Part shown: piece by piece, positions 1 through 64,000 of the stretch
Layout: every line of letters starts with the position of its first letter
Numbering within the stretch: position 1 is the first letter of the stretch
Assembly: GCA_032622095.1 (NCBI GenBank)
Contig: CP136067.1
Coordinates: forward strand, 118,841,281-118,905,280
Reading direction: 5' to 3'
Source: Siphonodentalium dalli
Taxonomy: Eukaryota > Mollusca > Scaphopoda > Gadilida > Siphonodentaliidae
DNA: 64,000 nt
The notes under the pieces: generated by a model
Databases searched by the model: none
What the model was told of the DNA's origin: nothing
What the model saw: only the letters and a program-made list of their open reading frames with translations
Position numbers and translations under genes: made by a program

Positions 1-189
1 TGGCCATTGTCAGTATTGAGATCTTTTTGTCGCATACATCTACAAATTGGTGTCTAATCATTCGGATTGGATTTTATATTATATATATAAGTTTCAACAT
101 CGCGAATCTATTGTGACACATTTTCCGTTTGCACACTATACAATAAAATATGTTTTTCATTTGACTCGGGCGTTCACCATGTCCATGTA

Positions 190-545
190 TATAGGTGATG
201 GGGTGTCTCATCCCAACTTTAATCAAAATATTCAAAAGCTGGAAATTTCATACCTGACACGGCAATAGTTGGACATTTGACACCAGCAATATGTTGAAAT
301 TGTTCTCGTAGTTTTATTTTCATCAATTTGTTATTGGTGATTTCTTTAGGCAACATTTGCTTATTTTTTTACCAAATTGTTGGACTGAAATGACCATCAG
401 TTGGAAATGATCCAACCTTATTAGAGGTGCGTCAAGTTTGGAAAATGTCCAACAATTGGAAATATTAAGGCTGAATGCTAGGGTTTTGCAATTTTCAGGG
501 TTCAGATTAAAAGCGAATGCGATCTTCGCCGGGTAATGTATAAAC
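190..545. repeat. Diverged dispersed repeat (copy 1)
   Basis: This AT-rich stretch carries phrases such as 'ttgaaattgttct', 'actgaaatg.ccatcag' and 'ttggaaatg.tccaacct' that recur in the same order and orientation at about 54170-54660. Small modules of roughly 150 bp, each naming a 'ggaaat..ccaac' phrase, appear to be repeated inside it. No intact frame is present. The family was not recognised. Confidence 0.6.
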
Positions 546-567
546 ACCCCCTAAGTGAAAACAAGAG

Positions 568-1020
568 AGAAACGGGTTAATTAAACAATACCAAAAACCA
601 TACAGATGAAGAACATGCTAAGAAAAACCTAGGTAAGAAATATGAGGCAGATCAGAAGATATATGTTCAACTTAATGCATCGGATAGCATGTGCGTGAAG
701 GGTTAATTATTTTCTAAACCGATCAACCAATCGATACCAAAAACTATACAGGTGAGGGGTGTGTAATCATAAACCTTCATATCAAATATGAACACAATCA
801 GACAAAAAATACTTTGGTTATAGCATCGGATAGCACATGACCATGTGTGGATGCAAAGTGTTAATAATTTCTAAACCGACCAACCGATCGATACCAAAAA
901 CTATACAGGTCAGGGGTGTGTCATCATAAACATGCACATAAAATTTGAACAGGATCTTATAAAAATTACTCGAGTAATCGTGTCGGATAGCAAGTGTCTA
1001 CGGACAGACAGACGGACGAA
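568..1020. repeat. Tandem degenerate repeat, three units of about 145 bp
   Basis: Three successive units contain 'ttaat..tttctaaaccgac', 'cgataccaaaaactataca', 'cataaac' and 'catcggatagca'. The array ends in a GGAC/GACA-rich tract at 1000-1015. The plan of tandem diverged units next to a GGACGGAC tract is the mirror image of the elements at 36-49 kb. No coding potential is seen. Confidence 0.7.
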
Positions 1021-2750
1021 CGATGGATGGTTGATCCAGACGTCGTCATTATGTGTACCATACATGGTATGGGTACACATAAAAAGACCATTGTTTCTGC
1101 TAACAAACTGAATATAAAATAGGTTAAGTAGCAGGGATGGATCCAGTGCCCTTTTCATACCGGTAACTAGTTTGGCTGCCCAAACTGCAGATGCCCCAAA
1201 AGAAAACATAGTTCCACAACTTTAGTGGAGGAAATATAACCTAAATAAATCATATTTATGGTGGCTCTGATCATCATCATCATACCCCATGCATAGATAG
1301 TATCAACCCCATTATAATACACCCATTATAATACATACAGTTAGGCCTACATTTATTGGAATTTCAATTTTAAGTTAATATTGATAAACCAGGCTGGTTT
1401 GCAGGTTTCAAAATTATGTGTAACCTTTTTTTCGTTCGCCTGGTTTGTGCTTAGGTAACCCATACCATTGGTTAGCAGAAGAGTTACACAAACGGCTATT
1501 ATCACTACAACTGGTATAATTAACTACAGATGGGCAACTCATTGAACTACATGTACCGTAATCATTTTGAATGTCTCATTTTGGTACTTAATTGAGCAAA
1601 AATTAAGGTGAGAATCAGTTATCACGAGACCTACATAAAACTTTGTCGCGATCGGTTTTTCGTTCGCGGCATTTTCATTTTAAATAACCTCCAGGCGAAA
1701 TGGACGGTTGTTCGCCTCAAATTTGCAGGCCTGTAAACTGTCCTAATTCACCTCAAAAATAGTCAGTCAGAGAGGCTGAGAGAGGCTTAGATTCTCTCAA
1801 TGCATATAATTTTCAAAACTTCTCTTGGGGGACAACCCAAACCCCTTGTCAATCATGACAATGGGAGGGGGCACAGAGGAGGAGGTCCCATATCCACTGT
1901 GGATAATCCACACCAACTGAAGCCATAATAACCCTTCGGCATATCATGGTCAGAAAACAGGTGTCCCCGAAACATCCCTGCATCCGTATGTAGTAAGTAG
2001 GTTGGTCAAATATTTGTTTATTTGTTTATATTTTTATCAATATATTCCAATTATTTCAACAAAATAATGTCCATCCCCAATGTTTAACCCACAATCACCA
2101 ACAGGCTGGTCAGCTATATACAGTTTATAAAGAAACAATGAAGTCTTTCACAAAATATTTTGTCTTTATTTGGAATCTTCCAGTTGTAAGATCAGTCCTC
2201 AAAATTGGCCATGGCAATAAGCAATGCAGTGGGAAAATGCCATGGCAATATGTGTAATCTAACATGCCACAGCATTAAATTTGGGACATTTTTCCTAATT
2301 TCGAGGGGTGTAAGATGAAGTACCCGGTAGGGACACAGTCACATTGGAAAATTGGTACACATTATGTACTGGCGAACTGGTACACATTATGTTATTTTAT
2401 TGGACTTTTCACTACATGTCCCACAAATCAGATTAAATATTCAAATACATGTATGACCAACATCATTTAATTCTCTTAAAAGTTAAATAATGCTATCGGG
2501 TACATGTACCGTAAAGACAAAACAAGTCAAGTTCCATGTTCCAAGTTTAACTTCAATTTCCATGAACCATATTAATTAAACTACAGGACCCCATTTTAAA
2601 GAATTTAAATATGACGCACAACAGTCTTTAACTCCTCAAAAGACTTAATATTAAATAGGCTTAAACTTGAAAAATAAATATATAAAAAATTCATTTATTT
2701 GAGTTCTGAATTCAGAATAAAATGTGCAGAGTTACATTGTAGCAGTTCAA
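1021..2750. other. No gene recognised
   Basis: AT-rich sequence with a short TCA microsatellite near 1270. I see no exon with plausible coding sequence, no structured RNA and no clear element ends. The longest frames are below 100 codons and show no family resemblance. Confidence 0.5.
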
Positions 2751-2754
2751 AATA

Positions 2755-4140
2755 GTGTCGTCAGGTTAGCAGAAACAAAGGTTTTTTTCGGCCTCAGGAA
2801 ACCTAGAAAATCTCAATTTCAAAGTCGAAAAAGGTACGTACTAGTAACTCTGATCAAAATTTGTGGGAAAAAAAATTGAACTTGAGCTGTATTTTCTGGT
2901 TTCAAACCTGAATACCAAAATTTATTCCATTCAGTTGACATTAGGAACAGCCTACAGAAGATTTTCAGGGCGAAGTGACTTCGCCCTGCCACAAAAATAA
3001 GGCAAAGTGGTCCTACTCTAGGGTGAAGTGGGTGTTACAAAATTGAAATCTATCAGTAGTCATTTATGTAATGAAAATATGTGATATGTAAATTAAATTA
3101 TGAAACAATGGTTCAAATATGGAGTCTTTATGTTCACATCACCCTAATAACTATGAATAATCCCCAAACATAATTGTGAGAGAATGCCTACAACCAAAAT
3201 GAAACAAACTCCTGAATGCACGCACACATTTACTGTGCTCTAATCCCTTTGCAGATTTTAATAAACTTTACAAATGAATTTGTTTTCAAATTTCTTCCAC
3301 CAAACATCTCTGGAGGGTGTGATGAACTGACACATTGCGAGACCTACATGTACTAGTATGAGTTGTTATCTTCATTGTCAGGTGTGATAATCTCAAAATC
3401 ACAACAATCAGACTTAGTACCAGTTGTGAACACCTGACAATGTTTTCACATCTGTCAGCATAAACATGCTTCCAGATTGGATCAATACAGGTGTTAATTG
3501 TCTTTACACTTATAACACACTGATGATTGATTATTGTGTGTAATCACATTTGGCAGTCGTAACTCGTAAGCCAAGTAAATTATCATGAATTACTGGGGGC
3601 ATTTTCGTTGGTCAACTTGGGAATTTTCAGGGCGACTTGCACTTCGCTGGCTTAAAAATTAGGGCAAAATGAGCCATAATAGGGCAAAGAAGTCTCCCAC
3701 GTCACCATCTAGGATGGCTGGTTAACATTACCAACAAAAGTTATTATCTGAAAACCAAGGAAAATCTGAATTTCAAAGTAAAAAAAAGATCCATAACTCT
3801 GGTAGAAATGGGCGGACAGAACCAAAAATCAAACTTGACCTGCATTTTATGATTGTAAACATGTATACCAAATGTTATTCCATTCAGTTACCTTAATAAC
3901 TAAAGTTGTCATCCAGAAACAAAAATTTAGCCCAAATTTCAACAAAGGGCCATAACTCTGGTAAACATGGGTAGCTAGACCTCAAAATCAAACTCGACCT
4001 TTATTTCATGGTACTAAACCTACATAAATAAATTCATACCATTTAGTTCAGAATAACTAAAGTTATCGTCAGGAATAAAATATGAATGGACGGACAGAGT
4101 GACGGCCAGACAGACCAATACATAATACATGTACGTCATA
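2755..4140. repeat. Dispersed repeat with three 'ataactctgg' modules and a GGACGGAC end
   Basis: Modules at about 2755-2960, 3720-3900 and 3905-4080 share 'aactctgg..a.atggg', 'caaaatcaaact.gacct' and 'tataccaaa.ttattccattcagtt'. The right end carries 'gaatggacggacagag' followed by a GACA-rich tract. Between modules lie a perfect hairpin (2969-2991) and a related 'agggcgacttgcacttcgc' copy near 3628. I believe it is a non-coding mobile-element relic of a type common in molluscs. The assignment is from memory of pattern, not a search. Confidence 0.6.
2969..2991. repeat. Perfect hairpin CAGGGCGAAG / CTTCGCCCTG
   Basis: A ten-base-pair stem, CAGGGCGAAG with CTTCGCCCTG, encloses three bases. Degenerate echoes ('ggcaaagtgg', 'agggtgaagtgg') follow at 3000-3030, and another at 3626-3650. 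It may be the end hairpin of the surrounding repeat. Confidence 0.6.
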
Positions 4141-4299
4141 TAAAAAACAATTTTGAAATCTGCAGGCATTCACAAGTGGACTGAAATGCCCTAACCAGAT
4201 ATCAGTTTGTACTAATTATACGGCCACGTAACTAACTATTTACTTTCCCTCAATCGGGACGAATAATTCCACTGTAAACGCGAAATAAATACACAAACG

Positions 4300-4730
4300 A
4301 GTTGTCGTGTGCAGTCGCGGAAACACCCGAACACTTCCGACTTGGTCGGGATTGAGTCGGCTTTCGTTCTCAGAAAATAGCTTCCGTGGAGGGAGGCCGT
4401 TTGCTGGAATAGCGTAACATCAGCTTAATAAAACGAAAAACAAGCGGTATAGTCAATTCGAATGGGAGGGATATAAAAGGAATTATTGCCTGAAATCACC
4501 AACGGAAGAACATTGACCGAGTTATGAAAGAATTATAATCAAAGTGGTCATGATCGAGCAATGAACAACGGTAACAGTTGAAAATGTTACTATTTATAGA
4601 AATTTGTAATCGTTGCAGATCGTTGACCGATTTTATGATCGAACTACAGCAGGTACAGTCTCGTGCAGAAAGAGTTGTCTTACATGTGTATTTCAAACTG
4701 TTTAATTACCTGTGCAATGCTACATGTGTG
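4300..4730. other. Relatively GC-rich, apparently unique stretch, possible promoter or untranslated exon
   Basis: The interval is richer in CG dinucleotides than its surroundings (for example 'gtgcagtcgcgg' and 'cgacttggtcgggattgagtcgg') and contains a TATA-like 'gatataaaagg' at 4469-4479. No convincing coding start follows on either strand. I can only flag it as the least repeat-like part of the first 10 kb. Confidence 0.25.
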
Positions 4731-4909
4731 CCATATTGCTATTCACTATTCTAGTACAGACCGTATTTGTTTGGGACAGCGATAGTGATATAGATATCCA
4801 TATGGAATTATGTTTTCTTCAATTTTTGAGTTTATATAGGCCCAAATAAATATACCATAAGATGGACTCAATCATTGACAGTTAAAATTGGATGGAAGTA
4901 AAGAAGTGT

Positions 4910-6160
4910 TGTGTATTTGCACTAAGTAAGCGCAATTGCTTTATGCTTAAGCGCAAATATTTGTATGCAAATAAATAATAAATGTAAAAAAGACTCCCAT
5001 GTGATTTGCTCTAAACTCAAATTAACTCAGGCCATAAAACATTACTCAAACATAGGTGAGGACTCCACCCAGATCCCATACTAAGAAGGATGTTCAGACT
5101 GAGGAAACCAGTTGGAGATAGGTACATGTATTTGCTTAAGCATAATTCATTTCAATTACGGTTAAGTGTAAATGAAATCCACTTAAGCGTAAATGAGTTG
5201 CGCTTAACCGTAATTCATATACACCCCCATTGAACTCCACATACTCAAGCTGAAATGGATGCAACCACATTACTAATGCCAGTAAGTTAACATACATCAG
5301 ATTATACAAATATACATATAAGGTAAGACAGCCGATGAAATTATTGCTCTTAATATAATTCCAATGTATTATGATAACGCATAAGTCAATTATGCTTAAG
5401 CGTAAATGATTACATTAAGCGTAACTGATTTACGCTTAAATGCAATTAGTTAATATAAAATGTGAAAATGAATCATTTGCGCTTAAGCGCAAGTATATGT
5501 CTATCAATATATTTGCGCTTAAGCGCAAATACCTAACACTCCCTTTATACTTCCCTCTGATTGTGAATGATAGAGTCCATCTCATAGTATATTATCATGG
5601 ACCCATAGTAGTAGCCCCATATAATACTGAAACATTGAAGAAAAATTATTTCCATATGCATATATCAGCATCTCTGTCCCTGGTGTCCCAAGAATTGGTG
5701 CCTCACTCCCAGAGTTCTAGTATATTTTATTAAAGGGACATCTCCTACACAGATATATACCATTTCCATGGCCATAAATATGGAATTCGGGGTTACTGGG
5801 AACTCGCTTCCCTCATATGGTGTACTTATTGACTTGAAATTGGGGAAAACCCCAATTTTCATATTATCAGCATCCCTGTCCCCAAGAATTTGTGTCTCCA
5901 TCCCAGAGATCTAGTATATTTTATAAAAGAGATATATCCTGCACATATCTCTACCATTTCCATGGTCATAAAAGAGATATTGGGGTTACTGGGGGGGGGG
6001 GGGTGCTTCCCTCATATGGTGGGTCTGTGCCATTTAAAATTAATTCAGGGGGGTGATATCAATGCATATTAATTTTTATTTGCGCAAATGATTTACACTG
6101 AAGCGCAAATGATAGATGTTATTTTGCGAAATATTTGCGCTTGATCGTAAATGAATAATA
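4910..6160. repeat. Cluster of TTAAGCG(C/T)AAAT words and palindromes
   Basis: Words of the form (TTTGCG)CTTAAGCG(CAAAT) occur about a dozen times in both orientations at 4914-4960, 5133-5218, 5378-5531 and 6078-6150. The 20-base stretch at 5512-5531 is a perfect palindrome. The right end ('aataataaatgtgaaa' then 'aggcctcccata') matches the arms of the palindromic element at 22290-22400. The cluster therefore looks like several broken copies of that MITE. Confidence 0.6.
5650..6030. repeat. Imperfect tandem duplication, period about 200 bp
   Basis: Segments at about 5660-5815 and 5865-6015 share 'tatcagcatc.ctgtcccc', 'tcccagag.tctagtatatt', 'taccatttccatgg' and 'ggggttactggg'. The second copy ends in a run of ten or more G. 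Confidence 0.75.
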
Positions 6161-6165
6161 AATGT

Positions 6166-6575
6166 GAAATAGGCCTCCCATACATGAAACGCCTTATCTA
6201 TATACTATAGCGCGCATACCCTACAGGTCTGGGTGAACCACCGATCAATCAATAATAGCCCGATCGGGCTAAAATAGACCGATCGGGCTAAAATAGACCG
6301 ATCGGTCTTTCACAGCCAGCCTGAATCTTGGATAAAGGGAGTAGGCCTACTATAAATTGTTCTTTCAAGTGAAATAGGCCTCCCATACATAAAACGCCTT
6401 ATCTATATCCTATAGTGCGCATATCCTACAGGTCTGGGTGAACCACCGATCAATCAATAATAGCCCGATCGGGCTAAAATATACCGATCGGGCTAAAATA
6501 ATCCCATCGGTCTTTCACAGCCAGCATGAATCTTGGATAAAGGGAGTAGGCCTACTCTAAATTGTTCTTTCAAGT
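6166..6575. repeat. Recent tandem duplication, 2 x about 204 bp, with CCGATCGG palindromes
   Basis: Two nearly identical units start at 'gaaataggcctcccatac' (about 6166 and 6370) and end in 'attgttctttcaagt'. Each contains short direct repeats of 'ccgatcgggctaaaata' with the palindromes GCCCGATCGGGC and GACCGATCGGTC. The copies differ at only a few sites, so the duplication is young. No frame is present. Confidence 0.85.
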
Positions 6576-6579
6576 TACA

Positions 6580-8430
6580 ACCATTTTTTTGTAAAAAAAA
6601 TTATTCTTATTCATTTTGAAACTAATGAAAGACAATTTTGAAACTAATGAAAGACAATGTATAATTTTTTGCTGGTATATTCATCATAAATTTGAACAAA
6701 TCTTCAAGCAAACAAAATTTAAATATTCAAGAAATCTCTTACAACAGTGTCAGGAAGACCAATCGATCTAGCTCAGCACGATTGGTACTCTATCACTGTC
6801 TATTGTGATGTCAAATATTATTGAAATATTGCTTATAATTTACATTTACAGAAGTCAATAATTCGCATGCAGATAACTTCACCTTGTATTCGGCCAAATA
6901 TGTTGACGTTAGATTAGAAGGCAGAATTCCCAGATTTGTTTATTATTGGTGAACCTGGATAATTTTGGAGGTGTGCCAATCGTCTTTTGCACACTGTGAA
7001 TACGTACTCATTCTCTCCTAAATTTGCAAAAATTCCATATATATATAAATATATATACAGAGTGTGAAAACTTTGTTAGTTGCCAAATAATTGTCGACAT
7101 TTTACTTAGAAAACTTGAATGCAAAAACTATGATAGGCCCCCTATTATTATTTTTTTCTTTTTTTCTCTTTTTGTGAATCTACTTTCGTTATCGACATGC
7201 CGGCCTTTGTTTTGGCTGTTCTCCCAGTCGTGCGTGCCGGCCGATCGTCGTTATTCGGGTGGTTCCGATTTCCTCCGAATATAATTCCATGAGACTCCGC
7301 GCGCTGATTCGCTACGAAAATGTGTTAGTATGACCTTTTTATGGTTTATGATTTCTCAGCCCAGAATACAGACCAAGTTCCAATATGGGTTCCAATTTTT
7401 TTTACTGGAGTTATTGCCCTTTTTCGACTTAGAATTATTCAGAGTTTCCTGATTAATACAGGCTTCACTATATAAGAGACAAGAGACACCTACAGACAAC
7501 GTGAATCTTTGAAATAGAGTTATTTTTTAGCTATCATATATTAGCCCTATTATAACCTGTAATGCATTGGCATTCATAAATGAATGGAGTCTCCACTCTC
7601 CAATTCAATTCTAAAAGTATAAATTAGAATAGTCCATTGTCCATTGGTAGGGATTTTTTTCAGAATATGAGCAGACAGCGAACCCACATTTAATGTAGTA
7701 GTGCACTATTTAAAATTCTAAATTATTTGCAGTCTCACTGGGTGGATTTCCATAATACATGTACTTCGTATGGAGCATTGCCATAAGATATAGTTTATAA
7801 TTTGTTCATTTGGTCATGGTTGAGTGGATTTTAGGGGACACCAATGGGGTGAGAAGATTAACATTGAGGACTATGGGGTTGTCATGGATTTCATGTTGAG
7901 AACAGAAATCAATGCTTTTCTATGAATGAAACAAATCTATTGAGTGCTATAGAGCATTTGGAAAAGGGGCTAGCGGTATCTTCAGTTTATCATGTCAGGA
8001 GCTTCAGGGGGTTCTAGTCAGGAGGCATTAAAGGGTCAGATAACTCTAAATAAAATAAGTACTTCAAAAATCTATTTATCCAGTCCAAGAAGGCAGATGA
8101 ACATTGTTAATACTTGGTATGGATTATTGCGATGAACAATAGTTGTTCATCTTGTCATGGTTGATTGAAATTTAGGGGCCACAGAGTGAGCACAGAAGAT
8201 TAACATCATTCTATTGGGGGCTACTTACTGTCTTCAATATGAACTATGGTAATCTGTACTGAGTGTACTAAGGGTCATAGGGGCAGAATCCTCATCATAT
8301 TATGGTGTAAAACATTGTATAGATAATACATTTGTTACTTGTATGGTCTAAACTATTTTCTTGAGAGCTATACTGACTTAACTAGGGTATGAACTTTGTT
8401 CATTTATCTCAGGTTGAAGATCCTTGGGTA
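6580..8430. other. No gene recognised
   Basis: AT-rich sequence. A short phrase near 7425 ('gttattgccctttttcgactt') recurs in the 37 kb element, which suggests buried repeat fragments. No coding exon is supported. Confidence 0.45.
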
Positions 8431-8439
8431 TTCCAATAT

Positions 8440-8690
8440 TATTATATGCCTGTCAATCTCAATTTGTCAAATTGAGACTACTAATGAAAATTGGCACAAG
8501 GACCAACAAATTCCAATAATTTGAGAATTTGTGTTATTATGTACATTTGTCTATACTAATATTAGTACATAACAAAATATATAACTCTCTATAATTCAAC
8601 ATTAAAACTGTAGATTATGATTCCAATCATAGCTTTTTACTATCGCCGAGGGATGGGTTAAACATCTGCTGATCATGATCAGCCTCTTGT
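8440..8690. repeat. Dispersed repeat (copy at 45600-45770)
   Basis: Shared order of phrases with 45605-45765: 'attccaataattt', 'gttat.atgtacatttgtctat', 'ctctataattcaaca', 'gattatgatt..atcatag', 'gagggatgggtt'. Each copy ends in a hairpin around GATCATGATC or GCCGATCGTGATCGGC. Non-coding. Confidence 0.7.
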
Positions 8691-8699
8691 TAATAATCA

Positions 8700-10040
8700 G
8701 AGATTTGTGAAAATACGATTATTTTAATATATGTACTTGTACTAAATATCACTTCCATATTATAAACAAATATCTTTGTTTACAATGCAAAATTTATCCA
8801 GTTAAAAAGTAACAACTTATAGTATACTTAGAGAAGACAACTTTAATTTCAGTTTTTTATGTCTTAATCTTGTTGTTGTTTTCTCTGAGAAAATTAACAT
8901 AAATAACACATGGATTATTCCTTTAATATTGCAAGTAAGTACAGATACTCTATGATCTGTTAAAAAATATGTCCTCTCCGATAATTCAAGACATTTATAT
9001 TTAACTATTGAGAAACACATGTTTTATGAACAACACTTCCATCAAACCACTTGTAATCACTGACATGATTATAAATAATCAAGAAATTCTTCAGAATTAC
9101 AATTTATTCAGACTATTGCAGTTGAGCAGACATGAATTGCCTCAAAGGAAATGAATGAAATAACACATTAGTAGCTCAAATTGGACACAGTATGTTGCAT
9201 AGACTGTATATTAATATAGTATATTATAAGCAAACGCCATTTTCATTAACAGAATGGTTACAGTTTAATATAAACCAATGACTTCCAAAAAATCTCTGGG
9301 TTCTATGCTTGAATTCTTGGAGAGGACATTTTTTTTAACATTTAATGAGCTGCTGTACGAAATCAGGATGGTTCAGCCCACCACTTAAAGTTTATACACC
9401 CTCAATACTAGTGACAGTTTACCCACAATACAAAATGATTTTCTCATTTCATTAGTATTAGCAGTTGACAAAGATTCTCGGAGAGGACAGATTTTAACGG
9501 AATTTCTGTGCACATATTTTGGCGAATTGAATATAATTTAAATAGGATAATACACCGAAAAAGATTTTTACCGTTGATCTTCTATACCATGAAATGTCCA
9601 ACTGAACTATATTCCTGATCCATGGCTATTGTGAATTGCGTTAATGAAATGCTTTATTTTAGATTCACATTCTGTAAATCATTTAACGGAATTTCTCAAT
9701 AACCTTTAAATTCAAATATCATCAAACTGAATGCACGAAATCACTCAAAATTTTCACCACACAATCAACCAGACATAAGCTAAAGGTTAAATGAGGAAAT
9801 TTTTGGCAAATCCATAACTACAAATAAATATAAGGAAAACAATATCATCACAGCAATGGTTGGCCACTCAAAATATGCCAAAATTGGTACCCATCACCCT
9901 ATAATTTTGTTAAATTTTCAAATGTAGTAGTGAAATTTTGCCTGCAGGTTGGGCTGGGTGTCAGTACTACAGAAATATTATTATGACACTTCCTATCCGA
10001 AAAATTAATTTTGTCAACCTTTAACGTGAAAGAGCATGAA
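8700..10040. other. No gene recognised
   Basis: AT-rich, largely unique-looking sequence without a supported exon, RNA gene or element end. Confidence 0.4.
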
Positions 10041-10043
10041 TGC

Positions 10044-12199
10044 GTAATGTCAGTCACAGCATGTAATGTCAGTCACATTTTGCAATTTGTTCCTATTCTG
10101 GTAGAAGACATAAAAATCTTGTAAGAAAACATACTAGTAATTGGATTTATAAACATATGCAGTTGCTACTGTTGCATATAGGTGCATCTATTACTGGTAA
10201 ATTTTAATACTCTTCTCATGATGTATGTGAGCATTGAATGTATCCAAAACATACTTTTGGGTCAAAAACTCATCAAATGCTTTCTAACAACACTCAAGAA
10301 TTCAGCTTCTCAACATTTATTTCCCAGACTGACATCAATTTCATCAATGAGAAAGAGAAAGTACATGTAGGTAATTTACCCTTCCTAATTGCACGAATCG
10401 GGTTGGTTCCCATTTGGGCAATGAGCAACTTGATCCCTGAATTAATTCATAGATACAGTGACAACTAGCAATTGTGCATCGTGGTGCACAGTGCATTGTG
10501 TCCCGTAGCTAGTGGAAAATGGTAGATTGGCCGTGTACAGGAACAAAATCAGGAGTCCATAAGCTTTGATAACTTTTATATTTTTGTATAAGTCTTTGTT
10601 GATAAGAATAGCAAGCATCGGTAGATGAACAGAGGAGTTGGTGGATCGGCGGTCAGAGCGGGAGTGTCTTGGTATTACTCGACATGAGTATTTATTTGAA
10701 CATATGGTGTATCATGCGCCCAAATAAGGTCTGAGATACCATGATACCATTGTCTATGACGTGTATCATACTATTGTTTCTTATAGAATGATACTGGTTT
10801 GATCCTCCCTTACTTATACAATGGTAGCTACCTGTGTAGTACCAGCCTACCAGTCATAACCAATTAAGAATAATATCTTGTTAATTATGCTTGTGTGTTC
10901 TTAGACTATATCATTACAATCACTGGGGAAAGTAAGTGTATCCTAGATCCAGGAACACATATAACAATAACTACTATCTTATGTACTATCGGACACATCG
11001 AAGCATAAACATTGCGATGTGAACTTCTGCATTGTTACAGCCCTAATTACAAGTGGGCTGAAAATTATCAGCTTGGTTATATATTCGGTAATTCATGTCC
11101 CCAGGTACTAGTATAATGAACAGTGTGCCCAGACTTTTGATGTGGTCAATGAGTTGTTCAACTTCTACGAGAAAGTCCACAGTATGACGATTCTTATCCA
11201 CTTACTAGTATTTATTTATTCAACTTGTATAAATATATCTCACTACAAACTGGTAAACAAACTATACAGGGAAAATTTCCAACTGAAATGTCATATATGT
11301 AGGCATGAAATATTTGTTGAAAATGTTTGCCAAAGTAAGACATACTATGCAAACCACGTCCCATTTTCCCCCGGTCTCCAAACGCTATTGTTTGAAATAT
11401 TTGTACAAAAGGTAATTGAGAATATAGAATTAATATTTTGTTCTTTTTTTCATAGGTTAATGTTAGGCACAAATTCAATAACATAATATCTGACACAGAC
11501 ATTAGTGTGTCCATAAACAAATTTAAATACCAACTAAAATAATTGAAAAAGGTGTTCATACCGGTATTAAAGTATTTGAATGTCAAACAACTTAAATTTT
11601 AAATCCAGTTACCATGTATCTTGGATAAAATTGTGTAATGTCAGTCACGCTTACATTAGTCAATGTCATGTTCATGTGCAGTATATGGTAATAAAATATA
11701 TTAAATGCATTTAAACCCCATAAAATATGATTGTTGGGCAATAATTACTCATTTGGATCGGAAACTGTTGGAAATATTTGATATATTTCATAGCGTAATG
11801 TCAGTCACGAAATTAGTGTAATGTCAGTCACGCATAATTTGGACAACAAATAATATTTCATGTTAGTTCTAAGCTTAAATTTTGCTTTTACATTATCTTG
11901 AAATATCTACCACGAAAATTTAACAAAGAAAATCATACGAGTTTCTGTAAATTTAAGACAAATTTAATTTGAAAACAAGTTCGCACTATGCCTTGATATT
12001 TTCATGTAATGTCAGTCACGCTATCATTGAACGATGCCATTTTATCATCGCTTGATTAAACTCAGAATAATGCACATTTTTGGGTACACCGTGGCACAAG
12101 CCAACATCACAAAATAGAAATAAGATTATATATTTATAAATGTTGCTCTATTCATCACAATGAATCTCGAAAAAGTTCTTTGAATGTAATGTCAGTCAC
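10044..12199 (+). repeat. Seven interspersed copies of GTAATGTCAGTCAC
   Basis: The 14-base word GTAATGTCAGTCAC occurs exactly at 10044, 10063, 11635, 11795, 11818, 12006 and 12186, always in the same orientation; the last five continue with G. Sequence between copies is not repeated, and successive spacings are 19, 1572, 160, 23, 188 and 180 bases. The flanks carry no tandem structure, so this is a conserved short word rather than a decayed satellite. It could be a protein-binding site array or sub-terminal repeats of a DNA transposon. Function is unknown. Confidence 0.8.
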
Positions 12200-12274
12200 G
12201 TGGAATTGCCCAGCTACGTATTACATAACTTGTTTTGGATGTGTGCCCGACCTGTTTAGAATAGTAACCACTTG

Positions 12275-13108
12275 GTTAATTGTAGGGCCCTGCAAATTGA
12301 TTCGATTCGATGCAATTCGAAATCGTTCGTCTGACTCGATTCTAAATCGGCTACCATGATTCGGATTTCGTCGAATCTTTGGTAACAGGTGCATTTCCGT
12401 GATTTCTACAAAACACAATGCTCTTACCAGAAAAGAAATTTCACTATAATAATGTAGTAAACGACGTAAACGTACCCACATACAGTTATATCTGATGGCA
12501 GGACAGGTAATGTTATGTTATCGCCAACTAACTAATTGACGCAATCTGTAAGAATGACATAAGTGAACAACAAAATTGCAATACAAGGCTGTGTGCTAGT
12601 TTCGTTCCAGGAATCAAGGGAATTCCATAACACACATGTATGCCAAATTATAGATCTTTGTAAATGCCAGTCGGAATCTAAGTCTTGAGTATTTTGTAAA
12701 TATTGTCCGGTAAGTCTGTCAGTTCAAGCGACAGACAACACAAAAAATACTGCGCTATTCAACGAAATGAAACAGGTATCACGCGTCAGGCTTGTCCGTA
12801 TTTACGTCGACATTGGCTCTCTCATGCATGTATGCTTTTATCTGTACTCGACGATTGCTTAGGCACAGAAAATGCATAGAGGTGTGTAGATAAGCACATC
12901 ATCTATGCATATTGCACAACATCGACAATCACCAAGCGGTTTTCGCCAGTCAATTTTAGGTGTTTCTTCAAGGAATGTTTTTGAACTGATTTGGCTCAGT
13001 AACAAAGCTTCGATTCGAGATTCGATTCAATTTCGAATCGTTTGCATGATTCGATTTGAGATTCGATTCGAAATGATAACACCCGATTCGCAGGCCCTTA
13101 GTTAATTG
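12275..13108. mobile_element. Non-autonomous hAT-like element with 8-bp target duplication
   Basis: The element spans 12283-13100 (818 bp) and is flanked on both sides by the 8-base duplication GTTAATTG (12275-12282 and 13101-13108). Its ends are TAGGGCCCTGCAAAT and, reversed, TAAGGGCCTGCGAAT, which fit the short TAGGG-type inverted ends of the hAT superfamily. Sub-terminal regions at both ends are rich in GATTCGA words. There is no transposase frame, so it would depend on an enzyme encoded elsewhere. Confidence 0.8.
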
Positions 13109-13286
13109 GTTCACGTCAATCACGATACCAATCCGGCACTCATTCCAAAAATGCAAAATATGTGATGCGAAAGCACAAATAATAACATTCCTCTTCCTTA
13201 ATTACAGACATAAACCAATAAACCACTCAATCAACGACAGTTGTAGTCTTTAATGAAATCAGTGCGAATGGCTAAATGTAGTCAGA

Positions 13287-13323
13287 CCTGACTTGATGAA
13301 CTTAATGTTCGTATCAAGTCAGG
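13287..13323. repeat. Strong hairpin CCTGACTTGAT...ATCAAGTCAGG
   Basis: An 11-bp perfect stem is extended by GAAC/GTTC after a 2-base bulge and encloses a 5-base loop. No neighbouring gene or element end explains it. Confidence 0.55.
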
Positions 13324-13605
13324 ACGCTGCCGCGGTGCAGTATGAGCGAGTAGCTAATTTTTTAAATACACTTAAATTTAATAATCAACTAACAGTCATT
13401 AATGTTAACAATATTGCAATCTAAATTAAATCTGACACCTACTAGTACCAGAAAGTGTGTATAATTCCGTAATTATTTAATCAAAAAATCCAATCGGAAA
13501 ACACATGTTGCAAATGGCCGAAGCAAGGCAAGTAGGCGGTCCTAAATATCACATGACAACACGTGCACGTCACATGTGACCGAAAAACATGGGGAGTTAA
13601 TACCC

Positions 13606-13945
13606 CTAGTAAGGCTGAAGGGGTCACTCTCACAAAAAAAAGTGCTGAAGGGTACACATTTTATGAAAATGTGCTGAAGGGTACACAGGTTTTGAATTGT
13701 CATTCTAAATGACGTTTAGTTTTCGTATCTGCCATGATTTCTGTTAGAGAATAATTGTTTATGTTCCAATGAACATTACAATTAACTGAAAACAAACTGC
13801 TGATGGGTGCCAGACTTTCAGAAACACAGTTTAAGTAACTGTTTTAGTGCCGATCACAAACCCTGTGTACCCTTTAGCACATTTTCAAACCCTGTGTACC
13901 CTTCAGCACTTTTTTTGGCGAGAGTGACCTCTTCAGCCCTAGTAA
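13606..13945. mobile_element. Foldback MITE with 7-bp target duplication
   Basis: The element spans 13613-13938 (326 bp). Both arms carry GGCTGAAG, GTCACTCTC, 'aaaaaaagtgctgaagggta' and 'caca' in inverted order; the sub-phrase 'gtgctgaagggtacac' is repeated within each arm. The flanks are the direct repeat CTAGTAA (13606-13612, 13939-13945). No coding frame is present. Superfamily is uncertain; a 7-8 bp duplication would suit hAT-like elements. Confidence 0.75.
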
Positions 13946-14673
13946 GGTTAGTAGAGCAAAGGTAACGTATGTGCAGGGTGTAGTTAAGGGCTTTGTGGAC
14001 CCAATTTTTCCAAACTTTTATAGAATCCAAATACAAGATTCTGTTCATGTATGTTAGTAATCATAGAAACCATGCCAATTGATGCAACATTTTATGAGTA
14101 TACTTATGGTGGATTATGTGTTAGAAATACAAAATGTGAACTTTATTGAGATTTACAAAAATGTAAAGGCAATGGTCCAAGAAAAACAAAGTCCATATCT
14201 AAGAATTAAATATGGGAATATGTACTGAACACTGTGATGAATGATGTACTACAAAAAAAAATTATATTTCTTGAGTGTTCTTTGAAAAAATTACTTTGAA
14301 CCAGCTGTTGACAAATAATACATACTTGCTTAAACATTGGCTGTGTGGATGCCAGCATGCATGGGTTAGCAGCTGGCCATTGTAAAGCAGTGGACTCTGT
14401 TTACAATAGAATGCTAATCCCCAATCAAACCCAACCAGACCATGCCATACTATTTCTAGTATGTATGTCAGCACTCACTCATAGGATAATCACCAGTTGA
14501 TGTGGAGTTGACACTGGTAAAAGCCATTCACACTGGACTGGACATAATGTGACCCATACCAGGTCTGGCAAATGTGAGAATACAGCTACAATAGCTGTAT
14601 TCAGCTAACCTAGCTGTATTCAGCTATATATTATACTCTCAAACCGGCTGTTTTTCGATAATAAACTAGAAGC

Positions 14674-15644
14674 GCTAATTTGCGCATCAAAATTAGGCTA
14701 CCCTATTCTCCGGTCACCCTCAACCAAATCAAAATCGTCGCTTGTGTTCTGACAAAGTGTTGCATTTGGTCGGCACGGCGATGGTGATTATGTGTGAAAA
14801 CTTACGGCGGTCGATGTCGGTCATAACGGTTAATAACTCTCTTATGCAATGCGGAATACCTTGAAAAATACATTAAATACAATATTTATCACCGAAGATG
14901 GAACATCTTAATCATAACTGGAAGTATCAATATGATGCTGCTAAAACGCAGTTTGGTTGGTGCGTTAAAACAGGTAAAAAAAAGGGGAACATCTCTAGCC
15001 AGAGTTTAACCGAGCGAGTTCCACTCACTGCTTGAGCTGATTCTCTCCAAAAATACGGAAACGCATACTTGTATGTCGAATCGCGAAAATACAAATACCA
15101 ATGTTATGTTTAGTAAGTTTTCACACATTATATATTTTCCCGCCAAAACAGATTGAATAGTTCTGACTCGCTAACAACCAGGACTTCATGTTTGAAATAC
15201 TTCAGAAATTATATAAGTCGCATTTTCATTTCAGTTGTCCCTATGTTGTGCCATACATTTGCAATATGCCGCACAATATCTGTATATACAGTTATGAATA
15301 GTTACCAGTATCGCTCACAAACCGCTAGTGGTATGCAATTCTAAATGCTTGATATAGGTACATGTACACCATTCTAACGCCCCCTACCGGTTTAGCATCG
15401 GGAAGAAGTAAACGAGTGTTTGGGATGAATTTGATCTTTATTTTATAAGTTAGTTAATGAATGCATTTGGAGAAAATAGTCCCCAGAATATTTACTGACA
15501 TCGACCACCGTAGTAAGTTTTCACACAAAATCAGAATTGCCGTGTCGACAAAAGGCAACACTTTGTCAGAACACAAGCGACGATTTTGATTTGGTTGAGG
15601 GTGACCGGAGAATATGGTAGCATAATTTTGATGCGCAAATTAGC
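14674..15644. mobile_element. Inner foldback next to the retroelement
   Basis: Arms 14674-14830 and about 15490-15644 are inverted copies sharing 'gctaatttgcgcatcaaaat', 'ctccggtcaccctcaacc', 'gtcgcttgtgttctgac' and 'gtgtgaaaactta'. The centre is unrepeated and contains a small frame from ATG 14898, 25 codons up to an ACAG/GTAAAA donor-like site, with no recognisable product. The retroelement repeat starts at the base after the right arm, so retroelement insertion or reverse transcription probably used this end. Confidence 0.65.
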
Positions 15645-15707
15645 TTTGTATATAAGAAGGTGTATGTACATCCAACCGAAAGCCAATGACTGGCGGTAGC
15701 GTATGTT
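15645..15707 (-). repeat. Terminal direct repeat, 3' copy (63 bp)
   Basis: Base-for-base identical to 19684-19746. Contains a small conserved hairpin: GCCA/TGGC stem with loop ATGAC and an outer CC/GG pair set off by GAAA. It is not a canonical hammerhead ribozyme. Confidence 0.85.
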
Positions 15708-15837
15708 CCAAGGTGCCCGACACTATATGCTATAAATTTGGAAAGTCACTGTAAGCTAGTGTTTCGTGTCAATTTTTATTCGCCGACTACTCGTCAGGGG
15801 ACAGGCGATTTAATTAGATAAGTTGACATTTTATATG

Positions 15838-16004
15838 TCTGTTAACATGTATTCCATGTGTATATAGTTTGGGCCACGTCATGTGGTTTTGTTGGATTTG
15901 CAAATTTCATGCAATCATTCTGTTAACATGTATTCCATGTGTAAATAGTTTTTGCCACGTCATGTGGGATTGTAGGATTTGCAATTTTCATGCAATCATT
16001 CTGT
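15838..16004 (-). repeat. Tandem duplication (2 x about 83 bp) in the retroelement 3' region
   Basis: Two units share 'ctgttaacatgtattccatg', 'gccacgtcatgtgg' and 'ttcatgcaatcattctgtt'. The first differs from the second at about eight sites. Each contains the near-palindrome CCACGTCATGTGG. It lies downstream of the reverse transcriptase stop codon, so it would be in the 3' untranslated region. Confidence 0.8.
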
Positions 16005-16594
16005 TGGATGGTTTGTAGTTTCAGCCTCTCAGCGTTCGCTGCCGATGTGAAAACTGCATGTCGGGTCGCTTTAAGATAGACCTGACTTCTAACCAGTTTA
16101 AACTGGTTAATCTCCGAGGTTAGCCGATTGAATGCGAGTTGTGATAAGCAAAAATCATGCTGGGTTGGTAATGTTACCGAATAGCGCCCACGACGTGCGG
16201 TATCCCTTTGTGGTTACTTCACATGTGCGAATGTTACAAGTGTGAAAGTTTGATCCGTGATTAATCACTTGTTAGTGAATCGTTAGGACAATTGAAATCT
16301 CTTTGTGTGAGAGGGTTATCGCTGTTGCGTCAAGAATTAATTGATCAAAATGAATCAGCTTGTTTGATCAAAATATAGCGTCTGTCAGTGTAGCAATTGA
16401 GGAAATTCTAGTTCCTGTATTTGGGAGTCGAACTCAGTGACCTTCTCACGGAGGCCCGGTTCCATTACGTAACAGGTTGTGGCGTTCTGGTCTCGTCGGT
16501 ATTAAAGACGCTTGGCATTTTTATGAGAAATTATCAGCTCACGGCCATTTTCCGGCTAAATATTAACCCTTGACTTCTAAGGAACGCAGCTTAG

Positions 16595-18550
16595 TTAGGC
16601 GTTTAGATTGAATAAAGAGCGTTTTTTCGACAATATTTCACCCAATTTGCGGGTACGTCGGAAGACCAGACGTGGTGGTTCCTCAAATATTTCCTGCATT
16701 GAGGCTTCTTTGGAAAGAATTCCCCAGTTGTCCTTCAGGATATTACCAATTCTTTTGGCGCCTGGGTGGTATATCGTGCACATTGTCGGTTTTATATTTG
16801 TATTGTTTATATTTTTGGTTTTGCATTTCAAAAGTTCATTTCGTTTGTCAAATGTGACAGTATTAGAATATTGTTCTATTTCTTTTGCGCTGTAGCCCCT
16901 GTTTCTGAGTCTGTCGGCAAACATTCCGCGTTTAATGTCAAAATCCTTCTTGTTGTTGGAATTTCGTAGGTATCTCGTGCATTCACCAATGATGAATGAT
17001 TTAAAGTTATTCGTTGAGTGACTCGATTCCCGATGTAAATATTGAAAAGAATCTGTCGGTTTGGTGTGGCATTTTAGATCCAGAATGTGTATTTCTTCAA
17101 ATCGCTTCCCTTTGTAGATATCTAGGTCTAGAAATGTGCAGTTTTGCTGGTTGATATTGAATGTGAACTTTAGTAAGTCATGTGCTTTGTTTGCTATTTC
17201 AAAGAGGGCTAGTATTTCCTCGATTTGCCCGTTGAATATAATCAGGCCATCATCTCTGAATCTTTTATGAAAAAGTATTTTGTTTTTGTGAGGGAATGCC
17301 TCAATCAGTTGGTTTATATGTCTGTGAATTGCTATATCGCAAATTTCAGGGCTAGGTTTAGCACCTTGGGCAGCTCCAACGATTTGTCTAAAGCATTTAC
17401 CGTTAAATGTAAATTCATTGGTTTCTAGAATGAGTTTTGCTATCTCCACCAAGTCATTTGTCGGTGGTCTTTTTACTGGGAGCGTGTTTTCCATGTATTC
17501 ATCGAGGTCGATTTTTAGAGCTTCCAGAAGTTCACCGAATCGTAGGTTCGTGTATAGACTAGTAATATCATAGGTTACTAGTAGAGAGTTATTTTCAACA
17601 GTAATTTTTTCGAGTTGATTAATAAGGTCAACTGTGCCTTTTATATAGGTTGGTTGTTTTTGGACTATTGGTTGAAGAAAGTAGTCAAGGAAATGTCCGA
17701 TTTTTTCAATTGGGCTGCCTGTCTGAGATATGATTGGTCTCGCAGGCGGTATTATTTTAACCCCTGTGTCGTTGAAAGCCGGGTCGATGTTTTTGAGTTT
17801 ATCCCCAATCTTGTGGATTTTCATCAGGAAGTATATGTACGGAGTGTTGAGTTGTTCAATCCTGTTGAATAAAAATGATCTAGTAGTATCATCTATCGAT
17901 TTTTCTAGGTGCATCCTATGTACCAAGGTGAGCACTTTGGAGTGAGTTAATTTTATGTCAATTTCCGGTATTTCCTCATAGTGTATACCGTCATTCATTT
18001 GTTTTAAGCCTTCTGATATGTAATCAGCCATGTCAATTATGACAGTAGTATTATTTTTGTCTGCTTTCATAATAATAATATTATCGTTATTCTTCAAGTT
18101 CTTGAGGGCAGTCCTCATTTCAGGATTGAGATTGTCCCTTTTCTGTATTTTGTAATCCGATACTTGTATTTTGCAAGCATACAAATAATCTTCCAGAGCG
18201 TTACCTCCCAATGGAGGGGCAAATTTAGATTTGGTTTTGAATGGATGTGGAAACCAAGTAGTTCCTGTGTTTGGAATCAGGTATTTAATGCGCATTTTCC
18301 TTTCAAATGCGACGAAATCACGCATTATTTCTCTCCTGTTTATTCTTTCAGTGGGTATGAAGTTTAGGCCGTAGCCAAGTAGGATTATTTCTGAGTCGTC
18401 CAGCTTCTTACTCGATAGGTTCCTAATGAAACTTTTGGCTAGAGTTACTCTAGAAGATTTGGTATTAAACTGGGCCTTCTTGTTTTTCATCTTAGTAGTT
18501 TTTATACGATTTTGTATCCCTCTGGTTTTGCGTTTAAATTTCCTGCTCAT
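16595..18550 (-). CDS. Penelope-like reverse transcriptase, endonuclease-less
   Basis: An intact 651-codon frame from ATG 18550 to TAA 16595. It can be read upstream to 18679, but that would need a TTG start. The protein polymerises DNA on an RNA template for retrotransposition. Residue numbers here count from 18679 (subtract 43 for the ATG form): a basic N-terminus (44-70, MSRKFKRKTRG), the Penelope signature 'MKADKNNTTVIID' (204-216), 'RPIISQTGSP' (314-323), catalytic motif A 'VTYDITSLYTN' (Asp371), motif B 'GAAQGAKPSPE' (435-445), motif C 'RFRDDG' (Asp476, Asp477), 'CTFLDLDI' (514-521) and the C-terminal 'PPRLVFRRTRKLGEIL' (668-683). In canonical Penelope elements that last motif precedes a GIY-YIG nuclease, but here the protein ends eleven residues later. 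Endonuclease-less relatives (Athena, Coprina) are known at telomeres. Motif C has FRDD where YxDD is usual. Family assignment is firm; clade is not. Confidence 0.88.
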   Translation of the reverse strand: MSRKFKRKTRGIQNRIKTTKMKNKKAQFNTKSSRVTLAKSFIRNLSSKKLDDSEIILLGYGLNFIPTERINRREIMRDFVAFERKMRIKYLIPNTGTTWFPHPFKTKSKFAPPLGGNALEDYLYACKIQVSDYKIQKRDNLNPEMRTALKNLKNNDNIIIMKADKNNTTVIIDMADYISEGLKQMNDGIHYEEIPEIDIKLTHSKVLTLVHRMHLEKSIDDTTRSFLFNRIEQLNTPYIYFLMKIHKIGDKLKNIDPAFNDTGVKIIPPARPIISQTGSPIEKIGHFLDYFLQPIVQKQPTYIKGTVDLINQLEKITVENNSLLVTYDITSLYTNLRFGELLEALKIDLDEYMENTLPVKRPPTNDLVEIAKLILETNEFTFNGKCFRQIVGAAQGAKPSPEICDIAIHRHINQLIEAFPHKNKILFHKRFRDDGLIIFNGQIEEILALFEIANKAHDLLKFTFNINQQNCTFLDLDIYKGKRFEEIHILDLKCHTKPTDSFQYLHRESSHSTNNFKSFIIGECTRYLRNSNNKKDFDIKRGMFADRLRNRGYSAKEIEQYSNTVTFDKRNELLKCKTKNINNTNIKPTMCTIYHPGAKRIGNILKDNWGILSKEASMQEIFEEPPRLVFRRTRKLGEILSKKRSLFNLNA

Positions 18551-18970
18551 AGTTTGGGGGTTATCAATTTTAGCGTCAAGGCTATGATTTGCAATATTAG
18601 CGTCAAGGCTGTGGTAATGCACTATAGTTTGTGCGATGGGTATTGTAGTGTAATGACTATTGGCAATGGCGCTCTTCAATCATTGGTTGGCTGGAAACTG
18701 ACAGTTTGGGTGTCTGTCTAATAGGCGTGGTTTACTCAGCACCTGGCTACTACATTGCTTTTGAGAGCAGGTTGAATATTATGCATATGTGGATCATATA
18801 TCCAATATCCCGTGGGGGTCCATACACCAATTCGTGTATTATATACGAGTCATTTAGATAAATGTCAAGTATGGTTGGAGTGTACCAACGGGTCTGTACA
18901 TTCAGACAGAGAGGTTAATGATTTGTACTGTATAGCAATTTTATAAAGTCCACTTTAATAAGATTTGGTT

Positions 18971-18986
18971 GGCCCTGAAAAGGGCC
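18971..18986 (-). promoter_or_regulatory. Histone-mRNA-type 3' stem-loop
   Basis: On the minus strand the sequence is GGCCCTTTTCAGGGCC: a perfect 6-bp stem (GGCCCT/AGGGCC) with the tetraloop TTTC, preceded by CAAAAC and followed by AACCAA. This equals the metazoan replication-dependent histone 3' signal, including the A-rich 5' flank and ACC-like 3' flank. In histone mRNAs SLBP binds it and U7 snRNP directs cleavage a few bases downstream. A weak purine stretch 'AAAGTGGA' about 11 bases after the stem could stand for the histone downstream element. It begins 25 bases after the ORF1 stop codon. Confidence 0.75.
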
Positions 18987-19011
18987 GTTTTGTTTGTGTG
19001 CTGGTTGCTCC

Positions 19012-19623
19012 TTATGTGTATTTCGAAAATCGTGGCCGCGTTGAGTCACGACGGTCATCTCGGTGGTTCTCTCTCTCGTATGGTCTTTTTTGTCTTCTGT
19101 CTCTTCTGTCCGATTTCGATCCTGCTATGAACTCATTGAGTTTTTCCCGGTACTTTTCTTGGATAGCCCGAGCATTATCATGGAGCTTTTTCCTCACTGG
19201 CCCCGACTGCGCCTCTGTCATTGGCGGCAGATCCTCTAACGCCTCGTCAAACGTTTGTTTTAGACTGCCATTGTGTTCCGCAATCTTCGCATCGAGTGTT
19301 GACACGAATTGCTTGAGGAAGCCATTTCTTGCTTCCAGCAGGGCACCAGATAAAGCTGTAACCAACTCTGTTGTGGCCTCATCCGTTCCAATATGGATGC
19401 GATCCAAGTCCATTTGGAATTTTATGAAGTGTGGAGTCGTGCCTTGCGTCATTGCACTGGTGACCATAGATTTGAGTGTCAGCAAGGGCTGTCTCTGTTT
19501 GGAGATGTCCTCCATGGTTTCAGTCGCCAGCTCGATTCTTGTATATTCTATTCCCCGTACAGCTTGGCTGGATGGTACTGGTACATCGAGATCAAAGTTG
19601 ATGCTGGAGTTTTCGGCGTCCAT
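19012..19623 (-). CDS. Retroelement ORF1, 203 residues, unknown fold
   Basis: An intact frame from ATG 19623 to TAA 19012, starting about 60 bases after the 5' terminal repeat. I do not recognise the family. Residues 1-40 are acidic and polar. Residues 40-160 look alpha-helical with regular leucines, and a coiled coil is possible around 100-125 and 135-165. The last 45 residues are strongly basic and arginine-rich (KSDRRDRRQKRPYEREN and onwards), which suggests nucleic-acid binding. By analogy with ORF1 proteins of other retroelements it may package the template RNA (inference). The opposite-strand frame at 18965-19642 is a shadow. A histone-type stem-loop follows the stop, 420 bases before the reverse transcriptase. 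Confidence 0.7.
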   Translation of the reverse strand: MDAENSSINFDLDVPVPSSQAVRGIEYTRIELATETMEDISKQRQPLLTLKSMVTSAMTQGTTPHFIKFQMDLDRIHIGTDEATTELVTALSGALLEARNGFLKQFVSTLDAKIAEHNGSLKQTFDEALEDLPPMTEAQSGPVRKKLHDNARAIQEKYREKLNEFIAGSKSDRRDRRQKRPYERENHRDDRRDSTRPRFSKYT

Positions 19624-19683
19624 TATTTTTGAGTATAGATAAGCGGAATGAATAGTTTAGTTGGAAATTTGCTCATGTCAAGT

Positions 19684-19746
19684 TTTGTATATAAGAAGGT
19701 GTATGTACATCCAACCGAAAGCCAATGACTGGCGGTAGCGTATGTT
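19684..19746 (-). repeat. Terminal direct repeat, 5' copy (63 bp)
   Basis: Identical to 15645-15707. It is followed at 19747-19808 by inverted fragments of itself ('ggttggatgtacatacacc' and 'acataca..ttcttatatac'), so the 5' end is a small inverted cluster, as described for pseudo-LTRs of Penelope-like elements. Confidence 0.85.
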
Positions 19747-20884
19747 TCGGTTGGATGTACATACACCATTTTATATACAAACTTACATACACCTTCTTAT
19801 ATACAAAAATCGAAAAACAGCCGGTTTGAGAGTATAATATATAGCTGAATACAGCTATTGTAGCTGTATTCTCACATTTGCCAGACCTGCATACACTGCT
19901 GTCTCTTTGTCAACCATATTGTGAAGTTAGTATATCATTTGTCAACAACCGGTTCATAGTAATTTTTTCCAAGAACGCTCAAAAAATATAATATTTTTTT
20001 TGTAGCACATCATTCATCACAGTGTTCAGTACATATTCCCATATTTGATTCTTAGATTTGGACTTTGTTTTTCTTGGACCATTGCCTGTAAATTTTATTT
20101 TTTAAATCTCTATAAAGTTCACATTTTGTATTTCTAACATAATCCACCATGAAGTACATGTATAATCTCAAAATGTTGCATCAATGGCCATGGTTTCTAT
20201 TATTACTAATATACATGAACATAATCCTTTATTTGGTCTCTATAAAATTTTGGGAAATTTTGGAAAAATTGGGTCCACAAAGCCCTTAAACTCGACCTAA
20301 TTGTGGATAGTTCGGATATTCCAAGGGGATTAACGAGTGCGTGCAATGACATGTTGCGGTCACATGTTATGGTAGACATGTCAGTGTTTACGTTCTGTTA
20401 TTTGTCGGATTTTAAGAATAAATGACATGTGGGTGAGTGGATGGTTTCAAACTTATTTATATTAGTATTTAGTTGATAAATACATGTGCATTGCCATTGG
20501 TTGATTGGATTGGTCATAATTGTTACTTTTATTGAAAAGGCCAAAACGAAGAATACCTGTGTTTAGGGTAACCTGCCCGCCCCTACTCAAAACCTGCCGC
20601 CAAATTCCATTTTATCATTTTTCAAAAATTTCCTCCGACTTCATTTTATTTTTTTGTAATTAGGAATTCGCGACTACGGAATTAGCTTAAACAAGTAAAC
20701 CATTTCCTTGCAAATATCGTCAATTCACGAAAAACGGAAGTGCTGCCATTGTTGTTGTAGTATATTCGTATTCCCTCGTCATTGTTCGGCAAACCTCGCC
20801 GATTTCTCGAAAGCGGAAACCAGAAAACACGCGATATGTATTAACTAGCAAATAGAAAGTAACCGGATATTTTGCCGATTGAAT

Positions 20885-21145
20885 ATGGCGGAAACACTTC
20901 CGTGTGCGGATAGATCCTGCGTTTTAGCTATTAAACTTCACAAATGCGTTCATATGAATCAGAATAGAAACATGGCGCCTGTCAACTATAGCACAGACAT
21001 GTTGTCGTGCGTGAACCGGTACCACACGGATTCTGAACTGACAGAAAAGGACATAGTAATAAAATGTCAGATTAAAAATAATTATGTACGTCACGTTCGC
21101 CTTGCCGCATGTATGTGCCATTTCCAATGGAGGAACTCTTGTTAA
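20885..21145 (+). CDS. Candidate first exon, unknown product
   Basis: A frame opens with ATATGGCGG (Met-Ala-Glu), a typical animal start context, below a CG-rich leader (20740-20880). About 86 codons follow to the stop at 21145, rich in Cys, Asn and His. The stretch 'VNRYHTDSELTEKDIV' reads like real protein, but I recognise no domain. A donor-like 'tatGTACGT' falls at about 21084, so the coding part may end there. It would sit on the strand opposite NDUFA8 and downstream of its first exon. A chance frame in a CG-rich segment is a real alternative. Confidence 0.25.
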   Translation: MAETLPCADRSCVLAIKLHKCVHMNQNRNMAPVNYSTDMLSCVNRYHTDSELTEKDIVIKCQIKNNYVRHVRLAACMCHFQWRNSC

Positions 21146-21328
21146 ATTCACCTTCTGAGTTGAATATTTCGCAAAATTTCTTAGTATTCGAGTCGGTGGA
21201 TAAACAAAATATCATAAGTGTCTTGTGTGGGAAATTGAACAGTAATATGTCCACTCGTAGGATTTGGCCTGTAATATCCGAGCTTCAGCATGAACATAAA
21301 CTGTTTAATTTCCAACACTAGACACTTA

Positions 21329-21950
21329 TCTATTATATATTTTGGAAGATATGTGTGTGTGTGTGATCGCGATGAACTCGAAAACTGCCGGACGGATTGA
21401 GCCCAAACTTCCTATCTAAGGGTAAAATACCAGATGAAGTGGCATCGCATCGCTTCTGAGAACGTCAGAGCACCCATTCTCCACCCCCAGTCACAAAAAT
21501 TACCGCCATTGGCACGGTGGGGTTAATCGCGTTGATAGTTAAAGAGCGTTCGTATCCGCAGTGTCGTCGATAAAGAGCGTATGTGTGTAATGTGATTATT
21601 ACATCTGGGCGTGTGCGTGTAAGACTGCATCCAGACATGAGCGTGTTGTGTGACGTACTTAGGGCCTTCCTCCCGAGGTGATGTTCACCTTGAAACGGGT
21701 ACCCACAAACGTACCAATTTTAGGGACGGGTACCATCACGGGACGGCTACCATCATGTCTCTTGATTAAAAAGGCAGAATTAACTCAAAATAAATTAAAC
21801 AATTAACGGATTTCGACGAAATTTGATACCTACGGATACTTTTATCGGGGGAGTGTTTTCGACGGGTCAAATTGTGACCCCGAACTGACCTTGACCTTCA
21901 AAATTGTCAATTCAAGGTCAAAGCCCGGACGAAGTCGGGTCACCTTCTAG
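21329..21950 (+). mobile_element. Non-autonomous Helitron (622 bp)
   Basis: The 5' end is TCTATTATATATTTTGG preceded by A. The 3' end is a hairpin CCCG(G)AC-GAA-GTCGGG, then TCACCTT and CTAG followed by T. Helitrons typically begin TC, end CTRR with a hairpin about 10 bases before, insert between A and T and make no duplication; all these points are met. The interior is GC-richer than its surroundings and has no Rep/helicase frame. Confidence 0.8.
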
Positions 21951-22184
21951 TTCTATATATAATATCATTTAATATCATGTCATTGAACTTCTGTAACACC
22001 ATTAAACTGATTAAAGCTACCATGACATTGGTTAGTGTGACAATGACTTGCCCAAGCTTTATACGAGTGACACTGGCAGACGACTAGAAGGCACGAATAC
22101 TTAAATACTATGAAAAAATGAAAAAATAAAATAAAATGAAGTACCGCCCGCCCGCCTCTGTTTTTTTCCTTCAATGGCTTCATC

Positions 22185-22615
22185 AGGTCAGGGAGAACCC
22201 AAAATCGATGTACTAAACCTCGATTTGTGTAAACAACCTCGATCGAGGTTCTTCGAGAACATGTGACCACTGGTGATATAGTGTGTAGTATTTTATCTTA
22301 CACCTATGGGAGGCCAAATTCACATTTAATAATTAATAGTGCCTGATTGCACTCAAGCACAATTAATTATTAAATGTGAATTTGGCCTCCCATATGATAG
22401 GTGTAAGATGAAACACTGTGAAATACTCCACACTACCATAGCCTATATCACTTACACTACATTACTTCCATTAGTATCATATTTGGTTTAGAGTGTTTCC
22501 CCTTATATCATGGGTGTATGTTTTGACCAGTGGTCACATGGTCTCGAAGAACCTCGATCGAGGTTTTTAACACAAATCGAGGTTTAGTACATCGATTTTG
22601 GGTTCTCCCTGACCT
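22185..22615. mobile_element. Nested foldback element
   Basis: The outer arms (22185-22275, 22535-22615) share inverted 'ggtcagggagaacccaaaat', 'cgatgtactaaacctcgatt' and 'aacctcgatcgaggtt'. Nested within is a second palindrome (about 22285-22440) whose arms read 'tcttacacctatgggaggcc' and 'attcacatttaataattaat' and which matches words in the 4.9-6.2 kb cluster. No coding content. The inner element probably inserted into the outer one. Confidence 0.75.
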
Positions 22616-22843
22616 GTTCATGTTACCCTAAACTCAGGTATTCTTCCTTTTGGCCAAATCTATTCGCTCCTACTAGTCCTAGCGTTCATTGACCAGTTAT
22701 GGAACTTGGATGGCGTAAGCCATGCTACTGAGTTCCAATGGATCTAGGCTAAATGGTGAATCGTGAATCAATGGCAATTTCATTTTCAATTTGCAGAAGA
22801 ACTTTTCAAGTTCATCGCGAAAATACGCAACAAGATTAATAAC

Positions 22844-22972
22844 CTTCGATTGCTCATCGCAGTATCTTCCCAAATAAAGTGAAGCAGCCCGGAAAACTAC
22901 GGACGTGACTCCTATTTCAGGAACGGTTAGCTCATCAACAGATGGAAGATCGAAGTCATCTGTAACAGGCAT
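22844..22972 (-). CDS. NDUFA8: NDUFA8 first coding exon (mitochondrial complex I accessory subunit)
   Basis: Forty-three codons from ATG 22972 to a donor AAG|GTTATT at 22844/22843. The peptide starts MPVTDDFDLPSVDEL and continues with an 'E..VTS.V..AA..YLG..CD..SK' pattern. It matches the N-terminus of NDUFA8, which starts with MPG and continues with a LP..EEL.V.E pattern up to CD..NK, just before the twin CX9C region. NDUFA8 is an intermembrane-space helical-hairpin protein of the complex I membrane arm, imported by the Mia40 route. Reading on past the donor gives 'VINLVAYF', unlike the family, so the junction is real. The later exons carrying the cysteine pairs were not found; they should lie at lower coordinates past the Helitron and perhaps the retroelement composite. 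A frame upstream to 22981 uses TTG and is not preferred. Confidence 0.82.
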
Positions 22973-23300
22973 CGTAAACAACGACCGATATTCACAGGTC
23001 AGGTGGCTGCTACTAAATGTCTGGGCTTGAGAGAACGTCAGTGAGATTCGGCCTATTTAATATTATTAAATTTCGGCCTTTTAAAAGCAATTTTCGGCCT
23101 CGAATTTTGAGTTAGTCGGAGGGCTGGACCCAGAAAAATTGGTAAACAGAAAGTTGATGTCCGAAGCAGGAGAATCTCTTTTATAACATATCTAAAATCC
23201 GCCATGTGGAAAATACAGAATTCAAGATGGCGTCCAACATGGCCGCCGATAATTATGGAAATCACAAATAGGTAGTTATTCATGAAAATCTACCAGACAA
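22973..23300 (-). promoter_or_regulatory. Probable NDUFA8 promoter and leader
   Basis: The 330 bases upstream of the NDUFA8 start contain no TATA box near the expected place. They hold 'AAGATGGCG' and 'ACATGGCCGCC' words at 23225-23245 that resemble YY1-type sites common in mitochondrial-protein gene promoters. Related 'GCCGCCATCTTGAA' words recur at 24235-24300, so some may belong to a repeat. Assignment is by position. Confidence 0.35.
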
Positions 23301-23993
23301 ACGCGAATTCGGTGCCAATATATATCACTGATTGCAACCAGTATGTTTGTGGGAGGTGTGTGTAGCCGCGCACGATTCGACATTTAAAGATGTCTACCAA
23401 ATGGCCGCCAAAAATGGTCAAATTTTAAGTTCGGATCAGAGGAACGCCGAAACAACTCTTCGGGTGCGCGTTATCGATGCCAGGCTCATTAAACATGTAG
23501 CCAATATTGCTTTTTCACGACATTGATTCCCACCCATCAGGGCGCAATTGTTCTGGAAAACGATGCAGTACTTATGTACATACATGTACTTCAGGACCAA
23601 GCATGATATCCACTTACCGTACTGTGGGGGATCGATTACCTGAAAATTATGTAAAGATTAATCAGATTACTTACGACTCTGTATTTTATTGCAACCACAG
23701 TGCATTTTCTACGTACATATGTTTCCACGATTATGAACCTTTCCAGCAAATATTTACATCCATGGAACGAAGGTGAAGCTGGAAAGGACACAGAAAAGCA
23801 CATAATCTGGGGTCCACACAAAGGGGTGGTAGCATACTTTGTGAATGTGGTCAAGTGTGTGGTTTTCGGGGGTTGGTGGTTTAAAAGTGAAATTATTTCC
23901 TCTAATACTAATATGGGAGAATGAAAATTCCGTTCAAACATTGTACTCATTCTTCACATTCCATTCGACAACTCCGTATCACTCACATCAGGG

Positions 23994-23996
<3 letters not shown>

Positions 23997-24089
<93 letters not shown>

Positions 24090-24119
24090 GTATTCCGGCA
24101 ATGCATAATAAATCTCTCC

Positions 24120-24188
<69 letters not shown>

Positions 24189-24190
24189 CT
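23997..24190. repeat. Inverted pair of microsatellites: (AG)45 and (TC)n
   Basis: A pure AG run of 90 bases (23997-24086) is followed after about 20 bases by a TC run (about 24104-24185) with few interruptions. The two runs are complementary and could form a long hairpin or triplex DNA. The Arg-Glu and Ser-Leu frames reading through them are artefacts of the repeat. Confidence 0.95.
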
Positions 24191-24234
24191 GCGCCCAGCC
24201 GCCCAAATGTTGCTAAGTTCGCTTTCGAACATGG

Positions 24235-24300
24235 GCGCCGCCATCTTGAATTGAATTAGGGGCGCCGCCATTATGAATTTGAGGGGCCGCCATCTTGAAA
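24235..24300. repeat. Cluster of GCCGCCAT(C)TTGAA words
   Basis: Three closely spaced copies of 'GCCGCCATCTTGAA' or 'GCCGCCATTATGAA' lie at 24236-24297, with an opposite-strand copy at about 23220-23245. They resemble YY1 sites but may simply be a short tandem duplication. Confidence 0.45.
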
Positions 24301-24749
24301 CGTCATTGCAATTAAATTAAAACTACAAAATGTTACTTTTCATATATCCAACATAACATTATTCATTGCGTTAAGGCATTACATGGTTTATTCTTTGAAC
24401 AATAATCATGACTTAAATCATAAATATTGTCGACCGGAGTCGGATAAAATTGCTATGCCATTCGGGAAATGTCGGAAATTTACGTAAAACTACAAATTTT
24501 CCTTAGCCACCTCACGAAAACAACATAGGCCTAATTCATATCGTAAATATCTTGAATGTTTATCATATAGGCCTAACTAAATTAACTTTTCTTTAGTTTA
24601 GTAAATTAGTAGAAGCATGTTCTGTAAACTGTTAGGTTACGTCATATGTTGTATCCAAAGCGACGTCATATTGGCACGCGCATTTTCCCCGAGAAAGTTA
24701 TTGACGTTTTGACAGAGACGCGACATATATAGCACACAAAGCTGGCATA

Positions 24750-24899
24750 ATGTTGGCATGGTTCGCATTAGGTTTGGTTGGGTTGACGTTGTTTCATAGT
24801 GCATGGCTCCGAGTCCGCGCTGGTATAAATGTAGCTCCATGCAATTGTAATCAAACTGATCAAATCACAACCTATAAAATCACTATAGAATCTATACAG
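24750..24899 (+). CDS. Candidate first exon, N-terminal membrane segment
   Basis: Fifty codons from ATG 24750 to a CAG|GTAGGC donor at 24899/24900, in phase 0. Residues 1-20 (MLAWFALGLVGLTLFHSAWL) form a hydrophobic segment suited to a signal peptide or membrane anchor; then 'RVRAG' and a Cys-Asn-Cys-Asn segment follow. Upstream are a TATA-like 'catatatag' (24723) and two 'tgacgtt/gacgtca'-like words at 24661-24710. I considered EMC5/MMGT1 because of the pattern 'LVGL.LFHSA', but the rest does not fit. Function unknown, and no second exon was found. Confidence 0.35.
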
Positions 24900-25219
24900 G
24901 TAGGCCTACTGCTCAAGGTAGGCCTACAAATAAATCATGTTCTTGGAAATTTAATGTTCTTCCTTACTTCTAATGATTAGGGTTGTGATTTGAAACAAAC
25001 AAACAACCCAAATTATGAGGGGGTAATTTAAACCCAAGTTCTCACTCATAATAAACCCAATTTCCAACCAAGGACAAGGGTTGTGGAAGCGAGTACAACT
25101 AATATTTCATCCAAATTGAGAATGGGCATATGTGCCAGTCAAAAAAATGGCCCCGGGGAGCCACGATCGAACGGCTGGAAGATACATGTATGAGTAAAAT
25201 ATGATAATTATGAGGTACA

Positions 25220-25330
25220 GACCCAACCCCCTACCACAAGCAGCCAACTTCGTGTACGTAATTGGTTATAAGAAATATTTATAGTTAACTTCGTGTACGT
25301 AATTGGTTATAAGAAATATTTATAGCTAAT
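25220..25330. repeat. Tandem duplication, 2 x about 52 bp
   Basis: The phrase 'aacttcgtgtacgtaattgg' followed by 'ttataagaaatatttatag' occurs twice head-to-tail with no differences. It is very recent or under slippage. Short inverted words (GTGTACGT/ACGTAATT) are present. Confidence 0.85.
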
Positions 25331-25583
25331 TAAATCTTGACGTTCATATTATAAGTCAACACATATTAGTCTGAGTAGTGCAGGTCGTGACTGCACGGTC
25401 GTCCTTTTTTACATGGATTTCAATGCCATAATTTCTTGTTTCGGTCCATTTGAGATGGAATGTTCATAAGTAATAAAAACTCACATTTTCTCGCCAAGTT
25501 CTGCTCATTGTCTGTCAAATATGACCAGAACCCCAAAGCCGATTTTGGTAAAATTTCATACCGTGCTCCTTCAAAATAAATGT

Positions 25584-25983
25584 TTAACCCTTTACCCAAC
25601 AAACCGGCCATAACCGGCCAAATAAAGCTTCAACAGCCTAAAATATCTTCGGTCTGTCTCAATAGAACCATACAGATATGGATATCATTGGAACCGGCTC
25701 CTTGACCACATTGTGATAGTTACAGTTATGCCCTGTGCCAATGCATTCTCTTATATATGCGAGTCGACCATAGGTCGCCTCGCATATATAAGAGAATGCA
25801 TTGGCCTAAACAAAATCTTTTTTTAACACTTTTTACCATTTTTTCTTACATTCTTTAACAATTTTATAATTTTTAATGTGTTAAGCCAATGCATTCTCTT
25901 ATATATGCGAGGCGACCTATGGTCGACTCGCATATATAAGAGAATGCATTGGCACAGGGCCCTTCTGTTGGGTAAAGGGTTAA
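25584..25983. mobile_element. TTAA MITE, subfamily A (392 bp)
   Basis: The element occupies 25588-25979 with TTAA directly outside each end. Terminal inverted repeats are CCCTTTACCCAACA. The interior holds two copies of a 69-bp palindrome (25738-25806, 25887-25955), in which 'ccaatgcattctcttatata' is inverted around a centre at 'cgaccata', arranged symmetrically around an AT spacer. The CCCTTT ends and TTAA duplication indicate mobilisation by a piggyBac-type transposase (established for that superfamily). Sister copies: 28953-29344, 39382-39621, 46591-46980. Confidence 0.88.
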
Positions 25984-26099
25984 AGGACCCGAGTAAACTG
26001 AGACCTAAAATATTACACATTTCATTGCTAGAATGCTCAAGTTTACCAATTTTTCTCGAATTCCAAACAGCAAGAACTGATAAAGAAGAAATGAGTGGG

Positions 26100-26225
26100 A
26101 AATAGTATTTTTTTTCCTATTCCGGCAGGGGGGGGGGATTTTTTCCGGGCATGTATGCCGGGGTGGGTGGGTGCATGGTCGATGGGACATACAAACCGAC
26201 CCCCGACCCCTGATTCCGGTCGCCA
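26100..26225. repeat. G-run repeat with 'ggggtgggtgggtg' motif
   Basis: A G run (about 9) then 'gtatgccggggtgggtgggtg' in one stretch. The same motif order occurs at 29937-29980 and, in part, 30297-30380. The four short G runs fit a G-quadruplex pattern. Confidence 0.6.
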
Positions 26226-26229
26226 TTTT

Positions 26230-27280
26230 TGGCAGCCATCATCGGTATAGTGAGTTATAAGTTTTCCCTTTAAGCTAGCAGAATGTTATAGCATCTCAAA
26301 GAGATATACATTTGTATATATTGCACAAGTTTATCCCTAAATATCGAATCAATCTCAGTCAGTGTCTCTATTGACTAGCGACGGCCATGTTGGACGCCAC
26401 GTTGGATCCTGGATTTTTCCCAAAGCGGAGTTTATCGGATTTTGGATATATTATCCGAACCCACCCTCCGGACTGCAATCTTGAGGGCATACTAATAGTG
26501 TAGACGTGTCTGCAGTTCTAGTGGCACATAATAACTATTCATCTACTCTATAGGGTGAAATTATCGACCTTTGATTTAAACATATATGCCAAGAGATCGG
26601 GGAGCAAGTTTGAGATCAAATCAGTAAAGCCCCTCTCTACAACCTCTTCCACATATACTAGTTATATATAAAATTGACATGGAATGGAATTACGATTTGT
26701 GCCTAAAATAAAGTGTATATTATGTAAATAGCTGGATCAAATTAATATCGAATTAGGTAGAACTTCGGAGACTGCTTTGGATTTAGTAATGCGGGATGCG
26801 TCGAGTGGGATTGATCTCGACCCTTCAGAGCTTGATGAACTGGTATTTCAGTTTTTCATGGGAATGCCATCTGATCGTGATGACCATCAACATTTCGGTT
26901 AAACAAATAACAGTTGTACACCTCTTCTCGTGCCCGTAATAAGCAGACATGCACGTGTCTCTAAACGTTTTAATTAACTTACTAATCGCCCTGTTGCATT
27001 AATGTGTTGATAGCATGGTAGATATCTACCTTATTTATAGGGTCGCATGGAGCCTGTAACACGCTCCGCTGCCCCCGTGCATTGCCCATATACCCCGACT
27101 CTATATACGCGCCTGCTTTATGTTAAAGGCATGCATGGTGTGTACTTATTTCATTGAATAGAACCAACATGTTAGTATCCAATCATTGTCCCCATTGGAA
27201 GAATGTGTAGTATAATGAACTAAGATTGTCGAAAATTCAAACAACATCGACTGTACCATTTCAGAGAACACAACGGTTGA
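26230..27280. other. No gene recognised
   Basis: Contains 'gacggccatgttggacgcc' and similar words at 26385-26405 and otherwise AT-rich unique-looking sequence. A short plus-strand frame at about 26730-26895 ending in TAA shows no known domain. Confidence 0.35.
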
Positions 27281-27281
27281 A

Positions 27282-27392
27282 CTACACACAAATGTAAATA
27301 TTTACTAATCTGTTAGAGACATTGCCCTAATGTTTATTTCCAATAATGCGTCCCGAATAAATTAGTAAATATTTACATTTGTGCGTAGTAAT
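27282..27392. repeat. Short foldback, arms about 29 bp
   Basis: 'ctacacacaaatgtaaatat' plus 'ttactaat' at 27282-27310 is inverted at 27360-27390 with two mismatches. The words 'atgtaaatatttac' also occur in the repeats at 35790 and 63345, so it is likely a MITE relative. Confidence 0.7.
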
Positions 27393-28076
27393 TCGTTTAT
27401 AATATTGACGCTGTTTTCTGACTATTTGGATATCAAATTTATGAAAATAACGTATTTTATAGATAAGTATTTGCTATTCCGTTCGAAACAGCTGATCGGA
27501 GTGGTTCACATCACTTTAATAGTATATGTTATTAAAATAGTAGGTCTACTACTATAACTTAAATAATTTAAGGCATGTATATAGAATCGGCGTGTGGGGA
27601 CAGTGCAAAAAAAGTGGGGGCGGGACCAGCGGAGCAACGCAGGCCCATGTGTTTAGGGGGCACGGGAGGCGTGCATTCCGGGCTGGTATATCAGTGATAT
27701 ATAATTGGCAAGACGTGTTCTTTTACCGAGGGGTAGACAATCAAACTGATACATATAAACCTTTCATTTATGCTGGTCTGTGCACGAAATATGCGCTAAA
27801 TATTGACATAACAACAAAAAAACATCCTTGAGGTGAGGTTCTCCAGAACTACAGCAAACGTCATTTTCTAAGAACTTGAAATACGACAGTTGGCAACACG
27901 TTGGCAATGACGATTTCAAGTTTTGAAGATCATCTACGCCGGGAAGAATGTTGACACACTTAATGACTTCATGTGTGCACAATGTATAGGGATAATTTCC
28001 TCATAAAATATATATATATATGCGTATATTAAAGATACATAATTCGATTCGATGGTCTCCATATAAGCCAGTTACG

Positions 28077-28121
28077 ACGACGACAACAACAACAACAACA
28101 ACAAAAACAACAACAACAACG
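28077..28121. repeat. CAA/ACG microsatellite
   Basis: About 45 bases of ACG then CAA units with one AAA interruption. Confidence 0.95.
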
Positions 28122-28213
28122 GAATTTAGCTATCAAAATTAGTTTATTACCACTAATATAAATACTCACAACAATACCAATCACGATATAATATTTGCCG
28201 AAAAAGTCCTATA

Positions 28214-28245
28214 ATGACGGATTTTCTTGGCAGTTTTGGCGATGA
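28214..28245 (+). CDS. Candidate short first exon
   Basis: ATG 28214 encodes MTDFLGSFGDE-like residues for ten and two-thirds codons, then a full-consensus donor GTAAGT at 28246. The context and donor are good but the peptide is too short to identify, and no partner exon was found. Treat as a lead only. Confidence 0.2.
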
Positions 28246-28948
28246 GTAAGTTTGGTTTACAACTTCCATATACGGTAATTCCTAGTTCAAATTGAAATTC
28301 CTCAACAAGTGTTGTCAACACATTATAGTATTGCCACGTGTAATCAACATGGTGCCATATAACATTGCTATTTGCATGAATAAAACACGATCACCGATTC
28401 GTAAATAAGTAAATGTATGTATCCGCACGCCAACTATCACAACATATCGTATTTTTTGCTGATGTCGATAGTTTTCATCGCCTTCTATTCCGAAATTTGT
28501 TTGGGTCTTCACTGATGCACTAATCGCACATGGAGCCGCGTCTACTCTCGTAACGGCGTCAGCGTATGCCTGTACTATTTCTGGAAGAAATCAGCGGAAA
28601 TTTTGACAGGCCGCAAAATATTCCAGTTGGTGAAAAATATCAGATTTGAAAAAAAAATAATCTGAAAACTCTGAGCTTTTATGGATGTGCTCATCGACAC
28701 GTTCCGAACATATTATATGCGCAATGTAAAATGAAAGTTATATTATAATGCATCAAATATGACCGTAAGATGTCACCCTTTCCAATGTATATATCACCAT
28801 GTATTGATTTGTATGATACAATCGATTAAAACTGACGAAAAATGCAGCCACTGGACATGGGCTTTACGTAAAGTCTGCTATATAGCAAGATATATTCACT
28901 GGGCTTCGGCGTAAACACCATTATCCCAAACGAGTATGAGCATCTCCT

Positions 28949-29348
28949 TTAACCCTTTACCCAACAGAACGGCCCTGTGCCAATGCATTCTCTTATATAT
29001 GCGAGTCGACCATAGGTCGCCTCGCATATATAAGAGAATACATTGGCTTAACACATATTAAAAATGATAAAATTGTCAAAGAATGTAGAAAAATATTATA
29101 AAAATGTTAAAAAAGAATTTGTTTAGGCCAATGCATTCTCTTATATATGCGAGGCGACCTATGGTCGACTCGCATATATAAGAGAATGCATTGGCACAGG
29201 GCATAACTGTAACCATCACAATGTGGTCAATGAGCCGGTTCCAATGATATCCATATTTGTATGGTTCTATTGAGACAGACCGAAGATATTTTAGGCTGTT
29301 GAAGCTTTATTTGGGCGTTTTTGGCCGTTTTGTTTGGTAAAGGGTTAT
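28949..29348. mobile_element. TTAA MITE, subfamily A, reverse orientation
   Basis: 28953-29344 is a near-complete copy of the 25588 element in the opposite orientation, with both palindromic modules (28978-29048, 29130-29197). The left flank is TTAA. The right flank has become TTAT, so this copy is slightly older. Confidence 0.85.
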
Positions 29349-29349
29349 A

Positions 29350-29930
29350 CGTAACCTATTATACGTTATACTATTTATGAGTTTTGTCGTCGTTGGATTC
29401 TGAATTTTCCCCAAAGCGGATCGAGTTTAGCGGATTTCGGATAATGTTATTCCGATGGGACTCCCGCGAATATCACCAAACTCGAGAGAAGCCAGCCATT
29501 GGTTATTCACATGATGTGAATTGATATATATATATGCAGAATAAATGAAAAAATAATCATAAAATATCCATATAGAAGACACATGCAGTTGATAAAGATA
29601 TTGAAATCACAACAATGACTATTTCTTTGGCTTGTGAACATGAGAATATATATATCACGGTAGTTCACTCCCTTCTTAACTATCTTTGTTTTGTGCATAA
29701 TTTTTATCTTTTCTCCCCAGGAAAAAAGCCTAAAATACCTTTTTTTTTTAACCAAACGTTCAAATTAGTTTGGAAATTAAAGTAACAGAATAAACTATTT
29801 TCGACCAGAATTCCCATGGCTCTATTTAATCAGAATAAAATATCGAACCGTTGAACATTTGACATTGGCATCACCGCCTGTCGACATGTAACATCCATGC
29901 CTACTACATGTATGTTGTTATTATCAGATT
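29350..29930. other. No gene recognised
   Basis: AT-rich with a short TA/CA-type run near 29524. No supported exon or element ends. Confidence 0.4.
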
Positions 29931-30296
29931 ATGGCAGGGGGGGGGGGGGGTGAAAAAACGTATGCCGGGGTGGGTGGGTGGTCAAAGCCACCAACAAGCA
30001 ATTTTTTCCGCAACTAAAAGAAAATTTTCCTGCTTGTTTTTTTAGTGTTTTGGCAATGAGTTGGGCTTCAAAACCACTTTGAATGAGAGAAATAATGTAA
30101 TTCTAACTGGTAAACTGACTGCAGGCAGTTATCGTGTTGTATTTTGTTGCAAATTTTGAAAACCAAGATGGCCGAATGACCTCAAAATGACTCATTCCTA
30201 TTTACATGTCCATGTTAACATCCATGATAAATAGTATGCACAGAAATTCATATACAGCTGTTTACAGTGAATTCCCCCCCGCAAATCTGTTTTAGT

Positions 30297-30447
30297 GTTA
30301 AAGGGGGGGGGGGGGTGTCAAAAAATGGTCGGAAAAAACTGCCGAAAACGGAAAACAATTTGGCGGTGGGGTGGGTGGGTACAAAAAATGATCGAAAGGG
30401 AAAAAATGCCATACGTGCCTGAAATTTTTTTCCGACCCCCCCCCCCT
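30297..30447. repeat. Foldback bounded by poly-G and poly-C
   Basis: A run of 13-14 G (30302 onward) and a run of 10 C (about 30437-30446) are inverted partners, and adjacent 'ggtcggaaaaaa' and 'tttttttccgacc' are also complementary. The centre includes 'ggcggtggggtgggtgggt', shared with 26.1 and 29.9 kb. Confidence 0.65.
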
Positions 30448-30574
30448 GATTATAGGAGTTATATTTGAACACAATGTAATAGCCAAAATACAATGAATAA
30501 TACCCATGTACTAAACGACCACATAGTTAGTTAACAACATTACTGACCAAAACTATTTGGGTACCAAACGACCA

Positions 30575-31050
30575 AATTAAAGATGCATAATCCAAATTAA
30601 CGCTAGCAAATTAATATTTCCTTGGCTTCGGGGGGTAACAAATATTTGATTCCAGTCGAGAAACCCACCCATCAAAGCTCACAGTGATTAGATATCGATT
30701 TTAAAAATAAATTATTTTTCACCACCAATAATTTTATGTGGCCCAGTAAAAGTACACGAGAAGACGGTCTCGGACCGAATTGCGGATGAAGATGGATAAC
30801 TCTAAAATCATGTGGCTTTTATGTGTCAGATATTTGACAAACCGGAAAAATTTCGTTGAACAAAATGTTGATAAATAACAGGTTTTTGGGCAATTTTACA
30901 CTATAGTTGACTGTGGTTAGCATTATTTTTGGCCAATTAATCGATTCTGATAACTGAAGCGGCAAATCAAAAAAAATGTTGTTGTTGGAATCTGATGATA
31001 TGGGACCATCGAATCTGATTGATACTAAAAGACCAGGTACTAAACGTCTA
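30575..31050 (-). mobile_element. TTAA element family R, diverged copy
   Basis: Reverse-orientation relative of 47276-47730, 51413-51850 and 57936-58938. Shared: the end 'ttaaAGATGCATAAT', 'cgaagcc/ggcttcgggg', 'caattaatcgattctgataa', 'aatgttgttgttgga'. The distal end near 31045 is degenerate. Confidence 0.65.
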
Positions 31051-31224
31051 AATATACAAAACATCTAGGATCAACTCCCTTTTCAATGTTTCTTGACCGT
31101 GCTACAGCTGGCAATGTTCAATGTGAGTGAAAACTGGACATGATTGTTTTGTCATTCAGTTTGCCATTTAGCAAGCCATCGTGTGTAATGTGGTGCAGCC
31201 TTTCGATGAGTTGGTCGCCCTCAT

Positions 31225-31530
31225 CGACTGTTTGTGATAAAGTTACACAGGTCCCCGAAATTGTGATAAAGTTACCCAGCTTGGGTGTATATCAACTGAA
31301 TATTTTTTCGGTCAAAAGTACCGTCTCCAGTGTTCAAATTTCTTGATTTATACGCAATGGAGGCTGTCACTTAATTACCAACAGTATTTCCCTCAGTCAC
31401 ATTTAAATCGCGTTCATATTGTAGATATATATGCTTAACATGGTTAGCTTAATCACAATTACCACCAACCTGGGTAACTTTATCATAATTTCATTCGGGA
31501 ACCTGTGTAACTTTATCACCACAAAACCGA
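31225..31530. repeat. Foldback, arms about 60 bp
   Basis: 'gtgataaagttacacaggt' and 'ttgtgataaagttacccag' at 31236-31281 are inverted at 31466-31522 ('ctgggtaactttatcata', 'acctgtgtaactttatcacc'). Each arm carries the same phrase twice. Confidence 0.75.
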
Positions 31531-31849
31531 TGAGAGTGACTAATTTACATATAGGACTACTTGCCCCAAAAGGTTGATTAAAAATTGTGAAATTTTCAAG
31601 CTTGTTCTGACTTGAGGGACATCGATCTCTATGTGCCATCTGATGATTCTGATCGATACTGTAATGGCCATATCGATAAGCAATGATACGGTAATCTGTT
31701 CACGCTCGCTGAAGCACTGTACATTTGAAACAATGAACATACATACTGAGTCCTTGCCTCCATAAATCTGATATATTATACCGGTATATGTGAATCATGT
31801 GACACAAGAAATTCATTATCTCGGCAGGTGAAACGTCAAGCGCACGAAA

Positions 31850-32214
31850 AATCGCCGTCATAACAATCGCACGCGCACCTGCTCAGATAAGCCACCCCTC
31901 TGTAATAGTGAGCGCGTCAAGTTATTATCCATTTTGTAAGCGCCCAGACGTCTGGCATAATGGACTGTTCCGACCTCGAAGTTGAACTTCTATATCGCAA
32001 GCTGGAGCTGTTTCTCCAGACGCGTTAAAAATGAGCCCGTGTACGTCACGACTCGCTCTCAATGATATGATCTGGGCGTTTATGTGACATCAGTCTGTCC
32101 CAGACAGTCAGGATGTGCTGAAAATTTATTCCGAATCGGCCCGTGACATCGCCATTTCCCGACTAGGATAGATCGCCAATCAGCTGTAAAACTTCAACAC
32201 TGTCAATCCAGCGA
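31850..32214 (+). promoter_or_regulatory. Probable promoter region
   Basis: A CG-rich, apparently unique stretch with ACGTCACG (about 32045), TGACATCA (about 32085) and a CCAAT box 'gccaatcag' (32174-32182) about 40 bases before the candidate start at 32215. This is the most promoter-like interval of the right half. Confidence 0.4.
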
Positions 32215-32278
32215 ATGATGCAGTTTCTGCTATTTTTCATTCCTTTCACTTTCTCCACTGGACTTAAAATTAAACAAG
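32215..32278 (+). CDS. Candidate signal-peptide exon
   Basis: ATGATG at 32215 opens MMQFLLFFIPFTFSTG, a clear hydrophobic secretory signal with a plausible cleavage after the Ser-Thr-Gly region, then LKIKQ. The exon ends at a strong donor AAG|GTATGA (32278/32279) in phase 1. A CG-rich unique leader with CCAAT and CRE-like sites lies upstream. Secreted and receptor genes often have such a first exon ahead of a long intron, and the 30 kb to the right is repeat-filled and could be that intron. The gene is not identifiable from 21 residues. Confidence 0.42.
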
Positions 32279-33002
32279 GTATGATTACATTAATTAATAT
32301 AATCGTATTGGTCATTAAATTATTCACTATACGTACAGATGAAAGTACATGTCATAAAAATCAACACGCACCCTTCGGAACCTTCCTTATATAAGTACAT
32401 GCATTTTCAGTCGCTGTGTGACCTAACATGCATGTCCAATTAGACAGGGGAAATCTGCATGATTTTCGTTGCGTAATATATAAATAATGACATTAATCAG
32501 CCAGTCATGGTGTTCGTTGGAATTAATTAGTTGTAATATTCCGTCTGGCCCGACTGACAGTTGTTTTTGAATGATTTAGTGACAGTGTGCGTCAGCAGTG
32601 CAGACTTCCATCGATTTAGAAGTAAACACATCTAACGTAATAACAGTCTGTCTGGGTATCGGGGGCTCCATACGGGAGGCAAATTCACTAGAATTAACAC
32701 CTACTGCTATTACAATTACCTTGACAAGGACTGAAGGAGACCTGTCACATGCTGTCAAACGTTTTTGATGGGATTAATTGAATTTTATTCTGAAATATGT
32801 TGTCTCTTTACAATACTGAAATTGAGTATCTACACCATCAGTGTCACACTGCCTGACCTGTATTCTTAAAATAAACTTTAGGGCTAGTGGTACGTGTACA
32901 GGTGAAACTAATATAGGTTGTAGGGTACCATGTGCTCTTGAGTGCCTAATAATTTTACATGTACTCGTATTTATATGTGAAAGGTATGGTTATCCATTTA
33001 AG

Positions 33003-33545
33003 GGGGAGGTCAAGTGACCAATTTTTGCATGGGGATTTCCTAGTCCAACAAATTAGACTATTCGGATTAAGATATATTTTAATATTTGGAGGTTCATAAA
33101 TGTCCAAACATTAAAATTCCTCTTGATCCGAAAGTCAAATTTGTTGGACTAGGGATTTCCATGCAAATCTGCGGAGCAAAATTTAGTCAAGAGTTACACA
33201 TACTTCTGAATGTGACTTGATGTGGTATTGAAGACAATAGGTATTCATCTGGCTGGTCTACTTGGAACTTGTTCCATTATAATATTGGTGTATTTATTTT
33301 TGAATTTTATATTGATTTTTCAAATGTAGGTTATTATGTGATGTAATTCCAGAAAAAAATTCTCAAAAATATATTTATTACAAAATTTTATAATTTATCT
33401 ACTAGTAGCTATCTGCCTGTTAAATATTATGACTGTTCAATGATATGCCTGCTTAAGGCTGCTTTGGTTTCCAGACAATTGCTTCATACATAACTTTTGC
33501 TCTGCAGATTAGCATGGAAATCCCCATTCAAAATTTATCACTTGA
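33003..33545. mobile_element. Foldback element
   Basis: The outer ends 'ggtcaagtga' (33008) and 'tcacttgac' (33537), each adjoining 'atggggatttcc' or its complement, are inverted. An inner inverted pair, 'ctagtccaacaaatt' (33040-33056) and 'aatttgttggactag' (33137-33152), is perfect. Non-coding. Confidence 0.6.
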
Positions 33546-33549
33546 CAAA

Positions 33550-34480
33550 CAAAAACTTAACAGAAAAAAATTCTCAATGGTAGTCAGGTACATACCTGTT
33601 TCCCGAGTAAATCTAACCACACCAAGCTTCTAACCTGCATTATTGAAGTTTTAACCTACAATGACAAAATTGTAAACATCAGAAAAAAATATTTTAAATA
33701 TCCGTTTGCATGTTACACAAAATAAACAATTCAGACCACACACATGTGACTAATAATCCACTCCAATGAATGAGAAATAATATACCGACCGGTACCAACC
33801 CATGATGCTTATTTGTAGGATAAAATATAGTAAAGCTTTAAAAAAAAATATGAAACTGATTACGACCATATGCTTGTGAAATGGATGAATATGAGATGCA
33901 GGTGGATAAATGAAATGAAGCAAGTTATATGATGATGTTGAGAAATGAAATGACATGTGAAATGAAAAAATGAAAATGCCCATACGCATGCGACCTGGGT
34001 TCGATTATGTGTGAAGACATCTTAGTGAAACAGACAACTTGAATAAAGATGGGAGATGAAATGAAAGTGGGAATCAATAATGAATGTGCAAATGGAAGTG
34101 AACAAATAATGACAACGAACCATGATTTAGATGAAATTGCTAATAAATAATTAAAGATACTAAATAAAAATGTCCCGGACAACAAAAAGGAGCACACCTA
34201 TTTAGATAATTTGCAAATTCAAAGTATGAAAACATAAATGCCAATTGAAAATATCAAAAACTAAACTTACAAATTGGTGGGTATGAAAATTGCTAAATTG
34301 AAATATCAAAAGTACAATTAATTAGATATGTGTAAAAGAATATCTTTATCAAATTCAATGTTGCTAAATGAGCAAGTCTGCAATGAACTCCATGTAAAAG
34401 TCAAAGTCACCACAAAGTTTGGTCGCAACTATATGCGCCACGAAAGAACGTTCGAAATTTATCACAAAGTGATACAGTAC
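33550..34480. other. No gene recognised, A-rich with many ATGAAATG words
   Basis: 33890-34200 is notable for repeated 'gaaatga', 'gaatatgagatg', 'ggagatgaaatgaaag' words on the plus strand, a diffuse low-complexity purine tract. No exon supported. Confidence 0.45.
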
Positions 34481-34489
34481 CATAATAGC

Positions 34490-34957
34490 ACGTTGATTAG
34501 AGTACCCGGGATCTCCAAAATGATGATTAGAGTACCCGGGATCTCCAAAACGTTGATTTAGAGTACCCGGGATCTCCAAAACGATGATTAGTGTACCCGG
34601 GATCTCCAAAACGATGATTAGAGTACCCGGGATCTCCAAAACGATGATTAGAGAGTACCCAGGATTTCCACAATGTTGATTTAGTGTACCCAGGATCTAC
34701 AAAACGTTGATTAGAGAGTACCCGGGATCTCCAAAACGTTGATTTAGAGTACATGTACCCGGGATCTCAAAAATGTTGATTAGAGAGTACCCAGGATCTC
34801 CAAAACGTTGATCAGAGTACCTGGGATCTCCGAAACGCTGATTAGAGTACCTGGGATCTCCAAAATGTTGATTTAGAGTACCCGGGATCTCCAAAATATT
34901 GATTTAGAGTACCCGGGATCTCCAAAATGTTGATTTAGAGTACCCGGGATCTCCAAA
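34490..34957. repeat. Minisatellite, 15 copies of a 30-bp unit
   Basis: The unit reads 'agtacccgggatctccaaaa' then 'cgttgatt(t)ag'. Fifteen copies, 29 to 37 bases long, run head-to-tail. Variants are patchy: cccggg, cccagg or cctggg in the core and cgttga, cgatga or tgttga in the linker. Copies of like type lie next to each other, indicating local spreading. Because the modal length is a multiple of three, minus-strand frames read a decapeptide repeat (FGDPGYSNQR). I take that as a by-product. Confidence 0.95.
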
Positions 34958-34959
34958 TC

Positions 34960-35580
34960 TCGTCTGCTATAATTTTAACCCTCTCTTTAGTGAATGGATC
35001 CTCCCGGTTACAGTACAGGTATAAAAGTATACATTGGAATGGTTTATTATTCATTTGGAGAGAAATTTAAGAAGTTGATGAACAGAAAAACAGGTACATT
35101 TGTATTAAATAAAAATTCAGAAGAATTACACATGTACTTCTTCCTTGTTTTGAAGTACAGATTTTAGAGGCTGATTTGTACCCCTGTTAAAATATTATTG
35201 TACCTTACCTTACCTTAACCTTATGTTGTTTGTGGACGCTGGCTTCTATATCCACCTCTGATTCTTCTTCTATTTCTCTGAACTCTTCTGGATTTTTTTT
35301 TTAGTTTGACTGATCGTAAAATGGTCTGTCACTAGTGTCAGCCTCAAATCAGCCTTGAAATTTCATTTCATTTCTTGGTCCTGCCAATGGTAATCCAGTT
35401 TATTTATTGAATGAATTCATGTCTTCTGCATAGACCACTTTTTCTGTTAGATGATTCCATGGCTTCCCCACTCTTAGACTGAAGAAATGATTTTACATGT
35501 CCAGGCCCCTACTGTAGAGTGGTGTGTATTTTGGGTATATCAAGTACTAGTATCAATGCGCTGTCATCAGTGGACTGCAT
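34960..35580. other. No gene recognised
   Basis: Unique-looking AT-rich sequence with a small 'ttaccttaccttaacctta' run at 35203-35222. No coding exon supported. Confidence 0.4.
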
Positions 35581-35584
35581 TTGA

Positions 35585-35905
35585 AGTGATGTGAAACACC
35601 CCAGTTTGGTGATCAAATAGAAATGGAGAATAATCTTGTTCAAAGTAGTTATTTTTTACGAATATTAACCCAAATTTACAGCGCAAATACCATCATTCTT
35701 ACATGTATATATTAATTAAATGCGTTGACTCTCGATGGCAAAATCATTTGCATTAGTTTTCGTCGATTGTTGCGCACTGAATCGAGATGTAAATATTTAC
35801 AATTATGCGTACATCTAGTTCAGATGATGATGTCTATGGAATGGTATGGTGGATTTCTTTGAGATTTTCGGCAATATTAGTAGAATGGTACATTCCCACA
35901 CTTGG
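35585..35905. repeat. Dispersed repeat S (copy 1)
   Basis: Collinear with 63135-63450: 'aagtgatgtgaaacac', 'ggagaataatcttg', 'gactctcgatgg.', 'gaatcgagatgtaaatat', 'gttcagatgat', 'gagattttcgg', 'gttagtagaatg.tacattcc'. No terminal inverted repeats noted. About 80% similar by eye. Confidence 0.8.
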
Positions 35906-36389
35906 CATAGCGCCTGAGTACTACCGGTAACTTATCAGTTTCACACATCCGAACAAGTCCATACTATGTCTTTAAAACAAATTGTGCATGATTAGAATGT
36001 GTAAGTTAAAAACATTGTGATGACTTAATCATCTTCTTCATCCTCTTCAACTTTGTTTCGTCCCTTGAAGCCTTTCTCGTCAAGGAGAGCAGCAAAATGT
36101 GGTTGCCTTTAACACTGGATTTTGGGAGCTTACAGTATTCAATTGCGTTTAGCAATAGCCATAACAATAACATTGTGCTACCGGGATGTTAACCATTTTG
36201 ATTGGTGTCTTGGTGCTACTAATAGTGTGTTCTGATTGGTGCTACTGACATGGAATCCCGCGGTTCAGGAAATAGAGTAATCAGATCCACTGCCGGTATT
36301 TATATGTGGTCTCTAGTTAACTAACATGTAGACTCATCCCCTATCAACTACTGTACTGCCCTACTGGTAAGTAATTGACCCAGTAATTA

Positions 36390-36850
36390 TCCCCCGCCAA
36401 ATTTAAAATTTGCGGGGGATATACATGTAGTAATGGGTTCCCTCCGTCCCGAATTTGTAAGAGTCATAACTTGAACACATGTAAATGGATTTCAAAGATA
36501 TTTGGTATATGAGTTCACCATTACCTAGAATGAGTTCGCAAGCCAGGTCTGGCCGGATATTTTTACCGGAGTTATTGGACGTTGTTTATTATTTTTGTCA
36601 AATTTACCAAATAGCAAATAGACAACGTCCCAGGACTCATTTCCACAAATGTCAACGGATTTCAAAGATTTTTGGTATATTAGTTCACATGACCAGTATC
36701 TAGAACGAGTTCGCAAACCAGGTCCGCCCAGATATTTTCAGCAGAGTTATTGGTCACAGGGCTAATTTCCACAAATGTCAACGGATTAAAAAGATTTTTG
36801 GTATATTCGTTCCCATGACCAGTACCTAAAATGAGTTCGCAAGCCAGTCT
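36390..36850. mobile_element. Hairpin-headed repeat with three tandem modules
   Basis: It begins with a hairpin of CCCCCGC and AAATTT arms (36391-36420) followed by GGATATAC. Three units of about 130-150 bp then repeat 'aca(a)atgtcaacggat', 'aaagat.tttggtatat', 'atgagttcgcaagccaggt' and 'gagttattgg'. Same plan as the elements at 37.0, 41.0, 44.2 and 48.6 kb. Confidence 0.65.
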
Positions 36851-37039
36851 TTTTGACAAAATCCCACCTCATGTTTAGCACATACTGAGAACGCAAACAT
36901 TATTGAGAATGCACTTCCCCAACTGCACAATTCGGCGGGGGATACCGCCGTCTGCGACTGCTTCTTGGAGTTATTATGCATTATTTTATCCACCGCTCCA
37001 TGTAGCTTTATTACATGTAGGTCAACGTACACGTAGCTT

Positions 37040-37740
37040 TATTGTCCCCCGACGTTTCCGTCGGAGGACTATAGAAATGACCCTCGTCCGTCCGTCCGTC
37101 CGTCCGTGTGTCCGTCCGTCCGTGTGTCCGTGCGTCCGAGATCGGGTACCTTCATGGTGTAATCAACTCCTCCTACAGTTTTAAATGTAGAGATTTGAAA
37201 CTCTGGGATATTGTTCCTAACATGTTGGTGATTTGCAACATCTATATAGCTAATAAAAAATATAATTTTTTCCATATTTTTGGGGGTTTTCGACTTAGAA
37301 AATTTGGAACATTTTTGCCTTTTGGATGAGATTGGGTACCTTCATGGTGTAATCAACTCCTCCTACAGTTTTAAAGGTAGAGATTTGAAACTCTGGGATA
37401 TTGTTCCTAACATGTTGGTGATTTGCAACATCTATATAGCTAATAAAAAATATCATTTTTTCCATATTTTTGGGGGGTTTTCGACTTAGAAAATTTGGAA
37501 CATTTTTGCCTTTTGGATGAGATTGGGTACCTTCATGGTGTAATCAACTCCTCCTACAGTTTTAAATGTAGAGATTTGAAACTCTGGGATATTGTTCCTA
37601 ACATGTTGGTGATTTGCAACATCTATATAGCTAATATTTTTTTTATGGAGTTATTAACCCTTTTCGACTTAGAAAATTTCAACATTTTTTTTTAATTTCT
37701 TTAACAAAGCGGCATCGACTTGCCATGTTGTCGGGGGACA
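37040..37740. mobile_element. Hairpin-headed repeat with CCGT tract, three 190-bp units and inverted ends
   Basis: Left end TGTCCCCCGAC with hairpin CCGACG/CGTCGG, then CTATAG, then a (TCCG)n tract (37086-37135), then three highly similar 185-190 bp units starting 'gggtaccttcatggtgtaat' (about 37144, 37335, 37525). The right end GTCGGGGGACA is the inverted copy of the left end. The tandem units are much more alike than those of other members, so this is a recent or homogenised array. No frame has coding character. Confidence 0.8.
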
Positions 37741-37744
37741 CTGT

Positions 37745-38310
37745 GGTCTGCTGACCTTTTATTAGGTTAGTACTACTTTCATGACTTAATTGTACATGCA
37801 AATTGTGCAGGTAACTAGGAACGTCAACCGACCTAAATGATGTCATTGTGATTTCGCATAGTCCATAATTCATCCCATTTGATACAAAATTTGTAAACTG
37901 ATATGTGTTTTGGCTCTAAAACATCTTTAAACCATTAGAACAAGACCAGCTTAGAATATAAACTATAAAAAAAAACCCAAAAAACTAATTCGCTCTCAGC
38001 TGCACTCCGGTTTTTCCCACGTCATGAATGTTAATTAGTTATCTTGACGTCATGAATGCTTGACAAGGACGTCGTTGAAATAACGAATTTAAAACTGAGG
38101 AAAATGACAGATTTACCTCACAAAAGCTATGTTTTGAGCGATGGATAAATAAAATATGTAGCTAATGTTTAAACTATTTATGCGCTCGGGGGATTTGGCA
38201 TATAGTGGACTCGGCTCTATAGATGCTCATATCCCTCTCACTGACATAAACAGTTTAAGCGATGACACTAGCTACATATTCTAAATATAATAGCGGTCAA
38301 ACCATAACTG
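37745..38310. other. No gene recognised
   Basis: AT-rich with 'cacgtcatgaatg' and 'gacgtcatgaatgc' words near 38020-38060. No supported exon. Confidence 0.4.
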
Positions 38311-38311
38311 C

Positions 38312-38580
38312 ACTGCAATCAAGCCTTGAAATAGGGTGTCTGTCATTTGCAGAATGAGGTCCCCAGAGGGTGAATTTAGTGATGCTACCCCACATAGCGG
38401 GCTAGCATCACCAAATTCTCCCTCTGGGACCTCATTCTGCTTACACCTTAGCAGAATGAGGTTCCCAGAGGGTGAATTTGGTGATGCTAGCCCGCTATGC
38501 CGGGTAGCATCACTAAATTCACCCTCTGGGGACCTCATTCTGCAAATGACAGACACCCTATTTCAAGGCTTGACTGAAAT
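38312..38580. mobile_element. hAT-like palindromic element, GCAGAATGAGG family (253 bp)
   Basis: 38320-38572 is almost one perfect palindrome made of two hairpin modules. The ends are CAAGCCTTGAAATAGGGTG and its complement. The flanks ACTGCAAT and ACTGAAAT form an 8-base duplication with one mismatch. Each module reads GCAGAATGAGGTCCCCAGAG, GGTGAATTTAGTGATGCTA, short centre, and back. No protein is encoded; frames repeating 'MRSPEGEFSDA' are artefacts found wherever the module occurs. Confidence 0.85.
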
Positions 38581-38581
38581 T

Positions 38582-39375
38582 AACCTGCTGTTATTGCTGT
38601 GGCACAGCAATTACATGTAAATGCAGTAAAGGAACTATGGTTATATTTATTGACTAACGATACACTGCAGCTGACTGTTTCATTTATATGACATACTAGT
38701 ACATGTACATGTATATACTAGTAAGTTTGCTGGAGCCACATAGTACTGGAAGTTAATGTTTCATACCAGTTTATGATTACATGATTTTAACCACAGATTC
38801 CTCTGTTTATTTTGCGGTTTATAACTGCATTTAAGTCTAAACCGAAATGTGGTCTAACTGGGATGCCATCCAGACCTGTTAAGTTTTGAAAATGTCAATC
38901 CGGGAGATTTTTGCGGTAGGTATTGCCCAATTTTGTTCATGTTCCAAAAATCATTTTTATGATAAAGATTACATAGTTTTTATGAGTTCCTATTTCTGTT
39001 TATTTTATAAATATATATACCTAAATAAAATGGTAATGAATGTCCTATTGGTAATTGTAATAGAGCTGATGTGAGTGGGAGGTACCACCATTTATGAAGA
39101 GAAAGCAGCAGACACTTCGTATAAACTAAGTGAAAATACTCAGAATACCACCGGATACAACCGGATATGCGTGAAAACGAAAGTACAAAATCGGAATAAA
39201 TTGACTCATCTTACTGTTTAATCCCCAAAAGAAATGCACACTTTCCACCATTTATTAACAAAATTAAGAAGCAGAAACTTCGTTTAAAATAAGTAAAAAC
39301 GAACCCAAGTTACAAAGGTCACAACCAGACATGTATGCGTTCCACCAGATACGGCCGGTTATACAATCGGACATG
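38582..39375. other. No gene recognised
   Basis: Contains an 'acatgtacatgtatatacta' run near 38699 and AT-rich unique-looking sequence. A 62-codon frame at 38886 has no domain. Confidence 0.4.
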
Positions 39376-39377
39376 AG

Positions 39378-39625
39378 TTAACCCTTTACCCAACAAACCG
39401 GCCAAAAGCGGCCAAATAAAGCTTCAACAGCCTAAATTATCTTGGGTCTGTCTCAATAGAACCATATGGATATCATTGGAACCGGCTCATTGACCACACT
39501 GTGATAGTTACAGTTATGCCCTGTGCCAATGCATTCTCTTATATATGCGAGTCGACCATAGGTCGCCTCGCATATATAAGAGAATGCATTGGCCTACAGG
39601 GCCCTTCTGTTGGTTAAAGGGTTAA
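39378..39625. mobile_element. TTAA MITE, subfamily A, single-module form (240 bp)
   Basis: 39382-39621 has the CCCTTTACCCAACA type ends, TTAA on both flanks, and only one palindromic module (39525-39593). It is a deletion product of the two-module form or its precursor. Confidence 0.85.
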
Positions 39626-39819
39626 ACCGAAAGTACAAAATGGACTCGTCTATACAGTTTTACCCGCAAATGAAATGAACACATCCGTTCGCACGGTTTG
39701 TGACTTAGTAGTTATTTAAGTCGCATTATTAAATCTATTGTTATACTTTTACGACAGCTCGCACGGCTACGAAGGGGTGTGAACATTAATTAGTACTGCT
39801 GATTGCCATCCCAGCAAGC

Positions 39820-39945
39820 CTGAGTTTAGTGTGCCTGTCATTTGCAGAATGAGGTCCCCATAGGGTGAATTTAGTGACACTAGCCCGCATAGCGGGCCAT
39901 CATCACTAAATTCACCATCTGGGGACCGCATTCTGCTTAGGCCTC
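39820..39945. repeat. GCAGAATGAGG-family half element
   Basis: It starts CAAGCCTGAGTTTAGTGTG and one hairpin module follows, ending GCATTCTGCTTAGG. The second half is absent. Confidence 0.75.
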
Positions 39946-40137
39946 ATCTTCTCTGGAAGTTTATTAATTTTGAGGGTATGAAAATTGAGATTTCTATATT
40001 ATTCTGATACCAAATTGTTGAGCTTATAATTTTAGGCATGTACATATTCAAGTATATGGCATACATGTGAACATTTAAATTTCGAATAAAACTCTACATG
40101 ACACATACCGGTGTAACACGTCATCTTCCCCCCCAGG

Positions 40138-40162
40138 ATATCTTCCCCCGCGGGGGAAGATA
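40138..40162. repeat. Hairpin ATCTTCCCCC/GGGGGAAGAT
   Basis: A perfect 10-bp inverted pair with a CG centre, followed by 'atgttttgctcac'. It resembles the head hairpins of the CCGT-tract elements but no CCGT tract follows. Confidence 0.7.
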
Positions 40163-40779
40163 TGTTTTGCTCACAGTTTCCCCTGTGCTATTATTTGGGT
40201 CTGCACTGTTATTAACTTTCAATGGAATTTTTCCTGTGCACTATTAGTTGGGCGTGCACTTTTATTTGGAGCCTGAGAGTACCGGTAGGAACACTATAAA
40301 CAGACATGGTGTGTGTGTCTGTATATATACATGTATATAGGTTATGACCACATATGTTAGGGGTACAGCTACTGTTTCCAGAAACCAGGCATGGTACATG
40401 TAGGTTGGGTGCACTGGCTACCTCTAGACAATGGGATGCAGTGGTCACAATACAAGTATGGTATAATGGCGGTATTATGGGTAAAATTCTTAGTGACATC
40501 AATCTCATACCAAGTTTATAGCCAAATAATAAATAACATACTTAAGCATGAAGTAAGTTTGATCTTTCATCAATCTTAATGTATATTTCCTAGTGCTGTG
40601 TTTATCAAGTAATACTTTCCCCACAACACAAGTTGGCATTTTATGTCATTTTCGGTCGAGGTAATTCAATATTTCTGCAGCTGGATAAAAAATATCAAAA
40701 AAAATAAAAAACCTACCCTAATTTTTTCACTCCGTTATCGGAAACATACTATCTTTTTTCTTTGGCCTTACCCATACAC

Positions 40780-40935
40780 ATGTACCATAGTCCGGATTGA
40801 CCACTCGTCGTTAGTCCGTCCGTCCATCCGTCTGTCTGTATGTAGACACTTTACGCATGGTGCGATAACTCAAATATTTTCTATCTGATCGGAACCAAAT
40901 TTTGTATATGAATTTCTCAGCACAAAAGACAGATC
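40780..40935. repeat. CCGT/CTGT tract repeat fragment
   Basis: 'gtccgtccgtccatccgtct' followed by 'gatcggaaccaaattttgta' and 'gacagatcgagttcgaatat', the same vocabulary as the elements at 41-44 kb. Truncated. Confidence 0.6.
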
Positions 40936-40952
40936 GAGTTCGAATATGGGTT

Positions 40953-41840
40953 TTTAGCTCACCTGAGACAAAGTCTCCGGTGGAGCTATAGTCATCACTC
41001 CTCGTCCGTCGTCCGTCCGTCCATCCGTCCGTCCATCCGTCCGTCCGTCAACAATTCTTTGAACATCTTCTCCTCTGAAACCGGAAGACCGAATTGGTTC
41101 ATATTTGGTGTGGATGTTCCCTAGGTGACTCTCATTCAGATTTGTTCAAATGAGGTCATTGGGTCAAATAGTTGCGAAGCCAGGGCCATAACTCTATCCC
41201 TCCATAGTAATTCTTACAACGACTTCTTGTTCAGAACCATTGGGCCGATTTAGCTAATATTTGGTATGGAGGGTCCTTGGGTGACTGGTGTTCAGATTTG
41301 TTTAAATGAGGTCACCCGGTCAATTAGTTGAGAAACCAGGGCCATAACTCATAGTAATTCTTACAATGACTTCTTCTAAACAAATATTTGGTCGATTTAG
41401 CTTATATTTGGTACAGAGATACCTTGGGTGACTGGGGTTCAGATTTGTTCAAATGGGGTCACTGGGTCAAATAGGGGCAGAGCCAGGGACATAACTTTAA
41501 AAACAAAAAATTTAATTTTTGCATTTTGACCTTTAATATTTGTTTAGGACACATCACAGCCTCATATTTCTTACCTAGATTTTTCTGAGCATGTTCTTCA
41601 TCTGTATGGATTTTGGTATTGTTTATTTAACCCCTTCCACTCTTGTTTTGATATAGAATTCATCCAAGACAGGATTACTCAAACATTTTTCATCTGATCA
41701 ACACCAAATTTGGTATATGAATTTTTGACACTTTTATACAGATCAAGTTAAAATTTGGGTTTGATCCGATATATTTTAACAGAGTTATGGCCCTTTATAA
41801 TTCACACCTCTTTGCTATGCACTATTAATTTTTAAGAGAA
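40953..41840. mobile_element. Hairpin-headed CCGT repeat with about 165-bp units
   Basis: Head 'gctcacctGAGACaaaGTCTCcgg' then GGAGCTATAGTCATCACTCC, a CCGT/CCAT tract (41003-41047), then tandem units with 'accgaattggttcatatttg', 'gt.tggatgttcc.taggtgact', 'cattcagatttgttcaaatg' and 'gccagggccataact'. A second copy lies at about 43690-44700. It is non-coding in this copy. Confidence 0.75.
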
Positions 41841-42009
41841 CACTGAAGCCTGTATTATTGAAAAAGCCAATTTATCATAGTGTGGTCACCCGATACTCTT
41901 GCTGAAGATTGCTTGCTTCAGACCAGTTTACCATCTGTCATTACAAGACATGACATTAGCTAAACAACTATTCTACCAGAGTCTACAAGGAATAGTCCAT
42001 TGTTCATTT

Positions 42010-43600
42010 CTCCAAGCCTGGACATAGTGTGTCTGACATTTGCAGAATGAAGTCCCCAGATGGTGAATTTAGTGTTGCTACCCCATACAACAGACTAGCA
42101 TCACCAAATACACCCTCAATTACCTTATTCTGCTTAGGCCTCATCTTCTGGGACAATTTTTTTTTAAACATGTTTTAAAATTTGAAAAAAAAGTGACACC
42201 ATTATATATAACATCTGCAGAGTTATGAAACTTTACTCTTTAGTGAAATTATGGAAACATTCCACCCTCCCCCACCCACCCCCTCCCACATGGCCCAGGC
42301 CCAACCCTGCCATCAACCAACATCCATTCCAAGCCATATCACCTCTCAATTTAATACCTCTTCTCACCACAGAGGCATATATATCTGTAAAGGTACAGGT
42401 CATTAATTATATAAACTGGCCAGATGACATGTATTATTCTAATCTAAACATATCTGTAGCAATTTAACAACAAACTGGTGCTTCCATTGTTAGGTGATGA
42501 CTGACATTCAATGATACTGTGAATGGCTTTGATTTCTTCAAGTCCAGAAATAGTGTGTCTGACATTTACATAGTGAGGTCCCCAGATGGTGAATTTAGTG
42601 TTGCTACCCCATACAGCATGCTAGCATCACCAAATACACCCGCCAGGGACCTAATTCTGCTTAGTCCTCATCTTCTTGGAAGTATCCTAAGTATCAAATT
42701 GACAGTTTGATTTAGTCACTTTTTCCACCTGTTCAGTTTCAATGTCCCCCTAATTTGCAGAAGATAAAATGCATAATTGAGGTGCTCAATGGGTGTGTAT
42801 CACCAACTTCAACTGTAGGACTTCATTGATTTAGTCACTTTTTTCCACCTGTTCAGTTTCAATGTCCCCCTAACTTGCAGAAGATAAAATGCATAATTGA
42901 GGTGCTCAATGGGTGTGTGTCACCAACTTCAACTGTAGGACTTCAATCTGTTCCTTGGTTTTATTGGCCATTGAGGCCTAATCAGATTGAGGATGAATTT
43001 GGTGATGCTAGCCTGCCTTACAGAATATTGTTATTAAATCCACATTTTTGGGACCTAATTCTGCAAATGTCAGACATACTAAATTCAGGTTTGGCCATTT
43101 CATATTATTGTTTTAATCACCACTTATCCAGATGAAATCATACGACTAATATTCAAAGAAAAATGGGGGGGGGGGGGGGGCATTTGCAGAATGAGGTCCC
43201 CAGAGGGTGAATTTAGTTATGCTACCCTGCACAGCAGTCTAGCATCACCAAATACACTAGCCAGGGTCCTCATTCTGCTTAGGCCTCATCTTCTGGGAAG
43301 TATATAGGCACTTAAATTGATATTTTTACTTACTTTAGCCCTTCTGTTTAGTTTCTATATCCCCTAATTTGTGAATATAAAATGCATAATTGAGGTGCCC
43401 AATGGGTGCACATCACCAACTTTAACTGGAGAACTTCAATCTAATGCTATGTCTCCCATAGCAGTTGAGGCCTACACAGAATGAGGTCCCCAGAGGGTGA
43501 ATTTGGTGATGCTAGCCCGCATTGCAGGATTGTGTCATTAAATTCACCCTTTGGGGACCTCATTCTGCAAATGTCAGACACTATGTTCAGGCTTGTCTGT
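42010..43600. repeat. Cluster of GCAGAATGAGG-family elements
   Basis: Modules at 42045-42135, 42555-42665, 42990-43080, 43183-43285 and 43475-43580 share GAGGTCC..AGA.GGTGAATTT.GTGATGCTA and its complement, linked by 'taggcctcatcttct.gaag' and 'aaaatgcataattgaggtg' phrases. A 107-bp segment is tandemly duplicated at 42725-42830 and 42831-42940. A run of 14 G near 43166 sits at one junction. The last pair (43183-43592) looks like a full-length but eroded element. Confidence 0.75.
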
Positions 43601-43689
43601 TCGAATATTATGTTCTTAACCACCAGTATCCAGTTGAACTCATTATACCCTGATTTTGCAAAGAAAACTTGGGGGGTATATTGGATTGA

Positions 43690-44830
43690 ATTTGTCAGTC
43701 TCTATGTCAGACTGTTCTCCCATCCATCCATCTGTCATTATGTCTCTATCCGTCCATCAATTGTTTTCTTCTCCAGATACATATTAAAGACCAAATGGGT
43801 TTATATATTTAGGTGTGGATGTCCCCCAGGTGACTCACATTCAGATTTGTTCAAATGAGTTCATCAGGTCAAATAGGTGAGAAGTCAGGGCCATAACTCT
43901 TTCCTTCCATAGTAATTCTTAAAACAATTTCTTCTCAAGAACCATCTGGACTATTTAGATTATGTTTGGTATGGAGGGTCCTTCGGTGACTGGGGTTTAG
44001 ATTTTTTCAGATTTGGGGTCATTTTAGGAAAATCAGTTCAGTTCAACTCTTAAAATCTAATGTCTGAAATTACCAAATGAATGGATCTCATAGATGGGGA
44101 TTCACGTTTGTTCAAATAGGGGCGGAGATAAGAGATTTAATTATCAACCAGCCACCCTACCTGTGCTCCGGCGGAGCTATAGTCATCACTCCTCGTCCGT
44201 CCATCGTCTGTCCGTCCATCCGTCCGACAACAATTATTTGAACATCGTCTCCTCTGGAACCATAAGACCAAATGGGTTCATATTTGGTGTGGATGTTCCC
44301 TAGGTGATTCTCATTCAGATTTGTTCAAATGCGGTCACTGGGTCAAATAGTTGCAAAGCCAGGGCCATAACTCTTTCCCACCATAGTAATTCTTTTAAAC
44401 ATCTTCAGAACAATAAGACCGAATGGTTTCATATTTGGTGTGGATGTTCCCTAGGTGACTCACATTCAGATTTGTTCAAATGAGTTCACTTGAAATAGTT
44501 GCGAAGCCAGGGCCATAACTCTTTCCCTCCATAGTATTCTTAAAGTGACTTCTCAAATACCATCAGGCTATATGGGTTCATATTTGGTATGAAGGATCCT
44601 TGGTGACTGGGGTTCAGATTTGTTCAAATCAGGGCACTGGGTCAAATGTGGGCGGGGCCAGGGACATAACTCCAAATTTTTTGTTTTAGATTTAACTCTT
44701 TAGATATCTACTTCTTTTAAAGTGATTATGAAAAGTTCTGACTGTTGTGGTCTCCAGAGTCCCAGTCTTATCAGTCTTTGCAGTCTGGTGAGCGACCCCA
44801 CAGTCATTGACTGTCTTGTTTCGAAAAAAT
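43690..44830. mobile_element. Two CCGT-tract repeat copies
   Basis: A first, older copy (43710-44090) has a CCAT/CCGT tract then 'ggtgtggatgtcccccaggt' units. A second begins at 44165 with hairpin GCTCC-GGC-GGAGC, CTATAGTCATCACTCC and a CCGT tract (44203-44226), then three units. Same family as 40953-41840. Confidence 0.7.
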
Positions 44831-44834
44831 ATTC

Positions 44835-45590
44835 ACTCTTAAAATTAGATTGAATTCCTTGCTCAATTTAACCCAAAAAAAACTAAATAAATAAAAAAAA
44901 TATATATTAAATAATTTTTTTTTTTTTTAAATAATTTTTGTTTGTTAAAGTTAACAAAATTTGAAAAAACTAACACCATTACAACTCTGCCAAGGGTACC
45001 CCCGAATCACCACATCAAATTTTTTTTAATCGGTCCAAAATCTTGTGTTATGTACTGGTAAATTTGTTTGGAGCGACATTAATCCAAATTCACCAATTCC
45101 ATCCTATGCATTGGGACTACTTAGCTATTGATAAGGCTATATTATTTTCTGATGTCTCTTATGCCAATGTGCAGATAATCTGATAAAGAAACCTATGGTA
45201 TCTAATTTAAAATAAAGATTCAACAATACACATCACATGATATAACAGTAGACTTGGACATCTGTGCTGCCTTGCACAGCTGAAATCACTCTACAGATGG
45301 TCTGAGGTCATTATAAATGTTATTGGTTTAATAGAGATGTCAGCTTTCAACATAACAATTCCTGTGATTTGTTGACAGCTCTGCTATGTGCTTGATGTTA
45401 ATGGGTCAGCAGTGAGGTGGCTTATCTTTATCTATATTGTTGGTAGAATTGGATACATTATATTATCATTGTAAACTTAAATTGGACTCTCTTAATCAAA
45501 GTATTCCATGTCCAGGCCACCTTTCACATTTAACCCAAGGCTGTGGTGGTGCAGCATTACAGATCCTGTACCAGTGCATTCTCTTATATA
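44835..45590. other. No gene recognised
   Basis: Poly-A/T and AT-rich sequence (44870-44950 is nearly pure A/T). A worn TTAA-MITE palindrome fragment, 'gtgcattctcttatata', lies at 45574-45590. No exon supported. Confidence 0.45.
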
Positions 45591-45599
45591 AATACGAGT

Positions 45600-45960
45600 G
45601 ATCCATAAATTCCAATAATTTGTGTTATGTACATTTGTCTATAATAGTTAACAGTATACTCTATAATTCAACACCAAAACTCTCATTTATGATTTTGATC
45701 ATAGTAATTTACTATTGCCAAGGGATGGGTTAACATCTGCCGATCGTGATCGGCCTCTCATTTAGTTCAGTTTCTCGATACCGGTATCTCCAAATTGGCA
45801 GACAACACATTGCATAATCAAGGTTCCCAATGGGTGCATATCACAATATTCACCATTTGGGAACTTCAATTTGATTCTATGTCTCCCATAGCAGATGAGG
45901 CCATGCAGAATGAGGTCCCCAGAGGGTGAATTTGGTGATGCTAGCCAGGCAGGGTATCGG
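45600..45960. repeat. Dispersed repeat copy plus a GCAGAATGAGG half module
   Basis: 45605-45765 matches 8510-8690 and ends in the hairpin GCCGATC-GT-GATCGGC. 45780-45955 holds 'aggttcccaatgggtgcata' and a half module GCAGAATGAGGTCCCCAGAG. Confidence 0.65.
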
Positions 45961-46557
45961 AAACAAAGATTTTATTTTTTGACCTAATAATCGTGATGGT
46001 CTAATAATAGTGATGGATGGTGATTTATGCTGAAAATAATAATAGTGATAGTAATTTCTCTCAATGCCAAATAATAGTGATCGTTGGGGATTTTCTCCAA
46101 AATTAATAAGCGGGCTGACACTATTATTAGGCAATTGAGACTACATGTATAGTACTAGTGCTACATTTACATGTAGCTGTAGTACATGTACATGTATGCC
46201 ATTATACCTTTATCAGGCATTATGTAGAAATATATTTACTAGTACCTGTACGGAAGTTTCAGCAGCACGGAGTTGACAGAGACTGTGCCTAGATGCTATT
46301 TATAAGTCAGACTGGTTCCTGATTCCTCCCCATCGGGAATATGGGTTAGCACAGTTCAATGACAGTTGTTATTATGACACCATTAATTGTGACCGGGATT
46401 CTGCAAATTAGACAATGTTCTAGAAATTCTAGTCAGTCAGCCTTGTCCTGAATACCCAATTAGTGTAATATATAGTTCTTGGACTCAATTACTGTAATAT
46501 ATAGTTCTTGGACTGGTCATACTTATTCCTAATGTCACCACATCTGGGATATGAGTG

Positions 46558-47170
46558 TACAGTAATGCCCTAATTAATCGACTCCCTTAACCCTTTACCC
46601 AACAAACCGGCCAAAACCGGCCAAATAAAGCTTCAACAGCCTAAAATATCTTCGGTCTGTCTCAATAGAACCATACAAATATGGATATCATTGGAACCGG
46701 CTCCTTGACCACATTGTGATAGTTACAGTTATGCCCTGTGCCAATGCCAATGCATTCTCTTATATATGCGAGTCGACCATAGGTCGCCTCGCATATATAA
46801 GAGAATGCATTGGCCTAAAAAAAAACTTTTTTTAACACTTTTTACCATTTTTTCTTACATTCTTTAACAATTTTATAATTTTTAAGCCAATGCATTCTCT
46901 TATATATGCGAGGCGACCTATGGTCGACTCGCATATATAAGAGAATGCATTGGCACAGGGCCCTTCTGTTGGGTAAAGGGTTAACCACAGCAGAATTATG
47001 GGTAACTTTTCAGGATTTAGTTGGAAATATGGCTTGTTGCCATTCATCGGAAAGCTCTCCCCGAGAGCTTTCCGATGAATGGCAACAAGCCATATTTCCA
47101 ACTAAATCCTGAAAAGTTACCCATAATTCTGCTGTGGTTAAATGAGTCGATTAATTAGGGCATTACTGTA
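46558..47170. mobile_element. TA-flanked palindromic MITE carrying a nested TTAA MITE
   Basis: The outer element (46560-47168) has ends CAGTAATGCCCTAATTAATC and flanking TA, as for Tc1/mariner-type insertion. Without the insert it would be a near-perfect palindrome of about 215 bp centred on 'ctctccccgagag' at 47055. The TTAA MITE at 46591-46980 splits the left arm exactly at the TTAA that empty copies (for example 50508, 62882) keep as 'cttaacca'. Confidence 0.9.
46587..46984. mobile_element. Nested TTAA MITE, subfamily A (390 bp)
   Basis: 46591-46980, ends CCCTTTACCCAACA, two palindromic modules, TTAA duplicated at 46587-46590 and 46981-46984. Very similar to 25588-25979, with an extra 'ccaatg' before the first module. 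Empty-site comparison proves the duplication. Confidence 0.92.
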
Positions 47171-47271
47171 CATGTACGTATGTCAATTCAATGACTCTAT
47201 TGATTGAACATGATGGATGGGATTATTTTCTGATGCCCAGACATGGTGTAGGGACAATCCAACTCAATTTG

Positions 47272-47734
47272 TTAAAGGTACTCAATCCGATCAAATGGTC
47301 CCCATACCACCAAGACACAACAACAACATTTCTTCAAAATACGCTTTAGTTATCAGAATCGATTTATTGCAACAAAATAATGCTAACCAATGTCAACTAT
47401 GGTATCAAATTTCCCAAAACTTGTTATTTATCAACATTTTGTTCAACAAAAATATGGCCTTATTATCACAAAATTTGACCGTATTACCACTTTATTTTAG
47501 AGTTATTCATCTTCATCCTCAATTTTGTCCGAAACCCTCCGTTTGACCACGTGTTTCTGGGCCACGTACATGTATTATTACACATCTTGAGAAATAACAA
47601 ACTTCAAAAATCAAGATCTAATCACTATGAGTTTTGATGGGTGGGTTCCTCGACTCGAATAGAATATTTTTATCCCCGAAGCGAAATTTAGATATAGTAA
47701 TTTAGGAGCGTCTGATCGGATTGAGTACCTTTAA
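47272..47734. mobile_element. TTAA element family R, complete copy (455 bp)
   Basis: 47276-47730 has inverted ends AGGTACTCAATCCGATC / GATCGGATTGAGTACCT and TTAA outside both. The interior holds 'aacaacaacatttcttcaaa', 'agttatcagaatcgattta' and 'ttatttatcaacattttgtt' and no transposase. Piggybac-like by TTAA only. Confidence 0.75.
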
Positions 47735-47884
47735 ATATCAGCCCTGAGACCAAAGAAAAATATATTTGTGGTTTCTTTATGACCCTAATTTAAACCCCCA
47801 ACAGTAAATTTTTTTCATGTTATCGCTAAAATCTTTTTGAAATTTTCATCACATTATACAGGTACCTGTCAGGTGTAAAAAATA

Positions 47885-48077
47885 ATATTTTGTTTGAGTC
47901 GAGGAACCCACCTATCAAGCTCAGATATGTTTATATAATTTTATACTATAATTGCAGTGGTTTATAGCATTATTTTTGGGCAATTAATCGGTTCTGATAA
48001 CTGAAGCGGCATTTCTAAAAATGTTGTTGTTGGAATCTGATTATATGGGGACCATCGATCGGATTGAGTACCTTTAA
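47885..48077 (-). mobile_element. TTAA element family R, partial inverted copy
   Basis: Reverse complement of the left part of 47276-47730, ending GGATTGAGTACCT then TTAA (48074-48077). It lies beside the complete copy in inverted orientation, with about 150 bases between. Confidence 0.7.
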
Positions 48078-48229
48078 ATTCAAGGCAGAAAGAATTACAA
48101 CATAAAAATGCAGTAATTCAATAAAAATTACTTTAAAATTTTTAATTTTAAACTTAAATGTACTGTAACTACTGAACATAATTTTTTCTGACATGCAGGC
48201 CTGAAATTACATGTACATGTATGGTGCCA

Positions 48230-48440
48230 GACATTTTCAGAATGAGGACCCAAGAGGGTGAATTTAGTGACGCTACCCAGCTCTGTGCTAGTGCCACCAA
48301 ATTCATCCTCTGGGGACCTCATTATACCCCCTTTTTATAAAAAAAGGGGGATATACTGTTCTATGGACACGGACGGACGGCTTAAGTGGCTAGCCAGAAG
48401 GTGAATTTGGTGAAACTAAATTCACCCTGTGGGGACCTCA
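48230..48440. repeat. GCAGAATGAGG module and a hairpin-headed fragment
   Basis: An eroded module (48235-48325) runs into 'ataccccc', an A/T hairpin and 'gggggatatactgtt' (48325-48357) with a short GGAC tract. A second eroded module follows at 48390-48440. Two repeat families interrupt each other here. Confidence 0.65.
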
Positions 48441-48592
48441 AGTCCGGAACCATATTTTTAGGCCTGCCCACATGTGACCCCAATCACACATTTAATTTAC
48501 TTTGGTCTGACTTCAGTAGGCACCCCATGGTTGTAACTGCTGGGAAGCCTGTCTGCTGCTTGGGTTTAGAGATCTTACTGCATTGAATAATT

Positions 48593-49745
48593 ATACCCCC
48601 TTTAAAAAAAAAAAGGGGGGTATACTGTTTTGCACCTGTCCGTCCGTCCGTCTGTGCGTGCGTGCGTCCATGCGTGCGTGAGTCCGTACGTCCGTCCGAT
48701 GTCTGTTCGTGTCATAACTTGAACAGTAGTGCTCGGATCTTAATGAAATTAGGTATGGATGTTCACTATTATGAGGACATTAAATAGAGGGTTCCATCAT
48801 TTTGTTTGGATTTTCCATTCTAGAGTTATTCATCTTTGTTTATCTGGAAATAGTGGCTTTTTGGTTCGTCTGGTGTCTGTTCATGTCGTAACTTCAACAG
48901 TTGTGCTGGGATCTCAACCAAATTTGGTGTGGATGTTCACAACTATGAGGACATTAAAAAGAGGGTTCCATCGTTTTGTTCGGATTTTCCAATCTAGAGT
49001 TATTCATCTTTGTTTATCTCGAAATGTTGGATTTTTGGTCCATCTGGTGTCTGTTCATGTCATAACCTGAACAGTAGTGCTCGGATCTCAATGAAATTTT
49101 GTATGGATGTTCACTACTATGAGGGCATTCAATAGAGGGTTCCATCGTTTTGTTCGGATTTTCCATTCTAGAGTTATACATCTTTGTTCATCTGGAAATG
49201 TTGGCTTTTTGGTTCGTCTGGTGTCTGTTCATCTCGTAACTTCTACAGTTGTACTGGGATCTCAATGGGAGTTGGTATGGATGTTCACTACTATGATGAC
49301 ATGAAAAGGAGGGTTCCATCGTTTTGTTCCGCTTTTCCATTCTAGAGTTATTTATCTTTGTTCATCTGGAAATGTTGGCTTTTTGGTCCGTCTGGTGTCT
49401 GTTCATGTCGTAACTTCAACTGTTGTGCTGGGATCTCAATGGAATTTGGTATAGATGTTCACTGCTATGAGGACATTCAATAGGGGGTTCCATTGTTCTG
49501 TTCTGCTTTTCCATTCTAGAGTAATTCATCTTTGTTTATCTGGAAATGTTGGCTGTTTGATCCATCCGATGTCTGTTCAGCTCATAACTTGAACAGTAAT
49601 GCTCGGATCTCAATGAAATTTTGTATGGATGTTCACCACTATGAGCACATTTAATGGCACATTCAAATGTTTGTTTTGGTTTTTTGTTCTATAGTTATTC
49701 ATCTTTGTTTATATGAAAATGCTGATTTCTGGGTCCATATGTCTG
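48593..49745. mobile_element. Hairpin-headed CCGT/CGTG repeat with six 174-bp units
   Basis: The head 'ataccccctttaaa' pairs with the following GGGGGGTATAC, then a CCGT/GCGT tract (48638-48698). Six units begin near 48713, 48887, 49061, 49236, 49410 and 49583. Units fall into two types by 'tgaacagtagtgctcgg' (A) and 'caac(a/t)gttgtgctggg' (B), in the order A B A B B A, so the array grew partly as a dimer. Confidence 0.8.
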
Positions 49746-49860
49746 AGTATAGCCATCATAAGTTATAGATATGCCCACACTAGGCGGTATGCCACGAGGG
49801 GGTATGCACCGGACGACAGTCCATCTCTTGTTGTCAATACTAGAAAGGTGGGATCACAGT

Positions 49861-50118
49861 TTAACCCTTTGAGTGCCAGGTCGATTTTTGTATCGACCCA
49901 TATACCCTGTGCCAATGCATTCTCTTATATATGTGAGTCGACCATAGGTCGCCTCGCATATATAAGAGAATGCATTGGCCTAACAATTTATTTATTTATT
50001 TAGTTATTTTTTTTTTACAATTTTTTACAATTTTAATAATTTATTCTTATATTCTTTAACAGACTTATTTTGTAGGTTTAGGGCCGATGAGATCGGCCCC
50101 TGGCACTCAAAGGGTTAA
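49861..50118. mobile_element. TTAA MITE, subfamily B (250 bp)
   Basis: 49865-50114, TTAA on both flanks, terminal inverted repeats CCCTTTGAGTGCCAGGTCGA. Its interior carries the same palindromic module (49911-49980) as subfamily A although the termini differ. Sister copy at 61947-62153. Confidence 0.88.
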
Positions 50119-50476
50119 ATACTGTTCTGCACTAAGTACATGAAATTGATCCAGTAAAATGGGCTTATTATGCATTTATAACTGTGGCCAAACTGCACCA
50201 CAATTAACGGTTCTGTGACCGCTGTTGCACCATGATTATACACATGTAAATGTATGCGGTAAAGGAACCCTGGTTATAATCCGTTATTTTAATCGACTGC
50301 CGATGTACTGTACATGTAGCTAACTGCTGACTGTTTCATAATTGTACTGGAAGTTAAGGTTTTATACCAGTTGATGATTACATGTGTTTTAACCACACAC
50401 GTGAATTTAACTTTGCAGTAAATAATCTTGTGTCACCTGTTTTCAAGTTATACTACTACTTCCTGCTCAATACATG

Positions 50477-50692
50477 TACAGTAATGCCCTAAGTAATCGA
50501 CCTCTTAACCAAAGCAGAATTATGGGTAACTTTTCAGGATTTAGTCGGAAATATGGCTTGTTGCCATTCATCGGAAAGCTCTCCCGAGAGCTTTCCGATG
50601 AATGGCAACAAGCCATATTTCCGACTAAATCCTGAAAAGTTACCCATAATTCTGCTTTGGTTAAGAGGTCGATTACTTAGGGCATTACTGTA
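50477..50692. mobile_element. TA-flanked palindromic MITE (212 bp)
   Basis: 50479-50690, near-perfect palindrome from CAGTAATGCCCTAA to its complement with centre 'ctctcccgagag'. TA on both sides. The retained 'cttaacc' words are the target used by the nested insertion at 46.6 kb. Confidence 0.9.
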
Positions 50693-50699
50693 ATTATCT

Positions 50700-51405
50700 A
50701 TAGTCCCTAAGAATCAGGAGATCTCATATTCTCAACTGGAAAACAAAAATTGTCTTATAAAAAATTTACAATTAACAGCACACAAGTTGGCCCAACTCTA
50801 AAACATGCAGAAAAAAAACATTGTAGGCGGCAAATGACTAACAAAAAGCTAGAAATTTACCTTGAAAATGAGACTTCAAAATTTCTTGTTTCCTGATTAA
50901 CTGTAAACATGTGGTTGGGCTAAATTTTAAATATATTTATCATATTTGATATTTTTCCACTAAAACTATTACCCACCAGCACATAAAAGTGGTGATATGG
51001 TATAAAGTGAATAATAAATTTTGTTTTTTGTTTTTTTGCAGCAAATAATTTCAAGTTGCCTTTTTCTTTGTGGTAATCATGTGGTGTTCCTGTCAGGTGA
51101 AGATGGATCAAGTGAGATCCCCTGATACTTAACTGGCATACATTTCAAGTTGACGGAGATTTACATGTACATGTAATAGTAATTGTCTGTACAATTCTCT
51201 GTGAATCCCCATCTGGGATATGAGTTATGACAGTTCAATGACACCAGTGATTGTGATGGATGGCACTATTTTCAATGCCCAGACACCATTTCCTTCTGGG
51301 AATACATGGTTTATAGGCTGAATCCCACTCAATTTATTAAATGTCAGCCCTGACTTCAGTGCTGCTGGGATCCTGTCTGGCTTGGAATTAAACAAAAAAA
51401 ATAGA
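50700..51405. other. No gene recognised
   Basis: AT-rich sequence without a supported exon. 51200-51400 shares phrases ('ggatatgagttatgacagtt', 'ttgtgatggatgg') with 46340-46400 and 47210-47240, suggesting an old duplicated segment. Confidence 0.45.
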
Positions 51406-51408
51406 TCT

Positions 51409-51854
51409 TTAAAGGTACTCAATCCAATTCGATGGTCCCCATGTCCTCATGTTCCAACAACAACAACATTTTTTGAAATGCCCCTTCAGTTATCAGAATC
51501 GAATAACTGCCCAAAAATAATGCTAACCACTGTAGTATAAAATTGCCCAAAACCTGTTATTTATCAACATTTTGTTCACCAAAATTTTGCCTGTCAAATA
51601 TCGGACACAAGAAAACCACTTGATTTTAGAGTTATCCATCTTCATGCGCAATTTGGTCAGAGAATATCTTCTTGTCGACTGTTTACTGGGCCACTTAAAA
51701 TTATCAGTGGTGAAAATAATAGATTTCAAACATCGATATATGATCACTCTCAGCTTTGATATGTGGGTTCCTCGACTCAAATAAAATATGTTTTTACCCC
51801 CGAAGCCAAGGAAATGGTCAATTGGGAGCATTTATTCGAATTATGCATCTTTAA
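51409..51854. mobile_element. TTAA element family R, copy (438 bp)
   Basis: 51413-51850 with TTAA on both sides. The left end is AGGTACTCAATCCAATTCG; the right end has drifted to 'gaattatgcatct'. It keeps 'cagttatcagaatcg', the uninterrupted form of the site filled at 58013. Confidence 0.75.
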
Positions 51855-51859
51855 TGCTT

Positions 51860-53245
51860 AAATTTTTCCACTTGTGTGAATCCTGTCTATGTATAATGTG
51901 GGAAAGAGCTGAGTCGAGCTCAATAAGGTGATTAGTTATATCAATTTAGACAGGAAATTTTTGCTCTCACGCACCTGAGTGTTACAAAATAGCAGATAGA
52001 TATTAAAAGGTCTCCAAAATCCCCAAGTAGAATAAAAAGTTACCTTGCCATTGGAGTTCACAGGCACAGAAGAAGGTGATCTTAAAAAAAACTGTTGAAT
52101 ATTGTTAGACAGGAAGGCTGTTACATGTACATGTATACGATATGGTATACAGACTTTATTCTAGTAGCAGAAATTATTACGGGAGACTCGCATATACCAG
52201 TATAAGAGAATGCACTGGCATCTTTAATTCTGCAACAGCGCAGTTCCCGTCATAAAAGTGCTAAGGCCAAAAAAAAAAAAGAAGGGTTTTGGTTATCAGG
52301 CCCCGCCGCATTGAATAAAAAGGGCCGCATTAGGCCTTTTTATTGCAATGCCTGATGTTAGATATGTGTTGAATATTAGTGTGAAATTACAACATGAAGT
52401 AGATGACTACAATTAAGAAAATGATTAACTGATCCTCATGCTCTTCTTACAATTAGTCATTGTGAACTAACTTACACTAATTGTAACTCCATACAATTGA
52501 AAGGCACGGGATTAAATTCAGGATCACATATTAGAACGGGTAGGTATCAGTTTTTAGACAACAATAACAATAGTGAATGTCAGGGGCATTATATAATGTT
52601 AGGTAATCCCAGTCATAGACTGGTAGTAGAATGTCATTTTTATATAAGTTAAATGAGTTTATATGCATAAACAGTTCCCTCTACATTTCTGGTTATTACT
52701 AGACAGGAAAGTATCTAGCTTTGTCCATGCTTACTATTTGCAGAAAAAAATAAAAATAAAACCCTCCCTCCCTCATTGATCTGAAAAATAAATTGCTCGA
52801 GAACCAAAACTCTTTTTTTGTTTGGCCTAAAGTTAGTACTTTATCAGAAGTTTTAGTATCCTACCCTGATTCAGACAACCCAGCTGACATTGGGAAAAAT
52901 TATTGCAACACTGTGTACATGTATATCTGACTTGGGTCTAAAAACGTAAAATATCACACTAAATACTTGTTGAAATATGAAATTATCAGAACAAATTCAA
53001 CCTAATTTTTGTCTAAAATTTCATGTGTGTCGGACATTAAATTTTGGCCAAAGTTGGGGGGGGGGGATGGGTGAGAAACGCCCTAAAACCACTTGACATC
53101 ACATTACTGCATCTACTAGGCATCATGGTCAGACTAATATTCAAGTCTCCACTTTCCCACGGAACCACAAAGTATTATAACTCTTACTTAAATGAGCAGG
53201 CGGGGTCCATAAAAAGCTGGTTGTTTGGGGGGAAGCTGGCACTAT
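51860..53245. other. No gene recognised
   Basis: AT-rich. 52185-52225 holds a worn relic of the TTAA-MITE palindrome ('gactcgcatataccagtata', 'agagaatgcactggca'). Short poly-A near 52270 and a G run at 53055. No exon supported. Confidence 0.45.
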
Positions 53246-53248
53246 ATC

Positions 53249-53715
53249 AGTGTAAGCAAGCCAGCAAATAGTGTGTCTGTTATTTGCAGAATGAGGTCCC
53301 AAGAGGGTGAATTGAGTGACGCTATCCCACACAGTGGGGTAGCATCACCAAATTCACCCTCTGGAAACCTCACTCTGCTTTAATTGGCCCCAACTGCTAT
53401 GGGAGACCTACGGTAGGATCAGATTTAAGTCACGAGTTGAATTTGGTGATGTTCACCATTAGTCACCTCGTTTATGCATTTTATCTTCTGCAAATTAGGC
53501 GATATAGAAACTTCCCAGAAGGGAAAAAGTAACTAAAAACAATGTTAATTTGAACTATAGATACTTCCCAGAAGATGAGGTCTAAGCAGAATGAGGTCCT
53601 CAGATGGTGAATTTGGTGATGCTAGCCCACTGAGCAGGATAGCATCCTTAAGTTCACCCTCTGGGGACCTCATTCTGCAAATGACAGACACACTATTTGC
53701 AGACTTGAGTGTAAG
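53249..53715. mobile_element. hAT-like GCAGAATGAGG element (451 bp) with perfect 8-bp duplication
   Basis: 53257-53707, ends CAAGCCAGCAAATAGTGTG and CACACTATTTGCAGACTTG, flanked by AGTGTAAG on both sides (53249-53256, 53708-53715). Two hairpin modules (53285-53375, 53585-53685) bracket a unique centre with 'gcattttatcttctgcaaat'. The 8-bp duplication points to hAT. Confidence 0.88.
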
Positions 53716-54169
53716 AAGGAAGCAGATTGTGCAATTCAGTTTATACAAAGCTTCCATGCCAAGGATTATATTGTGCATGGTGGAGAGATAAGGACCACAT
53801 TGCTGGCTGTAAATTTATAGGGAATGCCACAAGAATGGATAATGGTCATGAGAAAATAAGATTTCTTACTGCTAAAGTAGACAGATCCCAATGAAATGTG
53901 GGGCATGGGTGTGGGCATGGGGCGGTGGAGGGGGATTATGTTTGCACATGCATGGGGCCACCACAGCGAAGGGTGTGGTGTGGCAGACATGTGGAGGAGG
54001 GGGGGGATAAATTTGGAACGGTCTTTTATTCATATGGAGGGATCTTCATGAAATGCTAGCAGACAACAGATATATACATTGTATGTACCATAAATATATG
54101 TGCAGAAGGATTCATACATGTATTCTATGGTGGTATTTGTTCAGATAGACCTATGGTACATGTCTCACC

Positions 54170-54665
54170 CTCCAACTTTGGTAACAATTTTCAATAGTTT
54201 GAAAGTTCATACTGGAAACAACATTATTAGTTTGGAAATTACACACCAACAATAGGTTGAAATTGTTCTTGTAATTTGAATTTCCAAAAATTAATTAGTG
54301 GGGAATTTGTTGTTTTTAGACCAACATTTGCATATTTTCCTACTTTGGTCCAAATTTTTTACTGAAATGGCCATCAGTGGGAAATGTTCCAACCTCATGG
54401 GGTGTTACATGTAGGTTAGAAATTTCAAACACTTGGGAAGCTTGTGTCCTGGGCCGTCGGACCACCGTGGGCAGTCAAAAATTAGTTTAAGAAAACATTA
54501 TTTTCCTATACTTTTGTTCAAAATTGTGAACTTAAATGGTCATCAGTTGGAAATTTTAGAACCTTAGCCTTAGTGAGGTGTCAGGTTGGCAATTTGCAAC
54601 ACTCGGAAAGCTTGAGGCCAGGATTGTGCGATTTTCATGTTCAGATTTCAAAATTTTCTCACACC
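54170..54665. repeat. Diverged dispersed repeat (copy 2)
   Basis: Collinear with 190-545, with the module 'tggccatcagt.ggaaatg.tccaacct' present twice or more (54368, 54538). Same orientation as copy 1. Confidence 0.65.
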
Positions 54666-55193
54666 GCGCCCAACTATGATAGGATTTTCAGGTTCATTAT
54701 ATCTCTTATTTTTCTTATACGGTACTGGCAGAACCATGGTCCACACAGTGCATGTTCACAAGTCTACTGATCCATTCAGAATAGGCGATCATCCAGGCCT
54801 GTGAAGGAACAGCCGAGGTGGGATGCAATTTGAATTACGCAAAGTTATGAGTCACATATTTAAATAACCATTCCATTGATGTATTATACAGTATAACTTC
54901 ATAATTTAGCCGTTTTGACCGAAACCCTCATGTACGCTTTGTGTCCATTTAAGAAATCATTTAGATTCGTCTTGAATTAAATGCGACATTTGTTTCAACA
55001 GACGAATTTAGAATTTAATTTGAATTGAATTTGAGTCGTCGGTAGTGCGACGTTTGTTCCAAGGGTTTGGGAACTACTGTACTCGTCACTGATCCGCTGT
55101 ATCATAACTGCACTGTAACGTAACTCCACCACAATGACTTGCAGTCTTGATACCACTGTACTACTGGTACTCTCATGGTTTTTTCAAGTCAAT

Positions 55194-55414
55194 TACAGTA
55201 ATGCTCTAATTAATCGACCTCTTAACCAAAGCAGAATTATGGGTAACTTTTCAGGATTTAGTCGGAAATATGGCTTGTTGCCATTCATCGGAAAGCTCTC
55301 AGGGAGAGCTTGCCGATGAATGGCAACAAGCCATATTTCCGACTAAATCCTGAAAAGTTACCCATAATTCTGCTTTGGTTAAGAGGTCGATTAATTAGAG
55401 CATTTAATACTGTA
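55194..55414. mobile_element. TA-flanked palindromic MITE
   Basis: 55196-55412, palindrome centred on 'ctctcagggagag'. The right end has a 4-base insertion ('catttaatactg'). Confidence 0.85.
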
Positions 55415-55682
55415 CTTTGAGAATTGAGTGGCAGGATGATGAATCCTTATAAATTGAGAATGTTTCTCAAGTTTCAACAATATTGTGCCCAATCTTGGCA
55501 TGATTGCTTCTATATTAATGAACTCTCATATCAGAAGACATGTGTGACACTTTCTGGTGCAGAAAGTTGCATTCTGGGCAGAAAGTTCCTTTCTGGTGCA
55601 GAAATGTCCTTTCTGGTGCAGAAAGGTACTAGTATGTCAAAATTGATCAGAGGATGTTGCGGGTATGATACCAGTCTAAATA

Positions 55683-56480
55683 AAGTTAGGAATATTAATG
55701 AGTTTTCACAATAAAGAGAATTCCCCTTTGTTTTATTTCAATCAATTTACGGTCTAAAGACTCTCATGGTTAAATTATTTCAAATGGGAGAAATCGAGCC
55801 AATGCGCAGCGAGTGATGCATTGCTTGACCAATGAATAGCTTCCCGCAAATTCAATTAATATTCGCACAAGCCACACCCACGGTATTTGACTGCAATCTA
55901 ATGAAGTTATCGTATAAACTACACTTTAGCAGCGCATATCTTAACTGACCAAACATTGTATGTTCAAAATCAAACATAACATTCGTTTTTTTCATTATTG
56001 GGGAATGATCAGACAGAACAAGTATACATAATAGAATTGTATTTGTAAAGATATCCAAAACATATAGTATTTTCTCCTAACATACTAGTACATGTATGGA
56101 TATTACGTTATGTGCCAAATAAGGATCATTACAACTTCGACTGATCATAGAGTAAATGCCAAGCGCGTATTCTAAATAAGGAGATGATGCAACATGACCA
56201 CAGTACAGCTCAATAATATTTATTATAGCGTGCTTACGGTAATTTATCGCTATATTTTCATTACATTGTACTTTATGATATATCATCTGAATGGCCAAAC
56301 TTTTATTCTGCATGTATAGTGAAGCAAACCTTGAAACAAGCATTTTATTGCACAGAAATTGGTTAGAGGAAGAGTGACTACTCTTGAATGTTTACATGAC
56401 CTCAGGCGTGACGTGTGATATGATAAACATTGCCTTATGAATATTAATGAGTTTTCACAATAAAAGGAATTCCCCTTTGT
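55683..56480. repeat. Direct repeat of about 42 bp, 745 bp apart
   Basis: 'gaatattaatgagttttcac' then 'aataaa.g.gaattccccttt' occurs at about 55688-55733 and 56436-56480 in the same orientation. The sequence between has no element features that I can see, so a recent duplication or solo ends of an unrecognised element are both possible. Confidence 0.6.
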
Positions 56481-56484
56481 TTAC

Positions 56485-57930
56485 AAGCAACAGGAAGAGA
56501 CAATAACTTTAGTGAAGTGTTTAATAAGGCCAAAAAAAAAAAAACATCTGTGTTTCCGGTTTCCCGAAATTGGGCCAACCTGGATTTTTTTCCAAAATAA
56601 ATTTTTATTTATTTTATTTTTTTATTTATGTAATTGACTTGTACAACATGTGACATCTATATCGCTAAATATATACTATATACAAATATACATGTACTAT
56701 GTTTACATTATGCAGGAATAATTTTAGATGGAATTTTCAAAAACTATTTACTTCTATTAAAATACATGTCTACATGTACATGTATTTGTGGTTGCAGATT
56801 AATCCAAATCTCAGGAATAAATCTGTTCTGTTCTGAGAGTCGCACGGCCAGGTGAAAATGCGATGTCAACATGATGGTATGGAAGTTGTCTAGATTTTTG
56901 CTAGCAATGCCTATCAATGTTGTCATGTACAGTATTGCAAAACGGTGCCATGAACCACGCGAGATAGCATTTTCGTGTCCCTTCTTGGAACACAGATTGC
57001 TCCAAACTTTCTGGTGCATATTCTGGGTATATTGTCAGATATAAAACTAGTTTTCTGTCAGAAACTTCAGCAACTGGATACAAAGGTAATGAGAATACCA
57101 ACTTTTAGCTTGTTTTTAGAATATGGCGCATTTTTGATGGATTTGAAGAAAAAAAAAATTGCCAAACAAAAATATTTTCCTACCTGCCTACCTGGATTTT
57201 TTTGCTCAAGAAATCGGAAACAGACAAGTTTTCTTTTTTGGCTTAACTGGTATGAACTTGCACCAGATCCAACAGCAATGTTTACAGATCAGATCAGCTG
57301 CTCTTGTATTTCAAACTGGCATATTAGATGAAGTTATCACAGCGCAGAAGAACATTTGATTATTTATTAGCTTACCACTTGAATTTTTCAAATTTCTCGC
57401 CTGGAAGCCGAGAGACTTTCTTCTAAAGTAAAATATGGAAGAGCTTTTGTAGAACATTTTATATTAATTTACTGGAATTATCACATCTGAAGTTTGCTCG
57501 GCACACTGAACTGAATGACAATAAACACAATTTTAACAAGTTGGTGAACTCAGCTAACTCAAACAATATCATACATTTCAAATTCAAATGCATTTAATAA
57601 CATGAACACAAGTGTTTAATGGCAAGAACAAAGCAGTGACATCACAGGGGACTATACCGTATGAATGTTCTGCCTGGGTGTTGTCACTCTAGTGTCAAAC
57701 ATCTCAAAGAAGAATTCTTCACTAAATTGAAAATCGGGGCACAGCTCTCAGCCATTCAGAGGGCGGGGGAGGCGGGGGGAGTCACGATACGTGTTGGTTT
57801 GATACATTGAAATGAGCTCACAGCATGTATTTAAATAAAGAATTAAATTACTATCTGTTGAGTGTTGACAGATAGACTTTTGACCATAAACCAGAGATGA
57901 CAAAATGATAATCAGAGCTCTGAATAAATC
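56485..57930. other. No gene recognised
   Basis: AT-rich, with poly-A at 56532-56545 and a related 'cctggatttttttgc' phrase at 57190. A 118-codon plus-strand frame at 56975-57331 lacks a recognisable domain and I do not support it. Confidence 0.4.
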
Positions 57931-57931
57931 G

Positions 57932-58942
57932 TTAAAGGTACTCAGTCTGATTAGAGGGTCCCCATACCATCAAGATACAACAACAACATTTCTTCAAAAT
58001 ACACTTTAGTTACCTTACTCATATTTAAATTCGCGCAGTACTATTTTTCGCGCACCCATCGGTGCGCGAATTTAAAACTGAGCGAAAAATAGTACGACCC
58101 CCACAATTTGAATCTAAACCACAATCCATATGAAATACAAGAGTGCTATGTTGCTGAGTTTAAATCTATTATGAACGGTTGAATAGACAATTGCACCTAC
58201 ACATGAATGTAGATATTTGCATTATGCCAACCATTGCTCACAAAGCCAAGCGACAAATCATGGTAAGAAATACTATAATATTCCAGGTCGCCACAAAACT
58301 ATAATGTATGTAGTTACTAGTTTATTGCCTGCACCATGTAAATCCGCCTCGATTGTGTTTAAAATACACATATACTACCTCCAACAATGACTAAGAACCC
58401 AACTGTCATCAGCTCCAAGATATACGAAACTGTCACAGAAATATTACTAAAATATTGTTGTCAGTTTTGAATTCGCGCAGCTACATGTAGGTGCACGAAT
58501 TTAAAGTGCGCGAATTCAAAACTGAGCGAAAAATAGTACTGTGCAAATTTAAATACAAGTAAGGTATCAGAATCGATTAATTGCAACAAAATAATGCTAT
58601 AAACCACTGTCAACTATGATATCAAATTTCCCACAATGTGTTATTTATCAACATTTTGTTGAATGAAATATCGCCGTATTATCACTCGAGTATTCACGAA
58701 ATTTGGCTGTATTACCACTTGCTTTTAGAGTTGTCCATCTTCATCCGCAATTTTGTCCGAGACCATCCTGTTGACGATGTGTTTCTGGGCCACAAACAAT
58801 TGAAATAACAAACTTCAAAAATCGATATCTGATCATTCTGAGTATTGATGGGTAGATTCCTTGACTCAAATAAAATATTTTTTACCCCAGAAGCCAAAGA
58901 AATAGTAATTTAGGGGTGTTTAATCAGATTGATTACCTTTAA
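57932..58942. mobile_element. TTAA element family R, interrupted copy
   Basis: 57936-58938 with TTAA at both ends (57932-57935, 58939-58942). Without the 552-bp insert and one TA it is about 449 bp, the normal family size. Left end AGGTACTCAGTCTGATTAG; right end CAGATTGATTACCT. Confidence 0.8.
58011..58566. mobile_element. TA MITE (552 bp) inserted in element R
   Basis: 58013-58564, terminal inverted repeats CCTTACTCATATTTAAATTC / reversed CCTTACTTGTATTTAAATTT, extended by CGCGCAGTACTATTTTTCGC. It is flanked by TA; the empty sites at 47350 and 51488 read 'gttatcagaatcg', so one TA was duplicated. Sub-terminal arms are repeated internally (58060-58095, 58470-58540). Tc1/mariner-type by duplication and ends; no transposase. 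Confidence 0.88.
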
Positions 58943-59100
58943 TCTGATAAGAGGTCATTATTATTGTCTGTTGAAAATATTAACGCTGGTCGCCATATAC
59001 TGATGTCTCATTCTCAACAATCATAATTTCACCCCATTGATATTCTAAGTTAGAAAGTCTTGATGGAAATTTATTCATTACTTGTAGGTTTGTTTGGTGC

Positions 59101-59370
59101 TACAGTAATGCCCTAATTAATCGACTTCTTAACCACAGCAGAATTATGGGTAATTTTTCAGGATTTAGTCGGAAATATGGATTGTTGCCATTCATCGGAA
59201 AGCTCTCCCCTAATTTTTCAGGATTTAGTTGGAAATATGGCATGTTGCCATTCATCGGAAAGCTCTCCCCGAGAGATTTCCGATGAATCGCAACAAGCCA
59301 TATTTCCGACTAAATCCTGAAAAATTACCCATAATTCTGCTGTGGTTAAGAAGTCGATTAATTAGGGCAT
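59101..59370. mobile_element. TA-flanked palindromic MITE, rearranged
   Basis: Starts CAGTAATGCCC at 59103 and ends 'ttagggcat' at 59370, lacking the final TACTG. The stretch 'taatttttcaggatttagt' to 'cggaaagctctcccc' is duplicated in tandem (59150-59212, 59212-59272). Confidence 0.85.
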
Positions 59371-59433
59371 GTCCTTCATGTCAGTTTGATCACGTTTACT
59401 CCAAATTTCAGTGCGAATCCCACTTTACATGTA

Positions 59434-59650
59434 CATCAGTATTCAATGTATGCAGAGCAGTATTAATTGGAGATCAGCTTCATTTCTGTCCCATATTTCT
59501 GCCGCCAGCACCCATGTTGGATTTCAAATTTGATTCCATCGCATATTCAATGTATGCAGAGCAGTATTAATTGAAGATCAGCTTCATTTCTGTCCCATAT
59601 TTCTGCCGCCAGCACCCATGTTGGATTTCAAATTTGTTTCCATCGGCACA
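59434..59650. repeat. Tandem duplication, 2 x about 107 bp
   Basis: 'attcaatgtatgcagagcag' to 'ggatttcaaatttg.ttccat' occurs twice (about 59437 and 59544) with two or three differences. Confidence 0.9.
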
Positions 59651-59934
59651 CATTGCAGAAGGCATTTATTGGAGAATTGTTTTGAAAATTTACAGATAGG
59701 TTTAGGAGACCTCTAGATGGGAGCTATCAAATTTGAATGATTTTCAATGAATAAAATGGGCCCGGCGCTGTCCGGCAGCCATCTTGGATTTTACTATTTC
59801 ATCTCTAATTGCTTTAAACATATAAATGTTCCTCATTCCTTTGACCGTTATATATAAAATTATGCCCATTCCAAGTTGAGCTACCGTAGAGTCTCATTGA
59901 CACTTCCATTTATTTTACTTTCTCTATATCCCAA

Positions 59935-60160
59935 AATATGCAGAAGACACAATGCATAATCGAGGTGCCAAATGGGTGTACATCACCATCTGGGAACTTA
60001 AATTTGTGTCTAGGTCTTCCACGGCTAATGAAAGCATGCATAATGAGGTCCTCAGAGGATGAATTTGGTGACCCTAGCCTGTTGTGTGGGGTAGCATCAC
60101 TAAATTCCCCCTCTGGGGACCTCATTCTCCAAATGTCCAGCACCATATTTTGAGGCCTGT
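59935..60160. repeat. GCAGAATGAGG-family fragment
   Basis: Contains 'cacaatgcataatcgaggtg', one complete module (60035-60128) and 'ccagcaccatattttgaggc'. The left hairpin is missing. Confidence 0.7.
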
Positions 60161-60233
60161 ACAGTAATGAATTCCTTGAGGAAAAAATTAGGTTGGTTTC
60201 CGCTACTTTTGTCTTCCATCTCTCCTTAATCAT

Positions 60234-60806
60234 TAGATCATTCCATGAATCTCTACTCTGCTAACGCCCATAGGGATCATATTCAACCCCCATAGGGATC
60301 ATATTCAACCAGTACAAAACCTGGGAACTTTTTGAAGTTTTGACAGGGACCCTTATAAAGTAAAAAAAAAAATAACATGGGGAATTTATTTCTTAGTTTT
60401 TACCTGTTCCTTAATAATGTACTTCAATGTACAGGTACATGTAGGTGTACAGGTAGGTGAAGGTCCCAACCCGAAATTGCATGCCTTTCTGTGACTTTTT
60501 GGAGACAATATCGCTATAAATTAACAGCCCAGGAGAAATTCCATAATTGTAAGCAACACAGAGCAAAATCGCACAGGAAGTCAATTAAATCGTGAAATTT
60601 CGAGCTGTATTCACATACAGTGAAATACCAGTATATTTAATATTTAATATTAAGGAACAGATAATAACTGAGAAATATATTCCCCGCGTTATTTGTTCGA
60701 ATTTATTAGGTTCCCTGTCAAAACTTCAAAAAGTTCCCAGGTTTTGTGCTGATGGAATATGATCTCTACGGGTGTTAGCCACATTAGAGATTCATGACAT
60801 GATCTA
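60234..60806. mobile_element. Foldback element, arms about 175 bp
   Basis: Arms 60234-60420 and 60645-60806 are inverted: 'tagatcat..catgaatctct', 'cccatagggatcatattc', 'cctgggaactttttgaagtt', 'ttgacaggga'. The left arm carries a 26-bp tandem duplication ('cccatagggatcatattcaa' twice). The right end abuts the TA-flanked palindrome at 60807 directly. Confidence 0.75.
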
Positions 60807-60963
60807 CAGTAATACTCTAATTAATCGACTCCTTAACCACAGCAGAATTATGGGTAACTTTTCAGGATTTAGTCGGAAATATGGCTTGTTGTCATTCATT
60901 GGGGGAGAGCTTTCCGATAACTCTTCTGTGGTTAAGCAGTCGATTAATTAGAGCATTACTGTA
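60805..60963. mobile_element. TA-flanked palindromic MITE, internally deleted (155 bp)
   Basis: 60807-60961 keeps both ends with TA flanks but has lost most of the right arm core ('ggcaacaagcc' to 'acccataat'). The deletion is at the palindrome centre, as expected from hairpin-associated slippage. Confidence 0.85.
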
Positions 60964-61299
60964 CGTAATCATCTGCTCCAGAGACCCTTTCGTTTCTTGT
61001 CTATTTTTTTCATTCTGTACACACTACAGTACATGTACAATGTAAGTGTTCACTGTATGAGTCAGTATCTGTTAAGGCTCTTACAACATGGAATAAATAT
61101 CTTTTCCAGTTTCCTAACTTTCCCACAGTATGTGTTGCAGGTTACATTTCACTTTGTGGGTCTATAGTTCAAGTCTGAGAAGTAATGTGCTTTGATATAA
61201 CCCAGTTACGTACTGTCTAACCCAGCAATTAAGCATCGTTAATTAGCCAGCAATTCACGGCATACTATTCTCCAGTCTGCACCAATACTGTGCATCAGG

Positions 61300-61757
61300 T
61301 ATATATGCAAGCCTGCAAATAGTGTGTCTGTCATTTGCAGAATGAATTTAGTGACGCTATCCTGCACAGTGGGCTAGCATCACCTAATTCACCCTCTGGG
61401 AGCCTCATTCTGCTTAGGCCTCAACTGTTATGGGAGACCTACATGTACATGTAAGATTAGATTGAAGTTCCCAGTTGAAGTTGGTGATGTTCACCCATTA
61501 GGTCACCTCAATTATGTATATTATCTTCTGCAAATTAGAGGATATAGAAACAGAACAGAAGGGAAAAAGTAACTAAAAACAATGTTAATTCGAGACTATA
61601 GATACTTCCCAGAAGATGAGCCCTAAGCAGAATGAGATCCCCAGAGGTTGAATTTCCGAGATGGTAGCCCACTGTGAGGGATAGCATCAATAAATTCACC
61701 CTCTGGGGACCTCATTCTGTAAATGACAGACACACTATTTCCAGTCTTGTATATATG
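61300..61757. mobile_element. hAT-like GCAGAATGAGG element (442 bp) with perfect 8-bp duplication
   Basis: 61308-61749, ends CAAGCCTGCAAATAGTGTG and CACACTATTTCCAGTCTTG, flanked by TATATATG (61300-61307, 61750-61757). Two hairpin modules and the same centre as 53257-53707. The left module has lost 'ggtccccagaggg'. Confidence 0.88.
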
Positions 61758-61942
61758 CCGTTATGTTACAACGCAGATTATATAAAAACCTACATAAGAC
61801 GATGCCAGGAAACTCATGTCTGCTGATCCACATGCCAATTGGAAATCCAGTGGTAATGATTGTGGCTACCTCAGTATGATGGGACTTAGAATCAGAGCTG
61901 TAGCCAGCTAACATGGCTTTCATTCTCACATGCTTATGTAAT

Positions 61943-62157
61943 TTAACCCTTTAAACCTACAAAATAAGTCTGTTAAAGAATATAAGAATAAATTATTAAA
62001 ATTGTAAAAATTGTAAAAAAAAAAAAAAAAAATATTAGGCCAATGCATTCTCTTATATATGCGAGGCGACCTATGGTCGACTCGCATATATAAGAGAATG
62101 CATTGGCACAGGGTATATGAGTTGATACAAAAATCGACCTGGCACTCAAAGGGTTAA
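61943..62157. mobile_element. TTAA MITE, subfamily B (207 bp)
   Basis: 61947-62153 in the opposite orientation to 49865-50114, TTAA on both flanks. One end is the subfamily-B CCCTTTGAGTGCCAGGTCGA; the other has decayed to CCCTTTAAACCTAC. One palindromic module (62038-62108). Confidence 0.85.
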
Positions 62158-62421
62158 TTATTAGACTTTTATAATTCTGTAATAACTGTGTAATACCTAT
62201 CATTCTATATAAGGGTTAATTAGCCCTTTATTAATTTTGTGTTATGTAATTTAATTAGCCTTTTATAATTTTTTAAATTTAATAAGTCCAGAAACATGGC
62301 TGTGGTGGAAGGACCCCTTTAATAATCTTGTGCACATCTACCATCCCTGAAATAGCCACCCACCCCCATGGCAATGATATGTGAGCCATAAGTTCAGAAA
62401 ATATCATTGATATCATTGTCA

Positions 62422-62580
62422 GTGATTTAGTCGGAAATATGGCTTGTTGCCATTCATCGGAAAGCTCTCACTGAGAGCTTCCGATGAATGTGGCAACAAG
62501 CCATATTTCCGACTATATCCTGAAAAGTTACCCATAATTCTGCTGTGGTTAAGGAGTCGATTACTTAGGGCATTACTGTA
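62422..62580. mobile_element. TA palindromic MITE, 5' truncated
   Basis: Starts inside the left arm ('gatttagtcggaaatatgg') and ends at CATTACTG with TA. Palindrome centre at 62470. Confidence 0.85.
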
Positions 62581-62854
62581 TAACCATGGTTCCTTTACCG
62601 AGTTTAATCATGGTGCCACAACAGTCACAGAGCAGTTAAATGAAGTGTACATGTAGTTATGGTTTGACTGCAGTTATAAATGCATATTCTCATCTGCCGA
62701 ATAATAGTGCATGCATGATTATTTAATTTCAGCCGAAAATACAGCCCTGTACTATAATTCGACCTGCACTATTATTAGGCAGGTGAGAGTAATAACTCCA
62801 GTTAATGGGTCAATTACTTAGGCCAGTACAGTACGGTACCATATAGCTTATAAC

Positions 62855-63071
62855 TACAGTAATGCTCTAAGTAATCGACTTCTTAACCACAGCAGAATTA
62901 TGAGTAACTTTTCAGGATTTAGTCGGAAATATGGCTTTTTGCCATTCATCGGAAAGCTCTCCCCGAGAGCTTTCCGATGAATGGCAACAAGCCATATTTC
63001 CGACTAAATCCTGAAAAGTTACCCATAATTCTGCTGTGGTTAAGAAGTCGATTACTTAGAGCATTACTGTA
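62855..63071. mobile_element. TA-flanked palindromic MITE (213 bp)
   Basis: 62857-63069, ends CAGTAATGCTCTAAGTAATC, TA flanks, arms differing at a few bases only, centre 'ctctccccgagag'. Confidence 0.9.
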
Positions 63072-63134
63072 TGTACTGTAGTCATGTGAATTTGACCAGA
63101 GAAACAAAATATAAGTGGAAAAAAAAGTTGTTAA

Positions 63135-63450
63135 AGTGATGTGAAACACTCTGGGAGGGTGGTAAAATAGGAATGGAGAATAATCTTGCTAAAAGTAGTT
63201 ATATTTTACAAATATTATATCCAAATTGACATGACACACCATCATTCTTATATATTATTATATTCGCTAAATGTAGCGACTCTCGATGGTGAAATCATTT
63301 TCGTTAGTTTATCGCCGGTAGTTGCGTCCTGAATCGAGATGTAAATATTAACAATTGAGCGTAGTTCAGATGATATTTTCTATGGAGTGGTACGGTCGAT
63401 TTGTTTGAGATTTTCGGTGATGTTAGTAGAATGCTACATTCCACCTGTTG
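63135..63450. repeat. Dispersed repeat S (copy 2)
   Basis: Collinear with 35585-35905 (see that entry). Begins 'aagtgatgtgaaacac' and ends 'gtagaatgctacattcc'. Confidence 0.8.
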
Positions 63451-63704
63451 GTAAAACCTGACCAAGGTCGTCATTATTACCCTCTAATTGTTCTGACCCT
63501 TTTATCACGGCACTAAGCACAGCACTAAGCACAGCACTAAGCGCCGATGGGGCTTCCTTTTAGCTTTCTGTTTTGATTTCAGACTCATATCGTCAGAAGC
63601 CTCTCAAGCTAATCCTTCTTAGACTAAACAATCTTTTTTCTCTAGCGATTTGCATCAAGATCATCTATGGTCATTAACAAAGATCAGACAACAGACAAAC
63701 CTGG

Positions 63705-64000
63705 ATAAACCAGTAATGTGTCTGACATTTGCAAAATGAGGTCCTCAGAGGGTGAATTTAGTTATGCTATCCTGCTATCCCATCACCAAATTCACCCTCT
63801 GGGAACCTCATTGTGCTTAGGCCGAAACTGCCATGGGAGACATAGGAAGATAAACTGTTATATGGGTATACCACAGTAGAATTATGGGTGAGAGCTTTCT
63901 GATTAATGGCAACAAGCCATATTTCCAACTAAATCCTGAAAAATTATCCATAATTCTGCTGTGGTTAAGGAGTCGATAATTTAGTAACACCCTAAATAAT
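63705..64000. repeat. GCAGAATGAGG module then partial TA palindrome, cut by the window edge
   Basis: 63720-63820 is one module with a shortened centre. 63868-63985 holds 'cacagtagaattatgggt', a deleted centre and 'aatcctgaaaaattatccat' to 'ggagtcgataatttag', a worn copy of the TA palindrome. Confidence 0.75.

Follow-up and report, generated by a model that had tools for sequence, protein, structure and literature searches.

A histone-type stem-loop behind ORF1 of a Penelope-like retroelement suggests possible timing to DNA replication

To our knowledge, one class of animal mRNA is distinguished by the histone 3' stem-loop. A hairpin of this type lies within a mobile element in the stretch of Siphonodentalium dalli DNA analysed here (64,000 nucleotides, referred to as the window), which raises the question of whether a retroelement may have taken over the signal that ends histone messages. 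If it has, a single RNA motif would couple the life cycle of a retroelement directly with S phase, and the element's non-polyadenylated message would be missed by poly(A)-selected RNA surveys. Such an arrangement would also hint at the way in which an element without an endonuclease of its own reaches its insertion sites, with expression coinciding with abundant free DNA ends at replication forks.

The stem-loop, its flanks and its controls

The hairpin GGCCCTTTTCAGGGCC occupies positions 18986-18971 of the minus strand and pairs perfectly over 6 bp around a TTTC loop. It is separated by 25 nt from the stop codon of the preceding ORF1 (TAA, 19014-19012) on the same strand. It is flanked by ACAAACAAAAC on the 5' side and by AACCAAATC on the 3' side, and the minus-strand letters around it read ...TACACATAAGGAGCAACCAGCACACAAACAAAACGGCCCTTTTCAGGGCCAACCAAATCTTATTAAAG... 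The Rfam model of the histone 3' stem-loop (RF00032, Histone3) aligns over all of its 46 positions, flanks included (model positions 1-46; 18946-18991, minus strand), with a score of 33.9 bits. Coordinates and score together bear out the initial annotation, which had placed a perfect histone-type stem-loop on the minus strand 25 bases after the ORF1 stop.

The score is 0.1 bit below the curated gathering score of 34, and at the gathering threshold Rfam calls nothing in the whole window. In a search space of 271 nt the E-value is 2.1e-8; when the whole window is compared with 4227 families it is 5e-6, and the match is then the sole RF00032 row among 95 at E<=10. Many of the remaining 94 rows are microRNA models, and many lie over a simple repeat near 24.0-24.2 kb. 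With so many microRNA-model rows in the window a low E-value alone is no proof, and the weight is carried by the controls. The repeat region itself (23996-24191), to which many of the Rfam microRNA models match, is made up of long GA/CT simple repeats in an inverted arrangement.

Markov sequence of first order with the window's composition (307.2 Mb, both strands) yielded 22 instances of a generic paired histone-stem pattern, which corresponds to 0.0046 per 64 kb. The window contains one instance, and a scan of the window with a stem pattern that permitted one mismatch likewise gave a single occurrence. The hairpin region also folds better than its shuffled versions (z=-2.59, with 2 of 200 as good).

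The same 16-mer is present in 65 stretches of viral contigs, which provide controls with an identical hairpin in other surroundings. Among the 25 of these that were scanned, the best RF00032 score is 22.8 bits, and only five gave any RF00032 row at E<=10. Six of the 25 had been picked as harder controls, either for an A-rich 5' flank (five of the six, by flank count) or for size, and their sources were among nine A-rich contexts or had the same flank type; one control stretch (L002) has a 3' flank of only 9 nt. Across the 41 distinct contexts of the 16-mer, nine have an A-rich 5' flank and one has an AAC/ACC-type 3' start, while none combines both. Compared with the best control of the same 16-mer, the window's hairpin thus gains about 11 bits, a margin that stems from its flanks. 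The A-rich 5' and AACC 3' flanks pointed out initially are therefore both present and informative. Taken together, the RF00032 score, the chance count and the flank controls indicate that the hairpin is more than a chance palindrome, an explanation that was rejected on the RF00032 E-value, the Markov rate and the same-16-mer controls. The hairpin's 16-mer belongs to a set of 12 sequences that served to locate stem-loops in annotated human histone transcripts, according to the available text of PMC7807067.

A two-ORF element of Penelope-like architecture

The stem-loop is situated in sense orientation between ORF1 and a reverse transcriptase (RT) ORF, inside an insertion of about 4164 bp on the minus strand (15645-19808, 5' end at 19808, ends accurate to a few bases) that interrupts one arm of an older palindrome. 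By its architecture the insertion appears to be a two-ORF Penelope-like element of about 4.2 kb. It combines an RT domain with partial-tandem pseudo-LTRs and inverted extensions of 37 and 24 nt, without a detected endonuclease; apart from the endonuclease, this matches the Penelope-like architecture described in the accessible parts of PMC3846280 and PMC11167929. Architecture and coordinates thus agree with the initial annotation of a Penelope-like retroelement that holds the signal between its ORF1 and RT.

The left copy of a 66-bp partial direct repeat (pseudo-LTR; 19681-19746, minus strand) is 98% identical to the right copy (15642-15707, minus strand), which was identified by repeat comparison and forms the 3' end of the element. 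The 5' end carries inverted (snap-back) repeats of this 3' end with arms of 24 and 37 nt (19745-19808, minus strand). Just before the right repeat, the 3' terminal region contains a hammerhead-ribozyme-like core (15716-15800, minus strand) with a predicted cut after 15719. In a scan for the core and three stems this core (15797) is the sole match in the window, and none of 60 Markov sequences gave one. Its stem III has 6 pairs, stem I has 3 and stem II merely 2 contiguous pairs, and no Rfam row matches it at E<=5. An AATAAA at 15775-15780 (minus strand) is located within the stem/loop II region of the core, so that the ribozyme-like motif may overlap with a 3' poly(A) signal. A tandem pair of an 81-bp unit (15838-15999, 91% alike) separates the RT ORF from the 3' repeat.

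ORF1 (19012-19623, minus strand; ATG at 19623) encodes 203 amino acids with a basic C-terminus. No Pfam family scores above its cutoff, the only row at E<=1 being an apolipoprotein family far under cutoff (E=0.012), and no histone matches in Pfam at E<=1. The structure model of ORF1, built without relatives, is mostly helical and of low confidence (mean pLDDT 49.5). The RT ORF (16595-18550, minus strand) comprises 651 amino acids from its first ATG in a frame that is open from 18679. Its match to Pfam RVT_1 (E=2.2e-6, 28 bits) is 1.6 bits below the curated cutoff of 29.6, and we take its RT motifs to resemble those of Penelope. A GIY-YIG domain was found neither in the RT ORF (Pfam, E<=1) nor in five downstream frame pieces (E<=5), and a comparison of the RT with PDB sequences gave no match at E<=1. 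The RT structure model, likewise built without relatives, has a pLDDT of 34.5, and the models of both proteins are too poor for a fold search. Searches of NCBIfam and PHROGs returned nothing useful, and ARAGORN found no tRNA.

With its 66-bp repeats 98% identical and both ORFs open, the element looks young, so that the intact stem says little on selection. Self-comparison of the window revealed no second copy of either ORF (best match 31 nt, 84%, E=0.28). Relatives of the element were found neither in viral contigs, searched with ORF1, the RT and two degenerate RT motifs, nor in prokaryote genome contigs, searched with the two degenerate RT motifs.

These observations bear on the possibility that the stem-loop is an unused passenger, either captured with a host 3' UTR by a template switch into a histone message or present by chance, which we regard as unlikely. 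It would be in line with the single known copy, with the description of Penelope-like elements as moving host sequence in the available parts of PMC3846280 and PMC6431247, and with the fact that screening much sequence yields some striking matches. However, ORF1 has no histone Pfam match, the stem by itself would seldom arise by chance, and the placement fits a function. In an active element, moreover, selection should act against a cut site that separates two genes and serves no purpose.

The palindrome into which the element inserted is made up of outer inverted repeats, in which 13984-14660 pairs with 19809-20289 and 14674-14821 with 15494-15644. Its intact arm (~14560-14821) represents the uninterrupted, empty-site sequence. 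Compared with this arm the filled arm is short of about 14 nt, and no target duplication is evident, which tentatively points to a small target deletion at insertion without target duplication. As the palindrome arms are just ~81-91% alike in BLAST pieces, this reading of the target site is itself tentative.

The end of the insertion also bears on another possible role of the hairpin, which may be a site of the element itself for reverse transcription or protein binding, set in an AC-rich context, and may resemble a histone stem-loop by convergence. The 25 nt preceding the stem are 84% A+C, and in the anole element PAc the start of reverse transcription lies within an AC-rich stem loop, at 111-118 nt of the ORF, according to the accessible text of PMC11167929. 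In the present copy, however, the 3' end of the insertion at 15645 corresponds to 19684, before ORF1 and about 700 nt from the hairpin. This copy was thus probably not started at the hairpin, and the hairpin was rejected as its reverse-transcription start. Since convergence would also leave the extra bits contributed by the flanks unexplained, we consider this role very improbable.

The minus strand also carries, within 22697-23056 and at about 22.8-22.95 kb, what is probably the N-terminal exon of the mitochondrial complex I gene NDUFA8 (E=0.0013 to the best PDB chain, 6g2j_X). The element may lie in an NDUFA8 intron on the same strand; a simple motif search gave no further NDUFA8 exons. Elsewhere in the window a family of short, largely self-complementary repeats occurs at 46981-47177, 50471-50705, 55191-55415, 59100-59370, 62416-62586 and 62850-63083. 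Its members are ~90-99% alike among the matches listed and are possibly small inverted-repeat transposons.

Signals downstream of the stem and expression of the two ORFs

Directly 3' of the stem lies AACCA. Histone ends of the ACCCA type are cut after the fifth base, and AACCA would place the cut likewise. Further downstream, none of seven short patterns for a U7-type purine core (AAAGAG) matches after the stem, where only an AAAG is found from +15 (AAAGTGGA); the host U7 may pair differently from these patterns. A possible poly(A) signal, the hexamer ATTAAA, is located at +12 from the stem (18954-18959, minus strand), and a TATAAA follows at 18945. The initial description of the motif as the exact histone signal therefore goes too far: the U7-pairing purine-rich element forms the second half of that signal, and the downstream region, with its ATTAAA, shows no recognisable U7 core.

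For human H2A.X, deletion of the downstream element abolishes processing at the stem-loop site, as reported in the available text of PMC7807067. The stem alone would thus not suffice in that system, and this result, taken with the apparent lack of a U7 element at the present locus, counts against reading the signal as strictly histone-type. The readings left are a U7 element of divergent sequence, a dual arrangement of stem-loop and poly(A) signal, or SLBP binding without cleavage. Both stem-loop ends and longer poly(A) ends have been reported for human H2A.X (PMC7807067, same text).

Among the uses considered, histone-type 3'-end formation of the ORF1 mRNA appears the likeliest, and we would put its probability at about even. 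A two-ORF Penelope-like element, recently inserted, would have acquired a histone-type 3'-end signal behind ORF1. During S phase the sense transcript would be bound by SLBP at its stem-loop and then cut by the histone cleavage machinery about 5 nt downstream of the stem (AACCA|). This would yield a short ORF1 message without a poly(A) tail, to be translated during DNA copying and destroyed afterwards. Transcripts that escape cleavage would read on, or others would start or be splice-joined downstream, and provide the RT message and the full-length template. This duality of stem-loop end and escape may be likened to the stem-loop and longer poly(A) messages of human H2A.X. The full-length RF00032 match, the flank controls, the low chance rate and the placement 25 nt after the ORF1 stop speak for histone-type end formation; against it stand the 0.1 bit missing to the cutoff, the ATTAAA at +12, the missing U7-type core and the single copy. 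We are slightly more reserved about the wider proposal, in which a mobile element took over SLBP and histone cleavage for a replication-timed ORF1 message, left RT and template to escape transcripts and is thereby expressed, endonuclease-free, when DNA ends at forks are abundant; it falls just short of an even chance. The hairpin, seen in a single copy, suggests that the activity of the element may be coordinated with DNA replication. Support from another retroelement comes from LINE-1, whose retrotransposition peaks in S phase according to the accessible part of PMC5821460.

The downstream signals also permit an arrangement in which SLBP binds the stem on a longer, uncut RNA and acts on its export, translation or S-phase stability, while the ORF1 mRNA is polyadenylated via ATTAAA or beyond. 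The good stem-loop match, the lack of a clear U7 element and the ATTAAA at +12 would all be accommodated, and H2A.X without its downstream element keeps the stem in a poly(A) message that is SLBP-bindable according to its authors (available text of PMC7807067). Yet a position 25 nt past the stop is that of a histone 3' end, and none of the observations calls for the stem to be part of a long RNA. The downstream element may also be a divergent one, as the host U7 may differ from the patterns tried. We therefore judge binding to uncut RNA to be rather unlikely.

As for the expression of the RT, the stretch from the ORF1 stop to the RT ATG contains seven further ATGs. Each of them begins an ORF of 1-16 codons, which makes reinitiation on one bicistronic message unlikely and separate messages more plausible. 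The sequence TATATAA...GGTGTATG (18821-18845, minus strand) is a weak candidate for a second core promoter near 18845 and echoes the ends of the element, an echo matched as well by 90 of 2000 randomised sequences. The earlier proposal that the RT might be expressed from a second promoter or by readthrough is thus weakly supported as far as the promoter is concerned. Judged by rough matrices, GGTGTATG could alternatively be part of a splice-donor-like sequence. Upstream of the RT ORF, CATTAAC...TACAG (18894-18920, minus strand) is a weak candidate for a branch point with a 3' splice site. With the same rough matrices, the acceptor at 18894 scores 6.45, the best in 19808-18552, and a site inside ORF1 at 19578 scores 6.44. 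Neither a promoter near 18845 nor splicing at 18894 is decisively indicated for the RT.

Comparison with known elements and histone 3' ends

The closest comparison is with the endonuclease-containing Penelope/Poseidon elements, i.e. D. virilis Penelope, anole PAc and Adineta Pen. According to the available parts of PMC3846280 and PMC11167929 these have pseudo-LTRs, 5' inverted repeats, palindromes and an RT in common with the present element. PAc carries a hammerhead motif (PMC11167929, in the part available), a feature that is widespread though not universal in Penelope-like elements and to which the hammerhead-like core here may correspond. In canonical Penelope/Poseidon elements the RT and a C-terminal GIY-YIG domain form a single ORF, whereas here the RT has an ORF of its own, apart from ORF1, a GIY-YIG domain was not found, and a histone-type stem-loop is located between the ORFs.

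The endonuclease-deficient Athena elements and Terminons of rotifer telomeres share an RT without GIY-YIG and extra ORFs, and they have a hammerhead motif with which the hammerhead-like core here may be compared, to judge from the accessible text of PMC6431247 and PMC5408684. While these sit at telomeres, the element described here lies ~3 kb from the likely NDUFA8 exon, and five short telomere-type patterns have no match in the window. With its ~4.2 kb and pseudo-LTRs it also differs from endonuclease-deficient protist and fungal elements, which are without that structure in the available description (PMC3846280).

With the 3' ends of replication-dependent histone mRNAs the locus has in common the stem, the loop, the A-rich 5' flank, the AACCA 3' flank and the short distance to the stop codon. 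It differs from them in its non-histone ORF, its position inside a retroelement and the lack of a clear U7-pairing element. Human H2A.X offers a parallel in that its transcript can end at the stem-loop or at a poly(A) site behind it; it is, however, a host histone gene whose downstream element is experimentally functional (PMC7807067, in the text available), whereas the signal described here is a putative one in a retroelement. Among the papers listed in a limited literature search, judged by titles and the beginnings of abstracts, none reported a Penelope-like element with a histone-type stem-loop.
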